From the NCBI RefSeq assembly GCF_018437505.1, contig NZ_CP072467.1, forward strand, positions 4,798,010-4,862,009: 64,000 nt of DNA. The letters run 5' to 3'. This document shows positions 1 through 64,000 of this stretch, in pieces. This DNA is from Spiractinospora alimapuensis. Its GTDB lineage: Bacteria; Actinomycetota; Actinomycetes; Streptosporangiales; Streptosporangiaceae. The notes beneath the pieces are model-generated. The model was not told the origin of the DNA. It saw nothing but the letters and a program-made list of their open reading frames with translations, and did not search any database. Positions within the stretch are counted from its first letter, which is position 1, and each line of letters starts with the position of its first letter. The position numbers and the translations under genes are program-made.

Positions 1-2
1 AG

Positions 3-503
3 CGGGCCGAGCAGGACGCCGCCGACGACGCGGCCCCCACGCCGATGCAGGTCACCCCAGAGGACGACCTGGACTTCTTCGAGTGGGTCCCCTACTCCGA
101 GGCGGACTTCCACGACGCGGCGCTCACCGCACGCGAGTTCGCCGCCGCCTACGGCACCTACGACGCCACCGAGTCCGACGCGGAGTACGTGGACCGGCTC
201 GCCGCGCTCGCCACCGACGACTTCGCCGAGACGCTGGAGCGCGGGTCCGGCGGTGGCGCGGGCCGCGCCGAACTGGAGGAGCAGGAGACCGAGGCCGAAG
301 GCTACGCCGAGACGGTCGAACTGCGTTCCTTCGACGACGAATCCGTCACCTTCGTGGTGGACGCCCAGTCCATCGCGGAGGACGACGAGGGCTCCCGAGA
401 GAGTCTGGGCGAGTTCGCCGTGACCGTTGTCCCCGACGGTGACGACTGGCAGGTCTACGACTTCCAGCCCGCGGATGCCGGTGACTGGGGGGAGGAGCTC
501 TGA
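3..503 (+). CDS. VirB8/TcpC-like conjugal transfer protein, 5'-truncated by window edge
   Basis: The frame is open from base 3 with no stop before the first internal ATG at 45, so the N-terminus lies outside the window and 166 residues are visible. The visible part is rich in Asp and Glu and reads like the NTF2-fold C-terminal domain of VirB8/TcpC-type proteins of actinobacterial conjugative elements: an 'EFAAAYGTYDA' helix start, a beta-rich middle and a closing 'WQVYDFQPADAG'. In that family the domain sits on the outer face of the membrane as part of the transfer channel. The next gene starts 7 nt after the stop, and its ribosome-binding site lies inside this gene's 3' end, so the two are an operon. 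The assignment rests on pattern and on the neighbouring wall hydrolase; it could be another NTF2-like exported protein. Confidence 0.6.
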   Translation, partial: RAEQDAADDAAPTPMQVTPEDDLDFFEWVPYSEADFHDAALTAREFAAAYGTYDATESDAEYVDRLAALATDDFAETLERGSGGGAGRAELEEQETEAEGYAETVELRSFDDESVTFVVDAQSIAEDDEGSRESLGEFAVTVVPDGDDWQVYDFQPADAGDWGEEL

Positions 504-510
504 CTCAGGC

Positions 511-1677
511 ATGACCCTCTTGTCCCCCTTCGTTCGCCCCACGCCCGACGACCGCGGTTCCTGTGCCACCCGACTCGCCATCGGGATCGGCCTGGTGATG
601 GTCGGCACGATCGTGGCCGCGCTGGCCATCGTCTCCGTCAGCACGGTCTCCTCCAACATGCCCGGGCTCCTCACCGGGGGAGTGGAGTGTCGTGCCACCG
701 GCGAGCAGCCGGGAGCCTCCGACTACGCCCAGGACTCCATCCCGGAGAACTACCTGGAGATCTACCAGGAGGCGGGGGAGGACCGCGGAATTCCGTGGAA
801 CGTGCTGGCGGCCATCGGCCAGGTGGAGACCCACCACGGCCGATGGGAGGGGCCTGGCGTGACCGAGGGCTGGAACGAGGCCGGTGCGGCCGGTCCGATG
901 CAGTTCGGGACCCAGGCGGATCTCGCGGCCACCAACACCTGGGGCGGCGAACCGGTGATGGCCACCGAGGACCGCCCCGAGCAGGGCTACGGCGTCGACG
1001 GCAACGACGACGGGGTCGTGGACGTCTACGACCCCGAGGACGCGATCCCCGCCGCGGCCGACTACCTGATCGCCAACGGAGCCCCGGACGACCTCCCCAA
1101 CGCGATCTTCGCCTACAACCGGGCGTGGTGGTACGTGGAGGACGTACTGGACTGGGCCGACAGCTACGCCGACGGCGACTTCACGGTCGACGGGCCCACC
1201 CAACGGGCGGTGATCTGTACCGAGCGGGAGGACGGCGGCCCGATCGGCGAGGCACCGGACGACCTCTCGCAGGCCGTCGTGGACTGGGCGCTGGCACAGC
1301 GCGGCAAACCCTACCTGTGGGGCGGGACCGGGCCGGACGCCTTCGACTGCTCTGGACTCACCCTGAAGGCGTTCGAGCAGGTGGGCGTGACGATTCCCCG
1401 GGTGGCGCGGGACCAGTGGGCACACGGGCCGGAGATCCCACAGGGCGAGGAACAGCCGGGGGACCTGGTGTTCTTCGACACCCCGCACCAGGACGGCGGA
1501 GCGGGGCCGGGGCACGTCGGCATGGTGGTCGGCGACGGGCTGCAGGTGGAAGCTTGGTGCACGGACTGCGGGCCGATCGCCACCCGGCCCTACGACGACC
1601 CGAACCGCTCGGACATACTCGGGTTCACCCGGCCGCTGGAACACGAGAACGCCAAGGCAGAGCTCGGCCTGGACTAA
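511..1677 (+). CDS. Membrane-anchored lytic transglycosylase / NlpC-P60 cell-wall hydrolase
   Basis: A 388-residue bifunctional peptidoglycan hydrolase of the kind used by Gram-positive conjugative elements to open the wall for the transfer channel (CwlT/TcpG type). Residues 21-46 form a single membrane anchor. Residues about 75-190 match a soluble lytic transglycosylase fold with the probable catalytic Glu106 in 'IGQVETHHGRW'. Residues about 255-385 are NlpC/P60: 'YLWGGTGPDAFDCSGL' with nucleophile Cys280 and 'GHVGMVVGDG' with His335. The ATG at 511 is chosen over an in-frame ATG at 427 because it is preceded by GGGGGGAGGAG (486-498 region) and follows the upstream stop by 7 nt; the earlier start would overlap that gene deeply. 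Role in conjugation is inferred from domain order and neighbours. Confidence 0.88.
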   Translation: MTLLSPFVRPTPDDRGSCATRLAIGIGLVMVGTIVAALAIVSVSTVSSNMPGLLTGGVECRATGEQPGASDYAQDSIPENYLEIYQEAGEDRGIPWNVLAAIGQVETHHGRWEGPGVTEGWNEAGAAGPMQFGTQADLAATNTWGGEPVMATEDRPEQGYGVDGNDDGVVDVYDPEDAIPAAADYLIANGAPDDLPNAIFAYNRAWWYVEDVLDWADSYADGDFTVDGPTQRAVICTEREDGGPIGEAPDDLSQAVVDWALAQRGKPYLWGGTGPDAFDCSGLTLKAFEQVGVTIPRVARDQWAHGPEIPQGEEQPGDLVFFDTPHQDGGAGPGHVGMVVGDGLQVEAWCTDCGPIATRPYDDPNRSDILGFTRPLEHENAKAELGLD

Positions 1678-1713
1678 TGATCGGCCGACCCGGCCGGGTG
1701 AGAGAGAAACGCT

Positions 1714-2586
1714 GTGGCAGACCCCGACAAGGACACCAACGACGACGCGGGCGAGGACAGGGACGACGAACGTGCACGACCGGAGGCCGAGGAAAGAGAG
1801 CCAGCCGATCGTGCGGAGGAGAGCGACCCCGACGGGGATTCGGAGCAGCCGACGTCCCGGCGCTTCCGGCTCCGGGAGCTCTCCGGGCCGCAGGCCTGCC
1901 TCTCCATCGTCGGTTGCGGCACCGTGGCTGCTGTGCTTGTGGTCGCCTTGGTCTTTGGGGGGATCCGCCTCGTTGTGGGGTCTCTGTCTGACGATAGTGA
2001 GGACAATGCCGCCACTGTTCCGGAACAGTCTGGAGAGCCAATCGATGAAATCGAAGTTGGTGGCTTGAATCTGTGTGATCGAAACATCCCCGGGATTACT
2101 GAGCTATCGCTCGAACGAAGTGATTCCGGTGATAGTTACGCTGATTCCGCGGAGGCTGGGTCCAGCGATGCGCGTCGCGTTAGTGACGAATGTTCATGGG
2201 TTGTTCGTCCAGGAGGGGACTCGCTGGATGAATGGAATTTCGATTTCGAGTATGTCGCTCTGATTTCCGACGGGGATGGCGCGGATCGTTTTGAGTCGGC
2301 CGTGAGCCTTCATGGCCAATGGGTAGACGAACGCTCCTCTGGTTCTGGCGTAGCTGACAGTGGAGAAGTTAGCTTCGGAGATGAAGGCCAGTTTTTTTAC
2401 TCAACCACAGAAGGGGTTGAGTCCTACTCGATGATCGTGCGCCATAAGAGCGCCGTTTATGTGATCGAATTGGAGAACCGGGTTGAGTCGGGCGCTCAAG
2501 AATCCGGTATCGATTCATTTGAGCAAGTAGCGAATCGAATTGCGGACCGAGTTAACATTCGCCTCGATGCTGTGGTTCCAAATTAG
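1714..2586 (+). CDS. Single-pass membrane/exported protein of unknown function
   Basis: 290 residues from a GTG start with GAGAGAGAAA upstream. Residues 1-55 are a highly charged cytoplasmic tail rich in Asp, Glu and Arg; residues about 61-90 are one membrane helix; the remaining 200 residues would be outside the cell. The outer part has two cysteines spaced as in small exported domains ('LNLCDRNIPG' and 'DECSWVV') and loosely recalls the DUF3558-type proteins of actinomycetes, but I do not recognise it firmly. It follows the wall hydrolase by 36 nt and probably belongs to the same operon. Base composition changes inside the gene: the first 270 nt are very GC-rich like the neighbours, while the rest, from about 1970, is clearly AT-richer with codons rare elsewhere in the window, which suggests a different origin for the outer domain. 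Confidence 0.7.
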   Translation: MADPDKDTNDDAGEDRDDERARPEAEEREPADRAEESDPDGDSEQPTSRRFRLRELSGPQACLSIVGCGTVAAVLVVALVFGGIRLVVGSLSDDSEDNAATVPEQSGEPIDEIEVGGLNLCDRNIPGITELSLERSDSGDSYADSAEAGSSDARRVSDECSWVVRPGGDSLDEWNFDFEYVALISDGDGADRFESAVSLHGQWVDERSSGSGVADSGEVSFGDEGQFFYSTTEGVESYSMIVRHKSAVYVIELENRVESGAQESGIDSFEQVANRIADRVNIRLDAVVPN

Positions 2587-2624
2587 ATCCTAACTGTTCG
2601 ATCGGGTGTCCCACGAACTGGACG

Positions 2625-2903
2625 CTAATTTTCCCGATCCCACTGAGTGCTATCCACAGGATAAGTCCCACGATGTGGCACCACGAAGAGGACGCCCTCA
2701 TCGACCAGTAGTTTGATCGATCGGCGGACCGTGGTGCGGGCGAGTCCGTACTCCTGCGTTAGCTGTGTTTCGCTCGCGATTGGTCGTCCTGTTGGCCAGT
2801 CGCCGCGTTCCAGGCGCGCTCTGATGATGGCCGCGAGCTGCCGATACGGCGTCAGTGGCCCTTCGTGGTCGATGGTGTCATCCGGTCCGAACTCCATGTG
2901 CAT
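2625..2903 (-). CDS. Minimal GntR-family transcriptional regulator
   Basis: 92 residues that are little more than a GntR winged helix: 'YRQLAAIIRARLERGDWP' helix 1, 'LTQEYGLARTTVRRSIKLL' as the helix-turn-helix, and a wing 'GTYPVD'. There is no FCD, UTRA or aminotransferase effector domain. Such domain-only GntR proteins are common as Kor-type repressors of actinomycete integrative elements, which fits the genes to its left. It is divergent from the small-ORF unit starting at 3052, and a near-palindrome lies in the shared promoter. The ATG at 2903 is used; an alternative ATG at 2897 would remove two residues. Confidence 0.82.
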   Translation of the reverse strand: MHMEFGPDDTIDHEGPLTPYRQLAAIIRARLERGDWPTGRPIASETQLTQEYGLARTTVRRSIKLLVDEGVLFVVPHRGTYPVDSTQWDREN

Positions 2904-2948
2904 GAAGCTAGTTGAGCAGCGCTGCGCAAGATCAACGAGATACGTCGC

Positions 2949-2977
2949 TGTACGTGTCGATACAAGTTAGGTAGTCT
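2949..2977 (+). promoter_or_regulatory. Candidate promoter with overlapping GntR operator
   Basis: On the plus strand a possible -10 (TAGTCT, 2972-2977) lies 17 nt after a weak -35 (TGTACG, 2949-2954). Between them is CGTGTCGATACAAG (2953-2966), an imperfect inverted repeat (CTTGT-ATCG-ACACG on the other strand, one mismatch). The position would let a repressor block RNA polymerase, and the adjacent divergent GntR gene is the obvious candidate. All inferred from position and symmetry. Confidence 0.4.
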
Positions 2978-3051
2978 TTGGCCAAACAAAACCCCGGCGG
3001 GTGCTCCCAACACCCCCGGGTTCGGCCACCAGCTTCAAAGGAGCTGATGAC

Positions 3052-3111
3052 ATGGGCATCGTACTGTCCGTTCTGGCCCGGCGATCAACCGGTGGGGTGG
3101 TGTCGTCATGA
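3052..3111 (+). CDS. 19-residue leader ORF, translationally coupled to the next gene
   Basis: ATG at 3052 follows AAAGGAG (3037-3043) by 8 nt, the best ribosome-binding site in this region, and encodes 19 residues (MGIVLSVLARRSTGGVVSS). Its TGA (3109-3111) overlaps the ATG of the next gene at 3108 in an ATGA arrangement, and that gene has no good site of its own. The small ORF therefore probably serves to bring ribosomes to the downstream start. I know no family for the peptide. Confidence 0.5.
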   Translation: MGIVLSVLARRSTGGVVSS

Positions 3112-3488
3112 CCGCCGACGACCGATTCATCAAGGAGTGCGGACACCCACGGCCGGGCTGGCACCCGGTGAAGGGGCCTGACCACCTGGGGTGCGTGATG
3201 CCGGAGTTCCACCACGGTCCGCACCGGAGTGTCTCGGGCTTCTCCTGGCCGCAGGACCCCAAGCTGCCGAACGTGGGCCACCTGCTCTACGGAGTAGTGA
3301 GCGAGGACCAGTGGCGGGGCATCGCCGGCCTGGAGGGCGTCTTCCGGCTCCCCGGAACCGCGATCACGTTGGTGAGTCCCACGGGACTCCTCCGCATCAT
3401 GTCGAGCTGCACCGCCCCCACCCGCTGGCACGGCGGCCGGATGGAACTCACCCTGAACGACGAGCTCGTGCACCTCTGGCCCCTCTGA
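3108..3488 (+). CDS. Hypothetical protein, 126 residues
   Basis: A soluble protein of unknown function. The N-terminal half has a Cys/His cluster: 'KECGHPRPGWHPVKGPDHLGCVMPEFHHGPH' spans residues about 9-41 and could bind a metal ion (two Cys and several His), which is seen in the sequence but not matched to a named zinc motif. The C-terminal half is beta-rich and ends abruptly at 'VHLWPL'. No signal peptide or membrane helix. The start overlaps the stop of the 19-residue leader ORF, and a strong hairpin follows the stop, so the two ORFs form a complete transcription unit opposite the GntR gene. Confidence 0.65.
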   Translation: MTADDRFIKECGHPRPGWHPVKGPDHLGCVMPEFHHGPHRSVSGFSWPQDPKLPNVGHLLYGVVSEDQWRGIAGLEGVFRLPGTAITLVSPTGLLRIMSSCTAPTRWHGGRMELTLNDELVHLWPL

Positions 3489-3504
3489 CCACCCCTGCAT
3501 CAAG

Positions 3505-3539
3505 GGCGCCCACCTTGACTATCGTCCGAGGTGGGCGCC
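3505..3539 (+). terminator. Hairpin terminator
   Basis: GGCGCCCACCT (3505-3515) pairs perfectly with AGGTGGGCGCC (3529-3539) around a 13-nt loop, followed by a short T-containing run. It lies 17 nt after the 126-residue gene and just before the decayed SRPBCC copy. Confidence 0.6.
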
Positions 3540-3614
3540 TCTGTGTCTACTTGTCTGCATCCGCAATGGGTAGATAGCGGCAGGGAGGACGAATCGGGCG
3601 ACGAGGGGGAGTCG

Positions 3615-4078
3615 ATGAGCGCCACCAGCATGGATCGGGACGACGAGAACCTGACGATGACCCTGGTCGCGGACTTCGACGCGTTGGTACGCACCGTCTG
3701 GAAGATGTGGAGGAGTGGTGGGGTCCACACAGCTACCCGGCCACGGTGGAGGAACACGAACTGACCCCTGGCGGCACCGTACCTACTTCATGACCAGCCC
3801 CGAGGGAGATGAGTTTCGCGGCTGGTGGCGCGTGATCGCCGTGGACGCCCCCCGGTTCCTGGAGTTCGTCGACGGCTTCGCAGGCCCTAGCGGCGAACCT
3901 GCCCGACATGCCCAGCATGCCCACCCGCGTGTCCCTCACCAAGCACGACGGCGGGACCCGCATGGTCATCCAAACCTCCTTCGAGTCCGCCGGGGACATG
4001 GACAAACTCGTGATGATGGGCATGGAAGAGGGCCTGACCGAGTCCGTGGGACAGATGGACGAACTGTTGGCTGGCTAG
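3615..4078 (+). pseudogene. Decayed copy of the SRPBCC/AHSA1 gene found at 15346
   Basis: This stretch aligns along its whole length with the intact SRPBCC-domain gene at 15346-15834, including about 45 nt upstream of the start. Three deletions break the frame. A 19-nt deletion after the codons for 'VWKMW' removes one copy of a TGGAG direct repeat and the DNA between the two copies. A 1-nt deletion lies just before 'TYFMTSPEGDEF' (about 3780). A 2-nt deletion lies after 'FAGPSGE' (about 3899). The three together put the final codons in a frame that ends at TAG 4076-4078, the position expected from the intact gene. Reading frames for each segment can be followed in turn (frames of 3615, 3715 and about 3899). 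It cannot make the full protein. Confidence 0.85.
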
Positions 4079-4516
4079 AATTCGGTCGAAACCGTGGCAA
4101 TACGGGACGTTTTTCGTAGTGTTGTCTACTGAATTATGTAGGCGTATGCTCTCTATATTACCGGTCGGTTTGCTGTGAATGGGAGTGTTCGCGGTAGAGA
4201 TCATATTTCGGCTCTATGTCACTAGCGCTTTTGGTTGGCTGAATCCATGTTTCGGCGCCCATCACGCCGGTGAGTGAGGGACATCTGACGAAATTGGCCG
4301 AACTGGTGCCAGAGGGTCGTTTGACCTTCTACGATGAAAACACGTTCACATATCGAACGTGGGTGGCCGGCGTGTATGCCGGTGCCTAGGAGGTGGGTCG
4401 TCGAATATTCCCACCCAGGGCGACCACGATCGTGGCTCTCGCCAGGCGCTCTCCCGAGCACCCTCCGTATCTGATGCTGGGAGGGCGCCTCCTCGTATAC
4501 GGGGAGGAGGTGACAC
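4079..4516. other. Intergenic stretch with no recognisable gene
   Basis: The DNA here is markedly AT-richer than most of the window. I see no ORF with a credible ribosome-binding site until the small ORF at 4517. The only structure is the pair of hairpins at 4461-4510 described separately. It may be the decayed flank of the element on the left. Confidence 0.5.
4461..4510 (+). promoter_or_regulatory. Two adjacent hairpins covering a ribosome-binding site
   Basis: CCCTCC (4461-4466) can pair with GGAGGG (4480-4485), and CCTCCTC (4489-4495) with GAGGAGG (4504-4510). The second hairpin buries the ribosome-binding site of the small ORF at 4517. Because both left arms are CCTCC-like and both right arms GGAGG-like, the first left arm could also pair with the ribosome-binding site, giving mutually exclusive folds of the kind used in translational control. 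Structure is read by eye; no ligand or aptamer is recognised. Confidence 0.35.
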
Positions 4517-4648
4517 GTGGATAACAACGGAAGGGGGCATGTGGCGCGGCTGGTTCGGTACGCAATCGCTTGCGAAGACCGAACCAGCCGCTTGGTGCTG
4601 CTGATCGTTGTCAGCGGCGCCGTGATCGGGATGATGTTCATCCCTTAG
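4517..4648 (+). CDS. 43-residue one-helix membrane protein
   Basis: A GTG start at 4517 lies 6 nt after GGAGGAGG (4503-4510) and opens a 43-codon frame ending at TAG 4646-4648. The product has a polar, basic N-terminus (VDNNGRGHVARLVRYAIA) and a single hydrophobic helix (RLVLLIVVSGAVIGMMFI) at the C-terminus, so it would sit in the membrane with its head inside. I do not recognise a family; tiny hydrophobic proteins of this sort occur in actinomycete plasmids and integrative elements (Spd-like spread proteins are one possibility). The strong ribosome-binding site and the hairpins before it support it as real. Confidence 0.45.
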   Translation: MDNNGRGHVARLVRYAIACEDRTSRLVLLIVVSGAVIGMMFIP

Positions 4649-5375
4649 GAGAGTCCGACCTCGGCTACCAAACGTCGTCGAACTCTCCGCTCAACCCAGG
4701 GTAAGCGCGAGACCCTCTCTGCGGGCAGGCGGGTGCCCTGGCTGTTGTGGCTGGGCTGTATCTGCTGCGTGCCGATGCAGCCCAGCAAGACTTATGTCGT
4801 TGGCCTAGCTCACGGGTCCGGTGCATGTCGGGGCGGCTTGGCTTGCCGGTTACCTGGGGTGACCCGGCGGCCGCGCGTCGATGCTCGGAACTGGTCCCAG
4901 TTCACGCCATGGATTGTTGTGAGTTGCGTTAACGATTTTCTGTGTACTGGTCGCTGGTCTGGATCAAAACATACACTTTCGACCGCCGTGTCGAAGCCGA
5001 ATGACAAATGTCAGGGTATGTCGATGTTTCTGCCTCTGGGGCATGAATTAAATTGGTCACCTATTGACGTTGTTCGGTGAGGTTCCATGTGCACGTGCGT
5101 TGGCTCTGAGTTGGCGTGTCAATCCGATCCCTGTGTCGCCGCTGCTCGTTTTCCCTGTTCAGGGCTACTTTAGGATGGCGGTGGCCCCTGGGTCGCGACG
5201 TGCGTTGAGTGGGGCCGTCGACGTCGTCACACGTCCTGGCCGTCCACGGCGTTTCCGTGTGATCATTGCCCCACCTTCAACACCTGATGCCTTTGTTCCA
5301 TGCATTCCGCGCTGTTGGGCAACAAGTTGAATGTCATTCAACAAAAAAGCAACAGGAGTTCGATTCGAAGATCAT
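4649..5375. other. Gene-poor intergenic stretch
   Basis: No coding region that I can support. It holds an imperfect-loop hairpin CTGGGCTG (4751-4758)/CAGCCCAG (4778-4785) and the short palindrome at 5326-5342. Composition is lower in GC than the operons on either side. Confidence 0.5.
5326..5342. promoter_or_regulatory. 17-bp palindrome, possible TetR-type operator
   Basis: GTTGAATGTCATTCAAC is a perfect 8-bp inverted repeat around one T. It lies 33 nt beyond the stop of the TetR gene that ends at 5376. The A-run that follows on the plus strand argues against a terminator in either direction. The form is that of a TetR-family site, but it is at the wrong end of the gene for autoregulation. 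Confidence 0.3.
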
Positions 5376-6008
5376 TCATTGGGCTTGTCCGCCCTTCGCG
5401 CTCTCGGTCGACCCCTCGGCCTCATCCGGCGGCACGATGACCCCGCCGAGCAGTGCCAGGACCTGTGCGTGGAGTTCGTCCTGGGTGAGGCGTCCGGAGG
5501 GTCGGTACCAGCGACTGATCGACATCAGCATGCCGTTGACCAGGTTGACGATCGCGGGAACGTCCAGGCCGTCGCGGATCACTCCGGCTTTGGCGCAGTC
5601 GTGCAGCAGGTTCTCGGCCGCGTGGTTCACGTCTCGTGCCCAGGAGCGGTAGTCGCGTAGGGCCTGGGGGGACAGTTGGTGTTCGTCGGCGACGAGTACC
5701 CGGTAGTAGGTCCTGTAGCGGACCGCGGAGTCGGTGTGGAGGCGCAGGTAGGCCTCCAGCTTCTCGCGCTCGGTGCGGTCGCTGGTGAGGATCGCGTCGA
5801 TACCGTCTCGGAGTGGGTAGATGACCTGTTCGACGATCGTCTCCAGCAGCCACCGCTTGGACGACACGTACTGGTACACCGTGGGTTTGCTGACCTCGGC
5901 CTCGGTCGCGATGTCGCTGATCGTGGACTCGGCGTACCCCTGACGTTCGAAGACACGGGCCGCTGCGTCCACCAGTTCCTGGACGCTCGTCACACGATGG
6001 CGCGCCAT
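5376..6008 (-). CDS. TetR/AcrR-family transcriptional regulator
   Basis: 210 residues starting at ATG 6008 (MARHRVTSVQ); the longer in-frame extension upstream is Arg/Pro-rich and has no ribosome-binding site. Residues about 8-55 are the TetR helix-turn-helix: 'TISDIATEAEVSKPTVYQYV' with the usual 'K..LL' helix after it. The ligand domain carries a region like the C-terminal domains of KstR2/FadR-type regulators ('YRTYYRVLVADEHQLSP'), which in actinobacteria answer to acyl-CoA thioesters. It follows the six-gene acyl-CoA catabolic cluster on the same strand after 220 nt containing a hairpin, so control of that cluster is likely but not shown. Confidence 0.88.
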   Translation of the reverse strand: MARHRVTSVQELVDAAARVFERQGYAESTISDIATEAEVSKPTVYQYVSSKRWLLETIVEQVIYPLRDGIDAILTSDRTEREKLEAYLRLHTDSAVRYRTYYRVLVADEHQLSPQALRDYRSWARDVNHAAENLLHDCAKAGVIRDGLDVPAIVNLVNGMLMSISRWYRPSGRLTQDELHAQVLALLGGVIVPPDEAEGSTESAKGGQAQ

Positions 6009-6079
6009 ACCCACCTCATCTCTGTGGCGGTTGCCCGCCGCTCCGGTCTCGGTCCGACCAGCCAGTCGACCACGGTAGC

Positions 6080-6120
6080 CGGGTTGGCGCACCCGCGTGT
6101 ACGGGGCGCACCAACCCGGA
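6080..6120 (-). terminator. Hairpin between hydratase and tetR genes
   Basis: CCGGGTTGG (6080-6088) pairs with CCAACCCGG (6112-6120). It lies downstream of the enoyl-CoA hydratase stop at 6229 in the direction of transcription and may end the catabolic transcript ahead of the TetR gene. No U-tract, as usual in such GC-rich DNA. Confidence 0.4.
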
Positions 6121-6228
6121 CGACGGCATGGCAGGACGATTGGGCGGGGGCGGGGTCCGCGCTGTCCGCTCGCGGCATGCCGAGTCCGCGTCGGCGTGGC
6201 ACCGATCGGACAGCACCGTCGGTTCACG

Positions 6229-7020
6229 TCATTCGCCGACGAACTCCGGTTCGCGGCGGGCGGAGAACGCGTGCAGACCTTCGGCGAAGTCCTTGCTGGT
6301 CGCGTAGTTCAGGCAGGTGTTGAGCTCGTGGGTGATGCCTCGGGAGACGGAGAGGTCCGCCCCCGCCTCGACGACCTGCTTCATCTCCGACAGCCCGAGC
6401 GGGCTGAACCGGCCGATGCGTTGCGTGAGCGAGGTCACCGTGGCGGGCAGTTCGTCGTCGTCGACGACCTCACTGACCAGACCGACGCTTCGCATGCGTT
6501 CGGCGCTCCAGCTCTCGGCCGTGAACATCAGCCGTTTCGCGTTGTTCACGCCGATGCGGCGGGGGAGTCGGATCGACGCTCCGCCGGCCGGGAACATGCC
6601 GTAGCGGGCGTGGCCGTCGGCGAACGTCGCAGAGCGGGCCGCCACCACAACGTCGCAGGCGAGCACCAGTTCCAGGCCGCCCGCGATCGCGGCTCCGTGC
6701 ACGGCCGCGACCACCGGTTGGGGGTGGGCGGCGATCTTGTCGAACAGGGTCGACGCCGAACGCAGGAACCGCCTCAGTGCGGCACCGTCGGAGCCGTCGA
6801 GGTCACCCAGTACGTTCTTGAGGTCGGCGCCCGCGCAGAACATCGGGCCGTTGGCGGCGAAGACGACCGAACGCACCGCCGCCGCCCTCCGCGCGGTGTC
6901 GAGCGCGCGGGACACCCCGTCGATCACCTCCGCCGACAGGGCGTTGCGCTGGTCGGGCCGGTTGAGCGTGATCCACGCGGCCGTCCCCTTCACCTCGTAC
7001 TCGACGGACTTACCCATCAT
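6229..7020 (-). CDS. Enoyl-CoA hydratase/isomerase (crotonase superfamily)
   Basis: 263 residues of crotonase fold: N-terminal 'WITLNRPDQRNALS', the first oxyanion-hole segment 'CAGADL' after about 70 residues, and the second 'HGAAIAGGLELVLACDVVVA'. The usual second catalytic Glu position lies near 'FPAGGASIRLPRRIG'. The product hydrates an enoyl-CoA in beta-oxidation-like breakdown. ATG 7020 or 7017 is preferred because GGAAGGG lies just upstream (7024-7030) and the length then matches the family; a coupled start at 7068 (TGATG overlap with the thiolase stop) would add 16 residues. Last enzyme of the minus-strand cluster. Confidence 0.88.
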   Translation of the reverse strand: MMGKSVEYEVKGTAAWITLNRPDQRNALSAEVIDGVSRALDTARRAAAVRSVVFAANGPMFCAGADLKNVLGDLDGSDGAALRRFLRSASTLFDKIAAHPQPVVAAVHGAAIAGGLELVLACDVVVAARSATFADGHARYGMFPAGGASIRLPRRIGVNNAKRLMFTAESWSAERMRSVGLVSEVVDDDELPATVTSLTQRIGRFSPLGLSEMKQVVEAGADLSVSRGITHELNTCLNYATSKDFAEGLHAFSARREPEFVGE

Positions 7021-7067
7021 TGGCCCTTCCACATGACGCACCGCTGCGGTGTCGTCCTCGTCAAACA

Positions 7068-8258
7068 TCAGTCCGCACCGGCCAGGACGGTGATCGCGGC
7101 GACCGCGGCGTCCGGGCCGATGTAGCCACCGGCGTTCTCGGCGATGGCGTGGCGCGCGCCCTCGACCTGGCGGTTCTCCGCGCGGCCCCGCAGTTGGTCG
7201 GTCAGTTCGACGATCTGGGCGAGGCCGGTGGCGCCCAGCGGATGCCCCTTCGACACCAGACCACCGCTGGGGTTCACCGGGAGCCGGCCCCCCAGCCGGG
7301 TCGCGCCGGCCCGCAGCAGGGACGGAGCCTCGCCCGCCCCGCACAGGCCGAGCTGTTCCAGCACGATCAGTTCCGCGGGTGCGGCCGCGTCATGACACTC
7401 CACGACGTCGATGTCGCCGGGGCCGATGCCCGCGGTCTCGTACGCTCGGGTCGCCAACGACGGAACGAGCTCGCCGTAGACGCCGGGCCGCCCCGATCCG
7501 ACGACCGTGGCCAGGACCCGGACCGGGGAAGCTTGTGCGTGTCGGGCCAGCTCGGGTGTGGTCAGCACCACCGCGGCGGCGCCGTCGCTGAGTGGCGCGC
7601 ACATCGGTACGGTGAGCGGGCCGCTCACCTGGCGTGCCGCCAGTACCTCGTCCACCGTGAGCTCGCGGCCGTACTGTGCCTTCGGGTTCGCCGCGCCGTG
7701 GCCAGCGTTCTTCACCGACACCTGGGCGAAGTCCTCGGGTGTGGCGTCGCTCGACTCCTGGTACCAGGTGGCGAACCGGGCGTAGATGTCCATGAAGACC
7801 GACCCGGTGTCCCGGCTGCCCAGGTCGGCGCGGACCTCCTCGAGTCGTTCCTGGTCGAGCACCGATGTCAGGGAGGCGAGTGCCTTGCCGCGTTCCGCGA
7901 CGATCAGTTTCTCGGCGCCGATCGCCACCGCGATGTCGACCTGGCCGGACCCGACGGCCAGCCACGCCTGGTTCAGCGCCGTCGCGCCGGAGGCGCAGGC
8001 GTTCTCCACGTTGATCAGGGGGACCCCAGTCAACGCGGTATCGCGCACCGCGTGCTGGCCACGCACCGACTCCTGCCCCTGGAGCAGCCCGCCGAGCACG
8101 TTGCCGTAGTAGACAGCCCCGATCTCCGATGCTCCCTCGGGGATCCCGGCGTCGGTGAGCGCCTCGCCGACCGCCTCGGCCGCGAGTGAGGAGACCGGCC
8201 GCTCCGGGTGCTTCCCGAAGGCCGTCATCCCGACGCCACTGATCACAACATCACGCAT
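7068..8258 (-). CDS. SCPx-like thiolase (acetyl-CoA acetyltransferase family)
   Basis: 396 residues of thiolase fold. The nucleophile Cys is in 'NACASGATAL' (near residue 90), the 'ECHDA' motif near 295 and the active-site His in 'GHPLGATGLAQ' near 345 fit the SCP2/SCPx thiolases, which cleave or condense branched or ring-derived acyl-CoAs, more than the classical PhaA/FadA type. SCPx-like thiolases of actinobacteria often pair with a DUF35 OB-fold partner; none is present here. AGGAGTGA precedes the ATG at 8258. Between this gene and the CoA ligase upstream lie two strong hairpins, so it may be on a separate or attenuated transcript. Confidence 0.88.
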   Translation of the reverse strand: MRDVVISGVGMTAFGKHPERPVSSLAAEAVGEALTDAGIPEGASEIGAVYYGNVLGGLLQGQESVRGQHAVRDTALTGVPLINVENACASGATALNQAWLAVGSGQVDIAVAIGAEKLIVAERGKALASLTSVLDQERLEEVRADLGSRDTGSVFMDIYARFATWYQESSDATPEDFAQVSVKNAGHGAANPKAQYGRELTVDEVLAARQVSGPLTVPMCAPLSDGAAAVVLTTPELARHAQASPVRVLATVVGSGRPGVYGELVPSLATRAYETAGIGPGDIDVVECHDAAAPAELIVLEQLGLCGAGEAPSLLRAGATRLGGRLPVNPSGGLVSKGHPLGATGLAQIVELTDQLRGRAENRQVEGARHAIAENAGGYIGPDAAVAAITVLAGAD

Positions 8259-8305
8259 GACTCACTCCTGACTCGGTCGGCGTGTGGTGCCGCGGTTCGC
8301 GGCGC

Positions 8306-8401
8306 CCCGTTCGGTGTCGACCGCCGGCGCGGCCGACACCGAACGGGTGGGTGTACGGCGATCGCCCATCCCCGCCAGCGCGTGTCACCAGCGGGGATGG
8401 G
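8306..8401 (-). terminator. Two tandem strong hairpins inside the catabolic cluster
   Basis: In the 160-nt gap between CoA ligase and thiolase, CCCGTTCGGTGTCG (8306-8319) pairs perfectly with 8334-8347 (14 bp), and CCCATCCCCGC (8365-8375) with GCGGGGATGGG (8391-8401) (11 bp). Both lie downstream of the ligase stop on the minus strand. They look like a double terminator or an RNA-stability/attenuation element that splits the cluster into two expression levels. Confidence 0.55.
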
Positions 8402-8418
8402 GTGACGCCAGATCTCCG

Positions 8419-10005
8419 TCACGCGCCACTGATCCCCTGGCCCCCGCCGGAGTACTGCTCACGGACCCGCTTGCGCAACAGTTTCCCCAAGGGGGTGCGC
8501 GGTAGTTCCTCGGCGAAGTGGACCAGCGTGACCTTCTTGTGTGACCCGACGTGCTCCCTGCTCCACGCCACGATCTCTTCCTCGGTGACGGTGCTGCCCT
8601 CCCGTGGGACGACGATCGCCACCGGCGTCTCGCCCCACTTGGGATGTGCCGTCCCGACCACCGCCACCTCGCGTACCGCCGGATGCGCGGCGATCGCCGA
8701 CTCCAGCTCCGCGGGCCAGATGTTGAAGCCACCCGAGACGATCATGTCTTCCATGCGGTCGACCAGATACAGGAATCCGTCCTCGGAGACGTAACCCATG
8801 TCACGGGTGCGCACCCACCCATCCGCGGTGACCCGGTCCGCGACCGCGGCGTCATCGCCCCAGATCCCGGACATCATGCAGGGAGACCGTGCCACGATCT
8901 CCCCGACCTCTCCGACGGGCAGCTCCGCGTCGCCGTCACCGATGATGCGCACGGAGGCGTTCGGGGTGGGCCTCCCCGCGGAGGCGAGCTTCCGCCGGTC
9001 GGCCTCCGGCCCGTCGACGTGGTGGTCGTCGGGCGTGAGCACGGTGATCGGTACGGCTTCGCTCTGCCCGTAGAGCTGGAACATGATGTTGCCCCACAGG
9101 GCGATCGCCTTCACCATCGTCGGCGCGGTGATGGGGGCCGCCCCGTACATCACGGCACGGAGACTGCTCAGGTCCCGCGACCGCGCGTCGGGGTGGTCGA
9201 CGATCATCTGGATCATCGTCGGTACGACGAGCGTCGAGGTGATGCGCTCTCGTTCGACCACGTCGAGGAACGTCGCCGGGTCGAACTTCGGGAGCACCAC
9301 GGTCGCCGCCCCCGCGGCCAGGAGGGGGTAGACGAACATGCTCGCGGCGTGGGTCAACGGCCCGGCCGCGAGGTAGCGGTCGTTCTCGTCGAACCGGGGG
9401 AGGACGAGGGCGAGTTCGTCGCCCATCGCCATCGTCGCCCCGACGGACATCACGATCCCCTTGGGGAACCCGGTCGTGCCGGCCGAGAACTTGATGACGT
9501 CGGGATCGGAGTCCGCGAGCTCGACGGGTGGGGGAGCGGGCGACGCCGTGGCGAGCCACTCTTCGTATCCGACCGTCGGCACGCTGTGGGGGACAGCGGG
9601 CGTCTCTCCGAGCACGACGACGAGATCCACCGTGGACCCCTCGAGCTCCGCCGCGAGCGGGCCGTAGTACTTGTCCTGGACCAGGAGGACACGCGACCCG
9701 GTGAGGTCGAGCAGGTAGCGGTGCCGGCCAGGAGTGTCGTGGGCGTGCAACGAACACCGGACGAACCCGCTGATGCCGAGGCCGATGATCTGCTCCAGCG
9801 ACTCCAGACAGTTGTCGCCGAGCATCGCGACCCGGTCCCCCCGGGACAGCCCGGCGGCGGCGAGGCCATTCGCCAGCCGGTTCGCGCGTTCGGCGAACCG
9901 GGCATAGGTCAGACTGCGATCGCCGCAGGTCACCGCCACGCGGTCGGCGTAGTCGACTGCCGCTCCGCGCAGCAGCGTCGCCGGAGTCGCGGACGGCCCG
10001 GTCAC
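8419..10005 (-). CDS. AMP-forming acyl-CoA synthetase
   Basis: 528 residues of the ANL superfamily. The phosphate-binding P-loop is 'SAGTTGFPKG' near 175, the adenine/substrate segment 'LYGQSEAVP' near 312, the 'DGWVRTRDMGY' motif near 400, the hinge 'VDRMEDMIVSGGFNI' near 420 and the catalytic Lys in 'PRTPLGKLLRK' near 510. It would activate the free acid substrate of the pathway to its CoA thioester in the cytoplasm. The GTG at 10005 overlaps the stop of the SMP-30-like gene by 4 nt (GTGA), showing a shared transcript. Substrate cannot be told from sequence. Confidence 0.9.
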   Translation of the reverse strand: MTGPSATPATLLRGAAVDYADRVAVTCGDRSLTYARFAERANRLANGLAAAGLSRGDRVAMLGDNCLESLEQIIGLGISGFVRCSLHAHDTPGRHRYLLDLTGSRVLLVQDKYYGPLAAELEGSTVDLVVVLGETPAVPHSVPTVGYEEWLATASPAPPPVELADSDPDVIKFSAGTTGFPKGIVMSVGATMAMGDELALVLPRFDENDRYLAAGPLTHAASMFVYPLLAAGAATVVLPKFDPATFLDVVERERITSTLVVPTMIQMIVDHPDARSRDLSSLRAVMYGAAPITAPTMVKAIALWGNIMFQLYGQSEAVPITVLTPDDHHVDGPEADRRKLASAGRPTPNASVRIIGDGDAELPVGEVGEIVARSPCMMSGIWGDDAAVADRVTADGWVRTRDMGYVSEDGFLYLVDRMEDMIVSGGFNIWPAELESAIAAHPAVREVAVVGTAHPKWGETPVAIVVPREGSTVTEEEIVAWSREHVGSHKKVTLVHFAEELPRTPLGKLLRKRVREQYSGGGQGISGA

Positions 10006-10895
10006 CGCGTGGCGGGCACCTCGACCTGCGTCGTCACCAACGCCGCGGTGCCCGTCACCCCCTGCGCGGCCTCGAAGAACCCGGCGGCGGCGGCGAGCAT
10101 CAGCGTCCGGCCGTCCGGACCGCCCAGGGCACAGCTGTAGACGGGGGTCTCGTCCGGGTGGGAGACCTCCTCCACGATCTTCCCCTCCGGGGACACCCGA
10201 ACGACGCGGTGGCCCGCCGCGTCGGCGGCCCAGACGTGGTCCTCGGCGTCGATCGCGAGTCCGTCCGGGGCGAGCTCCGCGGCGCCGAGCATCTCGGCGG
10301 CGCCGCCGGGCTCAGGCTGGGGGCCGAACTGGGCGAGCACCCGGCGCTCACTCAACGTGCCGTCGTCACCGATGGTGAACGCCGTCAGGCGTGCGGCGAA
10401 GGACTCGGCGACGATCAGCGTCCGGCCGTCGGCGGTGACCACACATCCGTTGGGGCACCAGAGGTCGTCGGCCACGACGACGGCGGTGCCGTCGGGGTCG
10501 ACGCGGAATAGCTGCCCGGGCTCGGGGTCGGCGCCGTCGACGATCGCGAAGCCGATGGTTCCCACCCAGGAGCGGCCCCGCTGGTCGACGATCATGTCGT
10601 TGATCCAGTGCGGCGAGAGGGCGGAGAGGTCGGCGTGCTTGGTGACGGTCCCGTCCGGGCTACGCCGCAGCAGCGACCGGTCCTTCATGGACACCACGAT
10701 CAGGGAGCCGTCCGGAAGCCAGCCGAGACCCGAGCACAGCGCGTCGACCTGCATCAGGTCGGTACGCTCGCCATTCGGGTCCCACGACGCCACGATGCCC
10801 TGGAACGCGTCGGACGCGTACCAGTGGCCGTCGCGCCACCGGACCCCCTCGAAATAGTGGCCGCCCTCAGTGATCGTTGCGAAAGACCTACCCAC
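10002..10895 (-). CDS. SMP-30/gluconolactonase-like beta-propeller hydrolase
   Basis: 297 residues from a GTG at 10895 preceded by AGGAGG (10902-10907). The sequence is a six-bladed SMP-30/LRE-like propeller: 'EGVRWRDGHWYASD' with the metal-binding Glu near 15, 'NDMIVDQRGRSWVGTIGF' with metal Asn near 105, and 'PDGLAIDAEDHVWAADAAG' with metal Asp near 205. Family members are divalent-metal lactonases. In a ring-degrading pathway it would open a lactone formed after oxidation, but that is inference. It sits between the acyl-CoA dehydrogenase (32 nt gap) and the CoA ligase (4-nt overlap). Confidence 0.85.
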   Translation of the reverse strand: MGRSFATITEGGHYFEGVRWRDGHWYASDAFQGIVASWDPNGERTDLMQVDALCSGLGWLPDGSLIVVSMKDRSLLRRSPDGTVTKHADLSALSPHWINDMIVDQRGRSWVGTIGFAIVDGADPEPGQLFRVDPDGTAVVVADDLWCPNGCVVTADGRTLIVAESFAARLTAFTIGDDGTLSERRVLAQFGPQPEPGGAAEMLGAAELAPDGLAIDAEDHVWAADAAGHRVVRVSPEGKIVEEVSHPDETPVYSCALGGPDGRTLMLAAAAGFFEAAQGVTGTAALVTTQVEVPATR

Positions 10896-10927
10896 GTCGA
10901 ATCCTCCTGTTGTGATTGCGTTGGGAC

Positions 10928-12082
10928 TCAGAGCCCATAGGACTTGCCGATGATGTCCCGTTGGATCTCGCTCGTACCGGCGTACACGGTCGACACGATG
11001 GTCTGGCGCAGATGCCGCTGCATGTCGTGCTCCAGCGTGTAGCCGGCCCCACCCATGAGCTGCATACCTTCGATGGCGACGCGCTTCGCCGTCTCGGTGA
11101 CCTTGAGCTTGACCATGGAGGCCTCGCGTGGCACCTGCCGATCCGGGTCCCGGTCGAGTTTCCGGGCGGCGTCGGTGACGAGCAGCCGGCAGCACTCGAG
11201 TTCCGTGGCGAGGTCGGCCATCCGGTGGCGGATCGCCTGGAAACTCCCAACCGGCCGGCCGAACTGCTCCCGCTCACGGATGTACTCCAGGGCGTCGTCG
11301 AACGCCCGACGCGCGTGGCCGAGGAACATCGTTCCGCACATCAGGCGGTCGGTGTTGAGGCAGCGCATGATCTGGGTCCAGGCCGCGCCTTCGGCGCCAA
11401 TGACCCGGCTCTCGTCCACCTCGACGTCGGTGAAGAAGACGTCGTTGACCTCGTCGCCGCCCATCGTGGCGATCGGACGAACCTCGAGGCCCGGAGCGTC
11501 GGCCGGAACGTCGATCATGGTGATCCCGCCGTGCTTTCCGACGGTGGAGTCGGTCCGGCACAGTACGAGGATCCGGGTGGCGATGTGGGCGCAGGAGATC
11601 CACGTCTTCTGGCCGTTGATGACGAACTTCCCGTTCCGGCGCTCCGCCCGGCAGGTCATCGACCCGGCGTCCGAGCCGGTGTCCGGTTCGCTGATCGCGG
11701 TGGCCAGCACGTCGCCACGGCAGACGCCACCGAGAATGTCCCGGCGCTGCTCCTCCGTACCGAACCGCTCGACCACGGTCGCGCTCACGAGGGAGACCGC
11801 GAGACCGAACAGCGGGGCCTTGCCGTACGCCATCTCCTCGATGAGGCGACAGACGTCGCTCGTCGTGCCGCCGCCCCCGCCGTACTCCTCCGGAATCGCG
11901 CAGCCGATCCAGCCCAGGTCGGCGAGCTTGCGATACAGCTCCTGATTGTGGGTAACCCGGTCGTCGTCGGTCAGTGCACGACGCTGTTCCCGGGTTCCGC
12001 ATTCCCGTCGCGTGAACTCCCGGATCGACTCGACGAACTCTCGCCGATCCGAATCCATGTCGGCCGTCGTGACCATGTTCAT
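10928..12082 (-). CDS. Acyl-CoA dehydrogenase
   Basis: 384 residues with the whole acyl-CoA dehydrogenase pattern: N-terminal helical domain with 'GCAIPEEYGGGGG', the FAD/substrate segment 'ATAISEPDTGSDAGS' near 130, 'GQKTWISCAHIA' near 158, and the C-terminal 'YAGTSEIQRDIIG' signature. The catalytic base expected near 'GAGYTLEHDMQRHLRQ' or in 'YAGTSEIQ' cannot be fixed by eye. It oxidises a saturated acyl-CoA using FAD and passes electrons to ETF. GAGGACGGGACG precedes the ATG; the SDR stop lies 18 nt upstream, so the two genes are co-transcribed. Confidence 0.92.
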   Translation of the reverse strand: MNMVTTADMDSDRREFVESIREFTRRECGTREQRRALTDDDRVTHNQELYRKLADLGWIGCAIPEEYGGGGGTTSDVCRLIEEMAYGKAPLFGLAVSLVSATVVERFGTEEQRRDILGGVCRGDVLATAISEPDTGSDAGSMTCRAERRNGKFVINGQKTWISCAHIATRILVLCRTDSTVGKHGGITMIDVPADAPGLEVRPIATMGGDEVNDVFFTDVEVDESRVIGAEGAAWTQIMRCLNTDRLMCGTMFLGHARRAFDDALEYIREREQFGRPVGSFQAIRHRMADLATELECCRLLVTDAARKLDRDPDRQVPREASMVKLKVTETAKRVAIEGMQLMGGAGYTLEHDMQRHLRQTIVSTVYAGTSEIQRDIIGKSYGL

Positions 12083-12100
12083 CGTCCCGTCCTCGTCACG

Positions 12101-12835
12101 TCAGAAAACGCCTGCGGAGTTGTCGATCGAATACACAAGACCGGAGGTGAACGACGACTCGTCGCTCACCAGGTGGACCGCCGCACGCGCCACCTCGTCG
12201 GTTTCGCCCCACCGTCCCTGGCGCCGGTCGAAGAACTCCGGGAGGTCCATGCCGACCCCGCGGGAGAGGGCCTCACCCCCCGACTCGGCGGCGGCGGTAC
12301 GTATCAGGCCCGGCGCGATCGCGTTGACTCGAATGTGCACCGGACGCAGCTCGGCCGCGGCGCTCCTGGTCAACGCCTCCACCCCGGCCTTCGCGGCGGA
12401 GTACGCGCCCATGCCCGGCATCGCCCGGCGGGCCGCGAGGGAGGAGAGGTTGAGGATCGCGCCGCCGCCGCGCCGGGTGAGCGCCGGCGCCGCGGACCGG
12501 ATGCCGTGGAAGGTGCCGGTCAGGCACACTCCGATGACGCGGGACCACTCCTCGTCGCTCAGCTCGGTCAGATCGGCCGCCGCACCCAGACCAGCGTTGT
12601 TCACCATGATGTCGAGCCCACCGAACTCGGCTTCGGTGAACTCCACGGCGGTCGTGAGGTCGTCGGGGGCGGTGACGTCGCACTGGACGAACCGGCTGTG
12701 ATCCCCGGGACGTTCGCGTAGGTCAGCCGCGACGACTGTGGCGCCCTCCGCGGCGAAACGTGTCGTCAGGGCCGCGCCGATTCCGCGGGTGGCGCCGGTG
12801 ACGAGGGCGATCCTGCCCTCCAGTCGGCCGGTCAT
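12101..12835 (-). CDS. Short-chain dehydrogenase/reductase (SDR)
   Basis: 244 residues of classical SDR: cofactor motif 'TGATRGIGAAL' near 13, 'NNAGLG' near 83, and the catalytic Ser (in 'ILNLSSLA'), Tyr and Lys in 'YSAAKAG'. The acidic residue after the second strand ('VVAADLRERPGD') suggests NAD(H) rather than NADP(H). It is the first gene of the minus-strand catabolic cluster. The ATG at 12835 gives the normal SDR start; longer frames to 12862 or 13081 lack a ribosome-binding site. A perfect CTAACCGGTTAG operator lies about 140 nt upstream. Confidence 0.9.
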   Translation of the reverse strand: MTGRLEGRIALVTGATRGIGAALTTRFAAEGATVVAADLRERPGDHSRFVQCDVTAPDDLTTAVEFTEAEFGGLDIMVNNAGLGAAADLTELSDEEWSRVIGVCLTGTFHGIRSAAPALTRRGGGAILNLSSLAARRAMPGMGAYSAAKAGVEALTRSAAAELRPVHIRVNAIAPGLIRTAAAESGGEALSRGVGMDLPEFFDRRQGRWGETDEVARAAVHLVSDESSFTSGLVYSIDNSAGVF

Positions 12836-12975
12836 CCCCGAGGCCTTCCGGTCGTGGCACATCCGGGGTGCGGCGCAGTCGAGTTCAATTGACCGGCGGT
12901 TAGCGCGACCGGGTTCCGCTCTGTGTTTCGCTTGCCCAGGTGCCATGTCATCGTACGGAGGGCCTCCAGTTTTAA

Positions 12976-12987
12976 CTAACCGGTTAG
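12976..12987. promoter_or_regulatory. TetR-type operator upstream of the catabolic cluster
   Basis: CTAACCGGTTAG is a perfect 12-bp palindrome in an AT-rich pocket between the double-TetR gene (ends 13078) and the SDR gene. AACCGGTT-type cores are typical of TetR-family sites. Either TetR regulator of this region could bind it. The 242-nt gap between the two genes otherwise holds no ORF. Confidence 0.55.
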
Positions 12988-13077
12988 AATAATTTTTACT
13001 ACGGGCACCCCGTGTGGTCAAGAGATTCCACGAATGTGATGGCGGTTCCGTGGCTTCACATCGAACTGACGACGGTG

Positions 13078-14319
13078 TCACTCTTTACGGGACGTGAAAT
13101 CCACCAGGATCTCCTGTGGGTCCACGGCGCTGCCAAGCCCCCTAAGCGCCAATACGGTCGCGTGCCCAACGACGAGGTCACGTCGGCCGGGCAGGGATCC
13201 GATCCGGCCCGCCTGCCCCAGCATGGCCGTCAGCACCTCGACCTCCAGGGAACGGTCGAGACCAGGACGGTGGGGCACGTCGCCCACGGCGTCGAAGAGT
13301 CGCGCCTCGACGGCGGCGCGGACCTGGCCCTGTAGCACCGCCGCGAGGGGATCGTCCGGCCCCAGTTCCTGGAGCAGCAGCCACAGATCGCGATCCGCCT
13401 CGATCCGGTGGGCGTGCCCCGCGAACACGTGGTGAACCGCGGTCGCGCACGGACCGCTCGGCCCAGTGCGAGGGGCCTCGGTCGTGGGACGCGCCAAACC
13501 GCGCAGCAGCACCGAGTAGATGGCCCGCTTGTTCCCGAAGTGCCGATAGAACGTGCCGTGGGCCCGTCCGGCCCGCGCCGTGATGTCGGCGACGGTCGCC
13601 CCGGCGTATCCCTTCTCGGCGAGGACCTCCCGAGCGGCCACCAAGAGTGCGTCTCTCGAACGGCGGACGCGCTGGGCCTGTGTGCCTTCGTCCGCCGTGG
13701 CGCCGGGGATCCCGTCTCCCGGTCCGGACAGTCCGATGGAGCCGAGCCAGACGCTCGTGACATGGCGTACGACCTCGTCGACGTCGTGGCGGCGTCGTTC
13801 CAGCAAGGTCGCCCGGCACATGTCCTCGAGCATCGACGAGAGCAGGTGGGCCACGACCGTGACGTCCAACCCGGCGAGCCCCGGCGCGCCCGACCGTTCG
13901 AGCCCCCGCCGGACCTGGGCGACGTACTCGTCCCACCAGCGCCGCCTGATCCGTTCGAAGCCGGGCTGTGTCGCGGCGAGCTGGTCGAGGATCGCCCACA
14001 TCCACCGGTCCGGTTCGAACAGCTCGAAGAACCGTCGGATGTGCGAGCTGATGCTCCGTTCGACGTCGTGCGAACGCCAGAGGTCGCGCGCCTCCTCGCG
14101 CATCCGTCGCTCCGCCTCGGTGACCAACGCCGCGAAGACCGCTTCCTTGCCCTCGAAGTGCAGGTAGAAGGTTCCGTGCGCCTTACCGGCGGCCGTGGCG
14201 ATGTCGGTGATCGTCGCTGGACCGTACCCCTTGTCGCCGAACACCCTCCGCGCCGCGGCCACGAGCTCGCCGCGGGTGCGGCTCGGCCGGTCGGCGCGTG
14301 GGGTCGGCGGCGTCGTCAT
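13078..14319 (-). CDS. Double TetR regulator (two complete TetR units fused)
   Basis: 413 residues, twice the length of a normal TetR protein. Residues about 15-60 hold one helix-turn-helix ('TDIATAAGKAHGTFYLHFEG') with its ligand domain up to about 195; after a Gly-rich linker ('GPGDGIPGATADEG') a second one ('ADITARAGRAHGTFYRHFGN', near 235-265) starts with its own ligand domain to the end. Both recognition helices share 'AHGTFY.HF', so the two halves probably arose by duplication and could read both half-sites of an operator as a monomer. It lies between an enoyl-CoA hydratase gene upstream and the SDR operator downstream, all on the minus strand, and is the best candidate for control of the catabolic cluster. 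Confidence 0.88.
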   Translation of the reverse strand: MTTPPTPRADRPSRTRGELVAAARRVFGDKGYGPATITDIATAAGKAHGTFYLHFEGKEAVFAALVTEAERRMREEARDLWRSHDVERSISSHIRRFFELFEPDRWMWAILDQLAATQPGFERIRRRWWDEYVAQVRRGLERSGAPGLAGLDVTVVAHLLSSMLEDMCRATLLERRRHDVDEVVRHVTSVWLGSIGLSGPGDGIPGATADEGTQAQRVRRSRDALLVAAREVLAEKGYAGATVADITARAGRAHGTFYRHFGNKRAIYSVLLRGLARPTTEAPRTGPSGPCATAVHHVFAGHAHRIEADRDLWLLLQELGPDDPLAAVLQGQVRAAVEARLFDAVGDVPHRPGLDRSLEVEVLTAMLGQAGRIGSLPGRRDLVVGHATVLALRGLGSAVDPQEILVDFTSRKE

Positions 14320-14385
14320 CAGTGGGCCACCTCGGGATCCGGTGGGGGCGGGGCTTGTGGACGTTCCGAAGGACGGCGGGTGGAC

Positions 14386-15210
14386 TCACGTGCCAGTGAA
14401 CTCCGGCGGCCGGCCCGCGGCGAACGCCGTGACCGCCTCACGGTGGTCGTTGCTGCGCATCGTCGCGCGCTCCAGCTCCAGACCCTTCTCCAACACGATG
14501 TCGGCCGAGCGAAGGACCAGCGCGTTGAGTGCCTCCTTGGTTCCGCTGATCGCCAGCGCGGGCCCCTCGGCCAGGCGGACGGCGAATGCGTGAGCCCGCT
14601 CGACGACCTCGGCGTCGGGCACGACGTGGTTCACCAGCCCGATCCGCTCGGCCTCGACCGCGGGAACCTTGTCGCCGGTCAGCAGGTACTCCTTGGCGCG
14701 CGACATTCCGACCAACGCGGGCCAGATCATCGCGCCGCCGTCCCCCGCGACCACACCCATGCGCACGTGCGGGTCCGCGAACACCGCCGACTCCGCCGCG
14801 AAGACGACATCGCAGCACAGCGCGATCGTCGCCCCAAGACCGACCGCCGGACCGTTGACCGCGGCGACGATCGGCATCCGCGCCGCCAGCAGGTTCCGGA
14901 TGAGCGGCGCACCCTCGTCGAACAACGCCTCCACCTCCGCCGGCGTGGCGCTCTCGAACCAGCGCGCGTCACCCCCGGCACTGAACCCTCGGCCATGACC
15001 GGTGAGCACCACCGCGCGGATTCCACCAGCGGAGCCGAGCCACTCCATCAGCTCAGTGAGCTCGTGGTGCATCCGCCCGTTGATCGCGTTCAGCACCTCG
15101 GGACGGTCCAGTGTCACGGTGAGCACGGCATCGGCCAGGTCGAGCGTGAGGTGCTCGTAGTCCGGCAACTTTGGCGGGGGCTGGGGGGTGGATCCGTTGG
15201 GCACCGTCAC
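14386..15210 (-). CDS. Enoyl-CoA hydratase/isomerase, second copy
   Basis: About 274 residues of crotonase fold: 'LTVTLDRPEVLNAI', oxyanion segments 'SAGGDARWF' and 'NGPAVGLGATIALCCDVVFA', and a C-terminal 'RPPEFTGT' close to the 'REPEFVGE' end of the paralogue at 6229. The catalytic Glu positions of true hydratases are not obvious, so an isomerase or dehydratase activity is possible. The exact start is unclear: GTG at 15210 or 15204 follows GGAG at suitable distance, while the frame is open to 15276. It lies 66 nt upstream of the double TetR gene on the same strand and faces the SRPBCC gene across a palindromic region. Confidence 0.85.
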   Translation of the reverse strand: MTVPNGSTPQPPPKLPDYEHLTLDLADAVLTVTLDRPEVLNAINGRMHHELTELMEWLGSAGGIRAVVLTGHGRGFSAGGDARWFESATPAEVEALFDEGAPLIRNLLAARMPIVAAVNGPAVGLGATIALCCDVVFAAESAVFADPHVRMGVVAGDGGAMIWPALVGMSRAKEYLLTGDKVPAVEAERIGLVNHVVPDAEVVERAHAFAVRLAEGPALAISGTKEALNALVLRSADIVLEKGLELERATMRSNDHREAVTAFAAGRPPEFTGT

Positions 15211-15237
15211 GACGACTGCTCCGATCTCCGCTCTTAA

Positions 15238-15255
15238 ACTGACACAGATATCAGT
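15238..15255. promoter_or_regulatory. Inverted repeat in the divergent hydratase/SRPBCC promoter
   Basis: ACTGACACAGATATCAGT has 5-bp inverted arms (ACTGA/TCAGT). It lies 28 nt upstream of the hydratase start and 91 nt upstream of the SRPBCC gene. It is a candidate regulator site; which protein binds is not known. Confidence 0.35.
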
Positions 15256-15345
15256 ACTTTTTCCGGCGTTTGTCAACAGTGATCAACGGGCCACCGAGGG
15301 GTAAATACTGGAAAGGAGGACGAATCGGTCGGCGAGGGGGAGTCG

Positions 15346-15834
15346 ATGAGCGTCACCAGCATGGATCGGGACGACGAGAACCTCACCATGACCCTGGTCG
15401 CGGATTTCGCCGCACCAGTGCGCACCGTATGGAAGATGTGGAGCGACCCCCGTCAACTGGAGGAATGGTGGGGCCCACCCACCTACCCCGCCACCGTCGA
15501 GGAACACGAACTCACCCCCGGCGGTATGGTCACCTACTTCATGACCAGCCCCGAAGGCGACGAGTTCCGCGGCTGGTGGCGCGTGGTCGCCGTGGACGCC
15601 CCCAGCTCCCTGGAGTTCGTGGACGGTTTCGCCGGCCCAAGCGGGGAACCGCTGCCCGACATGCCCAGCATGCCCACCAAGGTGACGCTCTCCAAGCACA
15701 ACGGCGGAACCCAGATGGTCATCCACACGACCTTCGCCTCCGCCGAGGACATGGACAAGCTCGTGAAGATGGGCATGGAGGAAGGTCTCACCGAGGCCGT
15801 GGGCCAGATCGACGAGTTGTTGGACGCCTCCTGA
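15346..15834 (+). CDS. SRPBCC/AHSA1-domain protein
   Basis: 162 residues making one START/Bet-v1-like (SRPBCC) domain of the AHSA1 (activator of Hsp90 ATPase homologue) class: N-terminal strand 'LTMTLVADFAAPVRTVWKMW', the 'LEEWWGPPTYPATV' segment, 'GGMVTYFMTSPEGDEFRGWW' core strands, and the long C-terminal helix 'MEEGLTEAVGQIDELLDA'. Members bind hydrophobic ligands; many bacterial ones lie next to ArsR regulators, but none is here. GGGGGAG lies 7 nt before the ATG. A frameshifted copy of this gene with its upstream DNA lies at 3615. Confidence 0.88.
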   Translation: MSVTSMDRDDENLTMTLVADFAAPVRTVWKMWSDPRQLEEWWGPPTYPATVEEHELTPGGMVTYFMTSPEGDEFRGWWRVVAVDAPSSLEFVDGFAGPSGEPLPDMPSMPTKVTLSKHNGGTQMVIHTTFASAEDMDKLVKMGMEEGLTEAVGQIDELLDAS

Positions 15835-15870
15835 GCCACCTGCGTCGAGGAGCCGAGGCGGGGGTGGCCG

Positions 15871-16509
15871 CTAGGAAACCGGCGCAGCGCCCGCCAGCTC
15901 GTCCACACTCCCACTCATGATCTCGGTGAGGTGCGCGGTGATGTGCTCCAGCGGCCAGTCCCACCAGGCGATCGCGAGCAGACGGTCAACGTCATGGTCG
16001 TCGAAGCGCCGCCGAATCAACTCGGCGGGGTTGCCGCCAACGATTCCGTAGTCGGGAACGTCGCTGGTGACCACAGACCTGGCGGCGACGATCGCCCCGT
16101 TCCCGATGCGCACCCCGGGCATCACCATCGCCTCGTAGCCGAGCCAGACATCGTTGCCGATCACGGTATCCCCCCGCACCGGCAGGTCCGTCAGCAGGTC
16201 GAAGCGCTCACCCCACGTCCCGCCCATCATGGGGAAGGGGAAGGTGGACGGGCCATCCATCCGGTGGTTGGCACCGTTCATGATGAAGCGCACGCCGGTG
16301 CCGAAGGCGCAGAACTTCCCGATCACCAGCTTCTCCGGCCCGTAGTGGTAGAGAACGTTCCGGCTCTCGAAGGCGGTGGGGTCATCCGGGTCGTCGTAGT
16401 AGGAGAACTCCCCAGCCTCGATCAGCGGGGACTCCACCAGCGGTTTGAGCAACGCCACCCGCGGCTGCTCGGGCCAGGGATGCAGCACGTTCGGGTCAGG
16501 AAGCGACAC
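15871..16509 (-). CDS. Vat/CatB-like xenobiotic O-acetyltransferase
   Basis: 212 residues of left-handed beta-helix (hexapeptide-repeat) acyltransferase. 'IGKFCAFGTGVRFIMNGANHRMDG' (residues about 63-86) carries the catalytic His of the xenobiotic acyltransferase group, and 'GNDVWLGYEAMVMPGVRIGNGAIV' follows with hexapeptide repeats, then 'GIVGGNPAELIRRRF' as in Vat (virginiamycin acetyltransferase) and CatB (chloramphenicol acetyltransferase). The reaction is acetyl transfer from acetyl-CoA to a hydroxyl of an antibiotic or sugar-like substrate. Whether it gives resistance cannot be told from sequence; many chromosomal homologues do not. Confidence 0.85.
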   Translation of the reverse strand: MSLPDPNVLHPWPEQPRVALLKPLVESPLIEAGEFSYYDDPDDPTAFESRNVLYHYGPEKLVIGKFCAFGTGVRFIMNGANHRMDGPSTFPFPMMGGTWGERFDLLTDLPVRGDTVIGNDVWLGYEAMVMPGVRIGNGAIVAARSVVTSDVPDYGIVGGNPAELIRRRFDDHDVDRLLAIAWWDWPLEHITAHLTEIMSGSVDELAGAAPVS

Positions 16510-16615
16510 GGTGAGTCCTCTCAGACGGTCAGGATGGGGGCGGCCTCCGGGATGCTAGCGGTTGCGTGGCAGGCGATCGAGCGGATTTCCCGGGTCATGT
16601 TGCGCGGGGGGCCGG

Positions 16616-17065
16616 CTATCGGGACTCGTGCTGGGCGAGAACACGGGTGAGCAGGTCGGTCAACGCCTGGCGCTCCTCCCCGGACAGGGGTTCGAGCAGG
16701 GTGTCCTGCATCTGGTCGAGTGCGTCGTCCAACCGCCGAAGCTGTTGGGCACCGCCGCTGGTGAGGATCACCCTGTTGCGTCGCCCGTGCTCGGGGTCGG
16801 GCAGGCGTTCGACGAACCCTCGCTCCACGAGTTCGTTGACCGCCGTGACGACATCACTGCGGTCGATCCGGCCCCGGCGCCCGAGCTCCGCCTGACTCGC
16901 GGGGCCGACCTCCGCCAGCACCGCCAGGATGCGGTAGTGGTACCCGCGCGCGCCGACGGAGTCGAAACTGGCGAACGCGAGCCGGCGGACATGCACGGCC
17001 AGTTGGCTGATCAGCCAATCCGACCTCGCTGCCATGCGGCGGGGGACATCGTCCATGGGCAGCAT
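16616..17065 (-). CDS. MarR-family transcriptional regulator
   Basis: 149 residues of MarR winged helix: 'QAELGRRGRIDRSDVVTAVNELVERGFVERLPDPEHGRRNRVILT' spans recognition helix and wing (residues about 58-102; shown here in part: 'GRRGRIDRSDVVTAVNEL'). The dimer helices at both ends are present. Start is ATG 17065 or 17056. It is divergent from the SnoaL-like gene, and two mirrored MarR-type operators fill the promoter between them, so it probably represses both. Confidence 0.9.
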   Translation of the reverse strand: MLPMDDVPRRMAARSDWLISQLAVHVRRLAFASFDSVGARGYHYRILAVLAEVGPASQAELGRRGRIDRSDVVTAVNELVERGFVERLPDPEHGRRNRVILTSGGAQQLRRLDDALDQMQDTLLEPLSGEERQALTDLLTRVLAQHESR

Positions 17066-17069
17066 CCTA

Positions 17070-17123
17070 TTTGTGTTGGTCTCACCAACACTCGTCCCTT
17101 AATGTTGGTGAGACCAACACAAA
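17070..17123. promoter_or_regulatory. Two mirrored MarR operators in a 21-bp inverted repeat
   Basis: Bases 17070-17090 and 17103-17123 are perfect reverse complements (21 bp) around a 12-nt centre. Each arm is itself palindromic: GTTGGTCTCACCAAC (17075-17089) and GTTGGTGAGACCAAC (17104-17118), the two-fold form bound by MarR dimers. Centres are 29 bp apart, close to three helical turns. They cover the start of marR and the promoter of the SnoaL-like gene. Confidence 0.8.
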
Positions 17124-17141
17124 CCGACTAGTGGAGATGTC

Positions 17142-17546
17142 ATGACCGTCGTTGCCACCACCGACCGCGCTGAGGTCACCGACCTGTTCGCCCGCCTGGC
17201 CAACCTGTTGGACGAGAAGCGTCACCACGACGCCTCCAGCGTCTACCACGACGACATCATGGTGCGCTCCCCACGAGCCGAGCTGAGCGGTATCGCCGAG
17301 GTGACCGCCCACCTGAAGCACAGCGAGGTCGAGGGGGAGCACACCCACCACGTCCACGGCGACGTCCTCGTCCACCTGGACGGCGACCGCGCCGAAGCCA
17401 CGGCGAACCAGCTCGCCTACTTCTACCGAACCGGCGAACCCCCACACCGCACCAGCGGCCTCCGCCTGTCAACCACGGCCGTGCGAACCACCGAAGGATG
17501 GCGATTCACCGAAATGAACATCGCCATCACCTGGATGCGCGAATAA
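17142..17546 (+). CDS. SnoaL-like/NTF2-fold protein
   Basis: 134 residues of NTF2-like alpha+beta cone: N-terminal helices 'EVTDLFARLANLLDEKRHHD', 'YHDDIMVRSPRAELSG' in the position of the SnoaL-type pocket, and the closing strands 'GWRFTEMNIAITWM'. It is either a small enzyme (isomerase, hydrolase or cyclase type) or a binding protein; no catalytic His/Asp pair is certain. It is divergent from marR and shares the mirrored operators, so it is induced when the MarR ligand is present. Confidence 0.8.
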   Translation: MTVVATTDRAEVTDLFARLANLLDEKRHHDASSVYHDDIMVRSPRAELSGIAEVTAHLKHSEVEGEHTHHVHGDVLVHLDGDRAEATANQLAYFYRTGEPPHRTSGLRLSTTAVRTTEGWRFTEMNIAITWMRE

Positions 17547-17707
17547 CGACACCAGGTCCACCCGCCGAGCAGTGCTCCACTGGGTGCCCCTGTGATGGCA
17601 CGATGGTGTGGTCGGTCCGTGGGTTCGGGGTGGTGTCCGTTATGTCGGAATTTCGAGAAGTGAAGAAATTCGCAGCTTGCCAGCGGTAAGTCCGCTGGTC
17701 GCCAAGT
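17547..17707 (+). promoter_or_regulatory. CRISPR leader
   Basis: The stretch before the first repeat becomes AT-richer (17640-17680, with GAAGTGAAGAAATTCGC), as leaders do, and ends with a perfect hairpin CCAGCGG (17680-17686), loop TAAGT, CCGCTGG (17692-17698) 9 nt before repeat 1. The degenerate last repeat at the other end of the array supports the leader being on this side. Actinobacteria lack IHF, so such a hairpin could help place new spacers, but that is conjecture. Confidence 0.6.
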
Positions 17708-18041
17708 GTCCGCTCCCCGCGCGCGGGGATGGCCCCTTCGAGTGCCCGCAGGCGCCGAGACGCGTCCGGTCCGCTCCCCGCGCGCGGGGATGGCCCCACG
17801 CGCGAGTCATCATCCTGGACTTCTTGGTCGTCCGCTCCCCGCGCGCGGGGATGGCCCCCGTCCGCCATCGGCCAGGAGCACCGCGAGCACGTCCGCTCCC
17901 CGCGCGCGGGGATGGCCCCTCCTCGCGGGGGTATTTCTCGGTCATCCACACGTCCGCTCCCCGCGCGCGGGGATGGCCCACCGGCGCGAAAACCGCCCAG
18001 TAACAGTCACCCGTCCGCTCCCCGCACGCGGGGGTTGTTCT
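17708..18041 (+). CRISPR. Type I-E CRISPR array, six repeats and five 32-nt spacers
   Basis: A 29-nt repeat (starting GTCCGCTCCCC, with a CCCCGC/GCGGGG stem, ending GGGGATGGCCCC) occurs at 17708, 17769, 17830, 17891, 17952 and 18013, exactly 61 nt apart, so every spacer is 32 nt. Repeats 1-4 are identical, repeat 5 differs in its last base, and repeat 6 diverges after base 13 (CGCACGCGGGGGTTG...), as expected for the end far from the leader. Stem and 8-nt ATGGCCCC tail match Cas6e-processed type I-E repeats with transcription on the plus strand. Cas genes lie 24 kb away at 42233-51952. Spacers show no match that I can see inside the window. Confidence 0.97.
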
Positions 18042-18154
18042 CTGCCGGGGCGCGTCCGATGGCACCGCCGCCTGGGGCGTGAGCGGTGACCGTCGCCGGG
18101 CACGGGTGCGGTCGCTCCTAGGATCGGGGGGCTGGTGTCGATCTGTGGGGAACG

Positions 18155-19051
18155 GTGACGAATGTGGTGACGCGGGGAGTCTCGTGGGACGCGTTGCGGG
18201 TGTTCGTCGCTGTTTACCGGGTGGGGTCGATCACTGGGGCGGCCGACGAGTTGGGGATGGCGCAGGCTTCGGTGTCGGGGCAGGTCGCCGGGTTGGAGCG
18301 GCGCTTGGGGTATCCGCTCTTCGAGCGTTCCCACGCCGGGGTGACCGCGACGAACCGGGGGCGTGAGCTCGCCGCCGGCCTGGCCGAGCCCATCGATCGG
18401 CTCCATGCCGCCACGGCCGCCAGTCTCGGCACCGGCGACGCCCGGGTGCGCACCCTGTTTCTCGGTGGTCCGGCGGAGTTCCTGTCCGAGGTCGTTCTTC
18501 CTGGATTGGCCGATCGGCTACCGACCGACGTCCGGTTGAACGTGACCTTCGGGATGGCGGACGAACTCCTCGCCGGGCTCAGCTCGGGTGCGCTGGACGC
18601 GGTCGTCAGCTCCGTCCGGCCGCACCAGGCCGGCGTTTCCTTCGCGCCGATCTGTGACGAGGAGTTCGTGCTGGTCGGGCATCCCCGGTGGCGTGGGCAC
18701 GATATCGACACGATCCCCGTTCTCACCTACGGCACGGAGTTCCCGATCATCCGCCGCTACTGGCGTGGTGTCTTCGGGCGGCCACCGACCGGCCTCCGCG
18801 TCGCCACTGTCGCGCCCGACCTGCGCGCCCTCCTGCGGCTGGCCGTGGCGGGACACGGGATGACCGTGCTGCCCAACTACCTGACCGGCGCCCACCTCCA
18901 CACCGGCGAACTCGTCAGTCTGCACCAGCCACACGTCGCCCCCCTGAACACCCTGTACGTCGCCACCCGGCGCTCGGACACCGCGCGGTCCCCGGAAACC
19001 GACGCGCTACGTACCGCTGTCGCCGAGGTCGCCCGGCGCCGGGCCGACTGA
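18155..19051 (+). CDS. LysR-family transcriptional regulator
   Basis: 298 residues from GTG 18155. The N-terminal winged helix is clear: 'LRVFVAVYRVGSITGAADEL' and 'AQASVSGQVAGLERRLGYPLF' (residues about 12-55). The rest is the two-lobe effector domain. It lies just after the CRISPR array on the same strand and 122 nt upstream of the DJ-1-like gene, also on the same strand, whereas LysR genes are usually divergent from their target. The target may be that next gene; no T-N11-A site was identified with confidence. Confidence 0.9.
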   Translation: MTNVVTRGVSWDALRVFVAVYRVGSITGAADELGMAQASVSGQVAGLERRLGYPLFERSHAGVTATNRGRELAAGLAEPIDRLHAATAASLGTGDARVRTLFLGGPAEFLSEVVLPGLADRLPTDVRLNVTFGMADELLAGLSSGALDAVVSSVRPHQAGVSFAPICDEEFVLVGHPRWRGHDIDTIPVLTYGTEFPIIRRYWRGVFGRPPTGLRVATVAPDLRALLRLAVAGHGMTVLPNYLTGAHLHTGELVSLHQPHVAPLNTLYVATRRSDTARSPETDALRTAVAEVARRRAD

Positions 19052-19173
19052 CCGGTTGAAATCGGCTGGGGCGATCACCATTCCGATGGCGGGCATCGGT
19101 GGCGTGATTCCCCGGGGTGCGCATCTCCCTTCTAGCGTGACCACCGGCCACGCCGTCACACAAGGAGGCACCC

Positions 19174-19851
19174 ATGACCGAGAACAAGCGCGTCCTGCTC
19201 GTCCTCACCAGCCACGACGACCTGGGTGGGCTACGGTCGACCGGGTTTTACGTCGGTGAGGCCGCCGATCCGTGGCAGGTCTTCATCAAGGCCGGACACG
19301 CCGTCGACCTCGCCTCCATCGCCGGCGGCGCGCCGCCCGCCGACGGCCTGGACGAGCGGAATCCCGTCCAGGCCGCGTTCCTCGCCGACCCGCACATCGC
19401 CGCCCAGCTCGCCGACACCCCCAAGCTCGCCGCCGTCGACCCGAGCGTCTACGACGCGGTGTACTTCGTCGGCGGGCACGGAACCATGTGGGACTTCCCG
19501 ACTGAGGCCGCGGTGAACACCGTGGGACGCGCGATCTATGAGAACGGGGGCGTGGTGGCCGCCGTCTGCCACGGGCCGGCCGCGCTGGTCAACATCACGC
19601 TCTCCGACGGCACACCCCTGGTCCGGGGCAAGCGTCTCGCGAGTTTCACCAACGACGAGGAGGCGGCGGTCGGGTTGACCGATACGGTTCCGTTCCTGCT
19701 GGCCGACGCGTTGGCGGAGCGGGGAGCGGTTCCCGTGCCCGCGCCAAACTTCACCGAGAACGTCGTCACCGACGGTCGACTGGTCACCGGTCAGAACCCG
19801 CAGTCGGCCGCAGGTGTCGCCACGGCGACGTTGGCCGCCCTGGGATCCTGA
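19174..19851 (+). CDS. DJ-1/PfpI (class I glutamine amidotransferase-like) protein
   Basis: 225 residues. 'VYFVGGHGTMWDFP' and the nucleophile elbow 'AAVCHGPAALVNI' with Cys near residue 128 match the Hsp31/glyoxalase III branch of the DJ-1/PfpI superfamily, whose members detoxify methylglyoxal or act as chaperones. N-terminal 'RVLLVLTSHDDLGGLRSTGFYVGEAADPW' carries the Glu that pairs with the Cys (seen as 'GFYVGEAADPW'). AAGGAGG lies 7 nt before the ATG. Likely controlled by the LysR gene upstream. Length agrees with the family. Confidence 0.88.
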   Translation: MTENKRVLLVLTSHDDLGGLRSTGFYVGEAADPWQVFIKAGHAVDLASIAGGAPPADGLDERNPVQAAFLADPHIAAQLADTPKLAAVDPSVYDAVYFVGGHGTMWDFPTEAAVNTVGRAIYENGGVVAAVCHGPAALVNITLSDGTPLVRGKRLASFTNDEEAAVGLTDTVPFLLADALAERGAVPVPAPNFTENVVTDGRLVTGQNPQSAAGVATATLAALGS

Positions 19852-19872
19852 CGCGGCTCGGGACCATGAGGT

Positions 19873-19909
19873 CGGGTTCCCCGCCACCCCCGGAGGGATG
19901 GGGAACCCG
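19873..19909. terminator. Bidirectional hairpin terminator
   Basis: CGGGTTCCCC (19873-19882) and GGGGAACCCG (19900-19909) pair perfectly. They separate the convergent DJ-1-like gene (ends 19851) and the small membrane protein gene (ends 19918). Confidence 0.6.
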
Positions 19910-19917
19910 CCGGGCCC

Positions 19918-20325
19918 TCACGCCGACAGGCTCGCCTCCCGCCCGGGCTCGGTACGCCGCGTCCGGATGCTGTCCGCGATCAACAAGCCCGCCGGGACGA
20001 AGCCGAACATGAACCCGCTGGGCCCCACGAACCACAGCCCCACCGCGCACCAGCCGGCGAGGACCCAGCCCATGTAGGCCGGCAGCGTCTCGCCTCGCTT
20101 TCCCAACCGGGACACCAACAACCCGAGCAGGATCAGCACTGGAACGAAACTCCCCGGCAGTGCCCAGAAGACGATGTGCGCCTCGTCGGGCAGTTCCACA
20201 CCACGCCAGGCGCTCCCCGACAACCAGTCCGTCCAGTACGGGTGGGGCAGGAACACCAGGGTGTGCAGCACCCCGATCGCCACCATCGTCCGCCCGGCCC
20301 ACACGGTCAACCTGTTGCTCGTCAT
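19918..20325 (-). CDS. Four-helix membrane protein (DUF6463-like)
   Basis: 135 residues with four hydrophobic helices. 'RTMVAIGVLHTLVFL' near the N-terminus and 'LPAYMGWVLAGWCAVGLWFVG' resemble the DUF6463 family of small actinobacterial membrane proteins of unknown role. ATG 20325 is chosen because the frame upstream is Arg/Pro-rich shadow coding opposite the next gene. Divergent from the DUF998-like gene with 115 nt between the starts. Confidence 0.75.
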   Translation of the reverse strand: MTSNRLTVWAGRTMVAIGVLHTLVFLPHPYWTDWLSGSAWRGVELPDEAHIVFWALPGSFVPVLILLGLLVSRLGKRGETLPAYMGWVLAGWCAVGLWFVGPSGFMFGFVPAGLLIADSIRTRRTEPGREASLSA

Positions 20326-20440
20326 AAGGCCATCGTCTACGCACGGCCCGCCGCCGCGGATCCCTCGCAGGAGCGGGAGACCTCCCCCGCGCGGGGGAGC
20401 GTGGTGAAACCGCCCGTCTGGCGGCCAATAGGATTCCCGG

Positions 20441-21160
20441 GTGTCGATCTTGGACTTCGCGCTCATGGCCGTCGTGCTGGCCGGTCTCCTCGTCTTGGGC
20501 TGGTGGGCCGGAGCCCGCCGTGAGCTGGGGCTGAAGCTCGGCGCGACGCTCTGGGCGGCCATCCCCCTCTACCATGCCCTGGAGTTCGCCGTCCTGCGCG
20601 CGACGGGCGGCTCCCACGACCCCCTACGGCAGCCGATCAGCGACCTCGCGGTCACCATCTGTGGACCGGAAACCTACCCGCTGTCCACCGACTACATCTG
20701 CTCCCCGTGGCACATGCAGATGAACTGGGGGTTCGTCGTCCTGGGGGGCCTGCTCGCCGCCGGCGCCCTCAGCCTGCGCCGCGTGTGGCCACGGCGGCGC
20801 TCCGCCACCGTGACTACCGTGGCGTTGGTCGTGTTCGGACTCTCCTGGGCCGCCTCCGGCCTGTTCCCCGCGGACGTCGCCTTCACGACGCACACACTGC
20901 TGTCCCTGCCGGGAATGTTCGCCCCGACCGTCGCCCTGCTCGCCCTGTGGGTCGCCCTTCGGGGAAAGCGCCGTGGAATGGCGACGTGGTCACTCACCGC
21001 CGGCATCACCGCCGTGGTGACTCTGGTGCTGATGACCACCGCCATCCTGTGGGGCATCCCGCCCGGCGGGCTCGCCCAGCGTCTGCTCTACGCCGTCCCC
21101 CACGTCGCCCTCACCGGTATCGGCCTTGGCCTCCTGCTACGAGGCGGTCGGCACGCCTAG
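20441..21160 (+). CDS. DUF998-like integral membrane protein
   Basis: 239 residues with about seven membrane helices. The run 'QPISDLAVTICGPET' followed by a helix and 'FGLSWAASGLFPADVAF' matches the DUF998 pattern ('...SDLG... / G.FP.D'), a family of unknown function related in fold to Frag1/TMEM proteins. Starts at GTG 20441. No partner gene suggests a role; it is divergent from another small membrane protein. Confidence 0.75.
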   Translation: MSILDFALMAVVLAGLLVLGWWAGARRELGLKLGATLWAAIPLYHALEFAVLRATGGSHDPLRQPISDLAVTICGPETYPLSTDYICSPWHMQMNWGFVVLGGLLAAGALSLRRVWPRRRSATVTTVALVVFGLSWAASGLFPADVAFTTHTLLSLPGMFAPTVALLALWVALRGKRRGMATWSLTAGITAVVTLVLMTTAILWGIPPGGLAQRLLYAVPHVALTGIGLGLLLRGGRHA

Positions 21161-21227
21161 ACCCACGCGCGGCCGCACCCGCACCGTGGGCCTCGATTGG
21201 CGGGAACGAGGCGGGATCGGTGACCCA

Positions 21228-22730
21228 TCACCCGTCCACTGAGGCGCTGACACCGAACCCGTGGCACAGGTCGGGCCGCGCCGCGAGGAGTGCGGCGCGG
21301 AGTTGGGCTCCGGGCAGGGTGTGGGGGCCCGGGGCGCCACTGCGCACCGCGTCCCACTGGCCGGCGCTTCGGCGCTCGGCCGCCGGGACGTGGGGGAAGC
21401 GCAGCCGCAGGGCGGGGAAGGTGGCCAAGGTACCGAGGTAGGCGGAGGTTGGCCGGCTCTGGGCGGTGACTTCGAGGGAAAGCCCGGTCCCTGGTCGTTG
21501 GAAGCCGCCGTCGTTCACCCGGAGGTAGACGTCGGTGGCGGTCTTCTTCTGTGCGCGCCGCAGCCCGTGTTCGTCCATCGCCGCGGAGCCGCGCGCGACG
21601 ATGGCCTGGACGTCGTCCCACGGGATCCGACGACGGTCAAGGCCCTGGAGCAGGCCTCGCTTCTCCACCAACTCCAGCCCCTCGGCGTCGAGCCGGATGC
21701 CACACCGCGCGAGGGACACGGGCAGGGCGATGACGGATGTGATCGCACCGATGAGTCCGAGGAGGAAAATGGCCACGAGCACCAGGCCGAGCAATCCCAA
21801 CAGGACGCCACCCTCGGTCTCGTTGAGCCTCACGACGCCGAGGAAGGTCACCGCCGCCAACGCTGGCAGACCCACCAGGGCACCGACGGTGTGCATCAGT
21901 GGCGGGCGAAAGTCCAACCACAGGTCGGTGGGCAGGGCGTATCCGCCGTCGGGGCGTGGAGTCGGGAGCGGAGCCACGTTCTCCCCGCTCGCCTCCCGCG
22001 GTGCGTGACCGTCAGCCGTCTCTTCGGCCGCGAGCGCCTCGGTCATGGGCGGGGTCGGCGCGAACCACTGGTCCACCGCGACACCCTGGTAGAAGAGGTC
22101 CGGCCGGATCTCACCCAGCACCGGGGCGACGGCCTGGACGGACGCGGCGAGCTCCTCACCCGCACGCCCCCCGACGCGGACCCGTTGAGCGGGGGGCTCA
22201 ACTCCGTCCACAGGCGGCTCGGTGACCGTCTTCGCGGTGGCGAAGAAGGGGAGGCCCCCGACGTCCCGGTAGAGGTAGAAGTCCAGGACCTCACGAGCCA
22301 CGCGCTGTGTGGATCTGCCTCTCGCCTCCCGCACGACGGTGTGCTGCGCGCTGATCACCTGGATGTTGTCCCACTCCAACAGCGTGCGGGTTCCCCGGTA
22401 CCACCACTTGGCTTCGGAGCAGAGCTCCACTCCGTCGGGCCCAACCCGTACCTCCTGCACGGTGTTCCGGCGCGGCGACCCCGCCACCATGGAGACGATG
22501 GCGCAGATCAGTACGATCCAGCTCACGGTGGCGACGATCGTGGTCGGACGGGTTTCGTCCCTGAACAGGGCCTCACCAAGACTCAGCCCGTAGCGTCCCA
22601 TCGACCACGTGACCGAGTTGTACAGGAACACCCCGAACAGCACCGCCACGAACCCGGAACCGACCAGAACGTTCCCGAGTGCACGGCGCCTGACGTGTCT
22701 CGCGGCGATCCGCACAGTCTCTGATCTCAT
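21228..22730 (-). CDS. Membrane protein with two internal PH-like modules, copy 1
   Basis: 500 residues from ATG 22730. The protein is built of two similar halves. Each half has two membrane helices (about 18-40 and 65-88; about 295-320 and 325-350), then a PH-like beta domain with the pattern 'GPDGVEL...LLEWDNIQVISAQ' (first half) and 'DAEGLEL...RIPWDDVQAIVAR' (second half), and a closing segment ending 'RPDLFYQG' or 'RPDLCHGF'. Bacterial PH-like domains bind membranes or protein partners; no enzyme motif is present. A 500-residue paralogue follows upstream on the same strand. Function unknown. Confidence 0.75.
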   Translation of the reverse strand: MRSETVRIAARHVRRRALGNVLVGSGFVAVLFGVFLYNSVTWSMGRYGLSLGEALFRDETRPTTIVATVSWIVLICAIVSMVAGSPRRNTVQEVRVGPDGVELCSEAKWWYRGTRTLLEWDNIQVISAQHTVVREARGRSTQRVAREVLDFYLYRDVGGLPFFATAKTVTEPPVDGVEPPAQRVRVGGRAGEELAASVQAVAPVLGEIRPDLFYQGVAVDQWFAPTPPMTEALAAEETADGHAPREASGENVAPLPTPRPDGGYALPTDLWLDFRPPLMHTVGALVGLPALAAVTFLGVVRLNETEGGVLLGLLGLVLVAIFLLGLIGAITSVIALPVSLARCGIRLDAEGLELVEKRGLLQGLDRRRIPWDDVQAIVARGSAAMDEHGLRRAQKKTATDVYLRVNDGGFQRPGTGLSLEVTAQSRPTSAYLGTLATFPALRLRFPHVPAAERRSAGQWDAVRSGAPGPHTLPGAQLRAALLAARPDLCHGFGVSASVDG

Positions 22731-22901
22731 GCCCCTGCCCCGCCCATCCCGCCGTCCATGACATCCAACCCGACCATCGGCCACAACGACCGGTCCGCCA
22801 CCCTCGCGGAACGCCGGCCCGCCCCGCAACGGTACGGTTCCGCCCCGTTCTCCCGTCGCGTGGCATCGAGGAAGTGAGCCCGTGCCGTCGCTCGGATCCC
22901 G
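22731..22901. other. Spacer between the tandem paralogues
   Basis: 171 nt with no supported gene. It separates the stop of the upstream copy from the start of copy 1 and contains no strong terminator, so the two may be co-transcribed. Confidence 0.4.
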
Positions 22902-24404
22902 TCATGTGCCCGCCGGCTGCCGTGCATCGAAGCCATGACACAGGTCGGGGCGTGCGGCGAACAACGCCGCGCGGAGTTGTGCGCCGGAGAGGGTGTATGT
23001 ATCGGAAGAGTCGTCTCCCACTGCCTTCCACTGTTCCGTGCTTCCACGCTCGGCTTTGGGTGAGTGGGGGAAGCGCAGCCGCCGTGCGGGGAAGGTGGCC
23101 AGAGACGACAGGTAGATGGAAGTCGGCTGTGTCAACGAGGTGACGTCGAGAGATAGCCCGGTCCCCGGTCTTTGGAAGGACGAGTCGCCCCGTAGATAGA
23201 TGTCGGTGACCGGCCGCTTCCTGGAGTGCCGGATCCCCCGCTCATCGAGGGCGGCGGAGCCGCGCGCAACGATGGCCTGGACGTCGCTCCATGCGACGCG
23301 GCTGCTGGCGACGCCGCGACCGAACAGGGTGCGCTTCTCGACCACCTCGAGTCCTGCGGCGTCGATCCGAACGCCGCACCGCGCGAGCGCCACAGGCAGA
23401 CCAAGTACCGCTGCGAGGGTTCCTATCGCTCCACCGACACACAGAATCGTGAAGACTATGCCGAGCAGCGCCGGCAGCATGCCACCGTCCCCAGCGTTGA
23501 CGCCGAAGATGACGGCGAGGCCCACGACCGCGAGAGTCACCGGACCCACCAGGGTCACGAGGGTGCGACGCGTCGACGGACGGAAGTCCAGCCACAGGGG
23601 GGAGGGCAGGGCGTAACCTGCCTCGGAGTCCGAGTTTGGTGGGGTGACGGTCTCCTCGGGCGCCCCCTCCGGCCGGCCACCGCTGCCGATTGGTCCCTCG
23701 GCGGTGGGCGACGTGGGCGGCGGCGCGTACCACTGGTCGACCGCGACGCCCTGATAGAAGAGGTCGGGACGGGCCGCGCCCACCGCCGCGGCGACAGCGC
23801 GGACGGAACGCGAGAGTCGCTCGCCGATACCACCGCCGATGCGCACCCGATGCGCCGGGGCGACCACACCCTCCAACGGCGGGTCACTTACCGCGGCCTG
23901 AGACGCGAAGCCCGGCAGGTTTCCGACCTCGCGGAACAGGTAGAGATCCAGGACCTCCCGGGCGACATGGCGAGTGACCCTGCGCTCCCTCTCCGCCACG
24001 ATGGTGTGCTGGGCACTGATCACCTGGATGTCGTCCCAGTGCAACAGGATTCGACTCCCTCGATGCCACAGTTTGGGCTCGGAGTGGAGTTCCAGGCCGT
24101 CGGGACCGATCCGTACTTCCTGCAATGTCCGTCGTCGTGGCGCTGGGATCGTGAGGAAGGCGAGGGCACCGAGAACGACTGACCAGCAGAGGACGGTCGA
24201 TGTCGTCATCAGGCGGACACCGTCCTCCAGCAGTGTGGCACCGAGCCCGAGGTCCTGGCCTTGCATCGTCCAACGGATCGAGTTGTACAACCCGCCCGAG
24301 AGCATAAGTGCCAAGAGCCCGCCATAGATCAGCACCCCCCAGAGAATCAGGCGTGTGACCTGCCCCGGCATGACCCGCACCGTCGATGTCCGCACGTTCC
24401 CCAT
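22902..24404 (-). CDS. Membrane protein with two internal PH-like modules, copy 2
   Basis: Also exactly 500 residues, paralogous to copy 1 over its entire length: same two-helix pairs, same PH-like segments ('GPDGLEL...LHWDDIQVISAQHTIV' and 'DAAGLEVVEKRTLF...AWSDVQAIVARGSAAL'), same 'RPDLFYQGVAVDQW' and 'RPDLCHGF' ends. The linker between the halves (about 215-255, Pro/Glu/Gly-rich) is the least alike. The tandem arrangement shows gene duplication after the internal duplication. ATG 24404 with AGGAAG just before it. Role unknown; probably a membrane-bound sensor or scaffold. Confidence 0.75.
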   Translation of the reverse strand: MGNVRTSTVRVMPGQVTRLILWGVLIYGGLLALMLSGGLYNSIRWTMQGQDLGLGATLLEDGVRLMTTSTVLCWSVVLGALAFLTIPAPRRRTLQEVRIGPDGLELHSEPKLWHRGSRILLHWDDIQVISAQHTIVAERERRVTRHVAREVLDLYLFREVGNLPGFASQAAVSDPPLEGVVAPAHRVRIGGGIGERLSRSVRAVAAAVGAARPDLFYQGVAVDQWYAPPPTSPTAEGPIGSGGRPEGAPEETVTPPNSDSEAGYALPSPLWLDFRPSTRRTLVTLVGPVTLAVVGLAVIFGVNAGDGGMLPALLGIVFTILCVGGAIGTLAAVLGLPVALARCGVRIDAAGLEVVEKRTLFGRGVASSRVAWSDVQAIVARGSAALDERGIRHSRKRPVTDIYLRGDSSFQRPGTGLSLDVTSLTQPTSIYLSSLATFPARRLRFPHSPKAERGSTEQWKAVGDDSSDTYTLSGAQLRAALFAARPDLCHGFDARQPAGT

Positions 24405-24610
24405 CTTCCTGTCTCGCCTGGCAGCGCAGGGCCCAGCGATCTATGATCCGCCCTCGCCCTGACCACCCGCTCGCCTTCGGCTCTCATCTGACCCGCCAGT
24501 CGGGCGAATGGTTCCACCGCCCCTCCCCGTCGGGCATCCCGACCGCACTGGCGATCAGCCGAGCCCCGATCGCGTCCCTGTTCCCAGGACGTTTGCCCTC
24601 ACGCGGGCAA

Positions 24611-24629
24611 TGAGGTTAGGCTCATCTAA
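24611..24629 (+). promoter_or_regulatory. Iron box (IdeR/DmdR site) before the reductase gene
   Basis: TGAGGTTAGGCTCATCTAA agrees with the actinobacterial iron-box consensus TTAGGTTAGGCTAACCTAA at 16 of 19 positions. It lies about 90 nt before the FhuF-like gene. Fe-loaded IdeR/DmdR1 would repress there. Confidence 0.8.
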
Positions 24630-24721
24630 CCTGAACGTTTGACCTGGAACGTCGGCGTCGACCCTGTCGCGTGGAGTACGACGGTGGCGCCGGTTCCGCG
24701 TAGGAAGGTCCTTCCGAGCCC

Positions 24722-25588
24722 ATGGCCCTGCGGCAGCACCCGATTCAGACGCTGGTGGACGACTGCGCCCCGCTGGCGTTCGCTCCGCTGCCGGATATCC
24801 GCGTCGCGGACGCCTCGGGGAGTCAGGAAGACCCGCCGGACGTGTGCTGGCACCGCGCCGACCTGGTGGTGGAGCGCGGGGAGCTGGGCCCGATCTTCGA
24901 TCGGTACGCGTCCCTACACGGCCCCGGGCACCGACTGGCGGACACCACGCACTTCCTGCGCGCACTGCTGCGCGAACCCGTGTTCATGGTGTCCTCGAGC
25001 ATCTACCTGACCGGCCGTGCCCCCCTCCTGGACCCCGAACACCTCTGGTTCCCCGTCCACGCCGACGGAACGATCGGCGTACCCACCATCACCGCCGCGA
25101 AGACCGCCGTACTCCCGGACGACCCGGCGAGCGACCACCCCGACTGTGTCGTCGTCCCGGACACCGAAGCCCTGGACCAGATCGCCGCCGAGCACATGGT
25201 CCGGACGTTCGCCCCGCTGTTGCAGGCGGTCTCCCAGCACACCCGCGCCGGTCTGCGCACCCTGTGGGGGTGGGTGCTGGACATCACGCACTTCTACATG
25301 CTCAACCCGGCCCGGTTCCTCGGCCGGGACGCCAACGCCGCCTGGGAACGCGCGCACAGCCTGGGCGACGCGTTGGTCACCGCCGGTGCGCTGGTCCGTG
25401 CCCGGCCACGGCTCTTCCCCTTCTCCCCGGAGCACCCCCGAGGCACCTGGGCGGTACGGGGTACCTGCTGTTTCGACTACAAGGCCGACGCGGAACACGG
25501 CTACTGCGTCACCTGCCCGCTCCGGTCCGACGCCGACCGGATGCCGGAGTTCCACTCCTGGCTGCGTGACCCCGCCCTCGCTCCCTGA
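24722..25588 (+). CDS. FhuF-like siderophore-iron reductase [2Fe-2S]
   Basis: 288 residues. The C-terminus holds the FhuF iron-sulphur motif: two adjacent Cys ('GTCCFDYK'), then a Cys-x2-Cys ('YCVTCPL') about ten residues later, which bind an atypical [2Fe-2S] cluster. The N-terminal 200 residues match the ferric reductase-like domain ('SSSIYLTGRAPLLDP', 'MLNPARFLGRD'). It reduces ferric siderophore in the cytoplasm to release iron. The iron box upstream and the siderophore ABC transporter genes that converge on it from the right support this. The ATG at 24722 has AGGAAGG at somewhat long spacing (about 15 nt) within a small GGAAGGTCCTTCC palindrome. Confidence 0.88.
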   Translation: MALRQHPIQTLVDDCAPLAFAPLPDIRVADASGSQEDPPDVCWHRADLVVERGELGPIFDRYASLHGPGHRLADTTHFLRALLREPVFMVSSSIYLTGRAPLLDPEHLWFPVHADGTIGVPTITAAKTAVLPDDPASDHPDCVVVPDTEALDQIAAEHMVRTFAPLLQAVSQHTRAGLRTLWGWVLDITHFYMLNPARFLGRDANAAWERAHSLGDALVTAGALVRARPRLFPFSPEHPRGTWAVRGTCCFDYKADAEHGYCVTCPLRSDADRMPEFHSWLRDPALAP

Positions 25589-25602
25589 TCCGCGCCGACG
25601 TG

Positions 25603-25664
25603 CGTTGATCGTGTAGCTGTCGACACATCGGGCGCCTGGAGTGTGAATAGCAGCAAGATCAACG
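25603..25664. repeat. 62-bp intergenic element with 8-bp terminal inverted repeats
   Basis: CGTTGATC (25603-25610) and GATCAACG (25657-25664) bound a 62-bp segment with small inner symmetries (TGTCGACA). It fills the gap between the convergent reductase and ATPase genes, and its right arm contains the ATPase stop codon. It resembles the GTTGATC...GATCAAC intergenic repeats I know from other actinomycete genomes; it may act as a terminator for both genes. Confidence 0.4.
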
Positions 25665-26489
25665 GTGGGTGGGATGCTCCACGTCCCGGTGCCGCCGCCC
25701 CGCGTCGGGAATGACGAGCGGTGTGGCGGTGACCGGGTCGGGGATGATGACCGCCTCCAGGTCGAACACGTCGCGGACCAGGTCCGCGGACACCACGTCC
25801 GAGGGCGGGCCCTCGGCCAGCACCCGCCCGTCCCGCATCGCGACGATGCGGTGCGCGTAGCGGCAGGCCTCGTTGAGCTCGTGCAGCACCATGACGATCG
25901 TCCGGCCACGGGTTTCGTTCAGTTCCGCGAGCAGCTCCAGTACGTCCACCCGGTGGGCGAGATCGAGGTAGGTGGTGGGCTCGTCCAGGAGGAGGATGTC
26001 GGTCTCCTGGGCCAACGCCATCGCGATCCACGCCCGCTGGCGCTGCCCGCCGGACAGTTCGTCGACCGTCCGCCCACGCAGCTCCGCCATGTGCGTCATG
26101 TTCAGCGCGGACTCGACCGCGTTCTCGTCCTCGTCGCTCCACTGTCGAAACAGCCGTTGGTGCGGAAACCGCCCCCGAGCCACGAGATCCTCGACCGTGA
26201 TCCCCTCGGGCTGGGTCGGGGACTGTGGCAGCAGGCCCAACCGGGTCGCCACCACCTTCGTCGGCAGCGTCGCGATCTCTTGGCCGTCAAGATGCACCGA
26301 CCCGCGCCTGGGCCGCAACAACCTCGCCAACGCCCGCAGCAGGGTTGACTTGCCGCACGCGTTCGGGCCGCACAGCACGGTGATCCGCCCGTCGGCGATC
26401 TGGAGCGACAGGTCGGACACCACCAACCCCGTCCCGGAGTAGGAGAGGTCGAGAGACGAGGTGCTCAGCCGGTCGATCGGATCCATCAC
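25659..26489 (-). CDS. Siderophore ABC transporter ATPase (FecE/FepC-like)
   Basis: 276 residues. Walker A is 'GPNACGKST' near 41-49 (Ala-Cys where most have Gly-Cys), Q-loop 'LLPQSPTQPEG', signature 'LSGGQRQR' near 145, Walker B 'ILLLDEP' near 165, and the H-loop 'VLHELNEACRYA' near 200. The C-terminal tail matches FecE/FepC/BtuD-type ATPases that energise uptake of ferric siderophores or cobalamin. ATG 26489 or 26486. Last gene of the minus-strand operon; the permease stop lies 13 nt upstream. Confidence 0.93.
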   Translation of the reverse strand: MMDPIDRLSTSSLDLSYSGTGLVVSDLSLQIADGRITVLCGPNACGKSTLLRALARLLRPRRGSVHLDGQEIATLPTKVVATRLGLLPQSPTQPEGITVEDLVARGRFPHQRLFRQWSDEDENAVESALNMTHMAELRGRTVDELSGGQRQRAWIAMALAQETDILLLDEPTTYLDLAHRVDVLELLAELNETRGRTIVMVLHELNEACRYAHRIVAMRDGRVLAEGPPSDVVSADLVRDVFDLEAVIIPDPVTATPLVIPDAGRRHRDVEHPTHR

Positions 26490-26502
26490 AGTCCCACGTT
26501 CG

Positions 26503-27564
26503 TCATGCCCGGTTCGTGCGGGCCAGTAGATACAGGAAGTAGGGCGCGCCGACCGCGGCCGTCAGCACCCCAACCGGAACCGCGACGGGAAACGCGGTCC
26601 GCGCCACCAGGTCCGAGACAGAAACCACGCACGCCCCGATGCCCCCGGCGAGCAACAACACCCCACCCGTCATCGGACCGGCGAGCATGCGGGCGATGTG
26701 CGGACTGATGAGCGCGACGAACCCGATCGGCCCCGCCGCGGCGACAGCTACGGCGGCACACCCCGCGGCGGCGAGCAGCAGCAGCGCGCGAGACCGTTCC
26801 GCCCGCACCCCCAACGCCCGGGCCGCGTCGTCCCCGAACTGCAACACCGCCGCGTGGCGAACGAACCACAGCACGATCGGCAACAGCACGCCGGCCCCGA
26901 CGAGCAGTACGGTCACGTCGGCCCACTCCGCGCCCTGCAGCGTCCCGGCCTGCCACCACACCGCCAGTGACACCCGGTCCACCGGGAACCGAACGATGAG
27001 CAGGGTGGTCAGCGCGGTGGCGATCGCGTTCACCCCGATCCCGACCAACACGAGCCGGGTCCCGGAGATCCCCGCCCGCCACGTCAGGGCGTAGACCAGG
27101 AAGGCGGTCGCGACGGCACCGGCGAAGGCGCCGAACGGGATCACCGCCGCCGGCGCGGAGGTGACGATGGCGAACACCACGACGAGGCCGGCGCCGCTGT
27201 TCACCCCGATGATGTCCGGTGACGCCAACGGGTTGCGCACCAGGGCCTGCAGTACCGCGCCGGCGACAGCCAGCACGGCTCCGACCAGCGCCGCCGCCAA
27301 CGCGCGCGGGAGCCGCACCGAGTGCACGATGAAGGTGTGCGCCGGTTCGGCGGGCGCTCCGACAAGCGCGCGAACCACATCCACCGGACCGAGGTCCTCC
27401 GAGCCCAGTGTCATCGACCAGACGGTCGCCAGCACGGCCGCGAGGACCGCGACGATCGTCAACACGACGGTCCGGGCGTGGATCCGGGTGCTCACCCCGA
27501 GCCGGGTCCAGCGGACGATCGTCCACCGGGACCCACGTGAGGTTTTAGGACGGGTCGAGGTCAT
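26503..27564 (-). CDS. FecCD-family siderophore permease, second subunit
   Basis: 353 residues with about nine to ten membrane helices and the FecCD signature: 'RLPRALAAALVGAVLAVAGAVLQALVRNPLASPDIIGVNSGA' (quoted in part as 'RLPRALAAALVGA') near 85-125, and 'AAGPIGFVALISPHIARML' near 270, the coupling region that touches the ATPase. Its ATG overlaps the TGA of the first permease gene (ATGA at 27561-27564), so the two subunits are made together as a heterodimer. Confidence 0.93.
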   Translation of the reverse strand: MTSTRPKTSRGSRWTIVRWTRLGVSTRIHARTVVLTIVAVLAAVLATVWSMTLGSEDLGPVDVVRALVGAPAEPAHTFIVHSVRLPRALAAALVGAVLAVAGAVLQALVRNPLASPDIIGVNSGAGLVVVFAIVTSAPAAVIPFGAFAGAVATAFLVYALTWRAGISGTRLVLVGIGVNAIATALTTLLIVRFPVDRVSLAVWWQAGTLQGAEWADVTVLLVGAGVLLPIVLWFVRHAAVLQFGDDAARALGVRAERSRALLLLAAAGCAAVAVAAAGPIGFVALISPHIARMLAGPMTGGVLLLAGGIGACVVSVSDLVARTAFPVAVPVGVLTAAVGAPYFLYLLARTNRA

Positions 27565-28607
27565 AGCGCGGCCGCTCTTCCTCGGCGGACGAGGTGGATG
27601 AGGAACGGGGCTCCAACGAGGGCGGTGATGATGCCGACCTGGAGCTCCGCGGGGCGGGCGACGACGCGGGCCACGATGTCGGCGGCGAGGAGGAGGGTCG
27701 GACCGAGGAGAAGGCAGTAGGGGAGGATCCAGCGGTAGTCGGGGCCGGTGATCGCGCGGGCGAGGTGGGGGACGGCGAGGCCGACGAAGCCGATGGGGCC
27801 CGCGGCCGCTACGGCTCCACCGGCGAGGACCACCACAACGATGCCGGACGTCACCCGGATGCGGGTCGTACGTTGGCCCAGCGCGGTGGCCACCTGGTCA
27901 CCGAGGCTCAGGGCGTTGAGCTGGCGTGCCATGAACAGCGCCACGACGAGGACGCCGAGGACGAGCGGAGCGACGTGGGTGAGGGCGGGGCCGTCGCGGC
28001 CCGCGAGGGAACCGGCGAGCCAGAACCGCACCTCGTCGAGTGTCCGCTGGTTGAACACCAGCAGCAGCGTGATCCACGCGTCGAGGAGCATCGTGACCAC
28101 GACACCGGCGAGGGCGAGCTTCACGGGGGAGGCCCCCGACCGTCCCGCGGTGCCCAGCAGGTAGACGACGACGGCCGCGACGGCCGCCCCGGTGAACGCG
28201 AACCACACGTAACCCGCCGGGCTGACGACCCCAAGCGCGTACACGGCGGTGACGATGCCGAAGGCCGCACCCGCGTTGACGCCCAGGATCCCCGGCTCCG
28301 CCAGGGGGTTCCTGGTGACGGCCTGCATGAGCGCGCCCGCTACGCCCAGGGCGGCCCCCACCACGAGGCCGACGACGGTCCGCGGCAGCCGCATGTCCCG
28401 AACGACGATGTGGTCCTGGGAGCCGTCGAACGCCCGCAACGCCTCGAGCGTGGTTCCCAGCGGGATGGGGACCGAACCGACGGCGAGGCTGGCGACACAG
28501 ACGACGACCAGAGTCACCCCCACGCCGGCGAGACCGAGGATGAGACCCGGGCCTCTGAGCCGCCCCCCGCGGTGTTCCGCGCGGGGGGCGGCCGCGACCT
28601 GTTTCAC
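27561..28607 (-). CDS. FecCD-family siderophore permease, first subunit
   Basis: 348 residues from GTG 28607, which overlaps the binding-protein stop (GTGA). FecCD pattern: 'RLPRTVVGLVVGAALGVAGA', 'NPLAEPGILGVNAGAAFGI' and 'AAGPIGFVGLAVPHLARAI'. About ten membrane helices. Forms the transmembrane channel with the gene at 26503. A GC hairpin lies in the first 20 codons (around 28560-28593), which may tune translation of this membrane subunit relative to the binding protein. Confidence 0.93.
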   Translation of the reverse strand: MKQVAAAPRAEHRGGRLRGPGLILGLAGVGVTLVVVCVASLAVGSVPIPLGTTLEALRAFDGSQDHIVVRDMRLPRTVVGLVVGAALGVAGALMQAVTRNPLAEPGILGVNAGAAFGIVTAVYALGVVSPAGYVWFAFTGAAVAAVVVYLLGTAGRSGASPVKLALAGVVVTMLLDAWITLLLVFNQRTLDEVRFWLAGSLAGRDGPALTHVAPLVLGVLVVALFMARQLNALSLGDQVATALGQRTTRIRVTSGIVVVVLAGGAVAAAGPIGFVGLAVPHLARAITGPDYRWILPYCLLLGPTLLLAADIVARVVARPAELQVGIITALVGAPFLIHLVRRGRAAAL

Positions 28608-29539
28608 CCCAGGGCCTCTTCGAGGTCGTCCAGGACGCCGTGCGCGCCGATGTAGTTGGCGGAGATCCACTTCATGTAGTCGACGGTGTGCACGTTGTCC
28701 TCCCGCACGGCGTCGAGCTCGTCCCACAGTGGGTTGTCGCGGGCGTCCTCCAGCAGGTTGGGGGCCTCGTCGTCGTTGTCGGCGACGGTGAAGGCGAACA
28801 GCGCGTCCCCGTCGGCGTCAGGGAGACGCTCGAGGCTGACGGGCAGGTACCCGGACCCCTCCTCCTCCACGTCCTGCACCTCGGGCCGGGCCAGGCCCAC
28901 GTCCTGCGCGATGTCGCCCGCGAACGAGTTGAGAACCTCCAGGCGCAGCTCCTCGGCGTGGAACCGCACGATCGACACCTCGACCTCGGCCGGCTCCCCG
29001 ATCGCCTCGGCGACCTCCGCGACCCGGTCGTCGTACTCCGCGACGACCTCCTCGGCGGCGTCCGTCGCGTTCAGCACGTCGGCGACGTCGGTCAGGTGGT
29101 CCTTCCACGCCCCGGTGCCGCCCCAGTCCAACACCACGGTGGGGGCGATCTCCGACAGTTGGTCGTAGGACTCCTCGTGCACGTCGGTGGCGAGGATGAG
29201 GTCCGGCCCGGCCCCCGCGATCCGTTCCAGGTCAAGTTCCAGGGAGTGCCCGAGGTAGTCGATGGCCTCCAGGTCGTAGCCCTCCGGAACGTCGACCCCC
29301 TCGATCGGATCCTCGTTGAAGGCGTACCCCGCCGGCTCCACGCCCAGGGAGAGCGCCGCCGACAGCGTTGAGGACCACAGCGTCACCACGTTCTCGGGCT
29401 CGACCGGAATCTCCGTCTCCCCCAACGCGTGCTCGACCGTACGAGTCTCCCCATCCCCGGCGGTGTCCTCACTGTCCCCACCACCACAGGCGGTGACGGG
29501 CAGAACGACCGCGGCCAGTAAGACGATCCATCGGCGCAT
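28604..29539 (-). CDS. Iron-siderophore substrate-binding lipoprotein
   Basis: 311 residues from ATG 29539. The signal peptide 'MRRWIVLLAAVVLPVTAC' ends in a lipobox (VTAC), so the mature protein is tethered to the outer face of the membrane. The rest is the two-lobe FecB/FhuD (PF01497) fold: 'VVTLWSSTLSAALSLGVEP', 'LDLERIAGAGPDLILAT', 'WISANYIGAHGVLDDLEEAL'. It delivers ferric siderophore to the permeases. First gene of the operon, preceded by an iron box. A longer frame to 29584 is rejected because it would precede the signal peptide. Confidence 0.93.
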   Translation of the reverse strand: MRRWIVLLAAVVLPVTACGGGDSEDTAGDGETRTVEHALGETEIPVEPENVVTLWSSTLSAALSLGVEPAGYAFNEDPIEGVDVPEGYDLEAIDYLGHSLELDLERIAGAGPDLILATDVHEESYDQLSEIAPTVVLDWGGTGAWKDHLTDVADVLNATDAAEEVVAEYDDRVAEVAEAIGEPAEVEVSIVRFHAEELRLEVLNSFAGDIAQDVGLARPEVQDVEEEGSGYLPVSLERLPDADGDALFAFTVADNDDEAPNLLEDARDNPLWDELDAVREDNVHTVDYMKWISANYIGAHGVLDDLEEALG

Positions 29540-29593
29540 GGGGGCCTCTCGACACAAGGGGGTACACGAGTCCCCAACCACCAAAGATCAGGG

Positions 29594-29612
29594 CGAGGGT
29601 AGCCTAACCTAA
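29594..29612 (-). promoter_or_regulatory. Iron box (IdeR/DmdR site) before the transporter operon
   Basis: On the minus strand TTAGGTTAGGCTACCCTCG agrees with the iron-box consensus at 16 of 19 positions. It lies about 55 nt before the binding-protein start. With the box at 24611 it puts the whole iron cluster under one Fe-dependent repressor. Confidence 0.85.
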
Positions 29613-29686
29613 CTGGAGTGGCGCGGTAAAGGCGGGATGAGGCAAACGAGGGACAGGCCCGCTCCAAGCCTCCACCCCCACCAAGA

Positions 29687-29704
29687 TTTCTCCACCCCCA
29701 TCAG
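29687..29704. repeat. 18-nt sequence shared with 41708-41725
   Basis: TTTCTCCACCCCCATCAG occurs identically here, in the gap downstream of the XRE regulator, and at 41708 in the gap upstream of cas3. A partial copy (CCTCCACCCCCACCA) lies just before this one. Confidence 0.5.
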
Positions 29705-29745
29705 GGTTCCTCCACACTCAGCAGGAGGGTGTGCACACCCACCTG

Positions 29746-30600
29746 CTATAGCGGGGCGATCGGCACATCTGGATGGCCGAGCAGCCGTAGCGCGTCAGCG
29801 GACCTCGCGTCGTTCGCGGTGTACACCTCGAGACGATGGTCGGGGCTTTCGGGCTGGAGCCACACCTGGTAGTCGACGCTGAGGTCGCCAACGGCTGGGT
29901 GTTGTAGGTGCATGGTCCCCACGGTGCAGTCGGCGACGTCTCCCGCCGCCCACAGCGACGCGAACTCGCTGTTGCGCATGGTGAGTTCACCGATCAGCGC
30001 GGCGAGGTGTGCGTCGGTGGGGTATCGGCCGGCTGTGAGGCGCAGATAGGCGACGTGGATCTCGGCGAGTTCGTGCCAGTTGAGGTGGAGGTCCCGGGTG
30101 AGGCGGTCGAGGAAGAACCTGCGCGGGATGGAGGGCCGGCGTTCGGGGTCATGGGGTGCGTCGAAGTCGACGTCCTCGGCGAACAGGGCGTTGCCGGTGC
30201 GGTTCCAGGCCAGGACGTCGCCGCGTCGGCCCAGCACGATGGCGGGCGTGGTTTCCCCCAACGAGTGCATGAGGGCCAGCACCCGTGGGTGGGCGTGTTC
30301 GGTGGGTGGTTCGCTGAGGCCGGGCCTGGTGGGTCGCCGGCCGAGGTTGCGCAGATGCGCCGTCTCGACGTCGTCCAGTCGCAACGCGCGGGCGAGCGCG
30401 TCCAGAACCTGGGCGGACGCGGATTCGGCCTGCCCCTGCTCCAGGCGTGTGTAGTAACCGGCGCTCACTCCGGCGAGAAGGGCGAGTTCCTCGCGACGCA
30501 GGCCGGGGACACGGCGGGAGGCCCCGTACGTCCGTAGACCGATGCCTTCTGGGGTGACACGATCCCGGCGGTTCTTCAGAAATGTACCCAGACTCTCCAT
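29746..30600 (-). CDS. XRE-family regulator with MmyB-like ligand domain
   Basis: 284 residues. Residues about 10-70 are an XRE helix-turn-helix ('LRREELALLAGVSAGYYTRLEQG'; recognition helix 'SAGYYTRLEQG'). The rest matches the MmyB-like domain ('ILVLGRRGDVLAWNRTGNALF'-type; here 'VLGRRGDVLAWNRTGNALF', and 'YLRLTAGRYPTDAHLAALIGEL'), thought to bind a small hydrophobic ligand. Such regulators usually control a divergent oxidoreductase or efflux gene. Here the divergent gene is an MFS pump 105 nt away. Confidence 0.9.
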   Translation of the reverse strand: MESLGTFLKNRRDRVTPEGIGLRTYGASRRVPGLRREELALLAGVSAGYYTRLEQGQAESASAQVLDALARALRLDDVETAHLRNLGRRPTRPGLSEPPTEHAHPRVLALMHSLGETTPAIVLGRRGDVLAWNRTGNALFAEDVDFDAPHDPERRPSIPRRFFLDRLTRDLHLNWHELAEIHVAYLRLTAGRYPTDAHLAALIGELTMRNSEFASLWAAGDVADCTVGTMHLQHPAVGDLSVDYQVWLQPESPDHRLEVYTANDARSADALRLLGHPDVPIAPL

Positions 30601-30704
30601 GGCTCCGACATTACGGCGTTGTCACAGGTCGTAGGTATCCCTGCCAGGTGTACCCACGCCAGGGGGATGGTTGTGCCGCATGGATTCGCACCATCGTCGG
30701 GGGC

Positions 30705-32249
30705 ATGACGAAACACTCGCGACCCATCACTCCGTGGCGGGCCAGGCTCGGGCTCCTCGTGGTCCTCGGGCCGGTCCTTCTCGTGTCGATGGACGGATCG
30801 ATCCTGTTCCTGGCGATGCCGCGCGTCAGCGAGGCCCTCGCGCCAACCGCCGACCAGGCCCTCTGGATTCTGGACATCTACGGATTCCTCGTCGGCTCAT
30901 TCCTCATCGCGTTTGGAAACGTCGGCGACCGATTCGGTCGACTCCGGCTGCTGATGATCGGGGCCGCTCTTTTCGGCGTCGCCTCGGCGAGCGCGGCTTT
31001 CGCCCCCAGCGCGGAGTTCCTCATCGCTTCCCGCGCACTCATGGGCCTCGCCGGCGCGACTCTTCTTCCATCAGCGCTGGCGGTGCTCAGCGAACTGTTC
31101 CCGGACCCGCGCAAGCGCGCCCAAGCGATCGGGATCTTCGCGGCCGCTTTCGCGGCGGGATTCGCGATCGGCCCCGTCCTCGGTGGCGTACTACTGGAGT
31201 CGTTCTGGTGGGGATCGGTCTTCCTCGTGAACGTGCCAGTCATCGTGCTGTTCCTCGTGTCCGCCCCGATTCTGTTGGGGGAGGTCAGATCCACCGCGCC
31301 CGGCCGTGTCGACGCTCTGAGCGTCGTTCTCTCCGCGTCGGGGCTGCTGCTCGCGATCTACGGAGTCAAGAACGCCGCCGCGGAGGGAGTCTCTCCGTTT
31401 CCAGTGGTCGCGATGGTCACGGGAGTGCTCATCCTGACATGGTTCACTCGCCGGCAGTCGCGCCTGACGCAACCCCTGATCCAGTTTTCCCTGTTCCGGG
31501 ACCGGGTCTTCACCATCGCGATTATCACCGGACTGTTGCCGTTGGCGGCCTGGTCATCGATCGCGTACCTGGCGGGCATGTACTTGCAGTCCGTCCTCGG
31601 CCTCGAGGTCCTGTTCGCCGCCCTACTTGCCCTGCCGGGAGCGGCGGTGCTGACAGCCACCTGCGTCATCACGCCGGCTGTCGTGGGACGAATTGGGAAG
31701 CGGACCGCGCTGATCCTGACCCACTTCTCCATCGCCGGAGGGCTGCTGCTGATGATTCCGGCCGGAGTCGGAGGCGGAACAGGCTGGTACGTCGCCTCCA
31801 CCGCGGTCGCGGGCGTCGGGTACGGCATTTCCTTCGCCGTCGTCGCTGACACGGCTGTCGGAGCGGTTCCGGTCGAGCGGGCGGGTGCGGCGGGCGCGCT
31901 CGCCGAGACCAGCAACGAACTCGGAAACGCCCTGGGCATCGCGCTTCTCGGATCTCTCGCCGCCGTCATCTTCCGGATCCAGGGGCCGGAGCTCGCGCCC
32001 ACGCTCGTCGACACGCTCCAGCTCCCGAGTCTCACCCCAGCCGCGGCGGCTCAGGCGAAGGCGGCCTTCGTCGCCGGGCTCCACACGGTCGTGGTGGTGG
32101 CCAGCCTGCTGCACCTCGCCCTCGGCCTCGTGTCCCTTCGGTGGTTGCCTCGACGGACCGGCGTGGCGGAACAGTCGGGTGCGTCGGAGGTACGACCGGA
32201 GCGGGGCCGGCGGTCGGTCACCGAAACGATGGGACGCCCGGCTGGTTGA
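30705..32249 (+). CDS. MFS efflux transporter, DHA2 (14-helix) type
   Basis: 514 residues with 14 predicted helices. Motif A follows helix 2 ('GNVGDRFGRLRLLMIG'), motif C-like 'GFAIGPVLGGVLL' is in helix 5, and the first helix has 'MDGSILFLAMP', the D1-type motif of EmrB/QacA drug:H+ antiporters. ATG 30705 is preferred to the frame start at 30582 because the extra residues do not fit a helix and lie across the XRE promoter. Likely induced through the XRE-MmyB regulator and exports a hydrophobic compound. The luciferase-like gene follows after about 100 nt. Confidence 0.9.
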   Translation: MTKHSRPITPWRARLGLLVVLGPVLLVSMDGSILFLAMPRVSEALAPTADQALWILDIYGFLVGSFLIAFGNVGDRFGRLRLLMIGAALFGVASASAAFAPSAEFLIASRALMGLAGATLLPSALAVLSELFPDPRKRAQAIGIFAAAFAAGFAIGPVLGGVLLESFWWGSVFLVNVPVIVLFLVSAPILLGEVRSTAPGRVDALSVVLSASGLLLAIYGVKNAAAEGVSPFPVVAMVTGVLILTWFTRRQSRLTQPLIQFSLFRDRVFTIAIITGLLPLAAWSSIAYLAGMYLQSVLGLEVLFAALLALPGAAVLTATCVITPAVVGRIGKRTALILTHFSIAGGLLLMIPAGVGGGTGWYVASTAVAGVGYGISFAVVADTAVGAVPVERAGAAGALAETSNELGNALGIALLGSLAAVIFRIQGPELAPTLVDTLQLPSLTPAAAAQAKAAFVAGLHTVVVVASLLHLALGLVSLRWLPRRTGVAEQSGASEVRPERGRRSVTETMGRPAG

Positions 32250-32352
32250 CGGAGGGGATTTCGCCTGGGATTGCCCCCTCGGGGCGCGAGACACCACGAA
32301 GCCGCCAGCGCGGCCCCCGGAATACGAGTGGAACAGTGGTGTTGACGAGACT

Positions 32353-33372
32353 GTGAAGAACATCGGATTCCTGTCTTTCGGTCATTGGACACCGTCGCCG
32401 CAGTCCCAGGTGCGTTCGGCCTCCGACGCGCTGCTGCAGTCGATCGAACTGGCGGTCGCCGCCGAGGAGGTGGGGGCGGACGGGGCGTACTTCCGGGTGC
32501 ACCACTTCGCCCGGCAGTTGGCCTCACCGTTCCCGTTGCTCGCCGCGGTCGGCGCCCGCACCAGCCGGATCGAGATCGGTACCGGCGTGATCGACATGCG
32601 CTACGAGAACCCCCTGTACATGGCGGAGGACGCCGGCGCCGCCGACCTCATCGCCGGGGGACGGCTCCAGCTCGGGATCAGCCGTGGCTCTCCCGAGCAG
32701 GTCATCAAGGGCTACGAGTACTTCGGCCACGTGCCCGCGGAGGGCTCCACCGACGCCGACATGGCCCGCCAGCACACGGCCCGCTTCCTCGAGGTCCTCG
32801 ACGGAGAGGGATTCGCGCGGCCGAACCCGCGGCCGATGTTCCCCAACCCGCCTGGGCTGTTGCGTGTCGAACCGCACTCCCCGGGGCTGCGGGAACGGAT
32901 CTGGTGGGGCGCCGGCAGCCGGGCCACCGCGCAGTGGACCGGCACGCAGGGGATGAACCTGATGAGCTCCACCCTCCTCACCGAGGACACCGGTGTTCCG
33001 TTCCACCAGCTCCAGGCCGAGCAGATCCACCTCTACCGCGAGGCGTGGCGGGAGGCCGGACACACACGCGAACCCCGCGTCTCGGTCAGTCGCAGCATCT
33101 TCCCGCTGGTGAGCGACCTGGATCGGCAACTCTTCGGGCGCGAGACCCGGAGCACCGACCAGGTGGGCCACCTGGAGGAGGGCCTCGCCCGGTTCGGCAA
33201 GACTTATGCCGCCGAACCCGACAAGCTCGTCGAGGACCTCGCCCAGGACGAGGCCATCGCCGCCGCGGACACGCTCCTGCTCACCGTGCCCAACCAGCTC
33301 GGTGTCGACTACAACGCACACGTCCTCGACAGTCTGCTGCGTCACGTCGCCCCGGAACTCGGCTGGCGGTGA
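32353..33372 (+). CDS. LLM-class flavin-dependent oxidoreductase
   Basis: 339 residues of luciferase-like monooxygenase: 'GADGAYFRVHHFARQLASP' near 40, 'IGTGVIDMRYENPLYMAEDA' near 75, 'GRLQLGISRGSPEQVIKGYEYFG' near 105 (quoted parts below twenty). The fold binds FMN or F420 supplied by a separate reductase. The start is a GTG at 32353, weakly preceded by GACGAGA; no other start codon is in frame nearby. It may be expressed with the MFS pump upstream; the gap holds no terminator I can see. Confidence 0.85.
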   Translation: MKNIGFLSFGHWTPSPQSQVRSASDALLQSIELAVAAEEVGADGAYFRVHHFARQLASPFPLLAAVGARTSRIEIGTGVIDMRYENPLYMAEDAGAADLIAGGRLQLGISRGSPEQVIKGYEYFGHVPAEGSTDADMARQHTARFLEVLDGEGFARPNPRPMFPNPPGLLRVEPHSPGLRERIWWGAGSRATAQWTGTQGMNLMSSTLLTEDTGVPFHQLQAEQIHLYREAWREAGHTREPRVSVSRSIFPLVSDLDRQLFGRETRSTDQVGHLEEGLARFGKTYAAEPDKLVEDLAQDEAIAAADTLLLTVPNQLGVDYNAHVLDSLLRHVAPELGWR

Positions 33373-33384
33373 CGCACGAGGGTC

Positions 33385-33435
33385 GTCCCCATTCCCTCAA
33401 TGTACCCCCAGGGGGTACATTGAGGGAATGGGGAC
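33385..33435. promoter_or_regulatory. 51-bp perfect palindrome overlapping the SGNH hydrolase start
   Basis: Bases 33385-33409 and 33411-33435 are exact reverse complements (25 bp) around a single A. The centre reads GTACCCCCAGGGGGTAC. The right arm contains the ATG of the SGNH hydrolase (33428-33430), so as RNA it would bury start and ribosome-binding region, and as DNA it could be a large operator. The C-tract/G-tract core recalls CsoR/RcnR-type sites, though no such gene is in the window. It could also end the luciferase-like transcript. Confidence 0.8.
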
Positions 33436-34081
33436 AGCGATTCGCCGCAGCGTCCGACAGGGCCGCGATCACCGACGCTACTGGGACCGACCACAGCGAG
33501 GTGAGCTCACCTACCTGGCGTTGGGGGACTCGGCGGCGGTGGGCGTCGGCGTCGGTGATCCCCGGCGCGGGTACGTGGGCGTGCTCGCGGACCGACTGGC
33601 GAAGGACACCGGGCGTACCGTGCGCACGGTCAACCTCGCCGTCAGCGGTGCCACCGCGGCGACGCTGCTCCGCGACCAGATCCCCCAACTCGCCGACGTC
33701 CCCAACCCCGACTTCGTCACCTGCGTGATCGGCGGAAACGACGTCGCCTGGGAGTGGTGGCGTCGATCCCACACGTTCGCCGACCCGCTACGGCGGATCG
33801 CGAGGCGGCTCCCGGCCGGCTCGGTCCTGGGGACGGTGCCCAGCTTCGGACACTGGCCCTACGAGGGATGGGCGCGCCGCGCCAACGGCGTGATCCACGA
33901 GGAGGCATACAGCAACGGCCACCTGGTCGCCGACCTGTACACCCCGACCCGGCGCCTGTGGCCCTGGCGGTACCGACACATTCTCGCCGGAGACCTCTTC
34001 CACCCCAACGCCGCCGGCCACACCCTGTGGGCCGACGCCATCTGGCCGCTGCTGAGCCCCCACCAAGCCGCCACCCACTGA
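33428..34081 (+). CDS. SGNH/GDSL-family hydrolase
   Basis: 217 residues with the SGNH blocks in order: block I 'LALGDSAAVGVGVGD' with Ser near 32, block III 'VIGGND' with Asn near 103, and block V 'DLFHPNAAGH' with the Asp-His pair near 193-196. It hydrolyses esters (lipase, acetyl-esterase or acyl-thioesterase). No signal peptide; the N-terminus is Arg-rich and the protein is probably cytoplasmic. The ATG at 33428 lies inside a long palindrome with GAGGGA directly adjacent; no better start exists before the catalytic block. Confidence 0.88.
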   Translation: MGTAIRRSVRQGRDHRRYWDRPQRGELTYLALGDSAAVGVGVGDPRRGYVGVLADRLAKDTGRTVRTVNLAVSGATAATLLRDQIPQLADVPNPDFVTCVIGGNDVAWEWWRRSHTFADPLRRIARRLPAGSVLGTVPSFGHWPYEGWARRANGVIHEEAYSNGHLVADLYTPTRRLWPWRYRHILAGDLFHPNAAGHTLWADAIWPLLSPHQAATH

Positions 34082-34094
34082 CCCGCGGCGCCGG

Positions 34095-34835
34095 CTACCC
34101 CCGCGAAACCCCCGGTCGGAGGACGTCGACACACGTCGCCAGTGCCGCTGAGGCGTGCAGCATCGCCACCCCCCGGTCCGTCAGCTTCGCCTGCCACGAG
34201 GCCAGCGCACCGGCCAGGGCGGTCGTGCCGCCCGCCCGCCGCACCTCCTGCACCACCGTGGTGATGTGCTCCAACGGGTAGCTTCCCCGCCGCAGTAGAT
34301 GAGCCAGTTCCGCGTCGCGGACGTCGTCCGGGTGGAAGAGCCGGTGGCCACTGCCAGAATCCCGCTCTGGGACGAGGATCCCCGCCCGCTCCCAGTTGCG
34401 CAGCGTCGCCGGCGTGACCCCCAACCGGTGTGCGACGACCCGAATGGTGCGGGGCGGCGCGTCATGGCGGGGCGGCGGGGTGCCAGCGGAGTGGTCGGGA
34501 CTCTCGGAGGTGAGGTCCCCGATCGCGACCTTGACCGCGTCGAGGGTCTCCCTGTCCCGAAGAAGCTGCGCGTGGCCCTCGTCGACCACCCGCATCGCCG
34601 CGTCGAGGTCGCCGCCGACAATCGCACGCATGATCCGCCCGCTCCGCGCGTAGCCGTGTGCGGGGACGAGCGCGAGGTAGGCGGCGAGAGCGGCGGCGTG
34701 CTCGTCGGTGTAGATCCGGTATCCGGCGGCTGTGCGTTCCGCGAGGGGGATGAAGCCGTCCCGCTCGTAGTTGCGGATCGCCTGGGTCGACACCTGGTGC
34801 CGGTGGGCGAGGTCTGACGGCCGCAACCTGTTCAT
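34095..34835 (-). CDS. Regulator with two MerR DNA-binding domains
   Basis: 246 residues holding two MerR-type winged helices. The first is at the N-terminus ('LAHRHQVSTQAIRNYERDGF', near 9-28, with 'GYRIYTDEHAAAL'), the second near 130-195 ('RLGVTPATLRNWERAGILVP' and 'SGHRLFHPDDVRDAELAHLL'). Normal MerR proteins have one and dimerise through a coiled coil. Proteins of this two-domain form are annotated as TioE-like in other actinomycetes, as far as I recall. No metal-binding Cys set is present. Divergent from the esterase-family gene with 81 nt between starts; its ATG follows a TAAAGT -10-like box by about 9 nt without a ribosome-binding site, so the message may be leaderless. Confidence 0.82.
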   Translation of the reverse strand: MNRLRPSDLAHRHQVSTQAIRNYERDGFIPLAERTAAGYRIYTDEHAAALAAYLALVPAHGYARSGRIMRAIVGGDLDAAMRVVDEGHAQLLRDRETLDAVKVAIGDLTSESPDHSAGTPPPRHDAPPRTIRVVAHRLGVTPATLRNWERAGILVPERDSGSGHRLFHPDDVRDAELAHLLRRGSYPLEHITTVVQEVRRAGGTTALAGALASWQAKLTDRGVAMLHASAALATCVDVLRPGVSRG

Positions 34836-34916
34836 CGGTTTGAGACTTTACCCGACTCACCCCAGGAAGTTTCCGAAAAAGCTTCAATCGATCTTTCAAG
34901 GATACGCTTAATAGGC

Positions 34917-36065
34917 ATGACACAGGAGATTCATGACCTCGTCCCCGCTTCCGACCTGGTCGCTCTGGGGGAGCCGACTCACAGGGAACCGGCGTTTGGT
35001 GTCGTCCGCAACCACCTCTTCGCCCGATTGGTGGAGCGCGGGTTCCGCTCCATCGCGCTGGAGACCGACCGCGTGGCCGCGCTCGCCGTGCAGGCGTACG
35101 TCACCCACGGGGCCGGATCCCTGGACGCCGCGATGACCACCGGCTTCACGCACGGGTTCGGGGAGCTGGCGGCCAACCGACGACTCGTCACCTGGATACA
35201 CCACCACAACGCGTCCCGCCCGGCCGAGGACCACGTGCACTTCTACGGATTCGACGTCCCCACCGAGATGATGAGTTACCCGAGCCCGCGCACCTGTCTG
35301 GAGTACGTGCGTGACTACCTGGGGGCGCGGGTCGAGCTCACCGGGCTGCTCGGGGACGACGACCGGTGGGGCCGCACCGAGGCCGTCCTCGACCCGCGTG
35401 CCTCCATAGGAGCCACGGCCGACGCCCACGCCCTGCACTCGATCGCCGACGACCTGCTCACCAGCCTCCACGCCCGCGCCCCGGAACTCGTCGCCACCAC
35501 ATCCCTGACCCGGTGGCGCGCCGCGAAGGTCCACGCCACCGCCGCACTCGACCTGCTGCGTATGCACCGACAGGCGGCCAAACCCGCGGACCCGAGCCTG
35601 CGACTGGAGGGGCTCAGTGCGGTCCGGGACGCGATCATGGCGCGGCACCTCGTGGACATCCGGACCTTGGAGGCCCGTCGCGGCCCCACGCTCGTCTTCG
35701 CGCACAACCGGCACCTCCAACGTCACCCCTCGACCTGGACCACGGAAGACGCAGCCATGCGCTGGTCCGGCGCGGGCGCCATCGTGACCACGGTGTGGGA
35801 CGGCGGCTACACCTTCGTTCCGGGCAGCCTCGGCTCCAGCTCCGAGGTCGGCCTGGTGGAGCCCGCCCCCCACACCTTCGAAGGACGGCTACGGTCCGCC
35901 ACCACACCCTGGAGCCTCACCAAACCCACCAACCTCGACGGCGCCGACGTCCGCACCGACACCACGCCCGACTACTTCCCCCTGGACCAGCAGACCGTCG
36001 ACGCCGCCGACGCGCTGCTACACATCTCCGACGGCGCGGCGGCGGTGGCGGAGGTCGGGGCATAG
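34917..36065 (+). CDS. Erythromycin esterase-family protein
   Basis: 382 residues of the EreA/EreB-like fold: 'LVALGEPTHREPAFGVVRN' near 15-33 carries the Glu and the His that activates water, 'SIALETDR' near 45, 'FYGFDVPTEMMSYP' near 108, and 'VFAHNRHLQRHPS' near 261 carries the second His pair. Family members hydrolyse macrolide lactones or act on other cyclic esters; many actinomycete members have unknown substrates. Divergent from the double-MerR gene, which is probably its regulator. TACGCT (34903-34908) could be a -10 giving an almost leaderless transcript. Confidence 0.85.
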   Translation: MTQEIHDLVPASDLVALGEPTHREPAFGVVRNHLFARLVERGFRSIALETDRVAALAVQAYVTHGAGSLDAAMTTGFTHGFGELAANRRLVTWIHHHNASRPAEDHVHFYGFDVPTEMMSYPSPRTCLEYVRDYLGARVELTGLLGDDDRWGRTEAVLDPRASIGATADAHALHSIADDLLTSLHARAPELVATTSLTRWRAAKVHATAALDLLRMHRQAAKPADPSLRLEGLSAVRDAIMARHLVDIRTLEARRGPTLVFAHNRHLQRHPSTWTTEDAAMRWSGAGAIVTTVWDGGYTFVPGSLGSSSEVGLVEPAPHTFEGRLRSATTPWSLTKPTNLDGADVRTDTTPDYFPLDQQTVDAADALLHISDGAAAVAEVGA

Positions 36066-36090
36066 GGGTCGACCCATCGCGCGCAGGACG

Positions 36091-36651
36091 TCAGGCAGGC
36101 CGGTAGGTCAGCAGGACGTTGCCGGAGCGAAAGCTTGTCGTCCGCCACAGCTCGAGCGGGATGCGCCGGCTCACTGTGGAGTACAGAGAACGTCCTTCGC
36201 CCAGGATGATCGGACTCACCAGGATCCGCAGCTCGTCGACCAGCCCGAGTTCCAGCAGGCTGGCGGTCAGGGTGACGCTGCCGAACAGCGCGATCTCCCT
36301 GCCCGGCCGTCGCTTCAACTCCGTGATCGTGGCGGTCAGGTCCTGGCCCCGGTCGATCGTCGTGTTGTTCCACTCGGCCTTGTCCAGAGTGGAGGACACG
36401 ACGACCTTCTCCACACTGTTCATGAACGTGGTGACCTCGGGGTCCGCCTCGGTGGCGGTCGGCCAGTACGACGCCATGAACTCATACCCCACCCGGCCGA
36501 AGAGCAACGTGTCGATGTAGGCATCGCTCTGGTTGGCGAACTGGAAGTATTCCGCGTCGACGTTCGCCCAGTCGAACTCGCCGTTCGGTCCCGTGTAGTA
36601 GCCGTCGAGGCTGGTGACGACGTAGGAGTACAGCGTGCGCAAGATGATCAC
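36091..36651 (-). CDS. RibD C-terminal/dihydrofolate reductase-like protein
   Basis: 186 residues of the DHFR-like RibD C-terminal domain: 'VVTSLDGYYTGPNGEFDWAN' at the start, 'DTLLFGRVGYEFMASYWPTA' near 47, 'VVVSSTLDKAEWNN' near 84, 'IALFGSVTLTASLLELGLVDEL' near 119 (the nucleotide-binding Gly-Ser). Stand-alone members are very common in actinobacteria and probably reduce a small substrate with NADPH; the true substrate is unknown. Convergent with the esterase-family gene with only 25 nt between stops. Confidence 0.88.
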   Translation of the reverse strand: MIILRTLYSYVVTSLDGYYTGPNGEFDWANVDAEYFQFANQSDAYIDTLLFGRVGYEFMASYWPTATEADPEVTTFMNSVEKVVVSSTLDKAEWNNTTIDRGQDLTATITELKRRPGREIALFGSVTLTASLLELGLVDELRILVSPIILGEGRSLYSTVSRRIPLELWRTTSFRSGNVLLTYRPA

Positions 36652-36780
36652 CGGTTTCTGTGTCAGTACGGGTCAGGTGCTGCTCGACATACTGATGTTC
36701 GAGTTCCTCTGTCTGGTTTGTAGACCTCGAACAGACCGGAAAGTGAGCGGCGCGCCGTGCGGAATCTTCCTCCGACAGCG

Positions 36781-37497
36781 TCAGGAGTTGAGAACCACCA
36801 GGTTGACGATGGCGTTGAGCGTGACACCGATACCGATGGCACCGACGGTCCATCCCACGGCCTTGGCGCTGTTGCGGGCGAAGAAGTCACTGATCCGCCG
36901 CAGGGTCGGCTCCACCCGCTCGTGCCCGACGACCCGGAGAATCGTGAGGGCGACCGCGGGCAGGCACATCACGACGCAGTAGCCGGCGAGCCCGAGCGCG
37001 AACCGCGGGGCGCCGAGGTCGGCGCTCGCGAGGATGCCGATGGCGACCAGGTAGGGCAGCATCGTGAGGACCTCCAGCGTGGCCGCGATCACGGCGAGCC
37101 GGGTCATCCCACCACCGGACCCGGTCTCGGTCATGGCCCGATCCCGCCACTGCGCGAGTCGTCCCGGCTGTCCTTGGGTCCTCTTGGCGCGGGCTTCGAG
37201 CCAGTAGCTCAGCGCCACGACGCCCAGACCGATGACCAACTGCGCGACCCGCATCGGTTGTTCCGGGAGGCCGTCGAACGTGCCCTGGAGCGTATCCAAC
37301 GCGGTGGTGGCTCCTGCGGCGATGGCCACCCCGGCCACGAAGTAGAAGGCGCCGATGGTCACGAGGTACCGAGCCACGTTGCCGACTCGGACGCGTCCCG
37401 GGGTGAGCAGGAGCCAGAGTGGGATCAGCAGCGTGCCGAAGCTGGTGCTGTCGAGGAGCGAGAGCCCGAGCAGGCCCGCGACTATCGTCAGAGTCAT
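36781..37497 (-). CDS. GAP-family (Sap-like) membrane protein
   Basis: 238 residues with six membrane helices. 'LLGLSLLDSTSFGTLLIPLWLLL' at the N-terminus and 'TMLPYLVAIGILASADLG' resemble the GAP family (proteins related to mycobacterial Gap/Sap that help move cell-envelope lipids) and the LysE-like transporter fold. The ATG overlaps the TetR stop (ATGA at 37494-37497), so it is the second gene of a TetR-controlled operon. Substrate unknown. Confidence 0.8.
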   Translation of the reverse strand: MTLTIVAGLLGLSLLDSTSFGTLLIPLWLLLTPGRVRVGNVARYLVTIGAFYFVAGVAIAAGATTALDTLQGTFDGLPEQPMRVAQLVIGLGVVALSYWLEARAKRTQGQPGRLAQWRDRAMTETGSGGGMTRLAVIAATLEVLTMLPYLVAIGILASADLGAPRFALGLAGYCVVMCLPAVALTILRVVGHERVEPTLRRISDFFARNSAKAVGWTVGAIGIGVTLNAIVNLVVLNS

Positions 37498-38102
37498 GAG
37501 GGCATCTCCGGGGCAGTGAACAGACGGTCGAGGTAGGTGCGTAGTGCGGCCGTGAGCATGTCCCGGTCGAAGCCATCGGTCGTGATGACGGCGTGGAGGG
37601 AGAGCCCGTCGACGTACGCCATCAGGCAGCGCGACTCGAACTCCGGATCGATCCCCTTGGGCAGCTCGCCATGGCTGATGGCGCCGCCGAGCACCCGCGT
37701 GAGCCCGTCCATCAGTTCCTGGCTGCTCTCGCGTTGGATCCGCCCTATCTCCGGGTCGTGCAGGGATGCCTGCAGGAACGCCAACCACACCTGGAACTCT
37801 TGCTCGCGATCCTCGTCTACGGGGAACAGCGTGGTGACGAGTTGGCTGGCGAAGTCGCGCAGCGGAGCCTGAACTGGCACGTCCTGGATGCGTCGCGAGG
37901 CGCGTTCGTACACCACCTGCATGCCGAACCGTAGGAGCTCGGCGCGGGTGCGGAAGTAGCGCTGGACCAAGCCGACCGACACTCCGGCTTTGGCGGCCAC
38001 GTCGCGCAGAGTCGTCGCGGCGAAGCCACGCTCGGCGATGGTGGCGAGCAGCGCGTCCGCCACCTGCTGCCGGCGAACTTCGGGGCTCTCGTGTTTGGCC
38101 AT
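37494..38102 (-). CDS. TetR-family regulator (BetI-like C-terminal domain)
   Basis: 202 residues from ATG 38102. HTH 'TTLRDVAAKAGVSVGLVQRYF' near 27-47; the 'GLVQRYF' recognition helix and the following C-terminal domain ('AFLQASLHDPEIGRIQRESSQEL') resemble BetI/TetR_C_6 proteins. It is transcribed with the GAP-family gene. A promoter with -35 TTGCGT and -10 TATTAT ends six bases before the ATG, so its mRNA is probably leaderless. Confidence 0.88.
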   Translation of the reverse strand: MAKHESPEVRRQQVADALLATIAERGFAATTLRDVAAKAGVSVGLVQRYFRTRAELLRFGMQVVYERASRRIQDVPVQAPLRDFASQLVTTLFPVDEDREQEFQVWLAFLQASLHDPEIGRIQRESSQELMDGLTRVLGGAISHGELPKGIDPEFESRCLMAYVDGLSLHAVITTDGFDRDMLTAALRTYLDRLFTAPEMPS

Positions 38103-38108
38103 ATAAAA

Positions 38109-38136
38109 ATAATACACACTGCTTTTTTTGACGCAA
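38109..38136 (-). promoter_or_regulatory. Promoter of the tetR-GAP operon, probably leaderless
   Basis: On the minus strand TTGCGT (38136-38131) and TATTAT (38114-38109) are 16 nt apart. The expected transcription start falls on the A of the ATG at 38102. There is no ribosome-binding site. The spacer includes a seven-A tract. Confidence 0.6.
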
Positions 38137-38254
38137 GGCGCGTCGACAGGGACCGAACTCCCGCGGCGCTACCCTCGCCCAGCCCCTTGTGCGGTGCGTC
38201 GGGGGACCTGGGCGCTCTTCGTTCTCCGTGCCCGCGCCTGCGGGCGCCGTCCGA

Positions 38255-38482
38255 TCAACCGACGGCCGCGACCTTGGTGTCCTTCGCGTCGTGTTGGTCG
38301 CCCTGGTTGGTCTGGCTGGTGAAGTGTGGCCGCAGCACGAAGAACCCCACGGTGAGGACACTGACCGCGATGATCAGCATGTTCTGGACCGTCATGCTGG
38401 ACAGCGTGAACGCCACTCCGAGCGTCCCCAGGACGACGACGGTTCCCAGCACGTACGCGATCTTCTTCTGCTGCTCGGTCAT
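38255..38482 (-). CDS. Small two-helix membrane protein
   Basis: 75 residues from ATG 38482, preceded by GAAGGTTGGAACC. The N-terminus is short and polar (MTEQQKKIAYV), two hydrophobic helices follow (about 8-27 and 31-48: 'VLGTVVVLGTLGVAF', 'NMLIIAVSVLTVGFFVL'), then a hydrophilic tail rich in Gln, Asp and Lys. No family recognised. It lies alone between two TetR units. Confidence 0.6.
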   Translation of the reverse strand: MTEQQKKIAYVLGTVVVLGTLGVAFTLSSMTVQNMLIIAVSVLTVGFFVLRPHFTSQTNQGDQHDAKDTKVAAVG

Positions 38483-38614
38483 GGTTCCAACCTTCGTTGT
38501 CGGCTCTCCGTCTGTGTCTCCAATACTTCCGGAGCCGGTGGGATCCCAGTAGACACAGCCGTCACCGGCGGACCGAATGTTGTGCACCGGTCGCACGTGA
38601 CAGGTGTCATGGGG

Positions 38615-39220
38615 TCAGGGCTCGCGAAGTCGCGCGTTGACCAGCGACACCAGTTGTTCGGCCGCGGTCACGGTGTCGTAGGCGGGGTCGTTGAGTTGCT
38701 CGCCGACGATGGCGTCGACGGCGCCACCGATGATGATGGCCAGGGTGCGCGAATCCTCCAGGGGGCGGCCGACGGTGGCGTCTCGGGCGGCGTCGAGGAT
38801 CTGGGCCAGGGCCTGCCAGCGTTGGGGCGGTTCGGCCGCGGTTCCCTCCTCGATCATCGACTCCACGATCATGCGGGTGTGGCGGGGGTTCTCGTTGAGG
38901 TACCCGACCATTGACCGGATGTAGGCCGCGGGGCCGTCGGCGACCGGGGCGGCTTCGACGGCACTGGCGATGCTCCCCGTGAGTGCGGTCAGGACGTGCT
39001 CGTAGGCGGCTTCCACCACGGCCGCCTTGGACGAGAAGTGGTACAGCACGGCCGCCTTGGTAATGCCGGCGCGCTCCGCGATCCGGGCGAGGGACGCGCC
39101 CGCGTATCCACGGTCGGCCACCAGCTCGATCGTCACCTCGACCAACTGTGCCCGCCGGGCCCGTTCCGTCAGCGTGCCCTGCCCCTCCGGAGCGGGCGTT
39201 GAACGCTTCGTGTTTGCCAT
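38615..39220 (-). CDS. TetR-family transcriptional regulator
   Basis: 201 residues. HTH 'ASLARIAERAGITKAAVLYHF' near 41-61, followed by 'SSKAAVVEAAYEHVL'. The ligand domain is of the TetR_C_33/AcrR type and cannot be assigned a ligand. Divergent from the alpha/beta hydrolase gene 66 nt away, with two palindromes in the shared promoter. Autoregulation and control of the hydrolase are likely. Confidence 0.9.
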   Translation of the reverse strand: MANTKRSTPAPEGQGTLTERARRAQLVEVTIELVADRGYAGASLARIAERAGITKAAVLYHFSSKAAVVEAAYEHVLTALTGSIASAVEAAPVADGPAAYIRSMVGYLNENPRHTRMIVESMIEEGTAAEPPQRWQALAQILDAARDATVGRPLEDSRTLAIIIGGAVDAIVGEQLNDPAYDTVTAAEQLVSLVNARLREP

Positions 39221-39232
39221 GTCCCGAATTCT

Positions 39233-39264
39233 ACCGTACGGTCAGATTATTAACCGATCGGTTA
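39233..39264. promoter_or_regulatory. Pair of TetR operators
   Basis: ACCGTACGGT (39233-39242) and TAACCGATCGGTTA (39251-39264) are perfect palindromes sharing the core ACCGNNCGGT; their centres are 20 bp apart, two helical turns, so two dimers could bind the same face. They lie in the 65-nt region between tetR and the hydrolase gene. Confidence 0.65.
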
Positions 39265-39285
39265 GCAGGCCAGGTAGGGGGAGTC

Positions 39286-40278
39286 ATGGAAGACGAGAAG
39301 CAGAGTAGGCCGACGGGGCGACGGCGTCGGCGGTTGTTCATCGCCCTGGGGGTGTGCGTGGTGTTAGTGCTGGCCATGAGCTACGCCTCGCGGACACCAT
39401 CACCCGTGGGGCACTGGACGAGCGCTGAGGGGCGCGAGGCCTTCCTGGCCCACTACGACGAGACGTTCGCGGACATGCCCAGCCCCGACGAGGCGCTCGA
39501 CATCCGTACCGACTACGGGCTCGTTCGCGCCTACCACTTCGCCGGCACGGGTGACGCGGAGGCGCCGTTGGTGATGCTGCCGGGCCGGTCCTCCGCCTCA
39601 CCAGTGTGGGGCGAAACCCTGAATCCGCTGTTGGAGATCGGTGACGTGTACACCATCGACCTGTTGGGCGAACCAGGGCTGAGCATCCAGGATCGGCCCA
39701 TCGCATCCGATGAGGAGCAGGCCGAGTGGCTGGAGCAAACGCTCGAAGGACTTCCCGAGGACACGTTCAACGTGGTCGGGCTGTCCATCGGCGGATGGAC
39801 GGCCGCGAACCTCGCCGTCCACACAACTGACCAGTTGGCCTCGATGACCCTCATCGATCCGGTCTTCGTCTTCGACGGAATGCCGCTGAAGACCATCTTC
39901 CGGTCCATCCCGGCGGCGAGTTCGTGGATGCCGAAGTCCTGGCGGGACGGCTTCAACTCCTACACCGCCGGTGGCGCGCCCGTCGAGGACGAACCCGTCG
40001 CCGAGATGATCGAGGCGGGAATGAAGCACTACGCGCTCAAGCTGCCGCAACCCACCCTGATCGCCGAGGACCAGCTCGCCGACCTCGACATCCCCGTCCT
40101 GGCGATCCTCGCGGGCGAGTCCGTGATGCACGACTCCGAGAGCGCCATCGCCACCGCCGAACGCGTGCTTCCCAACGGCACGGTCCAGGTCTATCCCGAC
40201 GCCTCACACGCGGTGCACGGCGAATACCCAGAAGAGGTCGCCGCCGACATCGCGGAGTTCGTCCGCGCCCAGACGTAG
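39286..40278 (+). CDS. Alpha/beta hydrolase with N-terminal membrane anchor
   Basis: 330 residues from ATG 39286 with GTAGGGGGAGTC upstream. Residues 12-40 are an Arg-rich stop and a hydrophobic helix ('RRRRRLFIALGVCVVLVLAM'), so the enzyme is anchored or exported. The catalytic Ser is in the elbow 'GLSIGGW' near 160, an Asp is expected near 'PVLAILAGES' and the His is in 'DASHAVHGEYP' near 309. Lactonase, esterase or haloperoxidase-like; substrate unknown. Induced by release of the divergent TetR. Confidence 0.88.
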   Translation: MEDEKQSRPTGRRRRRLFIALGVCVVLVLAMSYASRTPSPVGHWTSAEGREAFLAHYDETFADMPSPDEALDIRTDYGLVRAYHFAGTGDAEAPLVMLPGRSSASPVWGETLNPLLEIGDVYTIDLLGEPGLSIQDRPIASDEEQAEWLEQTLEGLPEDTFNVVGLSIGGWTAANLAVHTTDQLASMTLIDPVFVFDGMPLKTIFRSIPAASSWMPKSWRDGFNSYTAGGAPVEDEPVAEMIEAGMKHYALKLPQPTLIAEDQLADLDIPVLAILAGESVMHDSESAIATAERVLPNGTVQVYPDASHAVHGEYPEEVAADIAEFVRAQT

Positions 40279-40290
40279 CGACACCGAACT

Positions 40291-40335
40291 TCCGGTGTCC
40301 CACCAGGCACCCGTCCCGCCTGGTGGGACACCGGA
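40291..40335. terminator. Strong bidirectional terminator
   Basis: TCCGGTGTCCCACCAGGC (40291-40308) pairs with 40318-40335 over 18 bp around a 9-nt loop. It separates the convergent hydrolase gene (ends 40278) and DUF418 gene (ends 40343). Confidence 0.85.
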
Positions 40336-40342
40336 GTCGGCA

Positions 40343-41563
40343 TCAGCGGTTGGCGTGGGACCTCCGGCCGTAGACCAGGGTCCGCAGCAGCACCTCGGCA
40401 GGGCCGCGCCGATTGTGTCTGCGCTGGACCTCGGCAAGGAGCACCGACGCCGACCATGTGGTCACCGCCACGACCACGGCGGTCGCCGCCGTCGCGTGCG
40501 CACCGAGGCCGAGGCCGTACGGCGCGAACACGATGGTGAACACGACGCTCTGGAACAGGTAGCAGCTCAGAGACCGTTCACCCACCGCCGCGATCGCCGA
40601 CGTCACCGGACCGGTCGAGGAGGCGGGACTGGCGTCAGTCTCGTCGTCCGTCCGTCGCGTCAGCCACATCGTCGACAGGGCGATGAGGGCCGTCCAACCC
40701 GCACCTCCCACCCAGCCCGAGAGGTCGTGCACGACCCACAACATGCCCTCCAGCACGGGCGAGGGCGCTGGTACGAGTCCGGCCCCCACGAGCGCCACCG
40801 GAACACCACCGACGATCGCCGTTGCGATCCCAACCGTCCCCGTCCAGGTGAGCAGAGTCCGGTGGTCGTTCGGGCGCTCGAGGATCTGGCGGCGGCCGGC
40901 CCACATGCCCACCAGCAGGGGCGGCATGACAGTCATCAGCAGAGTCACGGGGGTGTAGAGCGTCCACTCTCCCAGTCGCTGCGTGCTCGCGGCGAGGAAG
41001 CTGCCCTCCACCAGGGACGGCGCGGCGGCAGCGGCCTCTTCCGGAGTCTCGGACGTGGCGGACGCGGCGTCGGCGAGCGTGAGCACGACGAGTGCCACCG
41101 TCGACACCACGGCGAACCCTCCCGCGGACCACAGCAGGACTCGGTCGCTGGCCCGGAGGAACCCGACGAACAGGAGCAGCCCGAGGCCGTAGGCGCCCAC
41201 GATGTCGACCGGCAGGAACACGACGCCGTGGACCAGGCCGATCAGGAGCATCCAGAATCCGCGGCGACGCAGTACCGCACGCGCGTCGGCCCACTCGCCC
41301 CCCGCGTCCATTGTTCGACGCAGGATCCATGCCGTGCCGTATCCGAACAACAGGGAGAACAGCGGTATAGCACGCCCGTTCACGAGTGTGCGCTGCACGA
41401 ACAGCAGGATCTGGTCGACACCTCCCTGGATGGTGTCGACGTGCGTGAGGAAGAACTGGGCGTTCACCAGTGCGATGAAGAGCAACATGAACCCCCGAGC
41501 GAGATCGGGGATGACGGCGCGCTGTCGGCGAATGGGACCGTGCGTCGGTGCGGGCGGGGACAT
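40343..41563 (-). CDS. DUF418-type multi-pass membrane protein
   Basis: 406 residues with about nine to ten membrane helices. 'PDLARGFMLLFIALVNAQFF' near 20, 'RAIPLFSLLFGYGTAWILRR' near 65, and the C-terminal DUF418 segment 'AIAAVGERSLSCYLFQSVVFT' near 330 identify the YeiB-like family (acyltransferase-3-related heparan-alpha-glucosaminide acetyltransferase fold), function unknown. ATG 41563 is preferred to 41584 because GGAGGAA lies 5 nt before it. Confidence 0.85.
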   Translation of the reverse strand: MSPPAPTHGPIRRQRAVIPDLARGFMLLFIALVNAQFFLTHVDTIQGGVDQILLFVQRTLVNGRAIPLFSLLFGYGTAWILRRTMDAGGEWADARAVLRRRGFWMLLIGLVHGVVFLPVDIVGAYGLGLLLFVGFLRASDRVLLWSAGGFAVVSTVALVVLTLADAASATSETPEEAAAAAPSLVEGSFLAASTQRLGEWTLYTPVTLLMTVMPPLLVGMWAGRRQILERPNDHRTLLTWTGTVGIATAIVGGVPVALVGAGLVPAPSPVLEGMLWVVHDLSGWVGGAGWTALIALSTMWLTRRTDDETDASPASSTGPVTSAIAAVGERSLSCYLFQSVVFTIVFAPYGLGLGAHATAATAVVVAVTTWSASVLLAEVQRRHNRRGPAEVLLRTLVYGRRSHANR

Positions 41564-42232
41564 TGGTTTCCTCCGGGGCATCATGGGGATGACGGGAAAC
41601 CTACGCAGTCCGCGCCATACCGCCCATCCCCCTAACCCGAATCCTCAGGTGGGCCCAGCACCACCCCCACACCCGCCCGAACATGCGAGTGGGCCTCCTC
41701 GTCAGGTTTTCTCCACCCCCATCAGTGCTTCGCCGCCCTCATGGTTTGGGGTGCACAACCACGGGCTGCGGTGGGGGTGAATCCACCCATGGGTGGAGAC
41801 GAGAAGCGAGAAGGCGACGGGCGCTCCCCAGAGTCGTCCTCTAGTAACCGCTAGTAGCGAAGTCGCGCGGACGGTTGCGATTCGTGGGGAAGCTTGGCGA
41901 AATTTCACGGAATGTGGTTCGTCTGAAGGGGTTTTCATTCGATTTGATTTCCGTAGTTGACTTCTCGAGGGAATGCACCTTTTTCGTTGGCGGTGAGGGG
42001 GTGGCGTCCGTCGCTGAAAAATGATCATTTGTCGAAGATCGTTGGTGGGGTGTGTGGTGGTTTCCCCTGGTTACTTGGGTGATGGGTGTGAATGATCGAA
42101 TGGTCTGTCGGTTCTTGATCGTCGCTGGGTGTGGTTGGGAATAGTCAGGAGTTTGAGCTGGGTCTCAATGTCCCTGAGTGGCGCTAGTGTTCGGCATATT
42201 CGGTCGATGATGACGAAATATTGGAGATTCTT
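41564..42232. other. Intergenic region upstream of cas3
   Basis: 669 nt with no supported gene. The first third is GC-rich and holds the repeated 18-nt sequence (41708-41725) and the inverted pair TCTCCACCC/GGGTGGAGA (41710-41718, 41793-41801). The rest, from about 41860, is AT-richer and presumably carries the cas3 promoter, for which no convincing -35/-10 pair can be chosen by eye. No CRISPR repeats are present. Confidence 0.5.
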
Positions 42233-45094
42233 GTGGGTCTCACTTCCCCTGACCTGCGCCACAAGGGAAAAGAACGCGGCCTGAAGGGTGCGCACTATCC
42301 GGCCCTCTGCCATGGTGCGGACGTCGCCGCGGTGGCGATCGTGGTGTGGCGGCGTTTCGTCGCTCCCGGGTTACGCGCCACCATCGCCGGGGCGATGGGG
42401 GTGACGGAACGCGAGGCCGAGAGGATCATCGCGTTCTGGGCCGCGCTACATGATGTCGGGAAGGTCGAGCCGCACATGCAGCGCAAGCTGAAGGCGCGGC
42501 TCCCGTCCAGCTATCCGGCTCCAGCCGGAAAACCCGTCCCGCACGACAGGGTCGGCTGTCTCTGGCTGACGGTAGCGCTGGTCGAGGCCGGGTACCCGTC
42601 GCCGACCTCCGATGACCCGCTGACTCACCTGGTCGCGCAGATGCTGGGCGGCCATCACGGGCGATATACCGCACAGGTCTCTTCTCGCGGTGATCTGCGT
42701 ACCACCATCGACCTGCCCGAGGACATCTGGGACGAGCAACGGTTCGCCTACCTGGCCGCCATGCGCGACCTCCTAGGCGACCCACCGCGTCCGCCGGCAC
42801 TCGACCCGACGACCGCAGTGCTCGTCACCGGCATTGTCGTGCTGTCCGACTGGCTGGCGAGCCAGGAGCACTTCATCCTGGAGCGCGTCCCCGCCTCACT
42901 CGACGACTTCGACCTGCGGACCCACTTCGAAGGAGTTCTGCGGCGAGCCCCCAGTCTTCTGACCGAGGCGGGACTGGACCGCCTTCGTACTCCGCCGGCG
43001 AGCTTCGCGGAGACGTTCCCGGACATCTCCATCCCCCACGCCTTGCAGCAGTCCATCGCCACGCACCTGCCAAGGCTCGTCACAGACACGCCGGGCTTGT
43101 TGATCGTCACCGCCCCCACCGGTGAAGGCAAGACCGAGGTCGGGCTCTTCGCCTCTGACCACATGGGGGAGGCGTGCGGTCGCCCCGGACGCACCTTCCT
43201 CCTGCCGACCATGGCCACCGCGAACAGCATGCACACTCGGGTGCGGGACTTCGTGAGGCGGCGCGCCGACGCCCCTGCCCCGTTGATGAAACTGCACTCG
43301 ATGGCGTGGCTCGACCAGGAGTTTCTTCCGGCGTCTCCCAGACCCGACTCCGCCATCCTCAGCAGCGACGAGTTCGACGCTGCCCTGGCGCCCACCCAGT
43401 GGCTCTATGGGGGACTCCGGGCGCTCCTGGCCTCCTGGGGTATCGGAACGTTCGACCAGGCCCTGCTCGGAATCCTCCCCACCCGGCACAACGCGGTGCG
43501 GCTGTTCGGCCTGGCCGGGGGATCCGTGGTCGTCGACGAGGCGCACGCCGTTGACCCTTACATGCGGTTGGAGATGGAGCAGCTCCTGCGCTGGTTCGGC
43601 CGGTTCGGCGTCCCGGTCGTGTTGCTGTCCGCGACGCTGCACCGTTCCGTTGCGGATGCCTACGCACGGGCCTACCTCGAGGGCCAAGAGGCGAAACTGC
43701 CACGCTCGCTGCCGGGGCGGCGGGGAAAGAAGTCGGGTCGCGAACCCGTGGTGGGCCACCTCAACTATCCCGGCTGGGTGTGCGTCACCACAGAGGACAA
43801 CACTCCGGTGGTGACGCACAACCCCGAACCGATCACCGTCACTGAACGACCGGCACTCACCGTCACCACCACATTCGTCCCGCTCCGCGAGCACCCCAGC
43901 CCCTACGGCAACAAGACCGACCACGAACTCGATCGCGTCGCCGCACTCGGTGAGCAGCTCGCCCCGGTGTTCACGTCCGGGGGCTGTGCCGCGGTGATCT
44001 GCACGACCGTGGCGGAAGCGCAAGCCACCTACGAGCTCGTGAAGCAACTTCGCCAAGACGTGGGCGCGAGTACCACCGAGCTGCGGCTGCTACACGCACG
44101 GTTTCCGCAACGGCAGCGGGACCGCATCACAGAGGAATTGGTCTACCGCCTGGGCCGTGATGGAGCAAAGGATCGGCCCGCATCGATGGTTCTGGTGGCG
44201 ACGGCGATCATCGAACAGTCTCTCGATATCGATGTCGACCACATGATTACTGACCTCGCCCCGCTCGCGCTGCTCCTCCAGCGGGCGGGGCGGTGTTGGC
44301 GGCATGAGGCCTGGCGTGTGGCCGACAAGGACGTGCCGGTGTTCACCCGTGGCCCCTTTACCGAGCCTCGGGTCAGTGTGCTCACACCTGAGGAATTCGT
44401 GGACAAGGAAGAGCTCCCCGGTGCATGGCGCGCCATTCACGGTACGTCGCTGCTGGTCCGAACCACCAATCTGCTACGCGAACACGGGGAGAAGGTCCGA
44501 ATCCCCGAGGACGTCCAGGATCTGGTGGAACAGGTCTACGACGCCGATCGCATCCGGGCGAGGGACGAGGCGGAGTATGAGCGTATGGCCAAGGAGACGG
44601 CTGAGCGTCAGCAGGGAGAGGAAGCGATCGTGCCCACGCCGGCCGCCCTGGACTATGGTGCTGACCTGCTGCGTATGAACAACGGAACGCTCTCCGACGA
44701 GGCGGTCACCACCCGCCTCGGTGCCGACTCGGTCCGCGTCGTGTGCTGCTTCCGAGACCCCGATGGGACGCTGTGGGCGGACCCAGAGGCCACCCAGCTC
44801 CTCCCTGGAGCCGAGCCCGAACGCACCCGCCCCCTCACCCGCGACGAGGCCGCGACCGTGATGAGCCTCAGCATTCCGGTGCGCGGCGGCAAATGGCAGA
44901 CGCGGCTCAGCGACGCGGACCTGACAGTTCCCACCCCGTGGCAGAACCGCCCGCAACTCGAACGCGTACTCCTCCTCCCCCATCCCGTGACCGAACCCGG
45001 CCATCCCACCCCCGCCTCCCTCGGCGGAAGGTCCTGGTTTCTCGACCCTGAGCTGGGGCTCAGGGTCGATGTTCCCGAGCGTCAACGACACTGA
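42233..45094 (+). CDS. cas3: CRISPR-associated helicase/nuclease Cas3 (type I-E)
   Basis: 953 residues. N-terminal HD nuclease: 'ALHDVGKVEPH' near 72 (HD pair) with 'HDRVGCLWL' near 104 and 'GGHHGRY' near 139. Superfamily 2 helicase: Walker A 'TAPTGEGKTE' near 294-302, DEAH box 'VVVDEAHAVDP' near 435, motif III 'LLSATLHR' near 466, motif VI 'LLQRAGRCWRH' near 683. Recruited by target-bound Cascade to unwind and degrade invader DNA 3' to 5'. GTG 42233 follows GGAG by 6 nt; a TTG at 42221 would place that GGAG inside the gene. Followed by a small membrane ORF and terminator before the Cascade operon, so it is probably a separate transcript. Confidence 0.97.
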   Translation: MGLTSPDLRHKGKERGLKGAHYPALCHGADVAAVAIVVWRRFVAPGLRATIAGAMGVTEREAERIIAFWAALHDVGKVEPHMQRKLKARLPSSYPAPAGKPVPHDRVGCLWLTVALVEAGYPSPTSDDPLTHLVAQMLGGHHGRYTAQVSSRGDLRTTIDLPEDIWDEQRFAYLAAMRDLLGDPPRPPALDPTTAVLVTGIVVLSDWLASQEHFILERVPASLDDFDLRTHFEGVLRRAPSLLTEAGLDRLRTPPASFAETFPDISIPHALQQSIATHLPRLVTDTPGLLIVTAPTGEGKTEVGLFASDHMGEACGRPGRTFLLPTMATANSMHTRVRDFVRRRADAPAPLMKLHSMAWLDQEFLPASPRPDSAILSSDEFDAALAPTQWLYGGLRALLASWGIGTFDQALLGILPTRHNAVRLFGLAGGSVVVDEAHAVDPYMRLEMEQLLRWFGRFGVPVVLLSATLHRSVADAYARAYLEGQEAKLPRSLPGRRGKKSGREPVVGHLNYPGWVCVTTEDNTPVVTHNPEPITVTERPALTVTTTFVPLREHPSPYGNKTDHELDRVAALGEQLAPVFTSGGCAAVICTTVAEAQATYELVKQLRQDVGASTTELRLLHARFPQRQRDRITEELVYRLGRDGAKDRPASMVLVATAIIEQSLDIDVDHMITDLAPLALLLQRAGRCWRHEAWRVADKDVPVFTRGPFTEPRVSVLTPEEFVDKEELPGAWRAIHGTSLLVRTTNLLREHGEKVRIPEDVQDLVEQVYDADRIRARDEAEYERMAKETAERQQGEEAIVPTPAALDYGADLLRMNNGTLSDEAVTTRLGADSVRVVCCFRDPDGTLWADPEATQLLPGAEPERTRPLTRDEAATVMSLSIPVRGGKWQTRLSDADLTVPTPWQNRPQLERVLLLPHPVTEPGHPTPASLGGRSWFLDPELGLRVDVPERQRH

Positions 45095-45183
45095 GGCGCC
45101 GTGGGTCCACCCGTCGCCTTGCGAATAAATGGTCGGGCGGCTATGGTCTGTGACGCTGGACTCCTCATCCAGAAAGGAGCGGC

Positions 45184-45297
45184 GTGGTGCGAGGCGTCAT
45201 CACCACACATGACCTGGTGGTCTGGGGTGCTGGAGGTAGCGGGGGATTGCTACTGGGGGTGATTATCGGCTTCCTGGCGGCTTTGGCGATGCTGTGA
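45184..45297 (+). CDS. Small one-helix membrane protein between cas3 and cas8e
   Basis: A 36-37 residue frame begins at GTG 45184 or, with better spacing, GTG 45187, after AAAGGAG (45173-45179), and ends at TGA 45295-45297. The polar head (VVRGVITTHDLVVW) is followed by a Gly-rich hydrophobic helix (GGLLLGVIIGFLAALAML) that runs to the C-terminus. A 14-bp terminator hairpin starts 2 nt after the stop. No family known to me. Position in a type I-E locus, strong ribosome-binding site and own terminator favour a real gene, but its link to CRISPR function is unproven; it could be co-transcribed with cas3. Confidence 0.5.
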   Translation: MVRGVITTHDLVVWGAGGSGGLLLGVIIGFLAALAML

Positions 45298-45298
45298 G

Positions 45299-45328
45299 CT
45301 GTGCTCCGCCCCCAGGGGCGGAGCACAG
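45299..45328 (+). terminator. Terminator after the small membrane ORF
   Basis: CTGTGCTCCGCCCC (45299-45312) pairs perfectly with GGGGCGGAGCACAG (45315-45328), a 14-bp stem with a 2-nt nominal loop. It separates cas3 and the small ORF from the Cascade operon. Confidence 0.8.
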
Positions 45329-45650
45329 ACCACCCCCACGTGCGTGGGACTCGCTCCCGGGTCAGGTCGTATGTGCCGCCCGTCGCCGGTCCATCACCGC
45401 GTGCGCGGTGCCCTCAAGGTTAGCAAGACCTTACTGGTGGCACGGAAGAAGCGACAGCTCAATTCGGGTCTCTTCGCGTGGCGGCCAATCTGGACCGGGT
45501 GAATCGGTGGAGATTTCCCCAATCTCCTGACAGTGCCACCGGTTTCGCGATATCGTGAAATGAATTAACAAGATCCACCCCACGATGAGCCCCTCCTGCT
45601 CTCGTCCCGAGATTCTCACCCCTTGAGTCACTGCCAGGGAGAGACACCCG
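45329..45650. other. Upstream region of the Cascade operon
   Basis: 322 nt without a supported gene. It contains AAGGT-TAGCAAG-ACCTT (45416-45432 area), a small inverted repeat, and an AT-richer stretch at about 45540-45610 where the cas8e promoter probably lies. GGGAGAG before 45651 is the ribosome-binding site of cas8e. Confidence 0.45.
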
Positions 45651-47222
45651 ATGTTCAATCTCGCCACATCCGGATTCGTGACCCCGCAGGGGCTCGATGG
45701 CACGGTCGACGCTCCGATCGGCCTGGAGGCACTGCTTCGCGACGCCCACAACTACTCGGGAATGGAGCTCCCGCTTCCCCCGGCGATGGCCGGTTTGTAC
45801 CGGATCCTCGCGCTACTCGCCGCTCGCGTCACCGGATTGGACGACTACGACCGGGAGCACGAGTGGCAGGTCGCGCGCGACCAGGTATTGGCCGAAGGGG
45901 CGTTTGACGCCGAGGCGATCACCGCCTACTTCGATGACTACCGGGACCGATTCGAGCTCTTCGACGCGAAGCGTCCGTGGGGACAGGACCCGCGCTTGCG
46001 GGATGAGTGTGACAAGTCGTCCGGCATCAACAAGCTGGTGTGGGGAAGACCAGCCGGGCGGACCCAGGTGTGGCTTCGCCACGTTGACGACCGAGAGGCC
46101 CGGCCCGTGCCCGCGGCAGAGGCTGTGCACCACCTGATCGCCACGCTTTACTACGGCCCTTCCGGTCTGTGCTCCCGGCGAACCGCGAACGGTGTGACCG
46201 CGGGTAATTCCGCCGCCGGACCACTACGGGGCGCGCTGTCCATCCATCCGGTCGGACGCACGCTGTTCGAGACGATCGTGCTCAACATCCCCTTCGTCAG
46301 CAGCGAGATCGAGGGCGATCCCGCGTTCTGGGAGCGAGACGAGCTCCGTGATCCCACCTTCGCCCCCGACCCCGGCAACGGTCTCGCCGGCGTTCTCACC
46401 AACCAGGTACAGCACGCCGTCCTGCTGTATCCCTCCGATGATGGGCAAAGCGTCGTCGACGCGACCGTCACCTGGGGGGCGCGCCCCCCGCGAGACGGTG
46501 CCACCCCCAAGAATCCCGATCCATTCCAGGTGTACGTGACCACCAAGGACGGCCGAGAGTTCGCGCGGTCCGCGGACGCCAGCCGTGCGGTGTGGCGGGA
46601 TGTGGACCCGATCCTCCAGGACACCGAGCGCGACGCCGGCAGGACCACCCGACCGAAGATCATCACGACCTTCAGCCGCGCCCTGCGCGGACGCCCCGAC
46701 CTCCGCATCCAGGTCTTCGGCTTCGACCAGGACCGTCAGGCGCGGGACAAGGCGTGGTTCACCGCCGAAACACCACCGGTACTCCACTGGCTTAGCGCTG
46801 AACCCGAGCAGGCGGGCGATGACAAGAAAGTTAGTCGGGTCCTCAATCACCTCCGTGCGGCCACCGACGCCGCTGAGGACACAGGTTGGCAACTGGAACG
46901 CACCCTGACACAGGTGGGGCGGGAGTGCGGGTTGGTCGGCGGATCCACCGGTGGCGACCGCGCCCCGTGGAACGAACTCAGTATGGCCCGGTACTGGCGC
47001 AGGGCGGAGGCAGTGTTCTGGGACGCGGTCACCGGTGACGCTCCCGTGACCCCGAATCGGTTCATCTCTGTGGCGCTTCAGGTCTACGACACGGCCACCG
47101 ACGACTACCGACACCGTCCACGGGTGGCTCGCGCGGTGGCTCGCAACGTCGGCTCCCTTTACCGCAACTGGGTTACCGAACCCACCATTAGCAGCGAAGC
47201 GACGGAAGGGCGGAACGAATGA
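45651..47222 (+). CDS. casA: Cascade large subunit Cas8e (Cse1/CasA)
   Basis: 523 residues matching Cse1: N-terminal 'NLATSGFVTPQGLDG', 'ALLRDAHNYSGMELPLPPAM' region, 'DAKRPWGQDPRLRDECDKSSGINKLVW' (loop L1-type), and the C-terminal four-helix bundle ending near 500. In type I-E Cascade this subunit reads the PAM and recruits Cas3. Its stop overlaps the cse2 start (ATGA at 47219-47222). Length is normal for the family (500-560). Confidence 0.95.
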   Translation: MFNLATSGFVTPQGLDGTVDAPIGLEALLRDAHNYSGMELPLPPAMAGLYRILALLAARVTGLDDYDREHEWQVARDQVLAEGAFDAEAITAYFDDYRDRFELFDAKRPWGQDPRLRDECDKSSGINKLVWGRPAGRTQVWLRHVDDREARPVPAAEAVHHLIATLYYGPSGLCSRRTANGVTAGNSAAGPLRGALSIHPVGRTLFETIVLNIPFVSSEIEGDPAFWERDELRDPTFAPDPGNGLAGVLTNQVQHAVLLYPSDDGQSVVDATVTWGARPPRDGATPKNPDPFQVYVTTKDGREFARSADASRAVWRDVDPILQDTERDAGRTTRPKIITTFSRALRGRPDLRIQVFGFDQDRQARDKAWFTAETPPVLHWLSAEPEQAGDDKKVSRVLNHLRAATDAAEDTGWQLERTLTQVGRECGLVGGSTGGDRAPWNELSMARYWRRAEAVFWDAVTGDAPVTPNRFISVALQVYDTATDDYRHRPRVARAVARNVGSLYRNWVTEPTISSEATEGRNE

Positions 47223-47983
47223 GTCAACCTCCGGAACGCGAGGTGTTTCAGCGGCGGATCAAGACCTTCGTGGAGGACATTAGTGAGGTCGTGGAGCACC
47301 GTTCGCGAGAGCGCGCCGCGCTGCGTCGTTCCCTGGGCGGTGACCCCAGCAAGATCGACGAGGTGCATCCGATCGCACGTCGAGTGGTCGTCCCACACAT
47401 CGCCTCTGATGACTGGCGCCCGCGTGAACGCGCGTTTTACACCGTGGCTTCCTTGATCGCCGCGCAACCTCGCAAGCGTCAGCTGGACCTGAAGTCCGAC
47501 GGCGACGAGGCCGTGCCGATGGGGGAGGTACCGCCGGAGCAAGAGGAAACACCGGTTGACACATCGCGCGGGGAGGACGGAACGCCCGAGCGCGAAAAGC
47601 GCCTCAGACGGAACCTCGGCGCCGCACTCGCCAACGCGGCGGTGGATCGTGCGAAGGCCGCGCACGGTATCCGCCTTGATGACGATCCGAAAGCAGTTCG
47701 CTCCCCTGAGGAGGACCGGCTCCATCTCCTTTGTCGGCAGGACAACGACGGTCTGCACCGATTCATCCCCAAGGTGACGCGCCTCTTGCGTGCCCGGGAC
47801 CGGACTCCCGACTGGGAGGTCCTCACAGAGGACCTCGCCTATTGGAGTGGTCGTGGCCGGGACATCGTGGCCAAGAACTGGCTCGACGGCTTCTACCGAA
47901 CCCTCGAGGCCAGGAAGCGGTACGAGCTGAAGAAGAACGACGACACCAAACAGACGACGACCCCCGAAGAGGACAACACATGA
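47219..47983 (+). CDS. casB: Cascade small subunit Cse2 (CasB/Cas11)
   Basis: 254 residues, longer than E. coli Cse2 (about 160). The conserved helices are present: 'WRPRERAFYTVASLIAAQP' near 62-80, 'LHLLCRQDNDGLHRFIPKVTRLL' near 165, 'YWSGRGRDIVAKNWLDGFY' near 203. Between them (about 88-135) is an acidic insertion (EVPPEQEETPVDTSRGED and onwards) and the C-terminus ends in a Lys/Asp/Thr-rich tail. Cse2 forms the belly dimer that holds the displaced strand and crRNA. Overlaps both neighbours by 4 nt. Confidence 0.93.
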   Translation: MSQPPEREVFQRRIKTFVEDISEVVEHRSRERAALRRSLGGDPSKIDEVHPIARRVVVPHIASDDWRPRERAFYTVASLIAAQPRKRQLDLKSDGDEAVPMGEVPPEQEETPVDTSRGEDGTPEREKRLRRNLGAALANAAVDRAKAAHGIRLDDDPKAVRSPEEDRLHLLCRQDNDGLHRFIPKVTRLLRARDRTPDWEVLTEDLAYWSGRGRDIVAKNWLDGFYRTLEARKRYELKKNDDTKQTTTPEEDNT

Positions 47984-49161
47984 GCAGCGCCGCGTATCTC
48001 GACATTCACGCCCTGCAGACTCTCCCGTACTCCAACGTCAATAGAGATGATCTTGGTGCCCCGAAGACACTTGTCCTGGGCGGCAAGGAACGAACCCGTG
48101 TCTCCAGCCAGAGCTGGAAGCGCGTGGTGCGCCACCAGGTGGAGGAACGACTCGCCGATCCCACCTACCGCACGCGTCGCTTGATCGCCGCAGTCGCTGA
48201 ATGTCTGGGAGAGAAGCACGAGTGGTCGGAGGAGCTCGCGCTCCAGGGCGGGGTTGAGGTCGTGCGCGCCATGGGATCGAAGGGGGTGAAGATCGAACCG
48301 CCGAAGAAGAACAGTGACGGCAAGCCCGATCTCACGATCCCGCGCGACACCTCGGTGTTGTTCTTCGTCCCCCCATCGGCGGTGGAGGCACTCGCTCACC
48401 TCGCGTCCGAGCACCCGGACGAGATCACGGCGCAGTTGAACGCCAAGAAGCCCAGCTCCAAGGGTGTACTCCCCACCGCGGAGATCGAGGAAATCCTCGC
48501 AACGCGCAACGCCTCGGTCCGGCTGTTCGGGCGGATGATGGCCGAGCTCCCCTCCAGCCACGTCGACGGCGCGGTGCAGTTCGCGCACGCGTTCACGGTG
48601 CACAGCACCAACATCGACGTCGACTTCTTCACCGCCGTTGACGATCTCCTTGGGGAGGGGGAGACGGGCAGCGGTCACATGAATGAGGGCATGTTCGCCG
48701 CCGGCACGTTCTACCGTTATGCCAACATCAACCTGTCCCAGCTCGCCGCCAACTCCGACGGCGACATCGGCACCGTGAAACAACTCGCTGGTGAGTTTCT
48801 GCGGGCGTTCATCGACACCGTCCCTAGCGGGAAGCAGAACGCCACCGGCGCCACTACCGTCCCCGAACTGGTGCACATTGCGGTGCGCGGCGACCGACCG
48901 GTGTCCTTCGCCGGTGCCTTCGAGCAGACGGTCGAGGGGCACCGGGGCCACATGGCCGATGCCCAAGGGGTGCTCAGCTCCTACGCCGCTGACCTCGCCA
49001 AGGTGTGGTGGCCGGACACCGTCCTGTTCAGCGGACACAGCCGGTTTGGTGAGGCCATGGAGCTCTCCGGGCTGGGCCAGGAAGTCGACGGCTACCCACA
49101 ACTGATCCAGGCGGCGCTCGGCGCGATCACCGACGGTGGACCGCGGGGAGCGTCCCGGTGA
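47980..49161 (+). CDS. cas7e: Cascade backbone subunit Cas7e (Cse4/CasC)
   Basis: 393 residues from ATG 47980 (ATGA overlap with cse2). Signature N-terminus 'LDIHALQTLPYSNVNRDDLG' followed by 'GKERTRVSSQSWKRVVR' identifies Cas7e, six copies of which coat the crRNA spacer. 'GSGHMNEGMFAAGTFYRYANINLSQL' near 228-253 is the typical 'thumb' and core strand region. A longer frame to 47731 is shadow sequence inside cse2. Confidence 0.95.
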   Translation: MSSAAYLDIHALQTLPYSNVNRDDLGAPKTLVLGGKERTRVSSQSWKRVVRHQVEERLADPTYRTRRLIAAVAECLGEKHEWSEELALQGGVEVVRAMGSKGVKIEPPKKNSDGKPDLTIPRDTSVLFFVPPSAVEALAHLASEHPDEITAQLNAKKPSSKGVLPTAEIEEILATRNASVRLFGRMMAELPSSHVDGAVQFAHAFTVHSTNIDVDFFTAVDDLLGEGETGSGHMNEGMFAAGTFYRYANINLSQLAANSDGDIGTVKQLAGEFLRAFIDTVPSGKQNATGATTVPELVHIAVRGDRPVSFAGAFEQTVEGHRGHMADAQGVLSSYAADLAKVWWPDTVLFSGHSRFGEAMELSGLGQEVDGYPQLIQAALGAITDGGPRGASR

Positions 49162-49919
49162 CCGGGCTGCTGCTGCGCCTCGCGGGACCCATGCAGAGCT
49201 GGGGCGAGGACCGCGTCTTCGGCCGGCGAAACACCTTGCGGCACCCTACCCGCTCCGGACTGATCGGTTTGTTCGGAGCGGTGCGGGGGGTCCCTCGGGG
49301 CGGCAGCTTCGCCGAGTACGACGACATCACCGTCACGGTGCGGATCGACCGTGATGGCCTCTACATGTCGGACTATCAGACGGCCGGGGGCGGCCTCCCT
49401 GCGAACAGGACCGCCCCCATGGCTGGCGGCGGGTACCGTGACCGCAGCACCGCAACGATCCAGACCTGGCGTCCCTTCCTCGCGGACGCGGTCTTCACGG
49501 TGGCGGTGACCGGCCCGGAGTCGGTCATCCGGCCCACGGCCGAAGCCCTGGAGGCTCCCTTCTGGCAGCCTTACCTGGGGCGGCGCTCCTATCTGCCGGA
49601 GCAGCCCATGCTGCTGCGCTCCGGTGTCGCCGACCCGGCTGACGCCCTGCGCACCCGCCTCCCTCTTCCGCCTCAGCGCGACCGCACGACAGGCGTCGAA
49701 TTCATCCACGAACACCCCCTCGAGGACGCGTCCCGTCACCACACCCGCACGTCCGTGAAGGATGTTCCGCTCCCCGACCGCATCGGCGACGGAGTGGAAC
49801 GATCCTTCGCGACGCGGGACGTCGTGGTCACCACCGAAGCGCTCCCCGAGGAACTCCACCACGACGAGCACGAGGCGTACCGAAAGGCCTTGCGCGCCTT
49901 CATCCTGGAGGGACGTTAG
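49158..49919 (+). CDS. cas5e: Cascade subunit Cas5e (CasD)
   Basis: 253 residues from GTG 49158, overlapping the cas7e stop by 4 nt. 'LLLRLAGPMQSWGEDRVFGRRNTLRHPTRSGLIGLFGA' (residues about 4-41, quoted in part 'LAGPMQSWGEDRVFGRR') is the canonical Cas5e start, and 'DYQTAGGGLP' follows near 72. Cas5e grips the 5' handle of the crRNA. 'PFWQPYLGRRSYLP' near 134 is also typical of the family. Confidence 0.95.
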   Translation: MTGLLLRLAGPMQSWGEDRVFGRRNTLRHPTRSGLIGLFGAVRGVPRGGSFAEYDDITVTVRIDRDGLYMSDYQTAGGGLPANRTAPMAGGGYRDRSTATIQTWRPFLADAVFTVAVTGPESVIRPTAEALEAPFWQPYLGRRSYLPEQPMLLRSGVADPADALRTRLPLPPQRDRTTGVEFIHEHPLEDASRHHTRTSVKDVPLPDRIGDGVERSFATRDVVVTTEALPEELHHDEHEAYRKALRAFILEGR

Positions 49920-49921
49920 AC

Positions 49922-50605
49922 ATGCGCCTATTGCTCAGCAAGATCTCCATGAGCCCCCACCGCCTAGGAGTCCAGTTCGCCCAGGCCGGCGACCACCACC
50001 GCATGTTGCTGAAAGCCCTGGACACCGCGCTCGGGCCCACCCAGTCGACCACCCCACGCGCGGACGCCGGACTGCTCTTTCGGGAAGAAATCACTCGGCG
50101 TGGGTGGTCGCTGCTGGTCCAGAGCCAGCTGCCCCTCGATGGCGATCAGCTCGGTCCCGGCTACGCGCTGGATGGCACCCGCGACATCTCTCCCATCCTG
50201 AATCACCTGCACGAGGGACGTCGAGTGCGGTACCGGGTCGTCGCCGCGCCCATCCGGCGTCTCGGCAAGACCGACAAGCCCCGTGACCTGATCGGTGCGA
50301 ACGGCGAACGGCTCCCGTCCGGGGAGATCACGATCCCGCTGCGGGGCCGTGCCGCTGAACAGTGGTGGGTCGGCAAGGCCGAGGCCGCAGGACTGATCCC
50401 GGAGAGCGTGTTGTCGCGTCCGGTTGGCAACGCGGTCGACAACCGCCGCAGGAACGGCAGGAAGCCGGTACGCCTGCCCGCCGTGTGTTTCGAGGGCACC
50501 GCTCGGATCCGCGACGGGGCCGCAGTGGGGACGGCCCTCGCCCACGGCATTGGCCGGGGAAAGAACTTCGGACTGGGGCTGCTCAGCCTTACCTCAGGAG
50601 AGTGA
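49922..50605 (+). CDS. cas6e: CRISPR repeat endoribonuclease Cas6e (CasE)
   Basis: 227 residues with two ferredoxin-like folds. The catalytic His is expected in the N-terminal 'QFAQAGDHHRMLLKALD' segment (His near 24-26), and the Gly-rich loop 'ALAHGIGRGKNFGLGLLSL' at the C-terminus binds the repeat stem. Cuts the pre-crRNA 3' of the repeat hairpin, leaving the 8-nt ATGGCCCC-type handle seen in the array at 17708. Two nt separate it from the cas5e stop. Confidence 0.95.
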   Translation: MRLLLSKISMSPHRLGVQFAQAGDHHRMLLKALDTALGPTQSTTPRADAGLLFREEITRRGWSLLVQSQLPLDGDQLGPGYALDGTRDISPILNHLHEGRRVRYRVVAAPIRRLGKTDKPRDLIGANGERLPSGEITIPLRGRAAEQWWVGKAEAAGLIPESVLSRPVGNAVDNRRRNGRKPVRLPAVCFEGTARIRDGAAVGTALAHGIGRGKNFGLGLLSLTSGE

Positions 50606-50609
50606 GCAC

Positions 50610-51623
50610 ATGTCAGGTTTCGACCCCCGAAGGGACCTCAACCGTCCTACGCTCGCGATGCTGCCCCGCGTCTCGGACAACTTGTCCTTCCTGTTCGCCG
50701 ACCGGGTACGCATCACCCAGAACGACACCGGTGTCCATGCGGAGACCACGACCGAGGACGACCGAATCCAACGTGTCGCTCTCCCCACCGCGTCGATCGC
50801 CTGCCTGATGTTGGGGCCTGGCGTTTCGATCACGACCCCCGCGATGGCGACGTTCTTTCGCCACGGAACCACCATCGTCACCACAGGAGCAGGCGGCATC
50901 CTGTACTACGGCGCTCTGCAGTCCCGTGAGAAGTCCACTACGTGGCTACAGAAGCAGGTCAGCGCCAGCAGCGATGAGAAGCGGCGAGAGCGGGTCGCGC
51001 GGGCTATGTACGAGATGCGATTCGGCGACGAGCCCTTTGACGGAGTGTCCATCGCGGAGCTACGCCGGATGGAGGGCCGGCGAATGCAGGCCCTGTACAA
51101 GTCCTACGCCACCAAGTACAAGCTGAAACCGTTCCGCCGCACGTTCAATCCCGAGGAATGGGACACCAGCGATCCGGTGAACCGCGCGTTCTCGTCCGCG
51201 AACTCCGCCCTGTACGGCGTAGTGCATTCCGTCCTCGCCCACCTCGGCCTCTCGCCGGCAGTGAGCTTTGTTCACCAGGGGAAACAACACTCGTTCGTCT
51301 ACGACATCGCGGACCTCTACAAACATGAGACCACGATCCCCCTCGCATTCTCCCTGCACTCCTCGTCCGAGCCCGATCGTGACGCCCGCCGGAGTCTGCG
51401 TTCCCAGTACCGCCTCTACCGGATGATCCCGCGCATCATCCAAGACACGCAGCTTCTGCTCTCCCTCGATGATCCCGATTTCGAGGACCGGTTCGAGGAG
51501 GAGGTCCCGAAGAACTGGCGCGTCACCGACCTGTGGGATCCCGAGACAGGATCGGTGGCCGGCGGGGTGAACTACGGTCGCGAACCGTTCCCCGACGATC
51601 CTGACTCACTCGAGAGGGACTGA
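50610..51623 (+). CDS. cas1e: CRISPR integrase Cas1e
   Basis: 337 residues from ATG 50610 with CAGGAGAG before it. The metal-binding residues are in place: Glu in 'LRRMEGRRMQALYKSYA' near 158, His in 'FVHQGKQHSFVYDIADLYK' near 225 and Asp residues in the 'YDIAD' of the same segment. Asymmetric Cas1 dimers with Cas2 insert new spacers at the leader end. The TGA overlaps the cas2e ATG by one base. Confidence 0.96.
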   Translation: MSGFDPRRDLNRPTLAMLPRVSDNLSFLFADRVRITQNDTGVHAETTTEDDRIQRVALPTASIACLMLGPGVSITTPAMATFFRHGTTIVTTGAGGILYYGALQSREKSTTWLQKQVSASSDEKRRERVARAMYEMRFGDEPFDGVSIAELRRMEGRRMQALYKSYATKYKLKPFRRTFNPEEWDTSDPVNRAFSSANSALYGVVHSVLAHLGLSPAVSFVHQGKQHSFVYDIADLYKHETTIPLAFSLHSSSEPDRDARRSLRSQYRLYRMIPRIIQDTQLLLSLDDPDFEDRFEEEVPKNWRVTDLWDPETGSVAGGVNYGREPFPDDPDSLERD

Positions 51624-51952
51624 TGGGCGCAATGGTGGTGATCACAACGACCGCGGTCCCTGACAGCCTGCGGGGTGCCCTGTCCCGATGGATGGTAGAA
51701 CCCGCCCCCGGCGTGTTCGTCGGCACCATGAGCACGCGGGTCCGGGAAGAACTATGGGCCCGGGTCGAGGAGTCCATCGAAGACGGGGCGGCGACGTGCA
51801 TGCATCCGGCAGACAACGAACAAGGATTCGACCTGCTCACCGCAGGTCAACGCCGTCGTGAGGTTGCCGATTGGGACGGCATCCAACTGATCCGTTTCAA
51901 TCCGCTCGATTCACCAGGACCCGAGGACCCGAAGGATCTCCAGGGCGGTTGA
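51623..51952 (+). CDS. cas2e: CRISPR adaptation protein Cas2e
   Basis: 109 residues. 'MVVITTTAVPDSLRGALSRW', 'GVFVGTMSTRVREELWARVEE' and 'DNEQGFDLLTAGQRRREVADWDG' are the E-type Cas2 pattern (ferredoxin-like fold, E. coli YgbF-like). It bridges two Cas1 dimers. It is the last gene of the operon and, unlike most type I-E loci, is not followed by a CRISPR array but by a terminator hairpin. Confidence 0.95.
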   Translation: MGAMVVITTTAVPDSLRGALSRWMVEPAPGVFVGTMSTRVREELWARVEESIEDGAATCMHPADNEQGFDLLTAGQRRREVADWDGIQLIRFNPLDSPGPEDPKDLQGG

Positions 51953-51954
51953 CC

Positions 51955-52010
51955 GCCTCCGCCCCAGCCCTCGGCCGTTCGCCTAGCTAGGTGGCGGCTG
52001 GGGCGGAGGC
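51955..52010. terminator. Bidirectional terminator at the end of the cas operon
   Basis: GCCTCCGCCCCAGCC (51955-51969) pairs with GGCTGGGGCGGAGGC (51996-52010), 15 bp. The right arm overlaps the 3' coding end of the convergent proline-rich protein. The loop contains a second small palindrome CCTAGCTAGG (51982-51991). Confidence 0.75.
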
Positions 52011-52342
52011 TGCGCCGGCCCCGGCGGCTGTTGTGTGGGGGGTTGGGCGTAGGTCGGGTGAGTTGGTCCGTTGGGGGGTGGGGTGTGGCCGTGTGGGGGG
52101 TGCCACGGGGTGGGGTGTGGCTTCGGGGGTGCGGCGAGGCCGCGGATGAGGAGTACGACGCCGACGCCGCTCAGCAGGAGTCCGATGAGGCCGGTGGGGA
52201 GTGCGACGATCAGCCCGAAGCCGATGAACGTGGGCATCAGGACCGCCAGGATCAGTGCCACCAGCCCGACGAGCCCGAGCATGATGCCCGAGATCAGGAG
52301 TACGGTGTTGACCTGTCGCCGCGGTCCGGTGGGGTGGGCCAT
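51983..52342 (-). CDS. Two-helix membrane protein with proline-rich tail
   Basis: 119 residues: a short basic N-terminus, two hydrophobic helices (about 13-36 and 40-67), and a C-terminal tail of 45 residues almost wholly Pro, His, Thr and Gln (PPPNGPTHPTYAQPPTQQPP). Such tails are frequent in small actinobacterial membrane proteins and probably mediate wall or protein contact. No family. Convergent with cas2e. Confidence 0.65.
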   Translation of the reverse strand: MAHPTGPRRQVNTVLLISGIMLGLVGLVALILAVLMPTFIGFGLIVALPTGLIGLLLSGVGVVLLIRGLAAPPKPHPTPWHPPHGHTPPPNGPTHPTYAQPPTQQPPGPAQPPPQPPPS

Positions 52343-52444
52343 CCGCGTCCTCCGCTCGCTGTGCGTACCCCGTCAGGATGCCAGCGGCAACGGCGACGGA
52401 CAAATGGGTCCGGCGACGGAGAGCCATTAGTGAGAGGGGGCGGC

Positions 52445-52906
52445 GTGGCTGACGCCGACGGCATCGGTGTCGACGAGGGAACGCGGACGATGCTCCTGTT
52501 GATGCCCCGACTGGTGGGACGGGCGAAGCGAACGCCACCGCCGGAACCGCTGCGTTCGTTCGACCTCGCCCCCCGCCACCTGTCCGTGCTCGCCTACCTG
52601 CTCTTCGACGGTCCCCTCACCGTCAACACCTTGGCCGCGCGCCTGGAGGTGGCACCCACGACGGTGAGTCTGATGGTGGGGGACCTCAGCCGGAAGGGCG
52701 TGCTGGAACGCCGGGAGGACGACGCCGACCGACGCCGCACCATCGTGCACATCGCCGACGCGCATCGCCCCGCGGTCGAGGAGTGGCTTTCGGCGAGTGC
52801 CCGCGCCTGGCGTGAGGTGCTCGCCCCTCTCACCCCAGGGCAGCGTCGGCTGGTCGTCGACACCCTGCGTGCTTACGAGGAAGCGCTCACCGACGCCGAC
52901 GACTGA
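52445..52906 (+). CDS. MarR-family transcriptional regulator
   Basis: 153 residues from GTG 52445 with GAGAGGGGG upstream. Winged helix 'LTVNTLAARLEVAPTTVSLMVGDLSRKGVLERREDDADRRRTIVHI' spans about 57-102 (recognition helix 'VAPTTVSLMVGDLSRKG'). Divergent from the small membrane protein by 102 nt and convergent with the CPBP protease gene, whose 3' end overlaps it by 34 nt. Target unknown. Confidence 0.88.
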   Translation: MADADGIGVDEGTRTMLLLMPRLVGRAKRTPPPEPLRSFDLAPRHLSVLAYLLFDGPLTVNTLAARLEVAPTTVSLMVGDLSRKGVLERREDDADRRRTIVHIADAHRPAVEEWLSASARAWREVLAPLTPGQRRLVVDTLRAYEEALTDADD

Positions 52907-53916
52907 GTCTCGCGCAGCCCGTTTGCGCCCCCGCGCCGCAGCCAGAACCACGCTCCCGCGATCAGCACGAGCATCGCCCCTGTGGCCGGCAACCCCTCGA
53001 ACAGGCCGGCGAAACCAGCGCCTCCCGCGTAGTGCGAGGGCTCCGCGATCACGAGCACGACAAGCCCCATGGCCTCGCTCTGTCCCAGCCACTGGCCTAC
53101 TCCGTCGGGCACGGTGATCGTGAACAGGAACCAGGGAAGGATCAGCACCGCCGCGTGGAACGCGGTCGCCGCCCACAGGTTTCCGCTGCTCAGCGTGATG
53201 AGCGCCGCGAACACCGACCACAGGAAGATGTTCAGCATCAACACCCAGTGCGGTTCGTGCAGCGTGGATCCCGGGAGCAGGATGGCCAGGTTGAAGAAGT
53301 GGAACGCGGAGAAGCAGACCGACGAGACCAGGACCCCCGCCAGCACTCCCCAGCGGGCGCCGACCGCCTGCAGCATCCACCCTCGGAAGAGCTGCTCTTC
53401 GATCCCGATCATCACGACGCGCATGAGAAGCATCAGCGTGCCTCCGATGAACATGCCGGCCGCGCCGTCCGGACCGAAGTCGCCGACCCGGTCCACCGAG
53501 GCGATGCCCGACGCCAACGCGATCCCGTACCAGCCGACGATGAAGGCGACACCCCACACCGTGCCCCAGCCGAGCCCTCTGAGCGTCATCCAGCCGAAGC
53601 CGAGCCCGGTCGACCGGAAGAACGTGCGCCGTTCGTACCACCGCAGCCACACGAACAGCACGACGTAGGGGAATACGTAGCCCAGCGGAATGGCGACGAG
53701 CTCCAGCAGGAACAGGGAGTCCGGATCCTCGACCCCCGCCGACAGGCGGTCCATGAGTGGGCCGACCATCAGCATCGACGGCAGGAGGCCCAGCATGTAG
53801 AAGATCTGGGTCAGTGGGATCGTGGCCAGTGGATGGGTGGCGCGCACGCCGGATGAGCCGGCACGGATGAACTCGTCGCCGATCGTGCGGCGTGCGGGCG
53901 GAGGGTGGGAAACCAT
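52873..53916 (-). CDS. CPBP-family intramembrane metalloprotease (Rce1/CAAX-like)
   Basis: 347 residues with eight or more membrane helices. Motif 1 'GIEEQLFRGWML' (EExxxR, near 172), motif 2 'SAFHFFNL' (FxxxH type, near 210) and motif 3 'ATAFHAAVL' (HxxxN/B type, near 252) are those of the ABI/CPBP proteases. These membrane enzymes include CAAX prenyl proteases and bacteriocin-immunity proteins; substrate here unknown. ATG 53916 is chosen over a start at 53952. The last 34 nt overlap the end of marR on the other strand. Confidence 0.88.
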   Translation of the reverse strand: MVSHPPPARRTIGDEFIRAGSSGVRATHPLATIPLTQIFYMLGLLPSMLMVGPLMDRLSAGVEDPDSLFLLELVAIPLGYVFPYVVLFVWLRWYERRTFFRSTGLGFGWMTLRGLGWGTVWGVAFIVGWYGIALASGIASVDRVGDFGPDGAAGMFIGGTLMLLMRVVMIGIEEQLFRGWMLQAVGARWGVLAGVLVSSVCFSAFHFFNLAILLPGSTLHEPHWVLMLNIFLWSVFAALITLSSGNLWAATAFHAAVLILPWFLFTITVPDGVGQWLGQSEAMGLVVLVIAEPSHYAGGAGFAGLFEGLPATGAMLVLIAGAWFWLRRGGANGLRETQSSASVSASS

Positions 53917-53982
53917 GCCGGAACGGTAGGCGCGCCATGACTCCGGGCACATCGCGCCAGAGAACGACTCGGGTCACGCCGT

Positions 53983-54017
53983 GGGTCATGTCGGAGTACG
54001 TGACTAGGACATGACCC
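53983..54017. promoter_or_regulatory. Inverted repeat upstream of the two-component genes
   Basis: GGGTCATGTC (53983-53992) and GACATGACCC (54008-54017) are perfect inverted repeats with a 15-nt spacer (25 bp centre to centre), 44 nt before the kinase start. A suitable site for autoregulation by the NarL-type response regulator, or for control of the divergent protease gene. Confidence 0.5.
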
Positions 54018-54060
54018 CCGTGGGGATGTGTCCCCGTGACGCCGGTGCTAGCTTCGGCGC

Positions 54061-55365
54061 ATGAGCGCGGGAGACGACGGGGGAGCGCGGGGCCTGGACC
54101 AGTGGGTCACGCTGAGCGGCGATGGAGGCCGCCCACCGGTGCTGGTGCCGATGTTCTGGGGCACCTTCGTCGCCCACGCGGTGTTCGGTCTCTACACCGT
54201 GGTCGCCGAGCCGGAATCCCGGTTAGCGGGGGTGGACGCTTCCGGACCGCTCGAGCTCATGGAGGCCGGACATCTGCTCGCCTTCATCCTGACCGGGGTG
54301 TTGTGGCCGTTCCTCAACTGGTCGGTGCGTCCGGTGGGACGACGCCCGGTCGTTCTCAGCCTGGCCTTCTTCGCCAGCGCGTTCCTGATGGTGCTGACGT
54401 CAGGTGGGACCACGGTGTTCATCCTGGCCTGCCTGGGCTTGGCCAACGTCACCCTCGTGCTGGGCCCACGGGTAGCGGTCGCCTGCGCGGTGCTGTTCTG
54501 CCCCGCCCCCATCGTGTTGTTCGTCGCGCGGGGAGACTGGATGAAGGGGGTCCTGGAGGCGTCCCTCTTCCTCTGTCTGAACGTGGCGGTGATCCTGGTG
54601 TTTCGGGGACTCATCGCCGCACGGGAACGTGCCCGGCACACGCGTCACCTGCTCGTCGACCTCGAGGAGGCACACGCGGAGCTTCGTCGTTACGCCGAAC
54701 GCACCCGGGAACTCAGCGTCGCCGAGGAACGGGCCCGGATGGCGCGGGAGATGCACGACTCCGTCGGGCACTACCTGACGGTCATCAACATGGGTCTCGC
54801 GAACGCGGAACGATTCCGCCGTGCCCGTCCCGACCAGGCGTGGGAGGAGGTGGCCGATGCCAAGCGCCTCACCCAGGAGGCCCTCGCCGACACCCGACGG
54901 TGGGTGCGCGCCCTACGCCCCTTGAGTCTGGAGGGGCGCGCCGGCCCGGAGGCGATGCAGGCCCTGGCCTCCGCCTTCTCCGGCAGTGGGATGGACGTCG
55001 CGTTCTCCACCTCGGGGGAGTGGCCGGGCCTGGGAGAGGAAGCCGAGCTGGTGTGCTACCGAGTCGTGCAGGAAGGACTGACCAACGCCGCGCGCCACTC
55101 CGCGGCATCGCGGGTTTCCGTCAGCGTGGAGTGCGTGCCGGACCGGGTCACCGTCACCATCGCCGACGACGGCCGCGGGGCGCCGGAGGAGGCCACGGAG
55201 GAGGGGTGGGGAATCAGCGCGTTGGGCGAGCGTCTCGCCGCGGTGGGCGGCGCCCTGACCACTGGGAACCGGGACGAAGGTGGTTTCTTCCTCCGGGCGG
55301 AGCTTCCCACCCCGCACGACACCGCACACCCCGCCCCGCTGATCACCAGTCCGGCGCGAGCATGA
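54061..55365 (+). CDS. NarL-type sensor histidine kinase
   Basis: 434 residues. Five to six membrane helices fill residues 30-185. A short coiled segment leads to the HisKA_3 domain with phospho-acceptor His232 in 'AREMHDSVGHYLTV'. The ATPase has N-box 'EGLTNAARHS' near 337, G1 'ADDGRGAPEE' near 364 and G2 'GWGISALGERLAAVGG' near 378. No extracellular sensor domain, so the signal is probably read in the membrane. Its stop overlaps the start of the response regulator (ATGA at 55362-55365). Confidence 0.93.
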   Translation: MSAGDDGGARGLDQWVTLSGDGGRPPVLVPMFWGTFVAHAVFGLYTVVAEPESRLAGVDASGPLELMEAGHLLAFILTGVLWPFLNWSVRPVGRRPVVLSLAFFASAFLMVLTSGGTTVFILACLGLANVTLVLGPRVAVACAVLFCPAPIVLFVARGDWMKGVLEASLFLCLNVAVILVFRGLIAARERARHTRHLLVDLEEAHAELRRYAERTRELSVAEERARMAREMHDSVGHYLTVINMGLANAERFRRARPDQAWEEVADAKRLTQEALADTRRWVRALRPLSLEGRAGPEAMQALASAFSGSGMDVAFSTSGEWPGLGEEAELVCYRVVQEGLTNAARHSAASRVSVSVECVPDRVTVTIADDGRGAPEEATEEGWGISALGERLAAVGGALTTGNRDEGGFFLRAELPTPHDTAHPAPLITSPARA

Positions 55366-56045
55366 CATCCGAGCCAGCGGTACGGGTCCGGGTGCTCATC
55401 GTCGACGACCAGGTGCTGATGCGCCAGGGGCTGCGCAAACTCCTCGAGCTCGAGGACAGCGTGGAGGTCACCGCCGACGCCGCCGGCGGAGCCGCCGCAC
55501 TCGCACATCTCGCCACCGCCGAGCCGCCGCCCGACGTCGCCCTGGTCGACGCACACATGCCCGGCATGGACGGCATCGCGCTCATAGCCCGCCTGACCGT
55601 CGAGCACCCCTCCGTCGCGGCCGTCATCCTGACCACATTCGACGAGGACGACTACATCTTCGGCGGCCTGCGGGCCGGGGCCAAGGGCTACCTCCTCAAG
55701 GACACCGATCCCGACGAGCTGGTCTCCTCCCTGCACCGCGCGGCCCGGGGAGAAATGGTGCTGGGCAGCGCCGCCGCGTCGCGCCTGGTGGAAGCGCTCC
55801 AAGGAGCGGCGACACCACGAGCGGCCGAGCCCGAAGCCACCTCGCCGCTCTCCGAACGTGAGACGGAGGTCGCCCACCTCGTGGGGGAGGGCGCGACGAA
55901 CCGGCAGATCGCGCGTCGCCTCTTCATCACCGAGGGGACGACGAAGAACCACATATCCAGCATCCTCCGCAAACTGGAACTGCACGACCGAACACAGCTG
56001 GCGGTGTGGGTGCGACGGTCGGGCCCGACCGACCCCACCGGTTGA
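55362..56045 (+). CDS. NarL/LuxR-family response regulator
   Basis: 227 residues. Receiver: acidic pair 'VDD' at 14-16, phospho-acceptor Asp63 in 'VALVDAHMPGMDG', Thr in 'ILTTFDEDDY', Lys in 'GYLLKDTDPDEL'. DNA-binding: LuxR-type helix-turn-helix at about 160-220 ('LSERETEVAHLVGEGATNRQ', 'EGTTKNHISSILRKLEL'). Co-translated with the kinase. The inverted repeat upstream of the kinase gene is a plausible site. Confidence 0.95.
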   Translation: MTSEPAVRVRVLIVDDQVLMRQGLRKLLELEDSVEVTADAAGGAAALAHLATAEPPPDVALVDAHMPGMDGIALIARLTVEHPSVAAVILTTFDEDDYIFGGLRAGAKGYLLKDTDPDELVSSLHRAARGEMVLGSAAASRLVEALQGAATPRAAEPEATSPLSERETEVAHLVGEGATNRQIARRLFITEGTTKNHISSILRKLELHDRTQLAVWVRRSGPTDPTG

Positions 56046-56088
56046 GGGGAGAGGGAGCGGTGGGAAGAAGGCCGCGCCCTTCGGGAGC

Positions 56089-56113
56089 TCACGCCGTCGA
56101 GGCCGCGGCGTGA
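56089..56113. terminator. Hairpin between convergent genes
   Basis: TCACGCCG (56089-56096) pairs with CGGCGTGA (56106-56113). It lies between the response regulator (ends 56045) and the SnoaL-like gene (ends 56120). Confidence 0.55.
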
Positions 56114-56119
56114 CCCCGG

Positions 56120-56464
56120 CTACCGGTACTCGTTCTCCTTCAGTTCCACCACGAAGGCACGCCGTTCCTTGATCTTGGCGTCCTCCATGACGAACACCTC
56201 ACCCATGGCCATACGCATCACCGTGCCGTCGGCCCGGCGAACCTCACCGGTGAGCTCCGCCATGACCACGTCGTCCTCCTCGACCAGTCGCACGATGGTG
56301 AGTGTGGGGCTGCCGGTGAAGTCGGGGTTCTCTATCTCCCGGTCGTAGGCCTCCTTGCCGCTGATCCGGAACATCCCGAAGACGGTCCACTGGATGTCGT
56401 CGGTCAGACAGTCAAGGATCTGCTGGTGGTCGGACCTGGTGAAACCGTCGATGTATCGCCGCAC
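56120..56464 (-). CDS. SnoaL/NTF2-like protein with an unusual start
   Basis: 114 residues from GTG 56464. The sequence 'VRRYIDGFTRSDHQQILDCL' and 'DIQWTVFGMFRISGKEAYDREI' match the SnoaL-like (NTF2 fold) family, which normally begins with an extra N-terminal stretch of the form MSANKETVRRY. That stretch is present in frame upstream (SANKETV), but the codon where ATG is expected (56485-56483) reads ATA, with GGGGGAG before it. GTG 56464 has GGAG only 3 nt away. Either ATA is used, or the protein starts short at GTG, or the gene is damaged. Confidence 0.7.
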   Translation of the reverse strand: MRRYIDGFTRSDHQQILDCLTDDIQWTVFGMFRISGKEAYDREIENPDFTGSPTLTIVRLVEEDDVVMAELTGEVRRADGTVMRMAMGEVFVMEDAKIKERRAFVVELKENEYR

Positions 56465-56516
56465 GGTCTCCTTGTTCGCGGATATGCTCCCCCCCGTTCG
56501 CCGAGCCGTCCCAAGG

Positions 56517-57095
56517 TCATACCCGTCCCTGGGTCGACGCGAGCGACGCGGCGGTCCCCTGGGTGGGCTCGGCGGCCTCCTCCGGGAGCAGGTGTGCCAG
56601 CAGGAGCTTGACGAGCAGAACGGGGCCGAACCACGCGACCACCGGGGGCACGCTCGCCACGGTGGCCAGGAGGGTGAGCCCCAAGACCACCAGGGTGAAG
56701 GCGAGGGGTCGACGCAGGCTCGGCGGAGCCGCGGTGACGAGTACCGCGGCCACCAGTGTCGCCGCGTAGATCGTCGTGGCTGTGATCCAGGAGAAGCCGG
56801 GAATCACCAGGGCCAGCAGGAACGGCTGAATATGGCAGGCCACGAACAGGAGGTGGTGTCGAGCGGTGCGTCCCTCCCGGTGGTACCAGCGCTTGGCGGA
56901 TCGGGTCGCGTTGACGACCGCTCCGCCAAAGAGGTCGAAGGCAACGACCCCGACCACCACGATGGCGACGACCGGAAGCTCGGACCGAAGAGCCAGGGCA
57001 AGGGTCAGTGCCGTTCCCGCGAATGCCGCACCGAATCCGACGACGATCTCTCCGGTGGTCGCCCGCGGCGCGATGAGTATGTCGATGATCCTCAT
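56517..57095 (-). CDS. Multi-pass membrane protein, unknown function
   Basis: 192 residues with five to six hydrophobic helices. A loop 'TRSAKRWYHREGRTARHH' with several His and Arg lies between helices 2 and 3. I do not recognise a family. The ATG overlaps the stop of the upstream TetR gene (ATGA at 57092-57095), so it is the regulated second gene of an operon. Such TetR plus membrane protein pairs often deal with exported or toxic lipophilic compounds. Confidence 0.7.
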   Translation of the reverse strand: MRIIDILIAPRATTGEIVVGFGAAFAGTALTLALALRSELPVVAIVVVGVVAFDLFGGAVVNATRSAKRWYHREGRTARHHLLFVACHIQPFLLALVIPGFSWITATTIYAATLVAAVLVTAAPPSLRRPLAFTLVVLGLTLLATVASVPPVVAWFGPVLLVKLLLAHLLPEEAAEPTQGTAASLASTQGRV

Positions 57096-57661
57096 GCCCG
57101 AATCCCCTCGACGCACAGATCGATGATCGGTTCCGCCAGGTCAGCGAGCTCCACGGCGGGGTCCGCCAACCGCTGCAGCAAGCATCCCTCCACAGCCCCG
57201 ATGATGACGGCCGCGTGGCCTTCGCCAACCCCTGGCCGTAGGGCTCCTTCGCTCAGCGCGTCCCGCAGCAGTTCGGCGATCCGATCCCGATACGCGCGGT
57301 AGATCGCGGCCATGTTCAGCGACAGGCCCGTCCCCTGGAGGTCCAACACCACCTGGGCGTGGTCGGGGGCGGAGGCCAGCATCGCGACCACCGAACGTAG
57401 AAGACGTTCGAGCCGCACCAACGGCGGCCCGTCACCGACCGACTCCAGGACTTCACGTGCGCGGCTGGCATAGGAGGAGAAGACGGCCTCCAGCAGCGCG
57501 TCCTGGTTCGTGAAGGACAGGTACACCGTGCCCTTGGCGACCCCCACCTCCCGCGCGATGTCCTCCATCCGTGTGGCGGCGAAGCCCTGCCGGGCGAACA
57601 CCCGCACCGCCGCGTCCAGGATGAGCTCTCGTCGTTCGTCCGCGTCGACTCGTTTGGCCAT
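57092..57661 (-). CDS. TetR-family transcriptional regulator
   Basis: 189 residues. HTH 'TRMEDIAREVGVAKGTVYLSF' near 30-50 followed by 'NQDALLEAVFSSYA'. The C-terminal half is of the TetR_C_11-like type with 'GAVEGCLLQRL'. A perfect TGACTG-TT-CAGTCA operator lies 15 nt upstream of its ATG, overlapping the 3' end of the flavin monooxygenase gene's spacer, so autoregulation is likely. Confidence 0.9.
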   Translation of the reverse strand: MAKRVDADERRELILDAAVRVFARQGFAATRMEDIAREVGVAKGTVYLSFTNQDALLEAVFSSYASRAREVLESVGDGPPLVRLERLLRSVVAMLASAPDHAQVVLDLQGTGLSLNMAAIYRAYRDRIAELLRDALSEGALRPGVGEGHAAVIIGAVEGCLLQRLADPAVELADLAEPIIDLCVEGIRA

Positions 57662-57675
57662 GAACCAACTATGAC

Positions 57676-57689
57676 TGACTGTTCAGTCA
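57676..57689. promoter_or_regulatory. TetR operator
   Basis: TGACTGTTCAGTCA is a perfect 6-bp inverted repeat with a 2-nt centre, between the tetR start (57661) and the stop of the flavin monooxygenase gene (57693). An extra TGAC repeat precedes it. Confidence 0.65.
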
Positions 57690-57692
57690 TTT

Positions 57693-59261
57693 TCAAGTCT
57701 CAAGGTTTTCCCGATTGTTCGCCAACACCTGGGACAGTCCCACGTGGTCGTCGGGCATTCCACGCCAGGCGATGTACCCGTCGGGGCGAATCAACAGGGA
57801 CGCGTGATCGTCGATGTCGTATCGGTGGCGTAGGGGGTCCGGGGCGCGTATCACGATGTCGGCATGGCTGGTCGATGAGCCGTCGGCGTCCAGGACATGA
57901 ACGACCCGCGTTGGATAGCCGGACGCATCGACGAGTGCGCGCAGCGCCGATCCGGTGGCGCCGCTGATGTTCCCAACGACCAGCAGCGTGTGGAACGTGG
58001 AGTCGAGGACGTCGAACAGTGACGTGTCCGAGGTGAGGCCTACGTCCGGAGCACGATCCCCGGCCCGGACCGAATCGTCGTGCGCGGCGCCGGTCGAATC
58101 CCGGTAGGAGACGTCGACCTGAGTGAGTGCCCGCGCCAGGGTCCGCTGCACGGTCGGTCGACCGAGCACTCGCGAGGCGATGGTCCTGCGCGCCGCGGTG
58201 CTCACCGGGTTGCGCAGCAGGGTCATCCGGGTGATCCGGCGGGTGCCTCGCACCAGGCGCCGGGCTACGGGGGCGCGTTCGGTGGCGTAAGTGTCAAGCA
58301 GGGTGCGGGCAGCGTTTCCACGGATGACGGCCGCTAGCTTCCAGCCGAGATTGAACGCGTCATGGATCCCCGTGTTCATTCCCTGGGCGCCCACCACCGA
58401 GTGAATGTGGGCGGCGTCGCCGGCGAGGAACACGCGGCCCTGCGCGTGGCGCGCCACGGAACGTTGGTTGATCTGGAACCGTCCCGCTTCTCGGATCTCG
58501 GCGATCCGGGAGCCAGACGGAGCGCCCCGCTCCACAGCCGCCTCCAGCTCCGCCCGCGTCACCTCTCCCGAAGTCGTGTCACCGATGCCCTGCGCCGTCG
58601 CCACGCGGTGCAGGCCATCAGCCATCGGGAAGAACGCGATGAAGTCGCCCCGATGCAGGAAGGCGAAGAGTTCGTCGTTGGGCAGAGCCCAGTCCATGCG
58701 CAGGTCCGCGACGGCGAAGTTCTCTTCGAAGGTGCTTCCGACGAAGGGGATCTTTAGAAGACGCCGGACGCTGCTGCGCGCACCGTCACAACCGACGACC
58801 CACGCCGCGCTGGTCTCCTCGACAGTGCCGTCCCGATGACGCAGTGTCGCGTGCGCGGCATCGACGGTCTGATGGAGATCCACGAGTTCGACGTCGCGCT
58901 CCACCACGACGCCCGCGTCGGCGAGCCGGGTCGACAACAGTTCTTCCGTCTGGTTCTGCGGCAGCATAAGGAGGAATGGATAAGGACTGTCCACGTCCCG
59001 CAGGGTCAGATGCAGGATCTGGTGCCGCTCGCTGAAGACGCGGAAGTCCGTCACCGTCAGACCGAGGTCGATGGCCGGCTCGGCGAGGTCCACCCTTCGC
59101 AGTAGCTCCAATGTTCGGGCTTGGACGCCGAGTGCGCGCGTCTGCGTGGTCACCCCGGAGGAGGCATCAACAACGCGGACGCCGACTCCCCGTCGTGCCA
59201 GTTCGATGCCCAGCGTGAGCCCCGTGGGGCCGGCTCCAACGATCACTACGTCTGTGGTCAT
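57693..59261 (-). CDS. FAD-dependent aromatic hydroxylase-type monooxygenase
   Basis: 522 residues of the PheA/TfdB (PF01494) class: dinucleotide motif 'VVIVGAGPTGLTLGIELARR' at 5-24, DG motif 'WVVGCDGARSSVRR' near 155, and 'VFLAGDAAHIHSVVGAQGMN' near 280 that contacts the FAD. Residues about 400-522 form the thioredoxin-like C-terminal domain of this class. It hydroxylates an aromatic or polyketide substrate using NAD(P)H and O2. It follows the TetR gene at 59268 by 6 nt and is therefore in its operon. Confidence 0.92.
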   Translation of the reverse strand: MTTDVVIVGAGPTGLTLGIELARRGVGVRVVDASSGVTTQTRALGVQARTLELLRRVDLAEPAIDLGLTVTDFRVFSERHQILHLTLRDVDSPYPFLLMLPQNQTEELLSTRLADAGVVVERDVELVDLHQTVDAAHATLRHRDGTVEETSAAWVVGCDGARSSVRRLLKIPFVGSTFEENFAVADLRMDWALPNDELFAFLHRGDFIAFFPMADGLHRVATAQGIGDTTSGEVTRAELEAAVERGAPSGSRIAEIREAGRFQINQRSVARHAQGRVFLAGDAAHIHSVVGAQGMNTGIHDAFNLGWKLAAVIRGNAARTLLDTYATERAPVARRLVRGTRRITRMTLLRNPVSTAARRTIASRVLGRPTVQRTLARALTQVDVSYRDSTGAAHDDSVRAGDRAPDVGLTSDTSLFDVLDSTFHTLLVVGNISGATGSALRALVDASGYPTRVVHVLDADGSSTSHADIVIRAPDPLRHRYDIDDHASLLIRPDGYIAWRGMPDDHVGLSQVLANNRENLET

Positions 59262-59267
59262 TCCGTC

Positions 59268-59906
59268 TCACTCCTCAGACCTCGTCGTCGTTATCCCGGT
59301 GGGAAGCGCGGCGAGGAACAGCGCCACGTGCGAGCGCACGTCGATCTCGCAGTGGGCGGTGTCCTCCCCCGCGGGAGCCACCAACAGGCCGTTCATCAAC
59401 ACCTGCACCACGAGCGGGCCCACCAGCATGCGCGCCCCGGCCATGACGTCGATCTCGCCGATGACGCCGGCTTCGTGCGCTGTTCGCAGTAGAGCCGCCG
59501 CTCGATTCAGCGCTTTCTTCGGGACGGCCTCTCGGAAGACCTCGCCGATGTGCGGGAGACGCGGAGTCTCGGCGATGACGATCCGTGCCAATTCCAGGTA
59601 GTCGCGTTGCATCAGGCGCGCGGACAGGTGTGTCGCGAACTCGGTCAACGCGGTTTCGAGGTCGTGCCGGGTGCGCGGCGACGGCATCGTGGAGGCGGAC
59701 TCCTGGTTGCCCAGGATGAGATGCTCCAGGACGTCGGCCAGGATCGCGTCCTTGTTCGGATATCGGGCGTAGAGCGTCTCCTTTGAGACCCCGGCCTTCC
59801 GGGCCAGTGTCGACGTGCTCACACGGTCGAATCCATGTGCGAGGAACAGCTCTCGTGCGGCGGCACGGATCTGCTGGACCTTGACGTCGTGCTGCGGCAG
59901 TGCCAT
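59268..59906 (-). CDS. TetR-family regulator of the monooxygenase/quinone-oxidoreductase pair
   Basis: 212 residues from ATG 59906 (GAAGG at suitable spacing). HTH 'VSTSTLARKAGVSKETLYARY' near 27-47 and 'NKDAILADVLEHLILG' after it; the C-terminal domain resembles TetR_C_7/AefR types ('QRDYLELARIVIAETPRLPHI'). Divergent from the quinone oxidoreductase; two 21-bp operators lie between. It heads the operon with the flavin monooxygenase. Confidence 0.9.
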   Translation of the reverse strand: MALPQHDVKVQQIRAAARELFLAHGFDRVSTSTLARKAGVSKETLYARYPNKDAILADVLEHLILGNQESASTMPSPRTRHDLETALTEFATHLSARLMQRDYLELARIVIAETPRLPHIGEVFREAVPKKALNRAAALLRTAHEAGVIGEIDVMAGARMLVGPLVVQVLMNGLLVAPAGEDTAHCEIDVRSHVALFLAALPTGITTTRSEE

Positions 59907-59925
59907 CAACATCCTTCACATCAAT

Positions 59926-59976
59926 CGAACTGAACGGTACGGTACGATCCTAGCACGAACCGAACAGTTCGGTTCG
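59926..59976. promoter_or_regulatory. Two 21-bp TetR operators in the divergent promoter
   Basis: Site B (59956-59976) is a perfect palindrome with 10-bp arms around one A; its inner 17 bp are AACCGAACAGTTCGGTT. Site A (59926-59946) has the same pattern with four differences. Centres are 30 bp apart, close to three helical turns. The two sites cover the promoters of both the tetR operon and the quinone oxidoreductase gene. Confidence 0.8.
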
Positions 59977-59996
59977 GATGACGGAAGGGAAGATTC

Positions 59997-60974
59997 ATGA
60001 TGAAAGCAGTACGTATGCACGGCACCGGCGAACCTGATGTGCTGTGGGTCGACGACGTCCCGAACCCCGTGCCTGGTCCTGGTGAGGTCGTCATCGCCGT
60101 CGGAGCGGCGGGAGTCACGTTCGGGGACGTCATGGCTCGGCGGGGTGCCTTCGGGTCCGTGAATGTTCCCACCGGACTCGGGATGCAGGTCGCCGGCGTT
60201 GTCTCGGCCGTCGGCACATCCGATGCGGCGGTTGCGATCGGCGATCGCGTCGCGGCACGCGTCGCCGCCGGGTACGCCGAGTACGCGGTCGCCAGGATCG
60301 ACGACCTGATCTCGGTACCAGAGACAGTGGATCTCGCGTCCGTCAGTTGCCTGCCGGTCCAGGGAGTGACCGCTTACCAGCTCCTCGTCGACGCCGCCCG
60401 GCTGAGCGCGGGCGAATCGGTGCTGGTCCACGCAGCGGCGGGGGGAGTCGGGGGGCTGGCGGGCCGTCTCGCGAAGTTGCTCGGTGCCTCGACCGTGATA
60501 GGAGCGGCCGGGGGGCGGGCCAAGCTGGACCGTGTTCGCGCACCTGGCGCACAGGCGGTGGTGGACTATCACAATCCGCGGTGGCCGGACATGGTGCTGG
60601 AGGCGACTGAGGGAGCCGGTGTTGACGTCATCCTCGACTCCGTCGGGGGTGAGGTTTCACAGCGTGGCGCGTCCGTCCTCGCGCCGTTCGGGCGAACCGT
60701 CGTGTACGGCGCCGCGGGCGGAGTCCCCGCGTTCGACGCCATCGGGCTTATGTCCGCCAACCAGTCGGTGATCGGATACTCGCTGTTCGGCTGGGATCGG
60801 CGGCCGACTCGCACCGCCGCGGCGCTGTCGGCGCTGTCGGAGTACGTTGCCTCCGCGGAACTGCGCACGGATCCGGGACAGACCTTCCCCCTTGAGGAGG
60901 CCGCCACGGCACACCAGCTCATGGAGGCTCGAGAGACGGTCGGAACCACCGTGCTCCTCACCGATGTTCGGTAA
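59997..60974 (+). CDS. Zinc-independent quinone oxidoreductase-like MDR enzyme
   Basis: 325 residues of medium-chain dehydrogenase/reductase fold. 'GPGEVVIAVGAAGVTFGDVMARRGAF' near 27, then the NADPH site 'GESVLVHAAAGGVGGLAGRLAKLLGA' near 140 with the AAxxGVGG form of the quinone-oxidoreductase branch; the Cys/His zinc ligands of alcohol dehydrogenases are absent. ATG 59997 or 60000 with GGAAGGG upstream. Divergent from its TetR regulator; probably reduces quinones or enones related to the product of the flavin monooxygenase. Confidence 0.9.
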   Translation: MMKAVRMHGTGEPDVLWVDDVPNPVPGPGEVVIAVGAAGVTFGDVMARRGAFGSVNVPTGLGMQVAGVVSAVGTSDAAVAIGDRVAARVAAGYAEYAVARIDDLISVPETVDLASVSCLPVQGVTAYQLLVDAARLSAGESVLVHAAAGGVGGLAGRLAKLLGASTVIGAAGGRAKLDRVRAPGAQAVVDYHNPRWPDMVLEATEGAGVDVILDSVGGEVSQRGASVLAPFGRTVVYGAAGGVPAFDAIGLMSANQSVIGYSLFGWDRRPTRTAAALSALSEYVASAELRTDPGQTFPLEEAATAHQLMEARETVGTTVLLTDVR

Positions 60975-61034
60975 CAGGGCTGGAGACGATGAACTCCGAC
61001 CCCGATTTCTCACCCAATGACCGGGGGAGTGCGT

Positions 61035-61484
61035 CTAGTCGACGTAGCCGGAGAAGTAGACGGGCTCGCGTTCTCCCACGTCCCGGATGTCGACCTCGAC
61101 CTCGAGGTAGTCCTCGTGGTCCATCATCACGCAGGCGAAGTCGCCGGTCGCGCTCTCGCCGAGGGCCATCCCGGTGTTGTTCTCCAGTCGGAGGGTCCAG
61201 GCGATGAACGGTTCGTTGGAGGGGATCGCGGTGTTGCTGCTGGTTCCTCGGTAGAAGTCCGACACCTCGACCAGGAGGCCGTCGTCGTACTCGAAGGTGC
61301 CGACGAGGTCCATGGTGTCACCCGGCCCACCAGCGGGTCCGTCAACATCCACGTCGACGTCGTCCACCTCGATGTCGGGAACCTCGGGGGGCTCGGGGGC
61401 GGGGCTGGGCGCGAAGACACAGCCTGAGAGGCCGAGCGTGGTCGCCGCCAGGAGGGCGGAGGCGTGCAGGACAGGCTTACGCAT
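61035..61484 (-). CDS. Exported lipoprotein, short copy
   Basis: 149 residues from ATG 61484. Signal peptide 'MRKPVLHASALLAATTLGLS' with lipobox LSGC (Cys near 22). A Pro/Asp-rich linker follows (PEVPDIEVDDVDVDVDGP) and then a beta domain of the DUF4352/telomeric-repeat-like immunoglobulin type: 'GTFEYDDGLLVEVSDF', 'FIAWTLRLENNTG', 'VMMDHEDYLEVEVDI'. Compared with its neighbour at 61722 it lacks about 37 residues in the middle of the domain. Surface protein of unknown role. Confidence 0.8.
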   Translation of the reverse strand: MRKPVLHASALLAATTLGLSGCVFAPSPAPEPPEVPDIEVDDVDVDVDGPAGGPGDTMDLVGTFEYDDGLLVEVSDFYRGTSSNTAIPSNEPFIAWTLRLENNTGMALGESATGDFACVMMDHEDYLEVEVDIRDVGEREPVYFSGYVD

Positions 61485-61721
61485 GGGGATCTCCAAGCAG
61501 GGGTCGCGGCGATTCCGCCGACTGGGCGTGAACTGTTCGCGGGAGAGGCGGACCGTCGTCGGACCCGACCGGCCCTTCGGTCGGTCTCCGAACGGGCGCC
61601 TTCAGGGGAGCCGAACCGGCAGCACGCGTGTGCCTCTCCGCGCCAGAGGAGAGGTTCGGAGTGACACATCCCTACGTGCGGGGACGCGCGGGCTCCGCTC
61701 CCTTGGGCTGAGGGGGGCCGG

Positions 61722-62288
61722 CTAGTCGACGTAGCCCGAGAAGAACACCGGCTCCCGGGTGCCCACGTCGTTCACGTCCACCTCGATCTCGAGGTAGTCC
61801 TCGTGGTCCATCATCACGCAGGCGTATCCCCCGGAGATGCGGTCTCCGTCCTGCAGTGTGCCGGATATTTCGTTTTCGATGTCCTGTTGGAAGTCGACGA
61901 CGGTGTCGGTGTCCTGTCCGAATTCGCCGATGGTGCAGCTGATTCCCGTCAGCGTGGTGTCGATGTCCGCGCCGGTGTTGTTCTCAACGTGGAGCCGCAA
62001 CGCGATGTACGGCTCTGTGGAAGGAATCGCCGAGGTGCTGCTCGTTCCTCGACGGAAGTCGGACAGCTCGACGACAAGCCCGTCGTCGTATTCGAAGCTG
62101 CCCGTGATGTCGACGGTCTCACCATCCCCTACCTCCGGCGGGTCGTCGAGGTCGAGTTCGAGGTCGTCCGGGTCGATCTCGGGTGGTGCGGGCGGCGAGG
62201 GCTCAGGGGTAGACGCGAAGACACAGCCTGAGAGGCCGAGCGTGGTCGCGGCCAGGAGGGCGGAGGCGTGCAGGACAGGCTTACGCAT
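61722..62288 (-). CDS. Exported lipoprotein, long copy
   Basis: 188 residues from ATG 62288, tandem paralogue of the gene at 61035. Same signal peptide and lipobox (LGLSGC), Pro/Asp-rich linker, and beta domain ('GSFEYDDGLVVELSDFRRGT', 'YIALRLHVENNTG', 'VMMDHEDYLEIEVDVNDVG'). It keeps the strand pair (GISCTIGEFGQDTDTVVDF) that the short copy lost, with one extra Cys. The first 66 nt of coding sequence plus about 16 nt upstream are nearly identical in the two genes, which otherwise differ clearly. Confidence 0.82.
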   Translation of the reverse strand: MRKPVLHASALLAATTLGLSGCVFASTPEPSPPAPPEIDPDDLELDLDDPPEVGDGETVDITGSFEYDDGLVVELSDFRRGTSSTSAIPSTEPYIALRLHVENNTGADIDTTLTGISCTIGEFGQDTDTVVDFQQDIENEISGTLQDGDRISGGYACVMMDHEDYLEIEVDVNDVGTREPVFFSGYVD

Positions 62289-63047
62289 GGGGATCTCCAA
62301 GAATGTGGGTTCGTGGCGGGTTACCGGTGACAGTGAGGAGCGGAACGTTGGTGCGGACCTGGCGGGCGTGGACTCACGCCCGACGCGCTGGTCCGGCACC
62401 GTCGGATTCGGCCTCGCGTTCCGCTCGAGGAACCTGTCGCCGTGGTTGGGTCCGGCTCGGATGCCAGCTCCCCAATCGCAATCGTGCTCTGATCGCTACC
62501 TCCGCCCAGCCTTCTGTCTCTCTCGTTCGTGCCGCGTCACTTGGTTGATCCTCGCGAGGTCGCCGCGTTCCCGCCGGCCGCACTCGCCCGAGTGCGGCAT
62601 CGCTCCGCCCTTGGCCGAGGGAGAGCTCATGCTCGGTGTTACCGCCGTGAACGTTGACAGCCCCTACGACGCGGACCCCCACGGCCGGGTTCTATGCGTC
62701 GCGAGGCGGAGACGGCGCGCGATCCCCGCCCCACTCGCGGTCTGAGGGCTGCGCCGCGGCGGAACGAAATCCCCTTCTACCTGGGGAAAACACGGCCCTC
62801 TGTCCCTGTTGAACGGTGGCGCGCCCTGCGTTGGGCGTTGTCGGAGGCTTGTGTCAATCACATGGGACAAGCTGGGAAAACAGTATTAGTCAGGAGTTCG
62901 TGTCATGTGTTTGGTTACATCGGGGTCACGTTTGGCGGCCCGCGGGTCCGCCGGGCGGCTCCCCTGTGTCGAGGGGGTGGCCCGCCAATGGCGTGACGGG
63001 TATCGTATGTACGTACTAATTCCGTGTGGCGTGCTGGGGTTGTGATT
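62289..63047. other. Intergenic region, no supported gene
   Basis: 759 nt. The part next to the lipoprotein gene is very GC-rich; the part from about 62820 is mixed. A 38-codon frame at 62629-62745 has GAGGGAGAG before its ATG but nothing else in favour. GTATGTACGTAC (63005-63016 area) contains a GTACGTAC palindrome close to the VOC gene and may be an operator. Confidence 0.4.
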
Positions 63048-63413
63048 ATGGGTTCGAATCGGCATCACGCGATTGACTACGTCGAGATCACCGTGCGCGA
63101 TGTGGAGGAAGCCAAGCGGTTCTATGGCGAGGCGTTCGGCTGGACGTTCAACGACTACGGGCCCAGTTACGCGGGCATCCGCGATCCCGGTGGCGAGGAC
63201 GGGGCCGAGGTCGGCGGCCTGAGTTCCTTCGGCGAGACCCGCACGGGAGGCCCCTTCGTGCTCCTGTTCTCCACCGACCTGGACCAGTCGGTGCGGGCCG
63301 TCCGTGCTGCCGGCGGGGAGATCGTTCAGGGACCCTATGAGTTCCCGGGCGGTCGTCGTTTCCACTTCACCGATCCGAGTGGCAACGAGCTTGGAGTCTT
63401 CGCCGAGTCCTGA
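63048..63413 (+). CDS. VOC-family (glyoxalase/bleomycin-resistance-fold) protein
   Basis: 121 residues from ATG 63048. Two beta-alpha-beta-beta-beta units: 'IDYVEITVRDVEEAKRFYGE' and 'PFVLLFSTDLDQSVRAVRAA', ending 'RRFHFTDPSGNELGVF'. Metal-ligand positions seem partly kept (His in 'RRFHF', Glu in 'GNELGVF'; the first strand has 'DYVEI'). Members include lyases, dioxygenases and antibiotic-binding proteins; this compact form is common in actinobacteria with unknown substrate. Confidence 0.87.
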   Translation: MGSNRHHAIDYVEITVRDVEEAKRFYGEAFGWTFNDYGPSYAGIRDPGGEDGAEVGGLSSFGETRTGGPFVLLFSTDLDQSVRAVRAAGGEIVQGPYEFPGGRRFHFTDPSGNELGVFAES

Positions 63414-63435
63414 TCCCGGTGGACGCGACCAGGGG

Positions 63436-63999
63436 TCACCAGGGAGTCCACACCAGGTTGAAATGGTGGGCCACCAACAACACGACCACGAGGGCCGCGG
63501 CGATCAGCGAGTAGTGCAGCCGGGCCGTGACTCCCCACCAACGGCGGGTCCACGAGAACACCGCGGCCACGACGACCCCCGCGACCAGGGGCGAGACCAC
63601 CGCTAACGGTGTCCCGGCGATCCGCGCCTCACCGGTGAAGGCCATCAAGCCCATGTCGGGGCTGAGCAGCAGCACCACCAACGTCACCAGCGCCGCGCCG
63701 GTCGCCACGCCGGTCGCCACGGCGAGACGGCGCGCGTCGCGTGCCCCCCGCGACACCCGTGGTCTCGTCCGCCCCCGCAGCCGCCGCGTCAGAGACGCGA
63801 TCGGCCAGGCGAGCATGCTGAGCAGCAGTGCCACCGACAGGGCGGCCGCGGTCAGATACGGGAACGGTGTCTGCCACCAGTCGGCGCGCACGTAGGGGTG
63901 CATGGGCACCTGGTCGCAGACGAAGCCCACGACATCGCCGTCGTCCTCGATGAACCCGGCCCACTCCTGGCCGTCCGCCGAGTGGAACAGACCGTCGCC
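63436..63999 (-). CDS. C-terminal part of a membrane-anchored serine-hydrolase-like protein
   Basis: The frame stays open from its stop at 63436 to the right window edge, giving 187 visible residues. The outer part (GDGLFHSADGQEWAGF, then IEDDGDVVGFVCDQVPMHPY) followed by 'WWQTPFPYLTAAALSVALLLS' and three to four membrane helices resembles the tail of actinobacterial class-C beta-lactamase-related serine hydrolases, whose catalytic domain would lie beyond the edge. An ATG at 63903 or GTG at 63930 could give a shorter protein, but the upstream residues fit the family. No catalytic motif is visible here. Confidence 0.6.
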   Translation of the reverse strand, partial: GDGLFHSADGQEWAGFIEDDGDVVGFVCDQVPMHPYVRADWWQTPFPYLTAAALSVALLLSMLAWPIASLTRRLRGRTRPRVSRGARDARRLAVATGVATGAALVTLVVLLLSPDMGLMAFTGEARIAGTPLAVVSPLVAGVVVAAVFSWTRRWWGVTARLHYSLIAAALVVVLLVAHHFNLVWTPW

Positions 64000-64000
64000 C

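What the first reader, a model, noticed from the sequence alone, without database searches (positions are those of the whole stretch)
45173..45328. Small membrane protein gene inside a type I-E CRISPR locus
Between cas3 and cas8e there is a 36-37 codon ORF (45184/45187-45297) with a near-perfect AAAGGAG site, a Gly-rich membrane helix to the C-terminus, and a 14-bp terminator starting 2 nt after its stop. Type I-E loci are not known to me to carry a membrane subunit. It could be a membrane partner of Cas3, an abortive-infection pore, or just a small unrelated gene trapped between the two transcripts. The separate 43-residue ORF at 4517 has the same build but no evident sequence similarity.
Basis: partly seen in the sequence, partly recalled or inferred. 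Interest (0 to 1): 0.6.

Follow-up and report, generated by a model that had tools for sequence, protein, structure and literature searches.

The report
CRISPR-guarded small membrane toxin gene
A tiny membrane-protein gene inside a bacterial CRISPR immune locus appears to be kept switched off by the CRISPR machinery itself through a decayed one-spacer guide beside it, so that losing CRISPR would release a likely toxin, and similar arrangements turn up in other actinobacteria.

Summary
The ORF is real (37 codons, 45184-45297, strong SD, hydrophobic C-terminal helix), but the key element was missed: on the minus strand of the same cas3-cas8e gap lies a degenerate one-spacer CRISPR, psiR1 45415-45387 (24/29 to a host repeat), a 32-nt psiS and psiR2 45354-45326 (20/29), hairpins intact. 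psiS matches an AAG-flanked site at 45117 (first 8 nt identical) beside the ORF's putative promoter. This is the anatomy of CreTA: a crRNA-like RNA (CreA) makes Cascade repress a toxin (CreT). Of 38 gaps scanned (window and 37 others), 26 mini-arrays were kept; 25 of 26 have an AAG target at >=9 of 11 positions in their own gap, against 7 of 644 mismatched pairs, with positions 6 and 12 mostly unmatched, as expected for I-E Cascade. Where target and mini-array lie >100 nt apart, 9 of 14 carry a 33-42 aa hydrophobic ORF (0.21 expected). Eight Streptomyces-type loci carry a homologous 54-63 aa membrane protein there; dN/dS 0.11-0.51 among six. Closest known: Citrobacter rodentium I-E CreTA. Verdict: a CreTA module whose likely toxin is a small membrane protein; repression and toxicity are inferred. 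New variant of a known kind.

The parts
45184..45297 (+). Putative creT: 36-37 codon ORF, single hydrophobic C-terminal helix (GTG 45184 or 45187)
   Evidence: KD17 2.64; AF2 single-sequence model, helices 2-16 and 19-36, mean pLDDT 83.5; no NCBIfam, Pfam or PADLOC match
45173..45179 (+). Shine-Dalgarno AAAGGAG
   Evidence: sequence
45119..45147 (+). Putative creT promoter TTGCGA-N17-TATGGT (8 of 12 to consensus), placed by eye
   Evidence: sequence; below the 9-of-12 threshold of the scan, so not called there
45086..45117 (-). psiS target (protospacer), AAG PAM at 45120-45118; positions 1-8, 10 and 11 matched, 9 of 11 scored positions
   Evidence: random window 12-mers reach this score in the same gap 53 of 20000 times
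45299..45328 (.). 13-bp hairpin between the convergent creT and creA, perhaps a bidirectional terminator (overlaps the last 3 nt of psiR2)
   Evidence: z -7.2; no T-run
45387..45415 (-). psiR1 of creA: degenerate I-E repeat, 24 of 29 to a host repeat, 5' handle ATGGACCG intact, stem with a two-sided change
45355..45386 (-). psiS of creA, 32 nt
45326..45354 (-). psiR2 of creA: degenerate repeat, 20 of 29, stem of 7 pairs kept (one G-U, one two-sided change)
41814..41845 (+). Possible second psiS target: AAG PAM at 41811-41813 plus 10-nt perfect match, 407 nt upstream of cas3
45527..45556 (+). Promoter-like site CTGACA-N18-TATCGT between creA and cas8e, a candidate separate cas8e promoter
   Evidence: 9 of 12
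42221..45094 (+). cas3
   Evidence: TIGR01587, TIGR01596 above cutoff
45651..47222 (+). cas8e/cse1
   Evidence: TIGR02547 above cutoff
47219..51952 (+). cse2, cas7e, cas5e, cas6e, cas1e, cas2e
   Evidence: cas6e TIGR01907 44.0 bits, just under the cutoff of 45.2; the others above theirs

Best explanation
The gap between cas3 and cas8e holds a CreTA-type addiction module of the type I-E system. creA, on the minus strand, is a degenerate one-spacer CRISPR. Its RNA is cut by Cas6e at both hairpins and loaded into Cascade like a crRNA. Its psiS has only a seed-length match to an AAG-flanked site beside the creT promoter, enough for Cascade to bind and block transcription but probably not enough for Cas3 to destroy the chromosome. 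creT, on the plus strand, is the small ORF; when Cascade is lost or inhibited (mutation, anti-CRISPR) it is transcribed, translated from a strong SD, and its product inserts into the membrane and stops growth. Shown by sequence: the parts, the guide-target match, its recurrence in relatives, the recurrent small hydrophobic ORF, and protein-level constraint on the Streptomyces version. Inferred: promoter use, RNA processing, repression, toxicity and membrane action.
For: (1) psiR1 is the best match in the 64-kb window to the host array repeat found at 2.49 Mb (24 of 29); psiR2 (20 of 29) ties with five copies of a genuine array at 17.7 kb for second; the two are 61 nt apart with a 32-nt spacer and both stems keep 7 of 7 pairs. 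(2) Only 2 of 832 AAG sites in the window match psiS at >=9 of 11 positions; one is at the creT promoter. (3) 25 of 26 mini-arrays target an AAG site in their own gap at >=9 of 11 (18 at >=10), versus 7 and 0 of 644 mismatched pairs; position 6 matches in 8 of 26 and position 12 in 5 of 26, the other ten of the first twelve in 20-26 of 26: the flipped-base rule of I-E Cascade (recalled). (4) psiR1 keeps its last 8 nt (mean 7.1 of 8) and psiR2 its first 21 (15.5), while psiR1 first 21 (13.0) and psiR2 last 8 (3.9) drift, the asymmetry published for creA (PMC8501985). (5) 9 of 14 long-spaced loci have a 33-42 aa hydrophobic ORF on the creT strand; 0.21 expected from shuffles, 0 of 14 on the other strand; 7 of 2800 random real segments; 0 of 12 on the other side of the mini-array. 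(6) Eight Streptomyces-type loci, plus L213 by tblastn, carry a homologous 54-63 aa membrane protein, in the eight lying between target and mini-array; dN/dS 0.11-0.51 over nine pairs of six loci. (7) In G320, of the genus of L071, the creTA cassette is duplicated and the copy whose creA lost its psiS sits beside an intact copy. (8) A promoter-like site between creA and cas8e (45527-45556) would let cas8e be transcribed independently of PcreT.
Against: No homologue of the window's own ORF in 341 family genomes, so its frame cannot be tested for selection. 5 of 14 long-spaced loci lack such an ORF by the rule, and 12 of 26 have the target only 34-68 nt from the mini-array with no room for one, so a mini-array alone does not imply a membrane toxin. 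In L069 the ORF is decayed although guide and target remain. In Acinetobacter I-F a conserved creT mini-ORF proved to act as RNA (PMC10097628). L105 has no SD and L067 a weak one. The creT promoter is not called by the scan, which instead finds a promoter-like site on the minus strand inside the ORF (45289-45262). The hairpin has no T-run. The window's score (9 of 11) is at the low end of the set. L206 has a good repeat pair (45) but no target above 6 of 11. No expression or toxicity data.
Confidence: 0.77

Rival explanations
1. CreR-type autoregulation: the degenerate mini-array guides Cascade to repress a promoter that drives cas8e (or cas3), and the small ORF is a non-toxic leader or regulated accessory gene.
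For: 12 of 26 loci have the target 34-68 nt from the mini-array with no small hydrophobic ORF; in 8 of these 12 a -10-like TANNNT starts within a few bases of the PAM, against 1 of 13 long-spaced loci and about 2% background, which fits a plus-strand promoter pointing toward cas8e. In the window a second AAG target with a 10-nt match lies 407 nt upstream of cas3.
Against: In the window the target is followed by the ORF and then a -30 kcal/mol hairpin, over 300 nt before cas8e, and cas8e has a promoter-like site of its own. Small hydrophobic ORFs recur in 9 of 14 long-spaced loci, and a conserved membrane protein sits in the Streptomyces-type loci.
Confidence: 0.12
2. CreT acts as an RNA (tRNA sequestration or similar, as in Haloarcula, Halobacterium and Acinetobacter), and the peptide is incidental.
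For: In the papers seen, the CreT toxins worked out in Haloarcula, Halobacterium and Acinetobacter act as RNAs (PMC8501985, PMC10097628). The ORF has a CTA codon (codon 23), scarce in the three cas genes counted (4, 2 and 0), and CGA at codon 3.
Against: Hydrophobicity recurs in 9 ORFs without detectable homology (best blastp-short E 0.43), which RNA function would not require. The Streptomyces ORF is under protein-level constraint. The C. rodentium I-E toxin needs translation in frame (PMC12055562).
Confidence: 0.08
3. The ORF is chance and the mini-array is a dead relic array.
For: No homologue of the ORF; repeats degenerate.
Against: Guide-target match with PAM and seed (53 of 20000 random guides for the window alone; 25 of 26 versus 7 of 644 across loci); stems kept with two-sided changes; ORF enrichment.
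Confidence: 0.02
4. The ORF encodes a membrane subunit that works with Cas3 or Cascade.
For: Position next to cas3.
Against: No homologue beside cas3 or cas8e in relatives; no room for one in the 12 short-spaced loci; it appears to be regulated separately by the guide.
Confidence: 0.01

Closest known systems
CreTA of Citrobacter rodentium type I-E (Basta et al. 2025, PMC12055562; passages seen)
   Same: Same subtype and same place (cas3-casA gap, 495 bp there); small ORF (96 bp) with strong RBS; translation needed for toxicity; crRNA-like CreA on the opposite strand with partial match to a PAM-flanked site at the toxin promoter.
   Different: There CreA lies upstream of the ORF and the PAM is ATG; toxin reported without homology to any annotated sequence, its mode of action not given in the passages seen. 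Here creA lies downstream and convergent, the PAM is AAG, and the toxin candidate is a single-helix membrane protein with counterparts in other actinobacteria.
CreTA of Haloarcula / Halobacterium type I-B (PMC8501985: abstract, sections 14 and 19 and passages; PMC9458426: part 1 of 5)
   Same: Degenerate psiR1-psiS-psiR2, one-sided degeneration (psiR1 keeps 5' handle, psiR2 keeps 3' handle), partial match to toxin promoter with PAM.
   Different: Toxin there is an RNA with a minimal ORF of rare codons, not a 37-aa hydrophobic protein; archaeal I-B.
CreTA of Acinetobacter type I-F (PMC10097628: section 6 and passages)
   Same: cas3-csy1 gap; degenerate mini-CRISPR next to a small ORF with SD.
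   Different: 33-bp ORF acts as an RNA toxin; the ORF runs divergently from creA.
CreR and CrePA (from the review PMC12737573, passages; primary papers not seen)
   Same: crRNA-like RNA turns the Cas effector into a repressor; CrePA has a protein toxin.
   Different: CreR represses cas genes and has no toxin; CreP is a KilA-N protein acting on FtsZ.
Type I toxin-antitoxin small hydrophobic toxins (Hok, TisB, Fst; recalled)
   Same: Small single-helix membrane proteins under tight repression.
   Different: Antitoxin there is an antisense RNA on the mRNA; here a CRISPR guide on the promoter DNA.

Membership tests
CreTA (CRISPR-regulated toxin-antitoxin) | creA with one or two degenerate copies of a host CRISPR repeat flanking a spacer-like sequence, outside an array | tested here: met
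CreTA (CRISPR-regulated toxin-antitoxin) | psiS partially complementary to the creT promoter region next to the subtype's PAM | tested here: met
   the promoter itself is placed by eye, and AAG as I-E PAM is recalled though supported
CreTA (CRISPR-regulated toxin-antitoxin) | Linked to a complete Cascade locus | tested here: met
   (cas6e match 44.0 bits, just below its 45.2-bit cutoff)
CreTA (CRISPR-regulated toxin-antitoxin) | creA RNA processed by Cas6 to a crRNA-like form | not testable with these tools
   stems and 5' handle intact; no RNA data
CreTA (CRISPR-regulated toxin-antitoxin) | creT toxic when Cascade is absent | not testable with these tools
   needs expression
CreTA (CRISPR-regulated toxin-antitoxin) | Single psiS unit, not part of a longer array | tested here: met
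   no further match of 20 or more of 29 near the pair
CreTA (CRISPR-regulated toxin-antitoxin) | No CRISPR leader | not tested
   leader not examined
CreR (cas-repressing guide RNA) | Target lies at a cas gene promoter and no toxin gene is present | tested here: inconclusive
   Main target precedes a small ORF and hairpin; a second site lies 407 nt upstream of cas3
CrePA | Toxin is a KilA-N-domain protein | tested here: not met
   37-aa ORF, no Pfam match
Type I TA hydrophobic toxin | Antitoxin is an antisense RNA to the toxin mRNA | tested here: inconclusive
   the element beside the ORF is a CRISPR-like guide matching upstream of the ORF, but one promoter-like site lies on the minus strand inside the ORF
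Type I TA hydrophobic toxin | Small single-helix membrane protein | tested here: met
   hydropathy and AF2 helix; by prediction only

The most novel reading that the evidence does not exclude
Type I-E CRISPR-Cas of actinobacteria widely carries a class of CreTA module whose toxins are fast-changing small membrane proteins, unrelated between lineages but repeatedly recruited to the same slot between cas3 and cas8e. Cascade doubles as their RNA-guided repressor, so any anti-CRISPR attack depolarises the cell. In this window the same guide also reaches a site upstream of cas3, joining addiction (CreTA) and cas autoregulation (CreR) in one RNA.
Probability: 0.3. Interest if true: 0.85.

Novelty: new variant of a known kind. 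Interest (0 to 1): 0.72.

Why it matters
The nature of most CreT toxins is open; those worked out in the papers seen act as RNAs, apart from one translated I-E toxin and the KilA-N protein CreP. A set of I-E modules with small membrane proteins, one of them conserved enough in Streptomyces-type loci to show protein-level constraint, gives a testable toxin class. It would explain why these cas operons contain an odd gap, warns that deleting cas genes in actinomycetes may be toxic unless this gap goes too, and offers a built-in anti-CRISPR alarm. The guide-target pairs also form a natural data set on how much matching Cascade needs to repress without cutting.

Tried and rejected
No match to the gap in plasmids. 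First genome-contig scan with the window Cas8e alone found nothing; the allowed second scan with a nine-sequence alignment gave 62 loci. Rfam: two hits far below their gathering scores, taken as chance. The sigma-70 scan does not report the creT promoter; its two hits are on the minus strand inside the ORF (45289-45262) and on the plus strand upstream of cas8e (45527-45556). No Pfam, NCBIfam or PADLOC hit for the window ORF or for the others tried. L068's ORF has no homologue in the other 39 genomes of its genus.

Rows dropped: of 57 cas8e loci (56 fetched plus the window) 38 gaps were scanned; 19 had gaps under 130 bp. Of the 38, 11 scored under 33 and were dropped (L116, L100, L093, L072, L113, L103, L102, L097, L073, L115, L082); the cut was set by eye, before targets of relatives were examined. 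L074 (33, not above its shuffle maximum of 35) was carried into and then dropped because its psiS is lost. A self-consistent scan of the 12 recovered L093 only; it detects 22 of the 26 kept. In one search the best target was chosen with position 6 unscored, so a lower match rate there is expected in part; position 12 was scored and still matches in only 5 of 26. Three sister pairs (L083/L084, L107/L112, L068/L069) are counted separately among the 26 and were left out of the mismatched pairs.

Of the 62 loci, I tested 32 outside the family by organism name and left out 29 in it and L223, whose cas8e is cut. 13 gave a candidate, 12 with an AAG target at 9 or more of 11. Up to 30 candidate pairs per locus were tried there, so these hits are favoured relative to the single-guide null of 13 of 403. 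Five of the 13 have no membrane ORF in between (L194, L198, L202, L213, L215), though L213 has the homologue by tblastn and seems read one base out of register. L206 has a strong repeat pair without a target. Eight non-family loci of a class sample gave no hit (6) or hits I took for chance (2), with a scan limited to seven handle forms. The AF2 model is from a single sequence and says little beyond 'helix'.

Full report
The observation. The ORF at 45184/45187-45297 is present as described: 37 or 36 codons, SD AAAGGAG at 45173-45179, hydrophobic C-terminal half, and a strong hairpin right after the stop. The hairpin is 13 bp, -30 kcal/mol, z -7.2, but without a T-run, and the terminator scan does not list it. 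cas3 and cas8e flank the gap; NCBIfam recognises all eight genes of a type I-E operon, cas6e (44.0 bits) just under its cutoff of 45.2.

What was missed. A search of the host genome with the gap returned an array at 2.49 Mb whose 29-nt repeat, GAAACCCCCGCGCACGCGGGGATGGACCG, recurs every 61 nt. Scanning the 64-kb window with that repeat, the best hit is in the cas3-cas8e gap on the minus strand, 45415-45387 (24 of 29); 45354-45326 in the same gap (20 of 29) ties for second with five copies of a genuine array at 17.7 kb. The two in the gap are 61 nt apart and leave a 32-nt spacer. Both keep seven stem pairs, each with a two-sided change (C-G to A-T in psiR1, G-C to A-T in psiR2; read). The first keeps the 8-nt handle exactly. 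This is a one-spacer degenerate CRISPR facing the small ORF, with the hairpin between them.

What the guide matches. The spacer begins GCGACGGGCGG. On the minus strand at 45117, just 3' of an AAG PAM, the DNA reads GCGACGGGTGG. The site abuts a promoter-like TTGCGA-N17-TATGGT (45119-45147, placed by eye, 8 of 12 to consensus, not called by the scan) upstream of the ORF. Scored at positions 1-5 and 7-12, the match is 9 of 11. Random 12-mers of the window reach that in the same gap 53 of 20000 times, and only 2 of 832 AAG sites of the whole window do: this one and 41814, 407 nt upstream of cas3. Across all 26 loci (398 kb, window included) the site at 41814 is the only extra AAG match at 9 or more of 10 positions that lies outside a cas3-cas8e gap; four others lie in gaps, as second sites beside the first. 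The promoter scan found two sites: one upstream of cas8e (45527-45556), which would free cas8e from PcreT, and one on the minus strand inside the ORF, which leaves room for an antisense RNA.

Relatives. A match to Cas8e is found in 79 of 341 family genomes. I fetched 56 loci around the better matches and, with the window, scanned the 38 whose cas3-cas8e gap was 130 bp or more or undefined, using the array repeats found in each locus, or a stand-in for L078-like loci without one. 27 scored 33 or more; one of these (L074) had lost its spacer, leaving 26. In 25 of 26 the spacer has an AAG-flanked match at 9 or more of 11 positions in its own gap, and in 18 of 26 at 10 or more; mismatched guide/gap pairs give 7 and 0 of 644. 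With contiguous matches of 8 or more the numbers are 8 of 26 and 0 of 644 for AAG; the only other PAM with a matched hit is ACG, 1 of 26 against 1 of 644. Position by position, 1-5, 7, 8, 10 and 11 match in 24-26 of 26, position 9 in 20, but position 6 in 8 and position 12 in 5. This is the every-sixth-base rule of type I-E Cascade (recalled); part of the effect at position 6 comes from leaving it unscored, none of that at position 12. The guides therefore look made for Cascade, and the short match suggests binding without destruction. psiR1 keeps its last 8 nt (7.1 of 8) and psiR2 its first 21 (15.5 of 21), while the complementary parts drift (13.0 of 21 and 3.9 of 8), as reported for creA (PMC8501985).

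The small ORF recurs. The distance from target to mini-array is bimodal: 34-68 nt in 12 loci and 114-282 nt in 14, the window at 209. In the long class, 9 of 14 segments hold an ORF of 33-42 aa (from the likeliest start) with a hydrophobic helix on the creT strand: the window, L071, L092, L067, L076, L068, L079, L090 and L105. Dinucleotide shuffles give 0.21 expected and the opposite strand 0 of 14; random real segments of the same loci give 7 of 2800, and segments on the other side of the mini-array 0 of 12. Seven of the nine have an SD of five or more bases; L067 has a weak one and L105 none. The nine are not detectably homologous (best blastp-short E 0.43). By equal contig length L071 is Thermobifida cellulosilytica, L079 Nocardiopsis salina, L067 N. 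terrae, L068 Nocardiopsis sp. FIRDI 009, L090 Spongiactinospora rosea, L092 Thermoactinospora rubra and L105 Actinomadura sp. DC4. In the sister of L068 (L069) the ORF has lost its ATG and SD and has three small deletions, though a TTG-started, less hydrophobic frame remains. In the duplicated cassette of G320 one creA has lost its spacer but the neighbouring copy is intact; against L071 the creT ORF differs at 2 of 108 nt.

Beyond the family. Of 32 cas8e loci outside the family by name, from the 62, 13 gave a candidate module, 12 with an AAG target at 9 or more of 11 (single-guide null 13 of 403, which the multiple tries per locus favour). Eight of them (L204 Wenjunlia; L207, L210, L211, L212, L217, L220, L221 Streptomyces) carry a homologous 54-63 aa membrane protein between target and mini-array, on the same strand as creA, and a ninth locus (L213) has it by tblastn (homology of the two most distant, L204 and L210, to the rest E 3e-6 or better). 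Pairwise dN/dS is 0.11-0.51 over nine pairs of six loci (Nei-Gojobori, short sequences, so rough). The versions tried match no Pfam, NCBIfam or PADLOC family. This is the best evidence that the toxin slot encodes a protein under selection.

Mechanism. Best supported: Cascade loaded with CreA holds the creT promoter shut; loss of Cascade releases a small membrane protein that stops the cell. The guide, PAM, seed pattern and ORF are shown by sequence; promoter use, RNA processing, repression, toxicity and membrane action are inferred. The 12 short-class loci have no room for such an ORF, and 8 of them have a -10-like TANNNT right after the PAM (1 of 13 in the long class, background about 2%); they may regulate cas8e or make RNA toxins. 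The same could be argued for part of the window's function because of the second site at 41814.

Known or new. The general idea is published: CreTA in haloarchaea (PMC8501985, PMC9458426) and Acinetobacter I-F (PMC10097628), and a type I-E CreTA in the same cas3-casA gap of Citrobacter rodentium with a translated 96-bp toxin ORF (PMC12055562) (sections and passages, not whole papers). A 2025 review lists CreTA (RNA toxin), CreR and CrePA (KilA-N protein) (PMC12737573, passages). A search for CreTA with Streptomyces and CRISPR gave two papers, by title and abstract reviews; for CreT with transmembrane and CRISPR, 15 of 18 were listed and those on CRISPR defence are reviews (one looked into). 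A 2025 article on CRISPR in actinomycetes has none of 'toxin', 'CreTA', 'degenerate' or 'intergenic' in its text (PMC12231136, term search only). The first CreTA paper, the CreR paper and the CrePA paper were not seen, so earlier prediction of such modules there cannot be excluded. Hence: a new variant of a known kind, with small membrane proteins as likely CreT in actinobacterial I-E systems.

Noticed in passing
window 41811-41845: Second AAG-flanked psiS match (10 nt perfect), 407 nt upstream of cas3; may mean the guide also regulates cas3.
   Followed up: partly
window 17708-18040: A CRISPR array with a different I-E-like repeat (GTCCGCTCCCCGCGCGCGGGGATGGCCCC), about 24 kb from the cas operon. 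No array was seen next to the cas operon itself, whereas 55 of 56 relatives' loci show one; the host genome carries many arrays with several repeat types.
   Followed up: partly
window 4517-4648: 43-aa ORF with strong SD and hydrophobic C-terminus; the SD lies by a palindrome 4488-4507. No degenerate host repeat beside it; function unknown.
   Followed up: partly
window 45289-45262: Promoter-like site on the minus strand inside the small ORF; could give an antisense RNA.
   Followed up: no
L083, L084, L086, L095, L101, L107, L109, L110, L111, L112, L114, L117: Twelve loci in which the psiS target lies only 34-68 nt from the mini-array; 8 of 12 have a TANNNT motif just after the PAM; no membrane ORF. 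Possibly CreR or RNA-type CreT.
   Followed up: partly
L076 and L096: Two type I-E loci in one genome (G225), each with its own degenerate mini-array, guide and target; only L076 has the membrane ORF.
   Followed up: no
L074, oriented 3050-3450 and 4470-4760: Tandem duplication of creTA and the start of cas8e; in the downstream copy the two degenerate repeats have collapsed and psiS is lost.
   Followed up: yes
L069: creT of a Nocardiopsis relative decayed (ATG and SD lost, small deletions) while its creA and target remain.
   Followed up: partly
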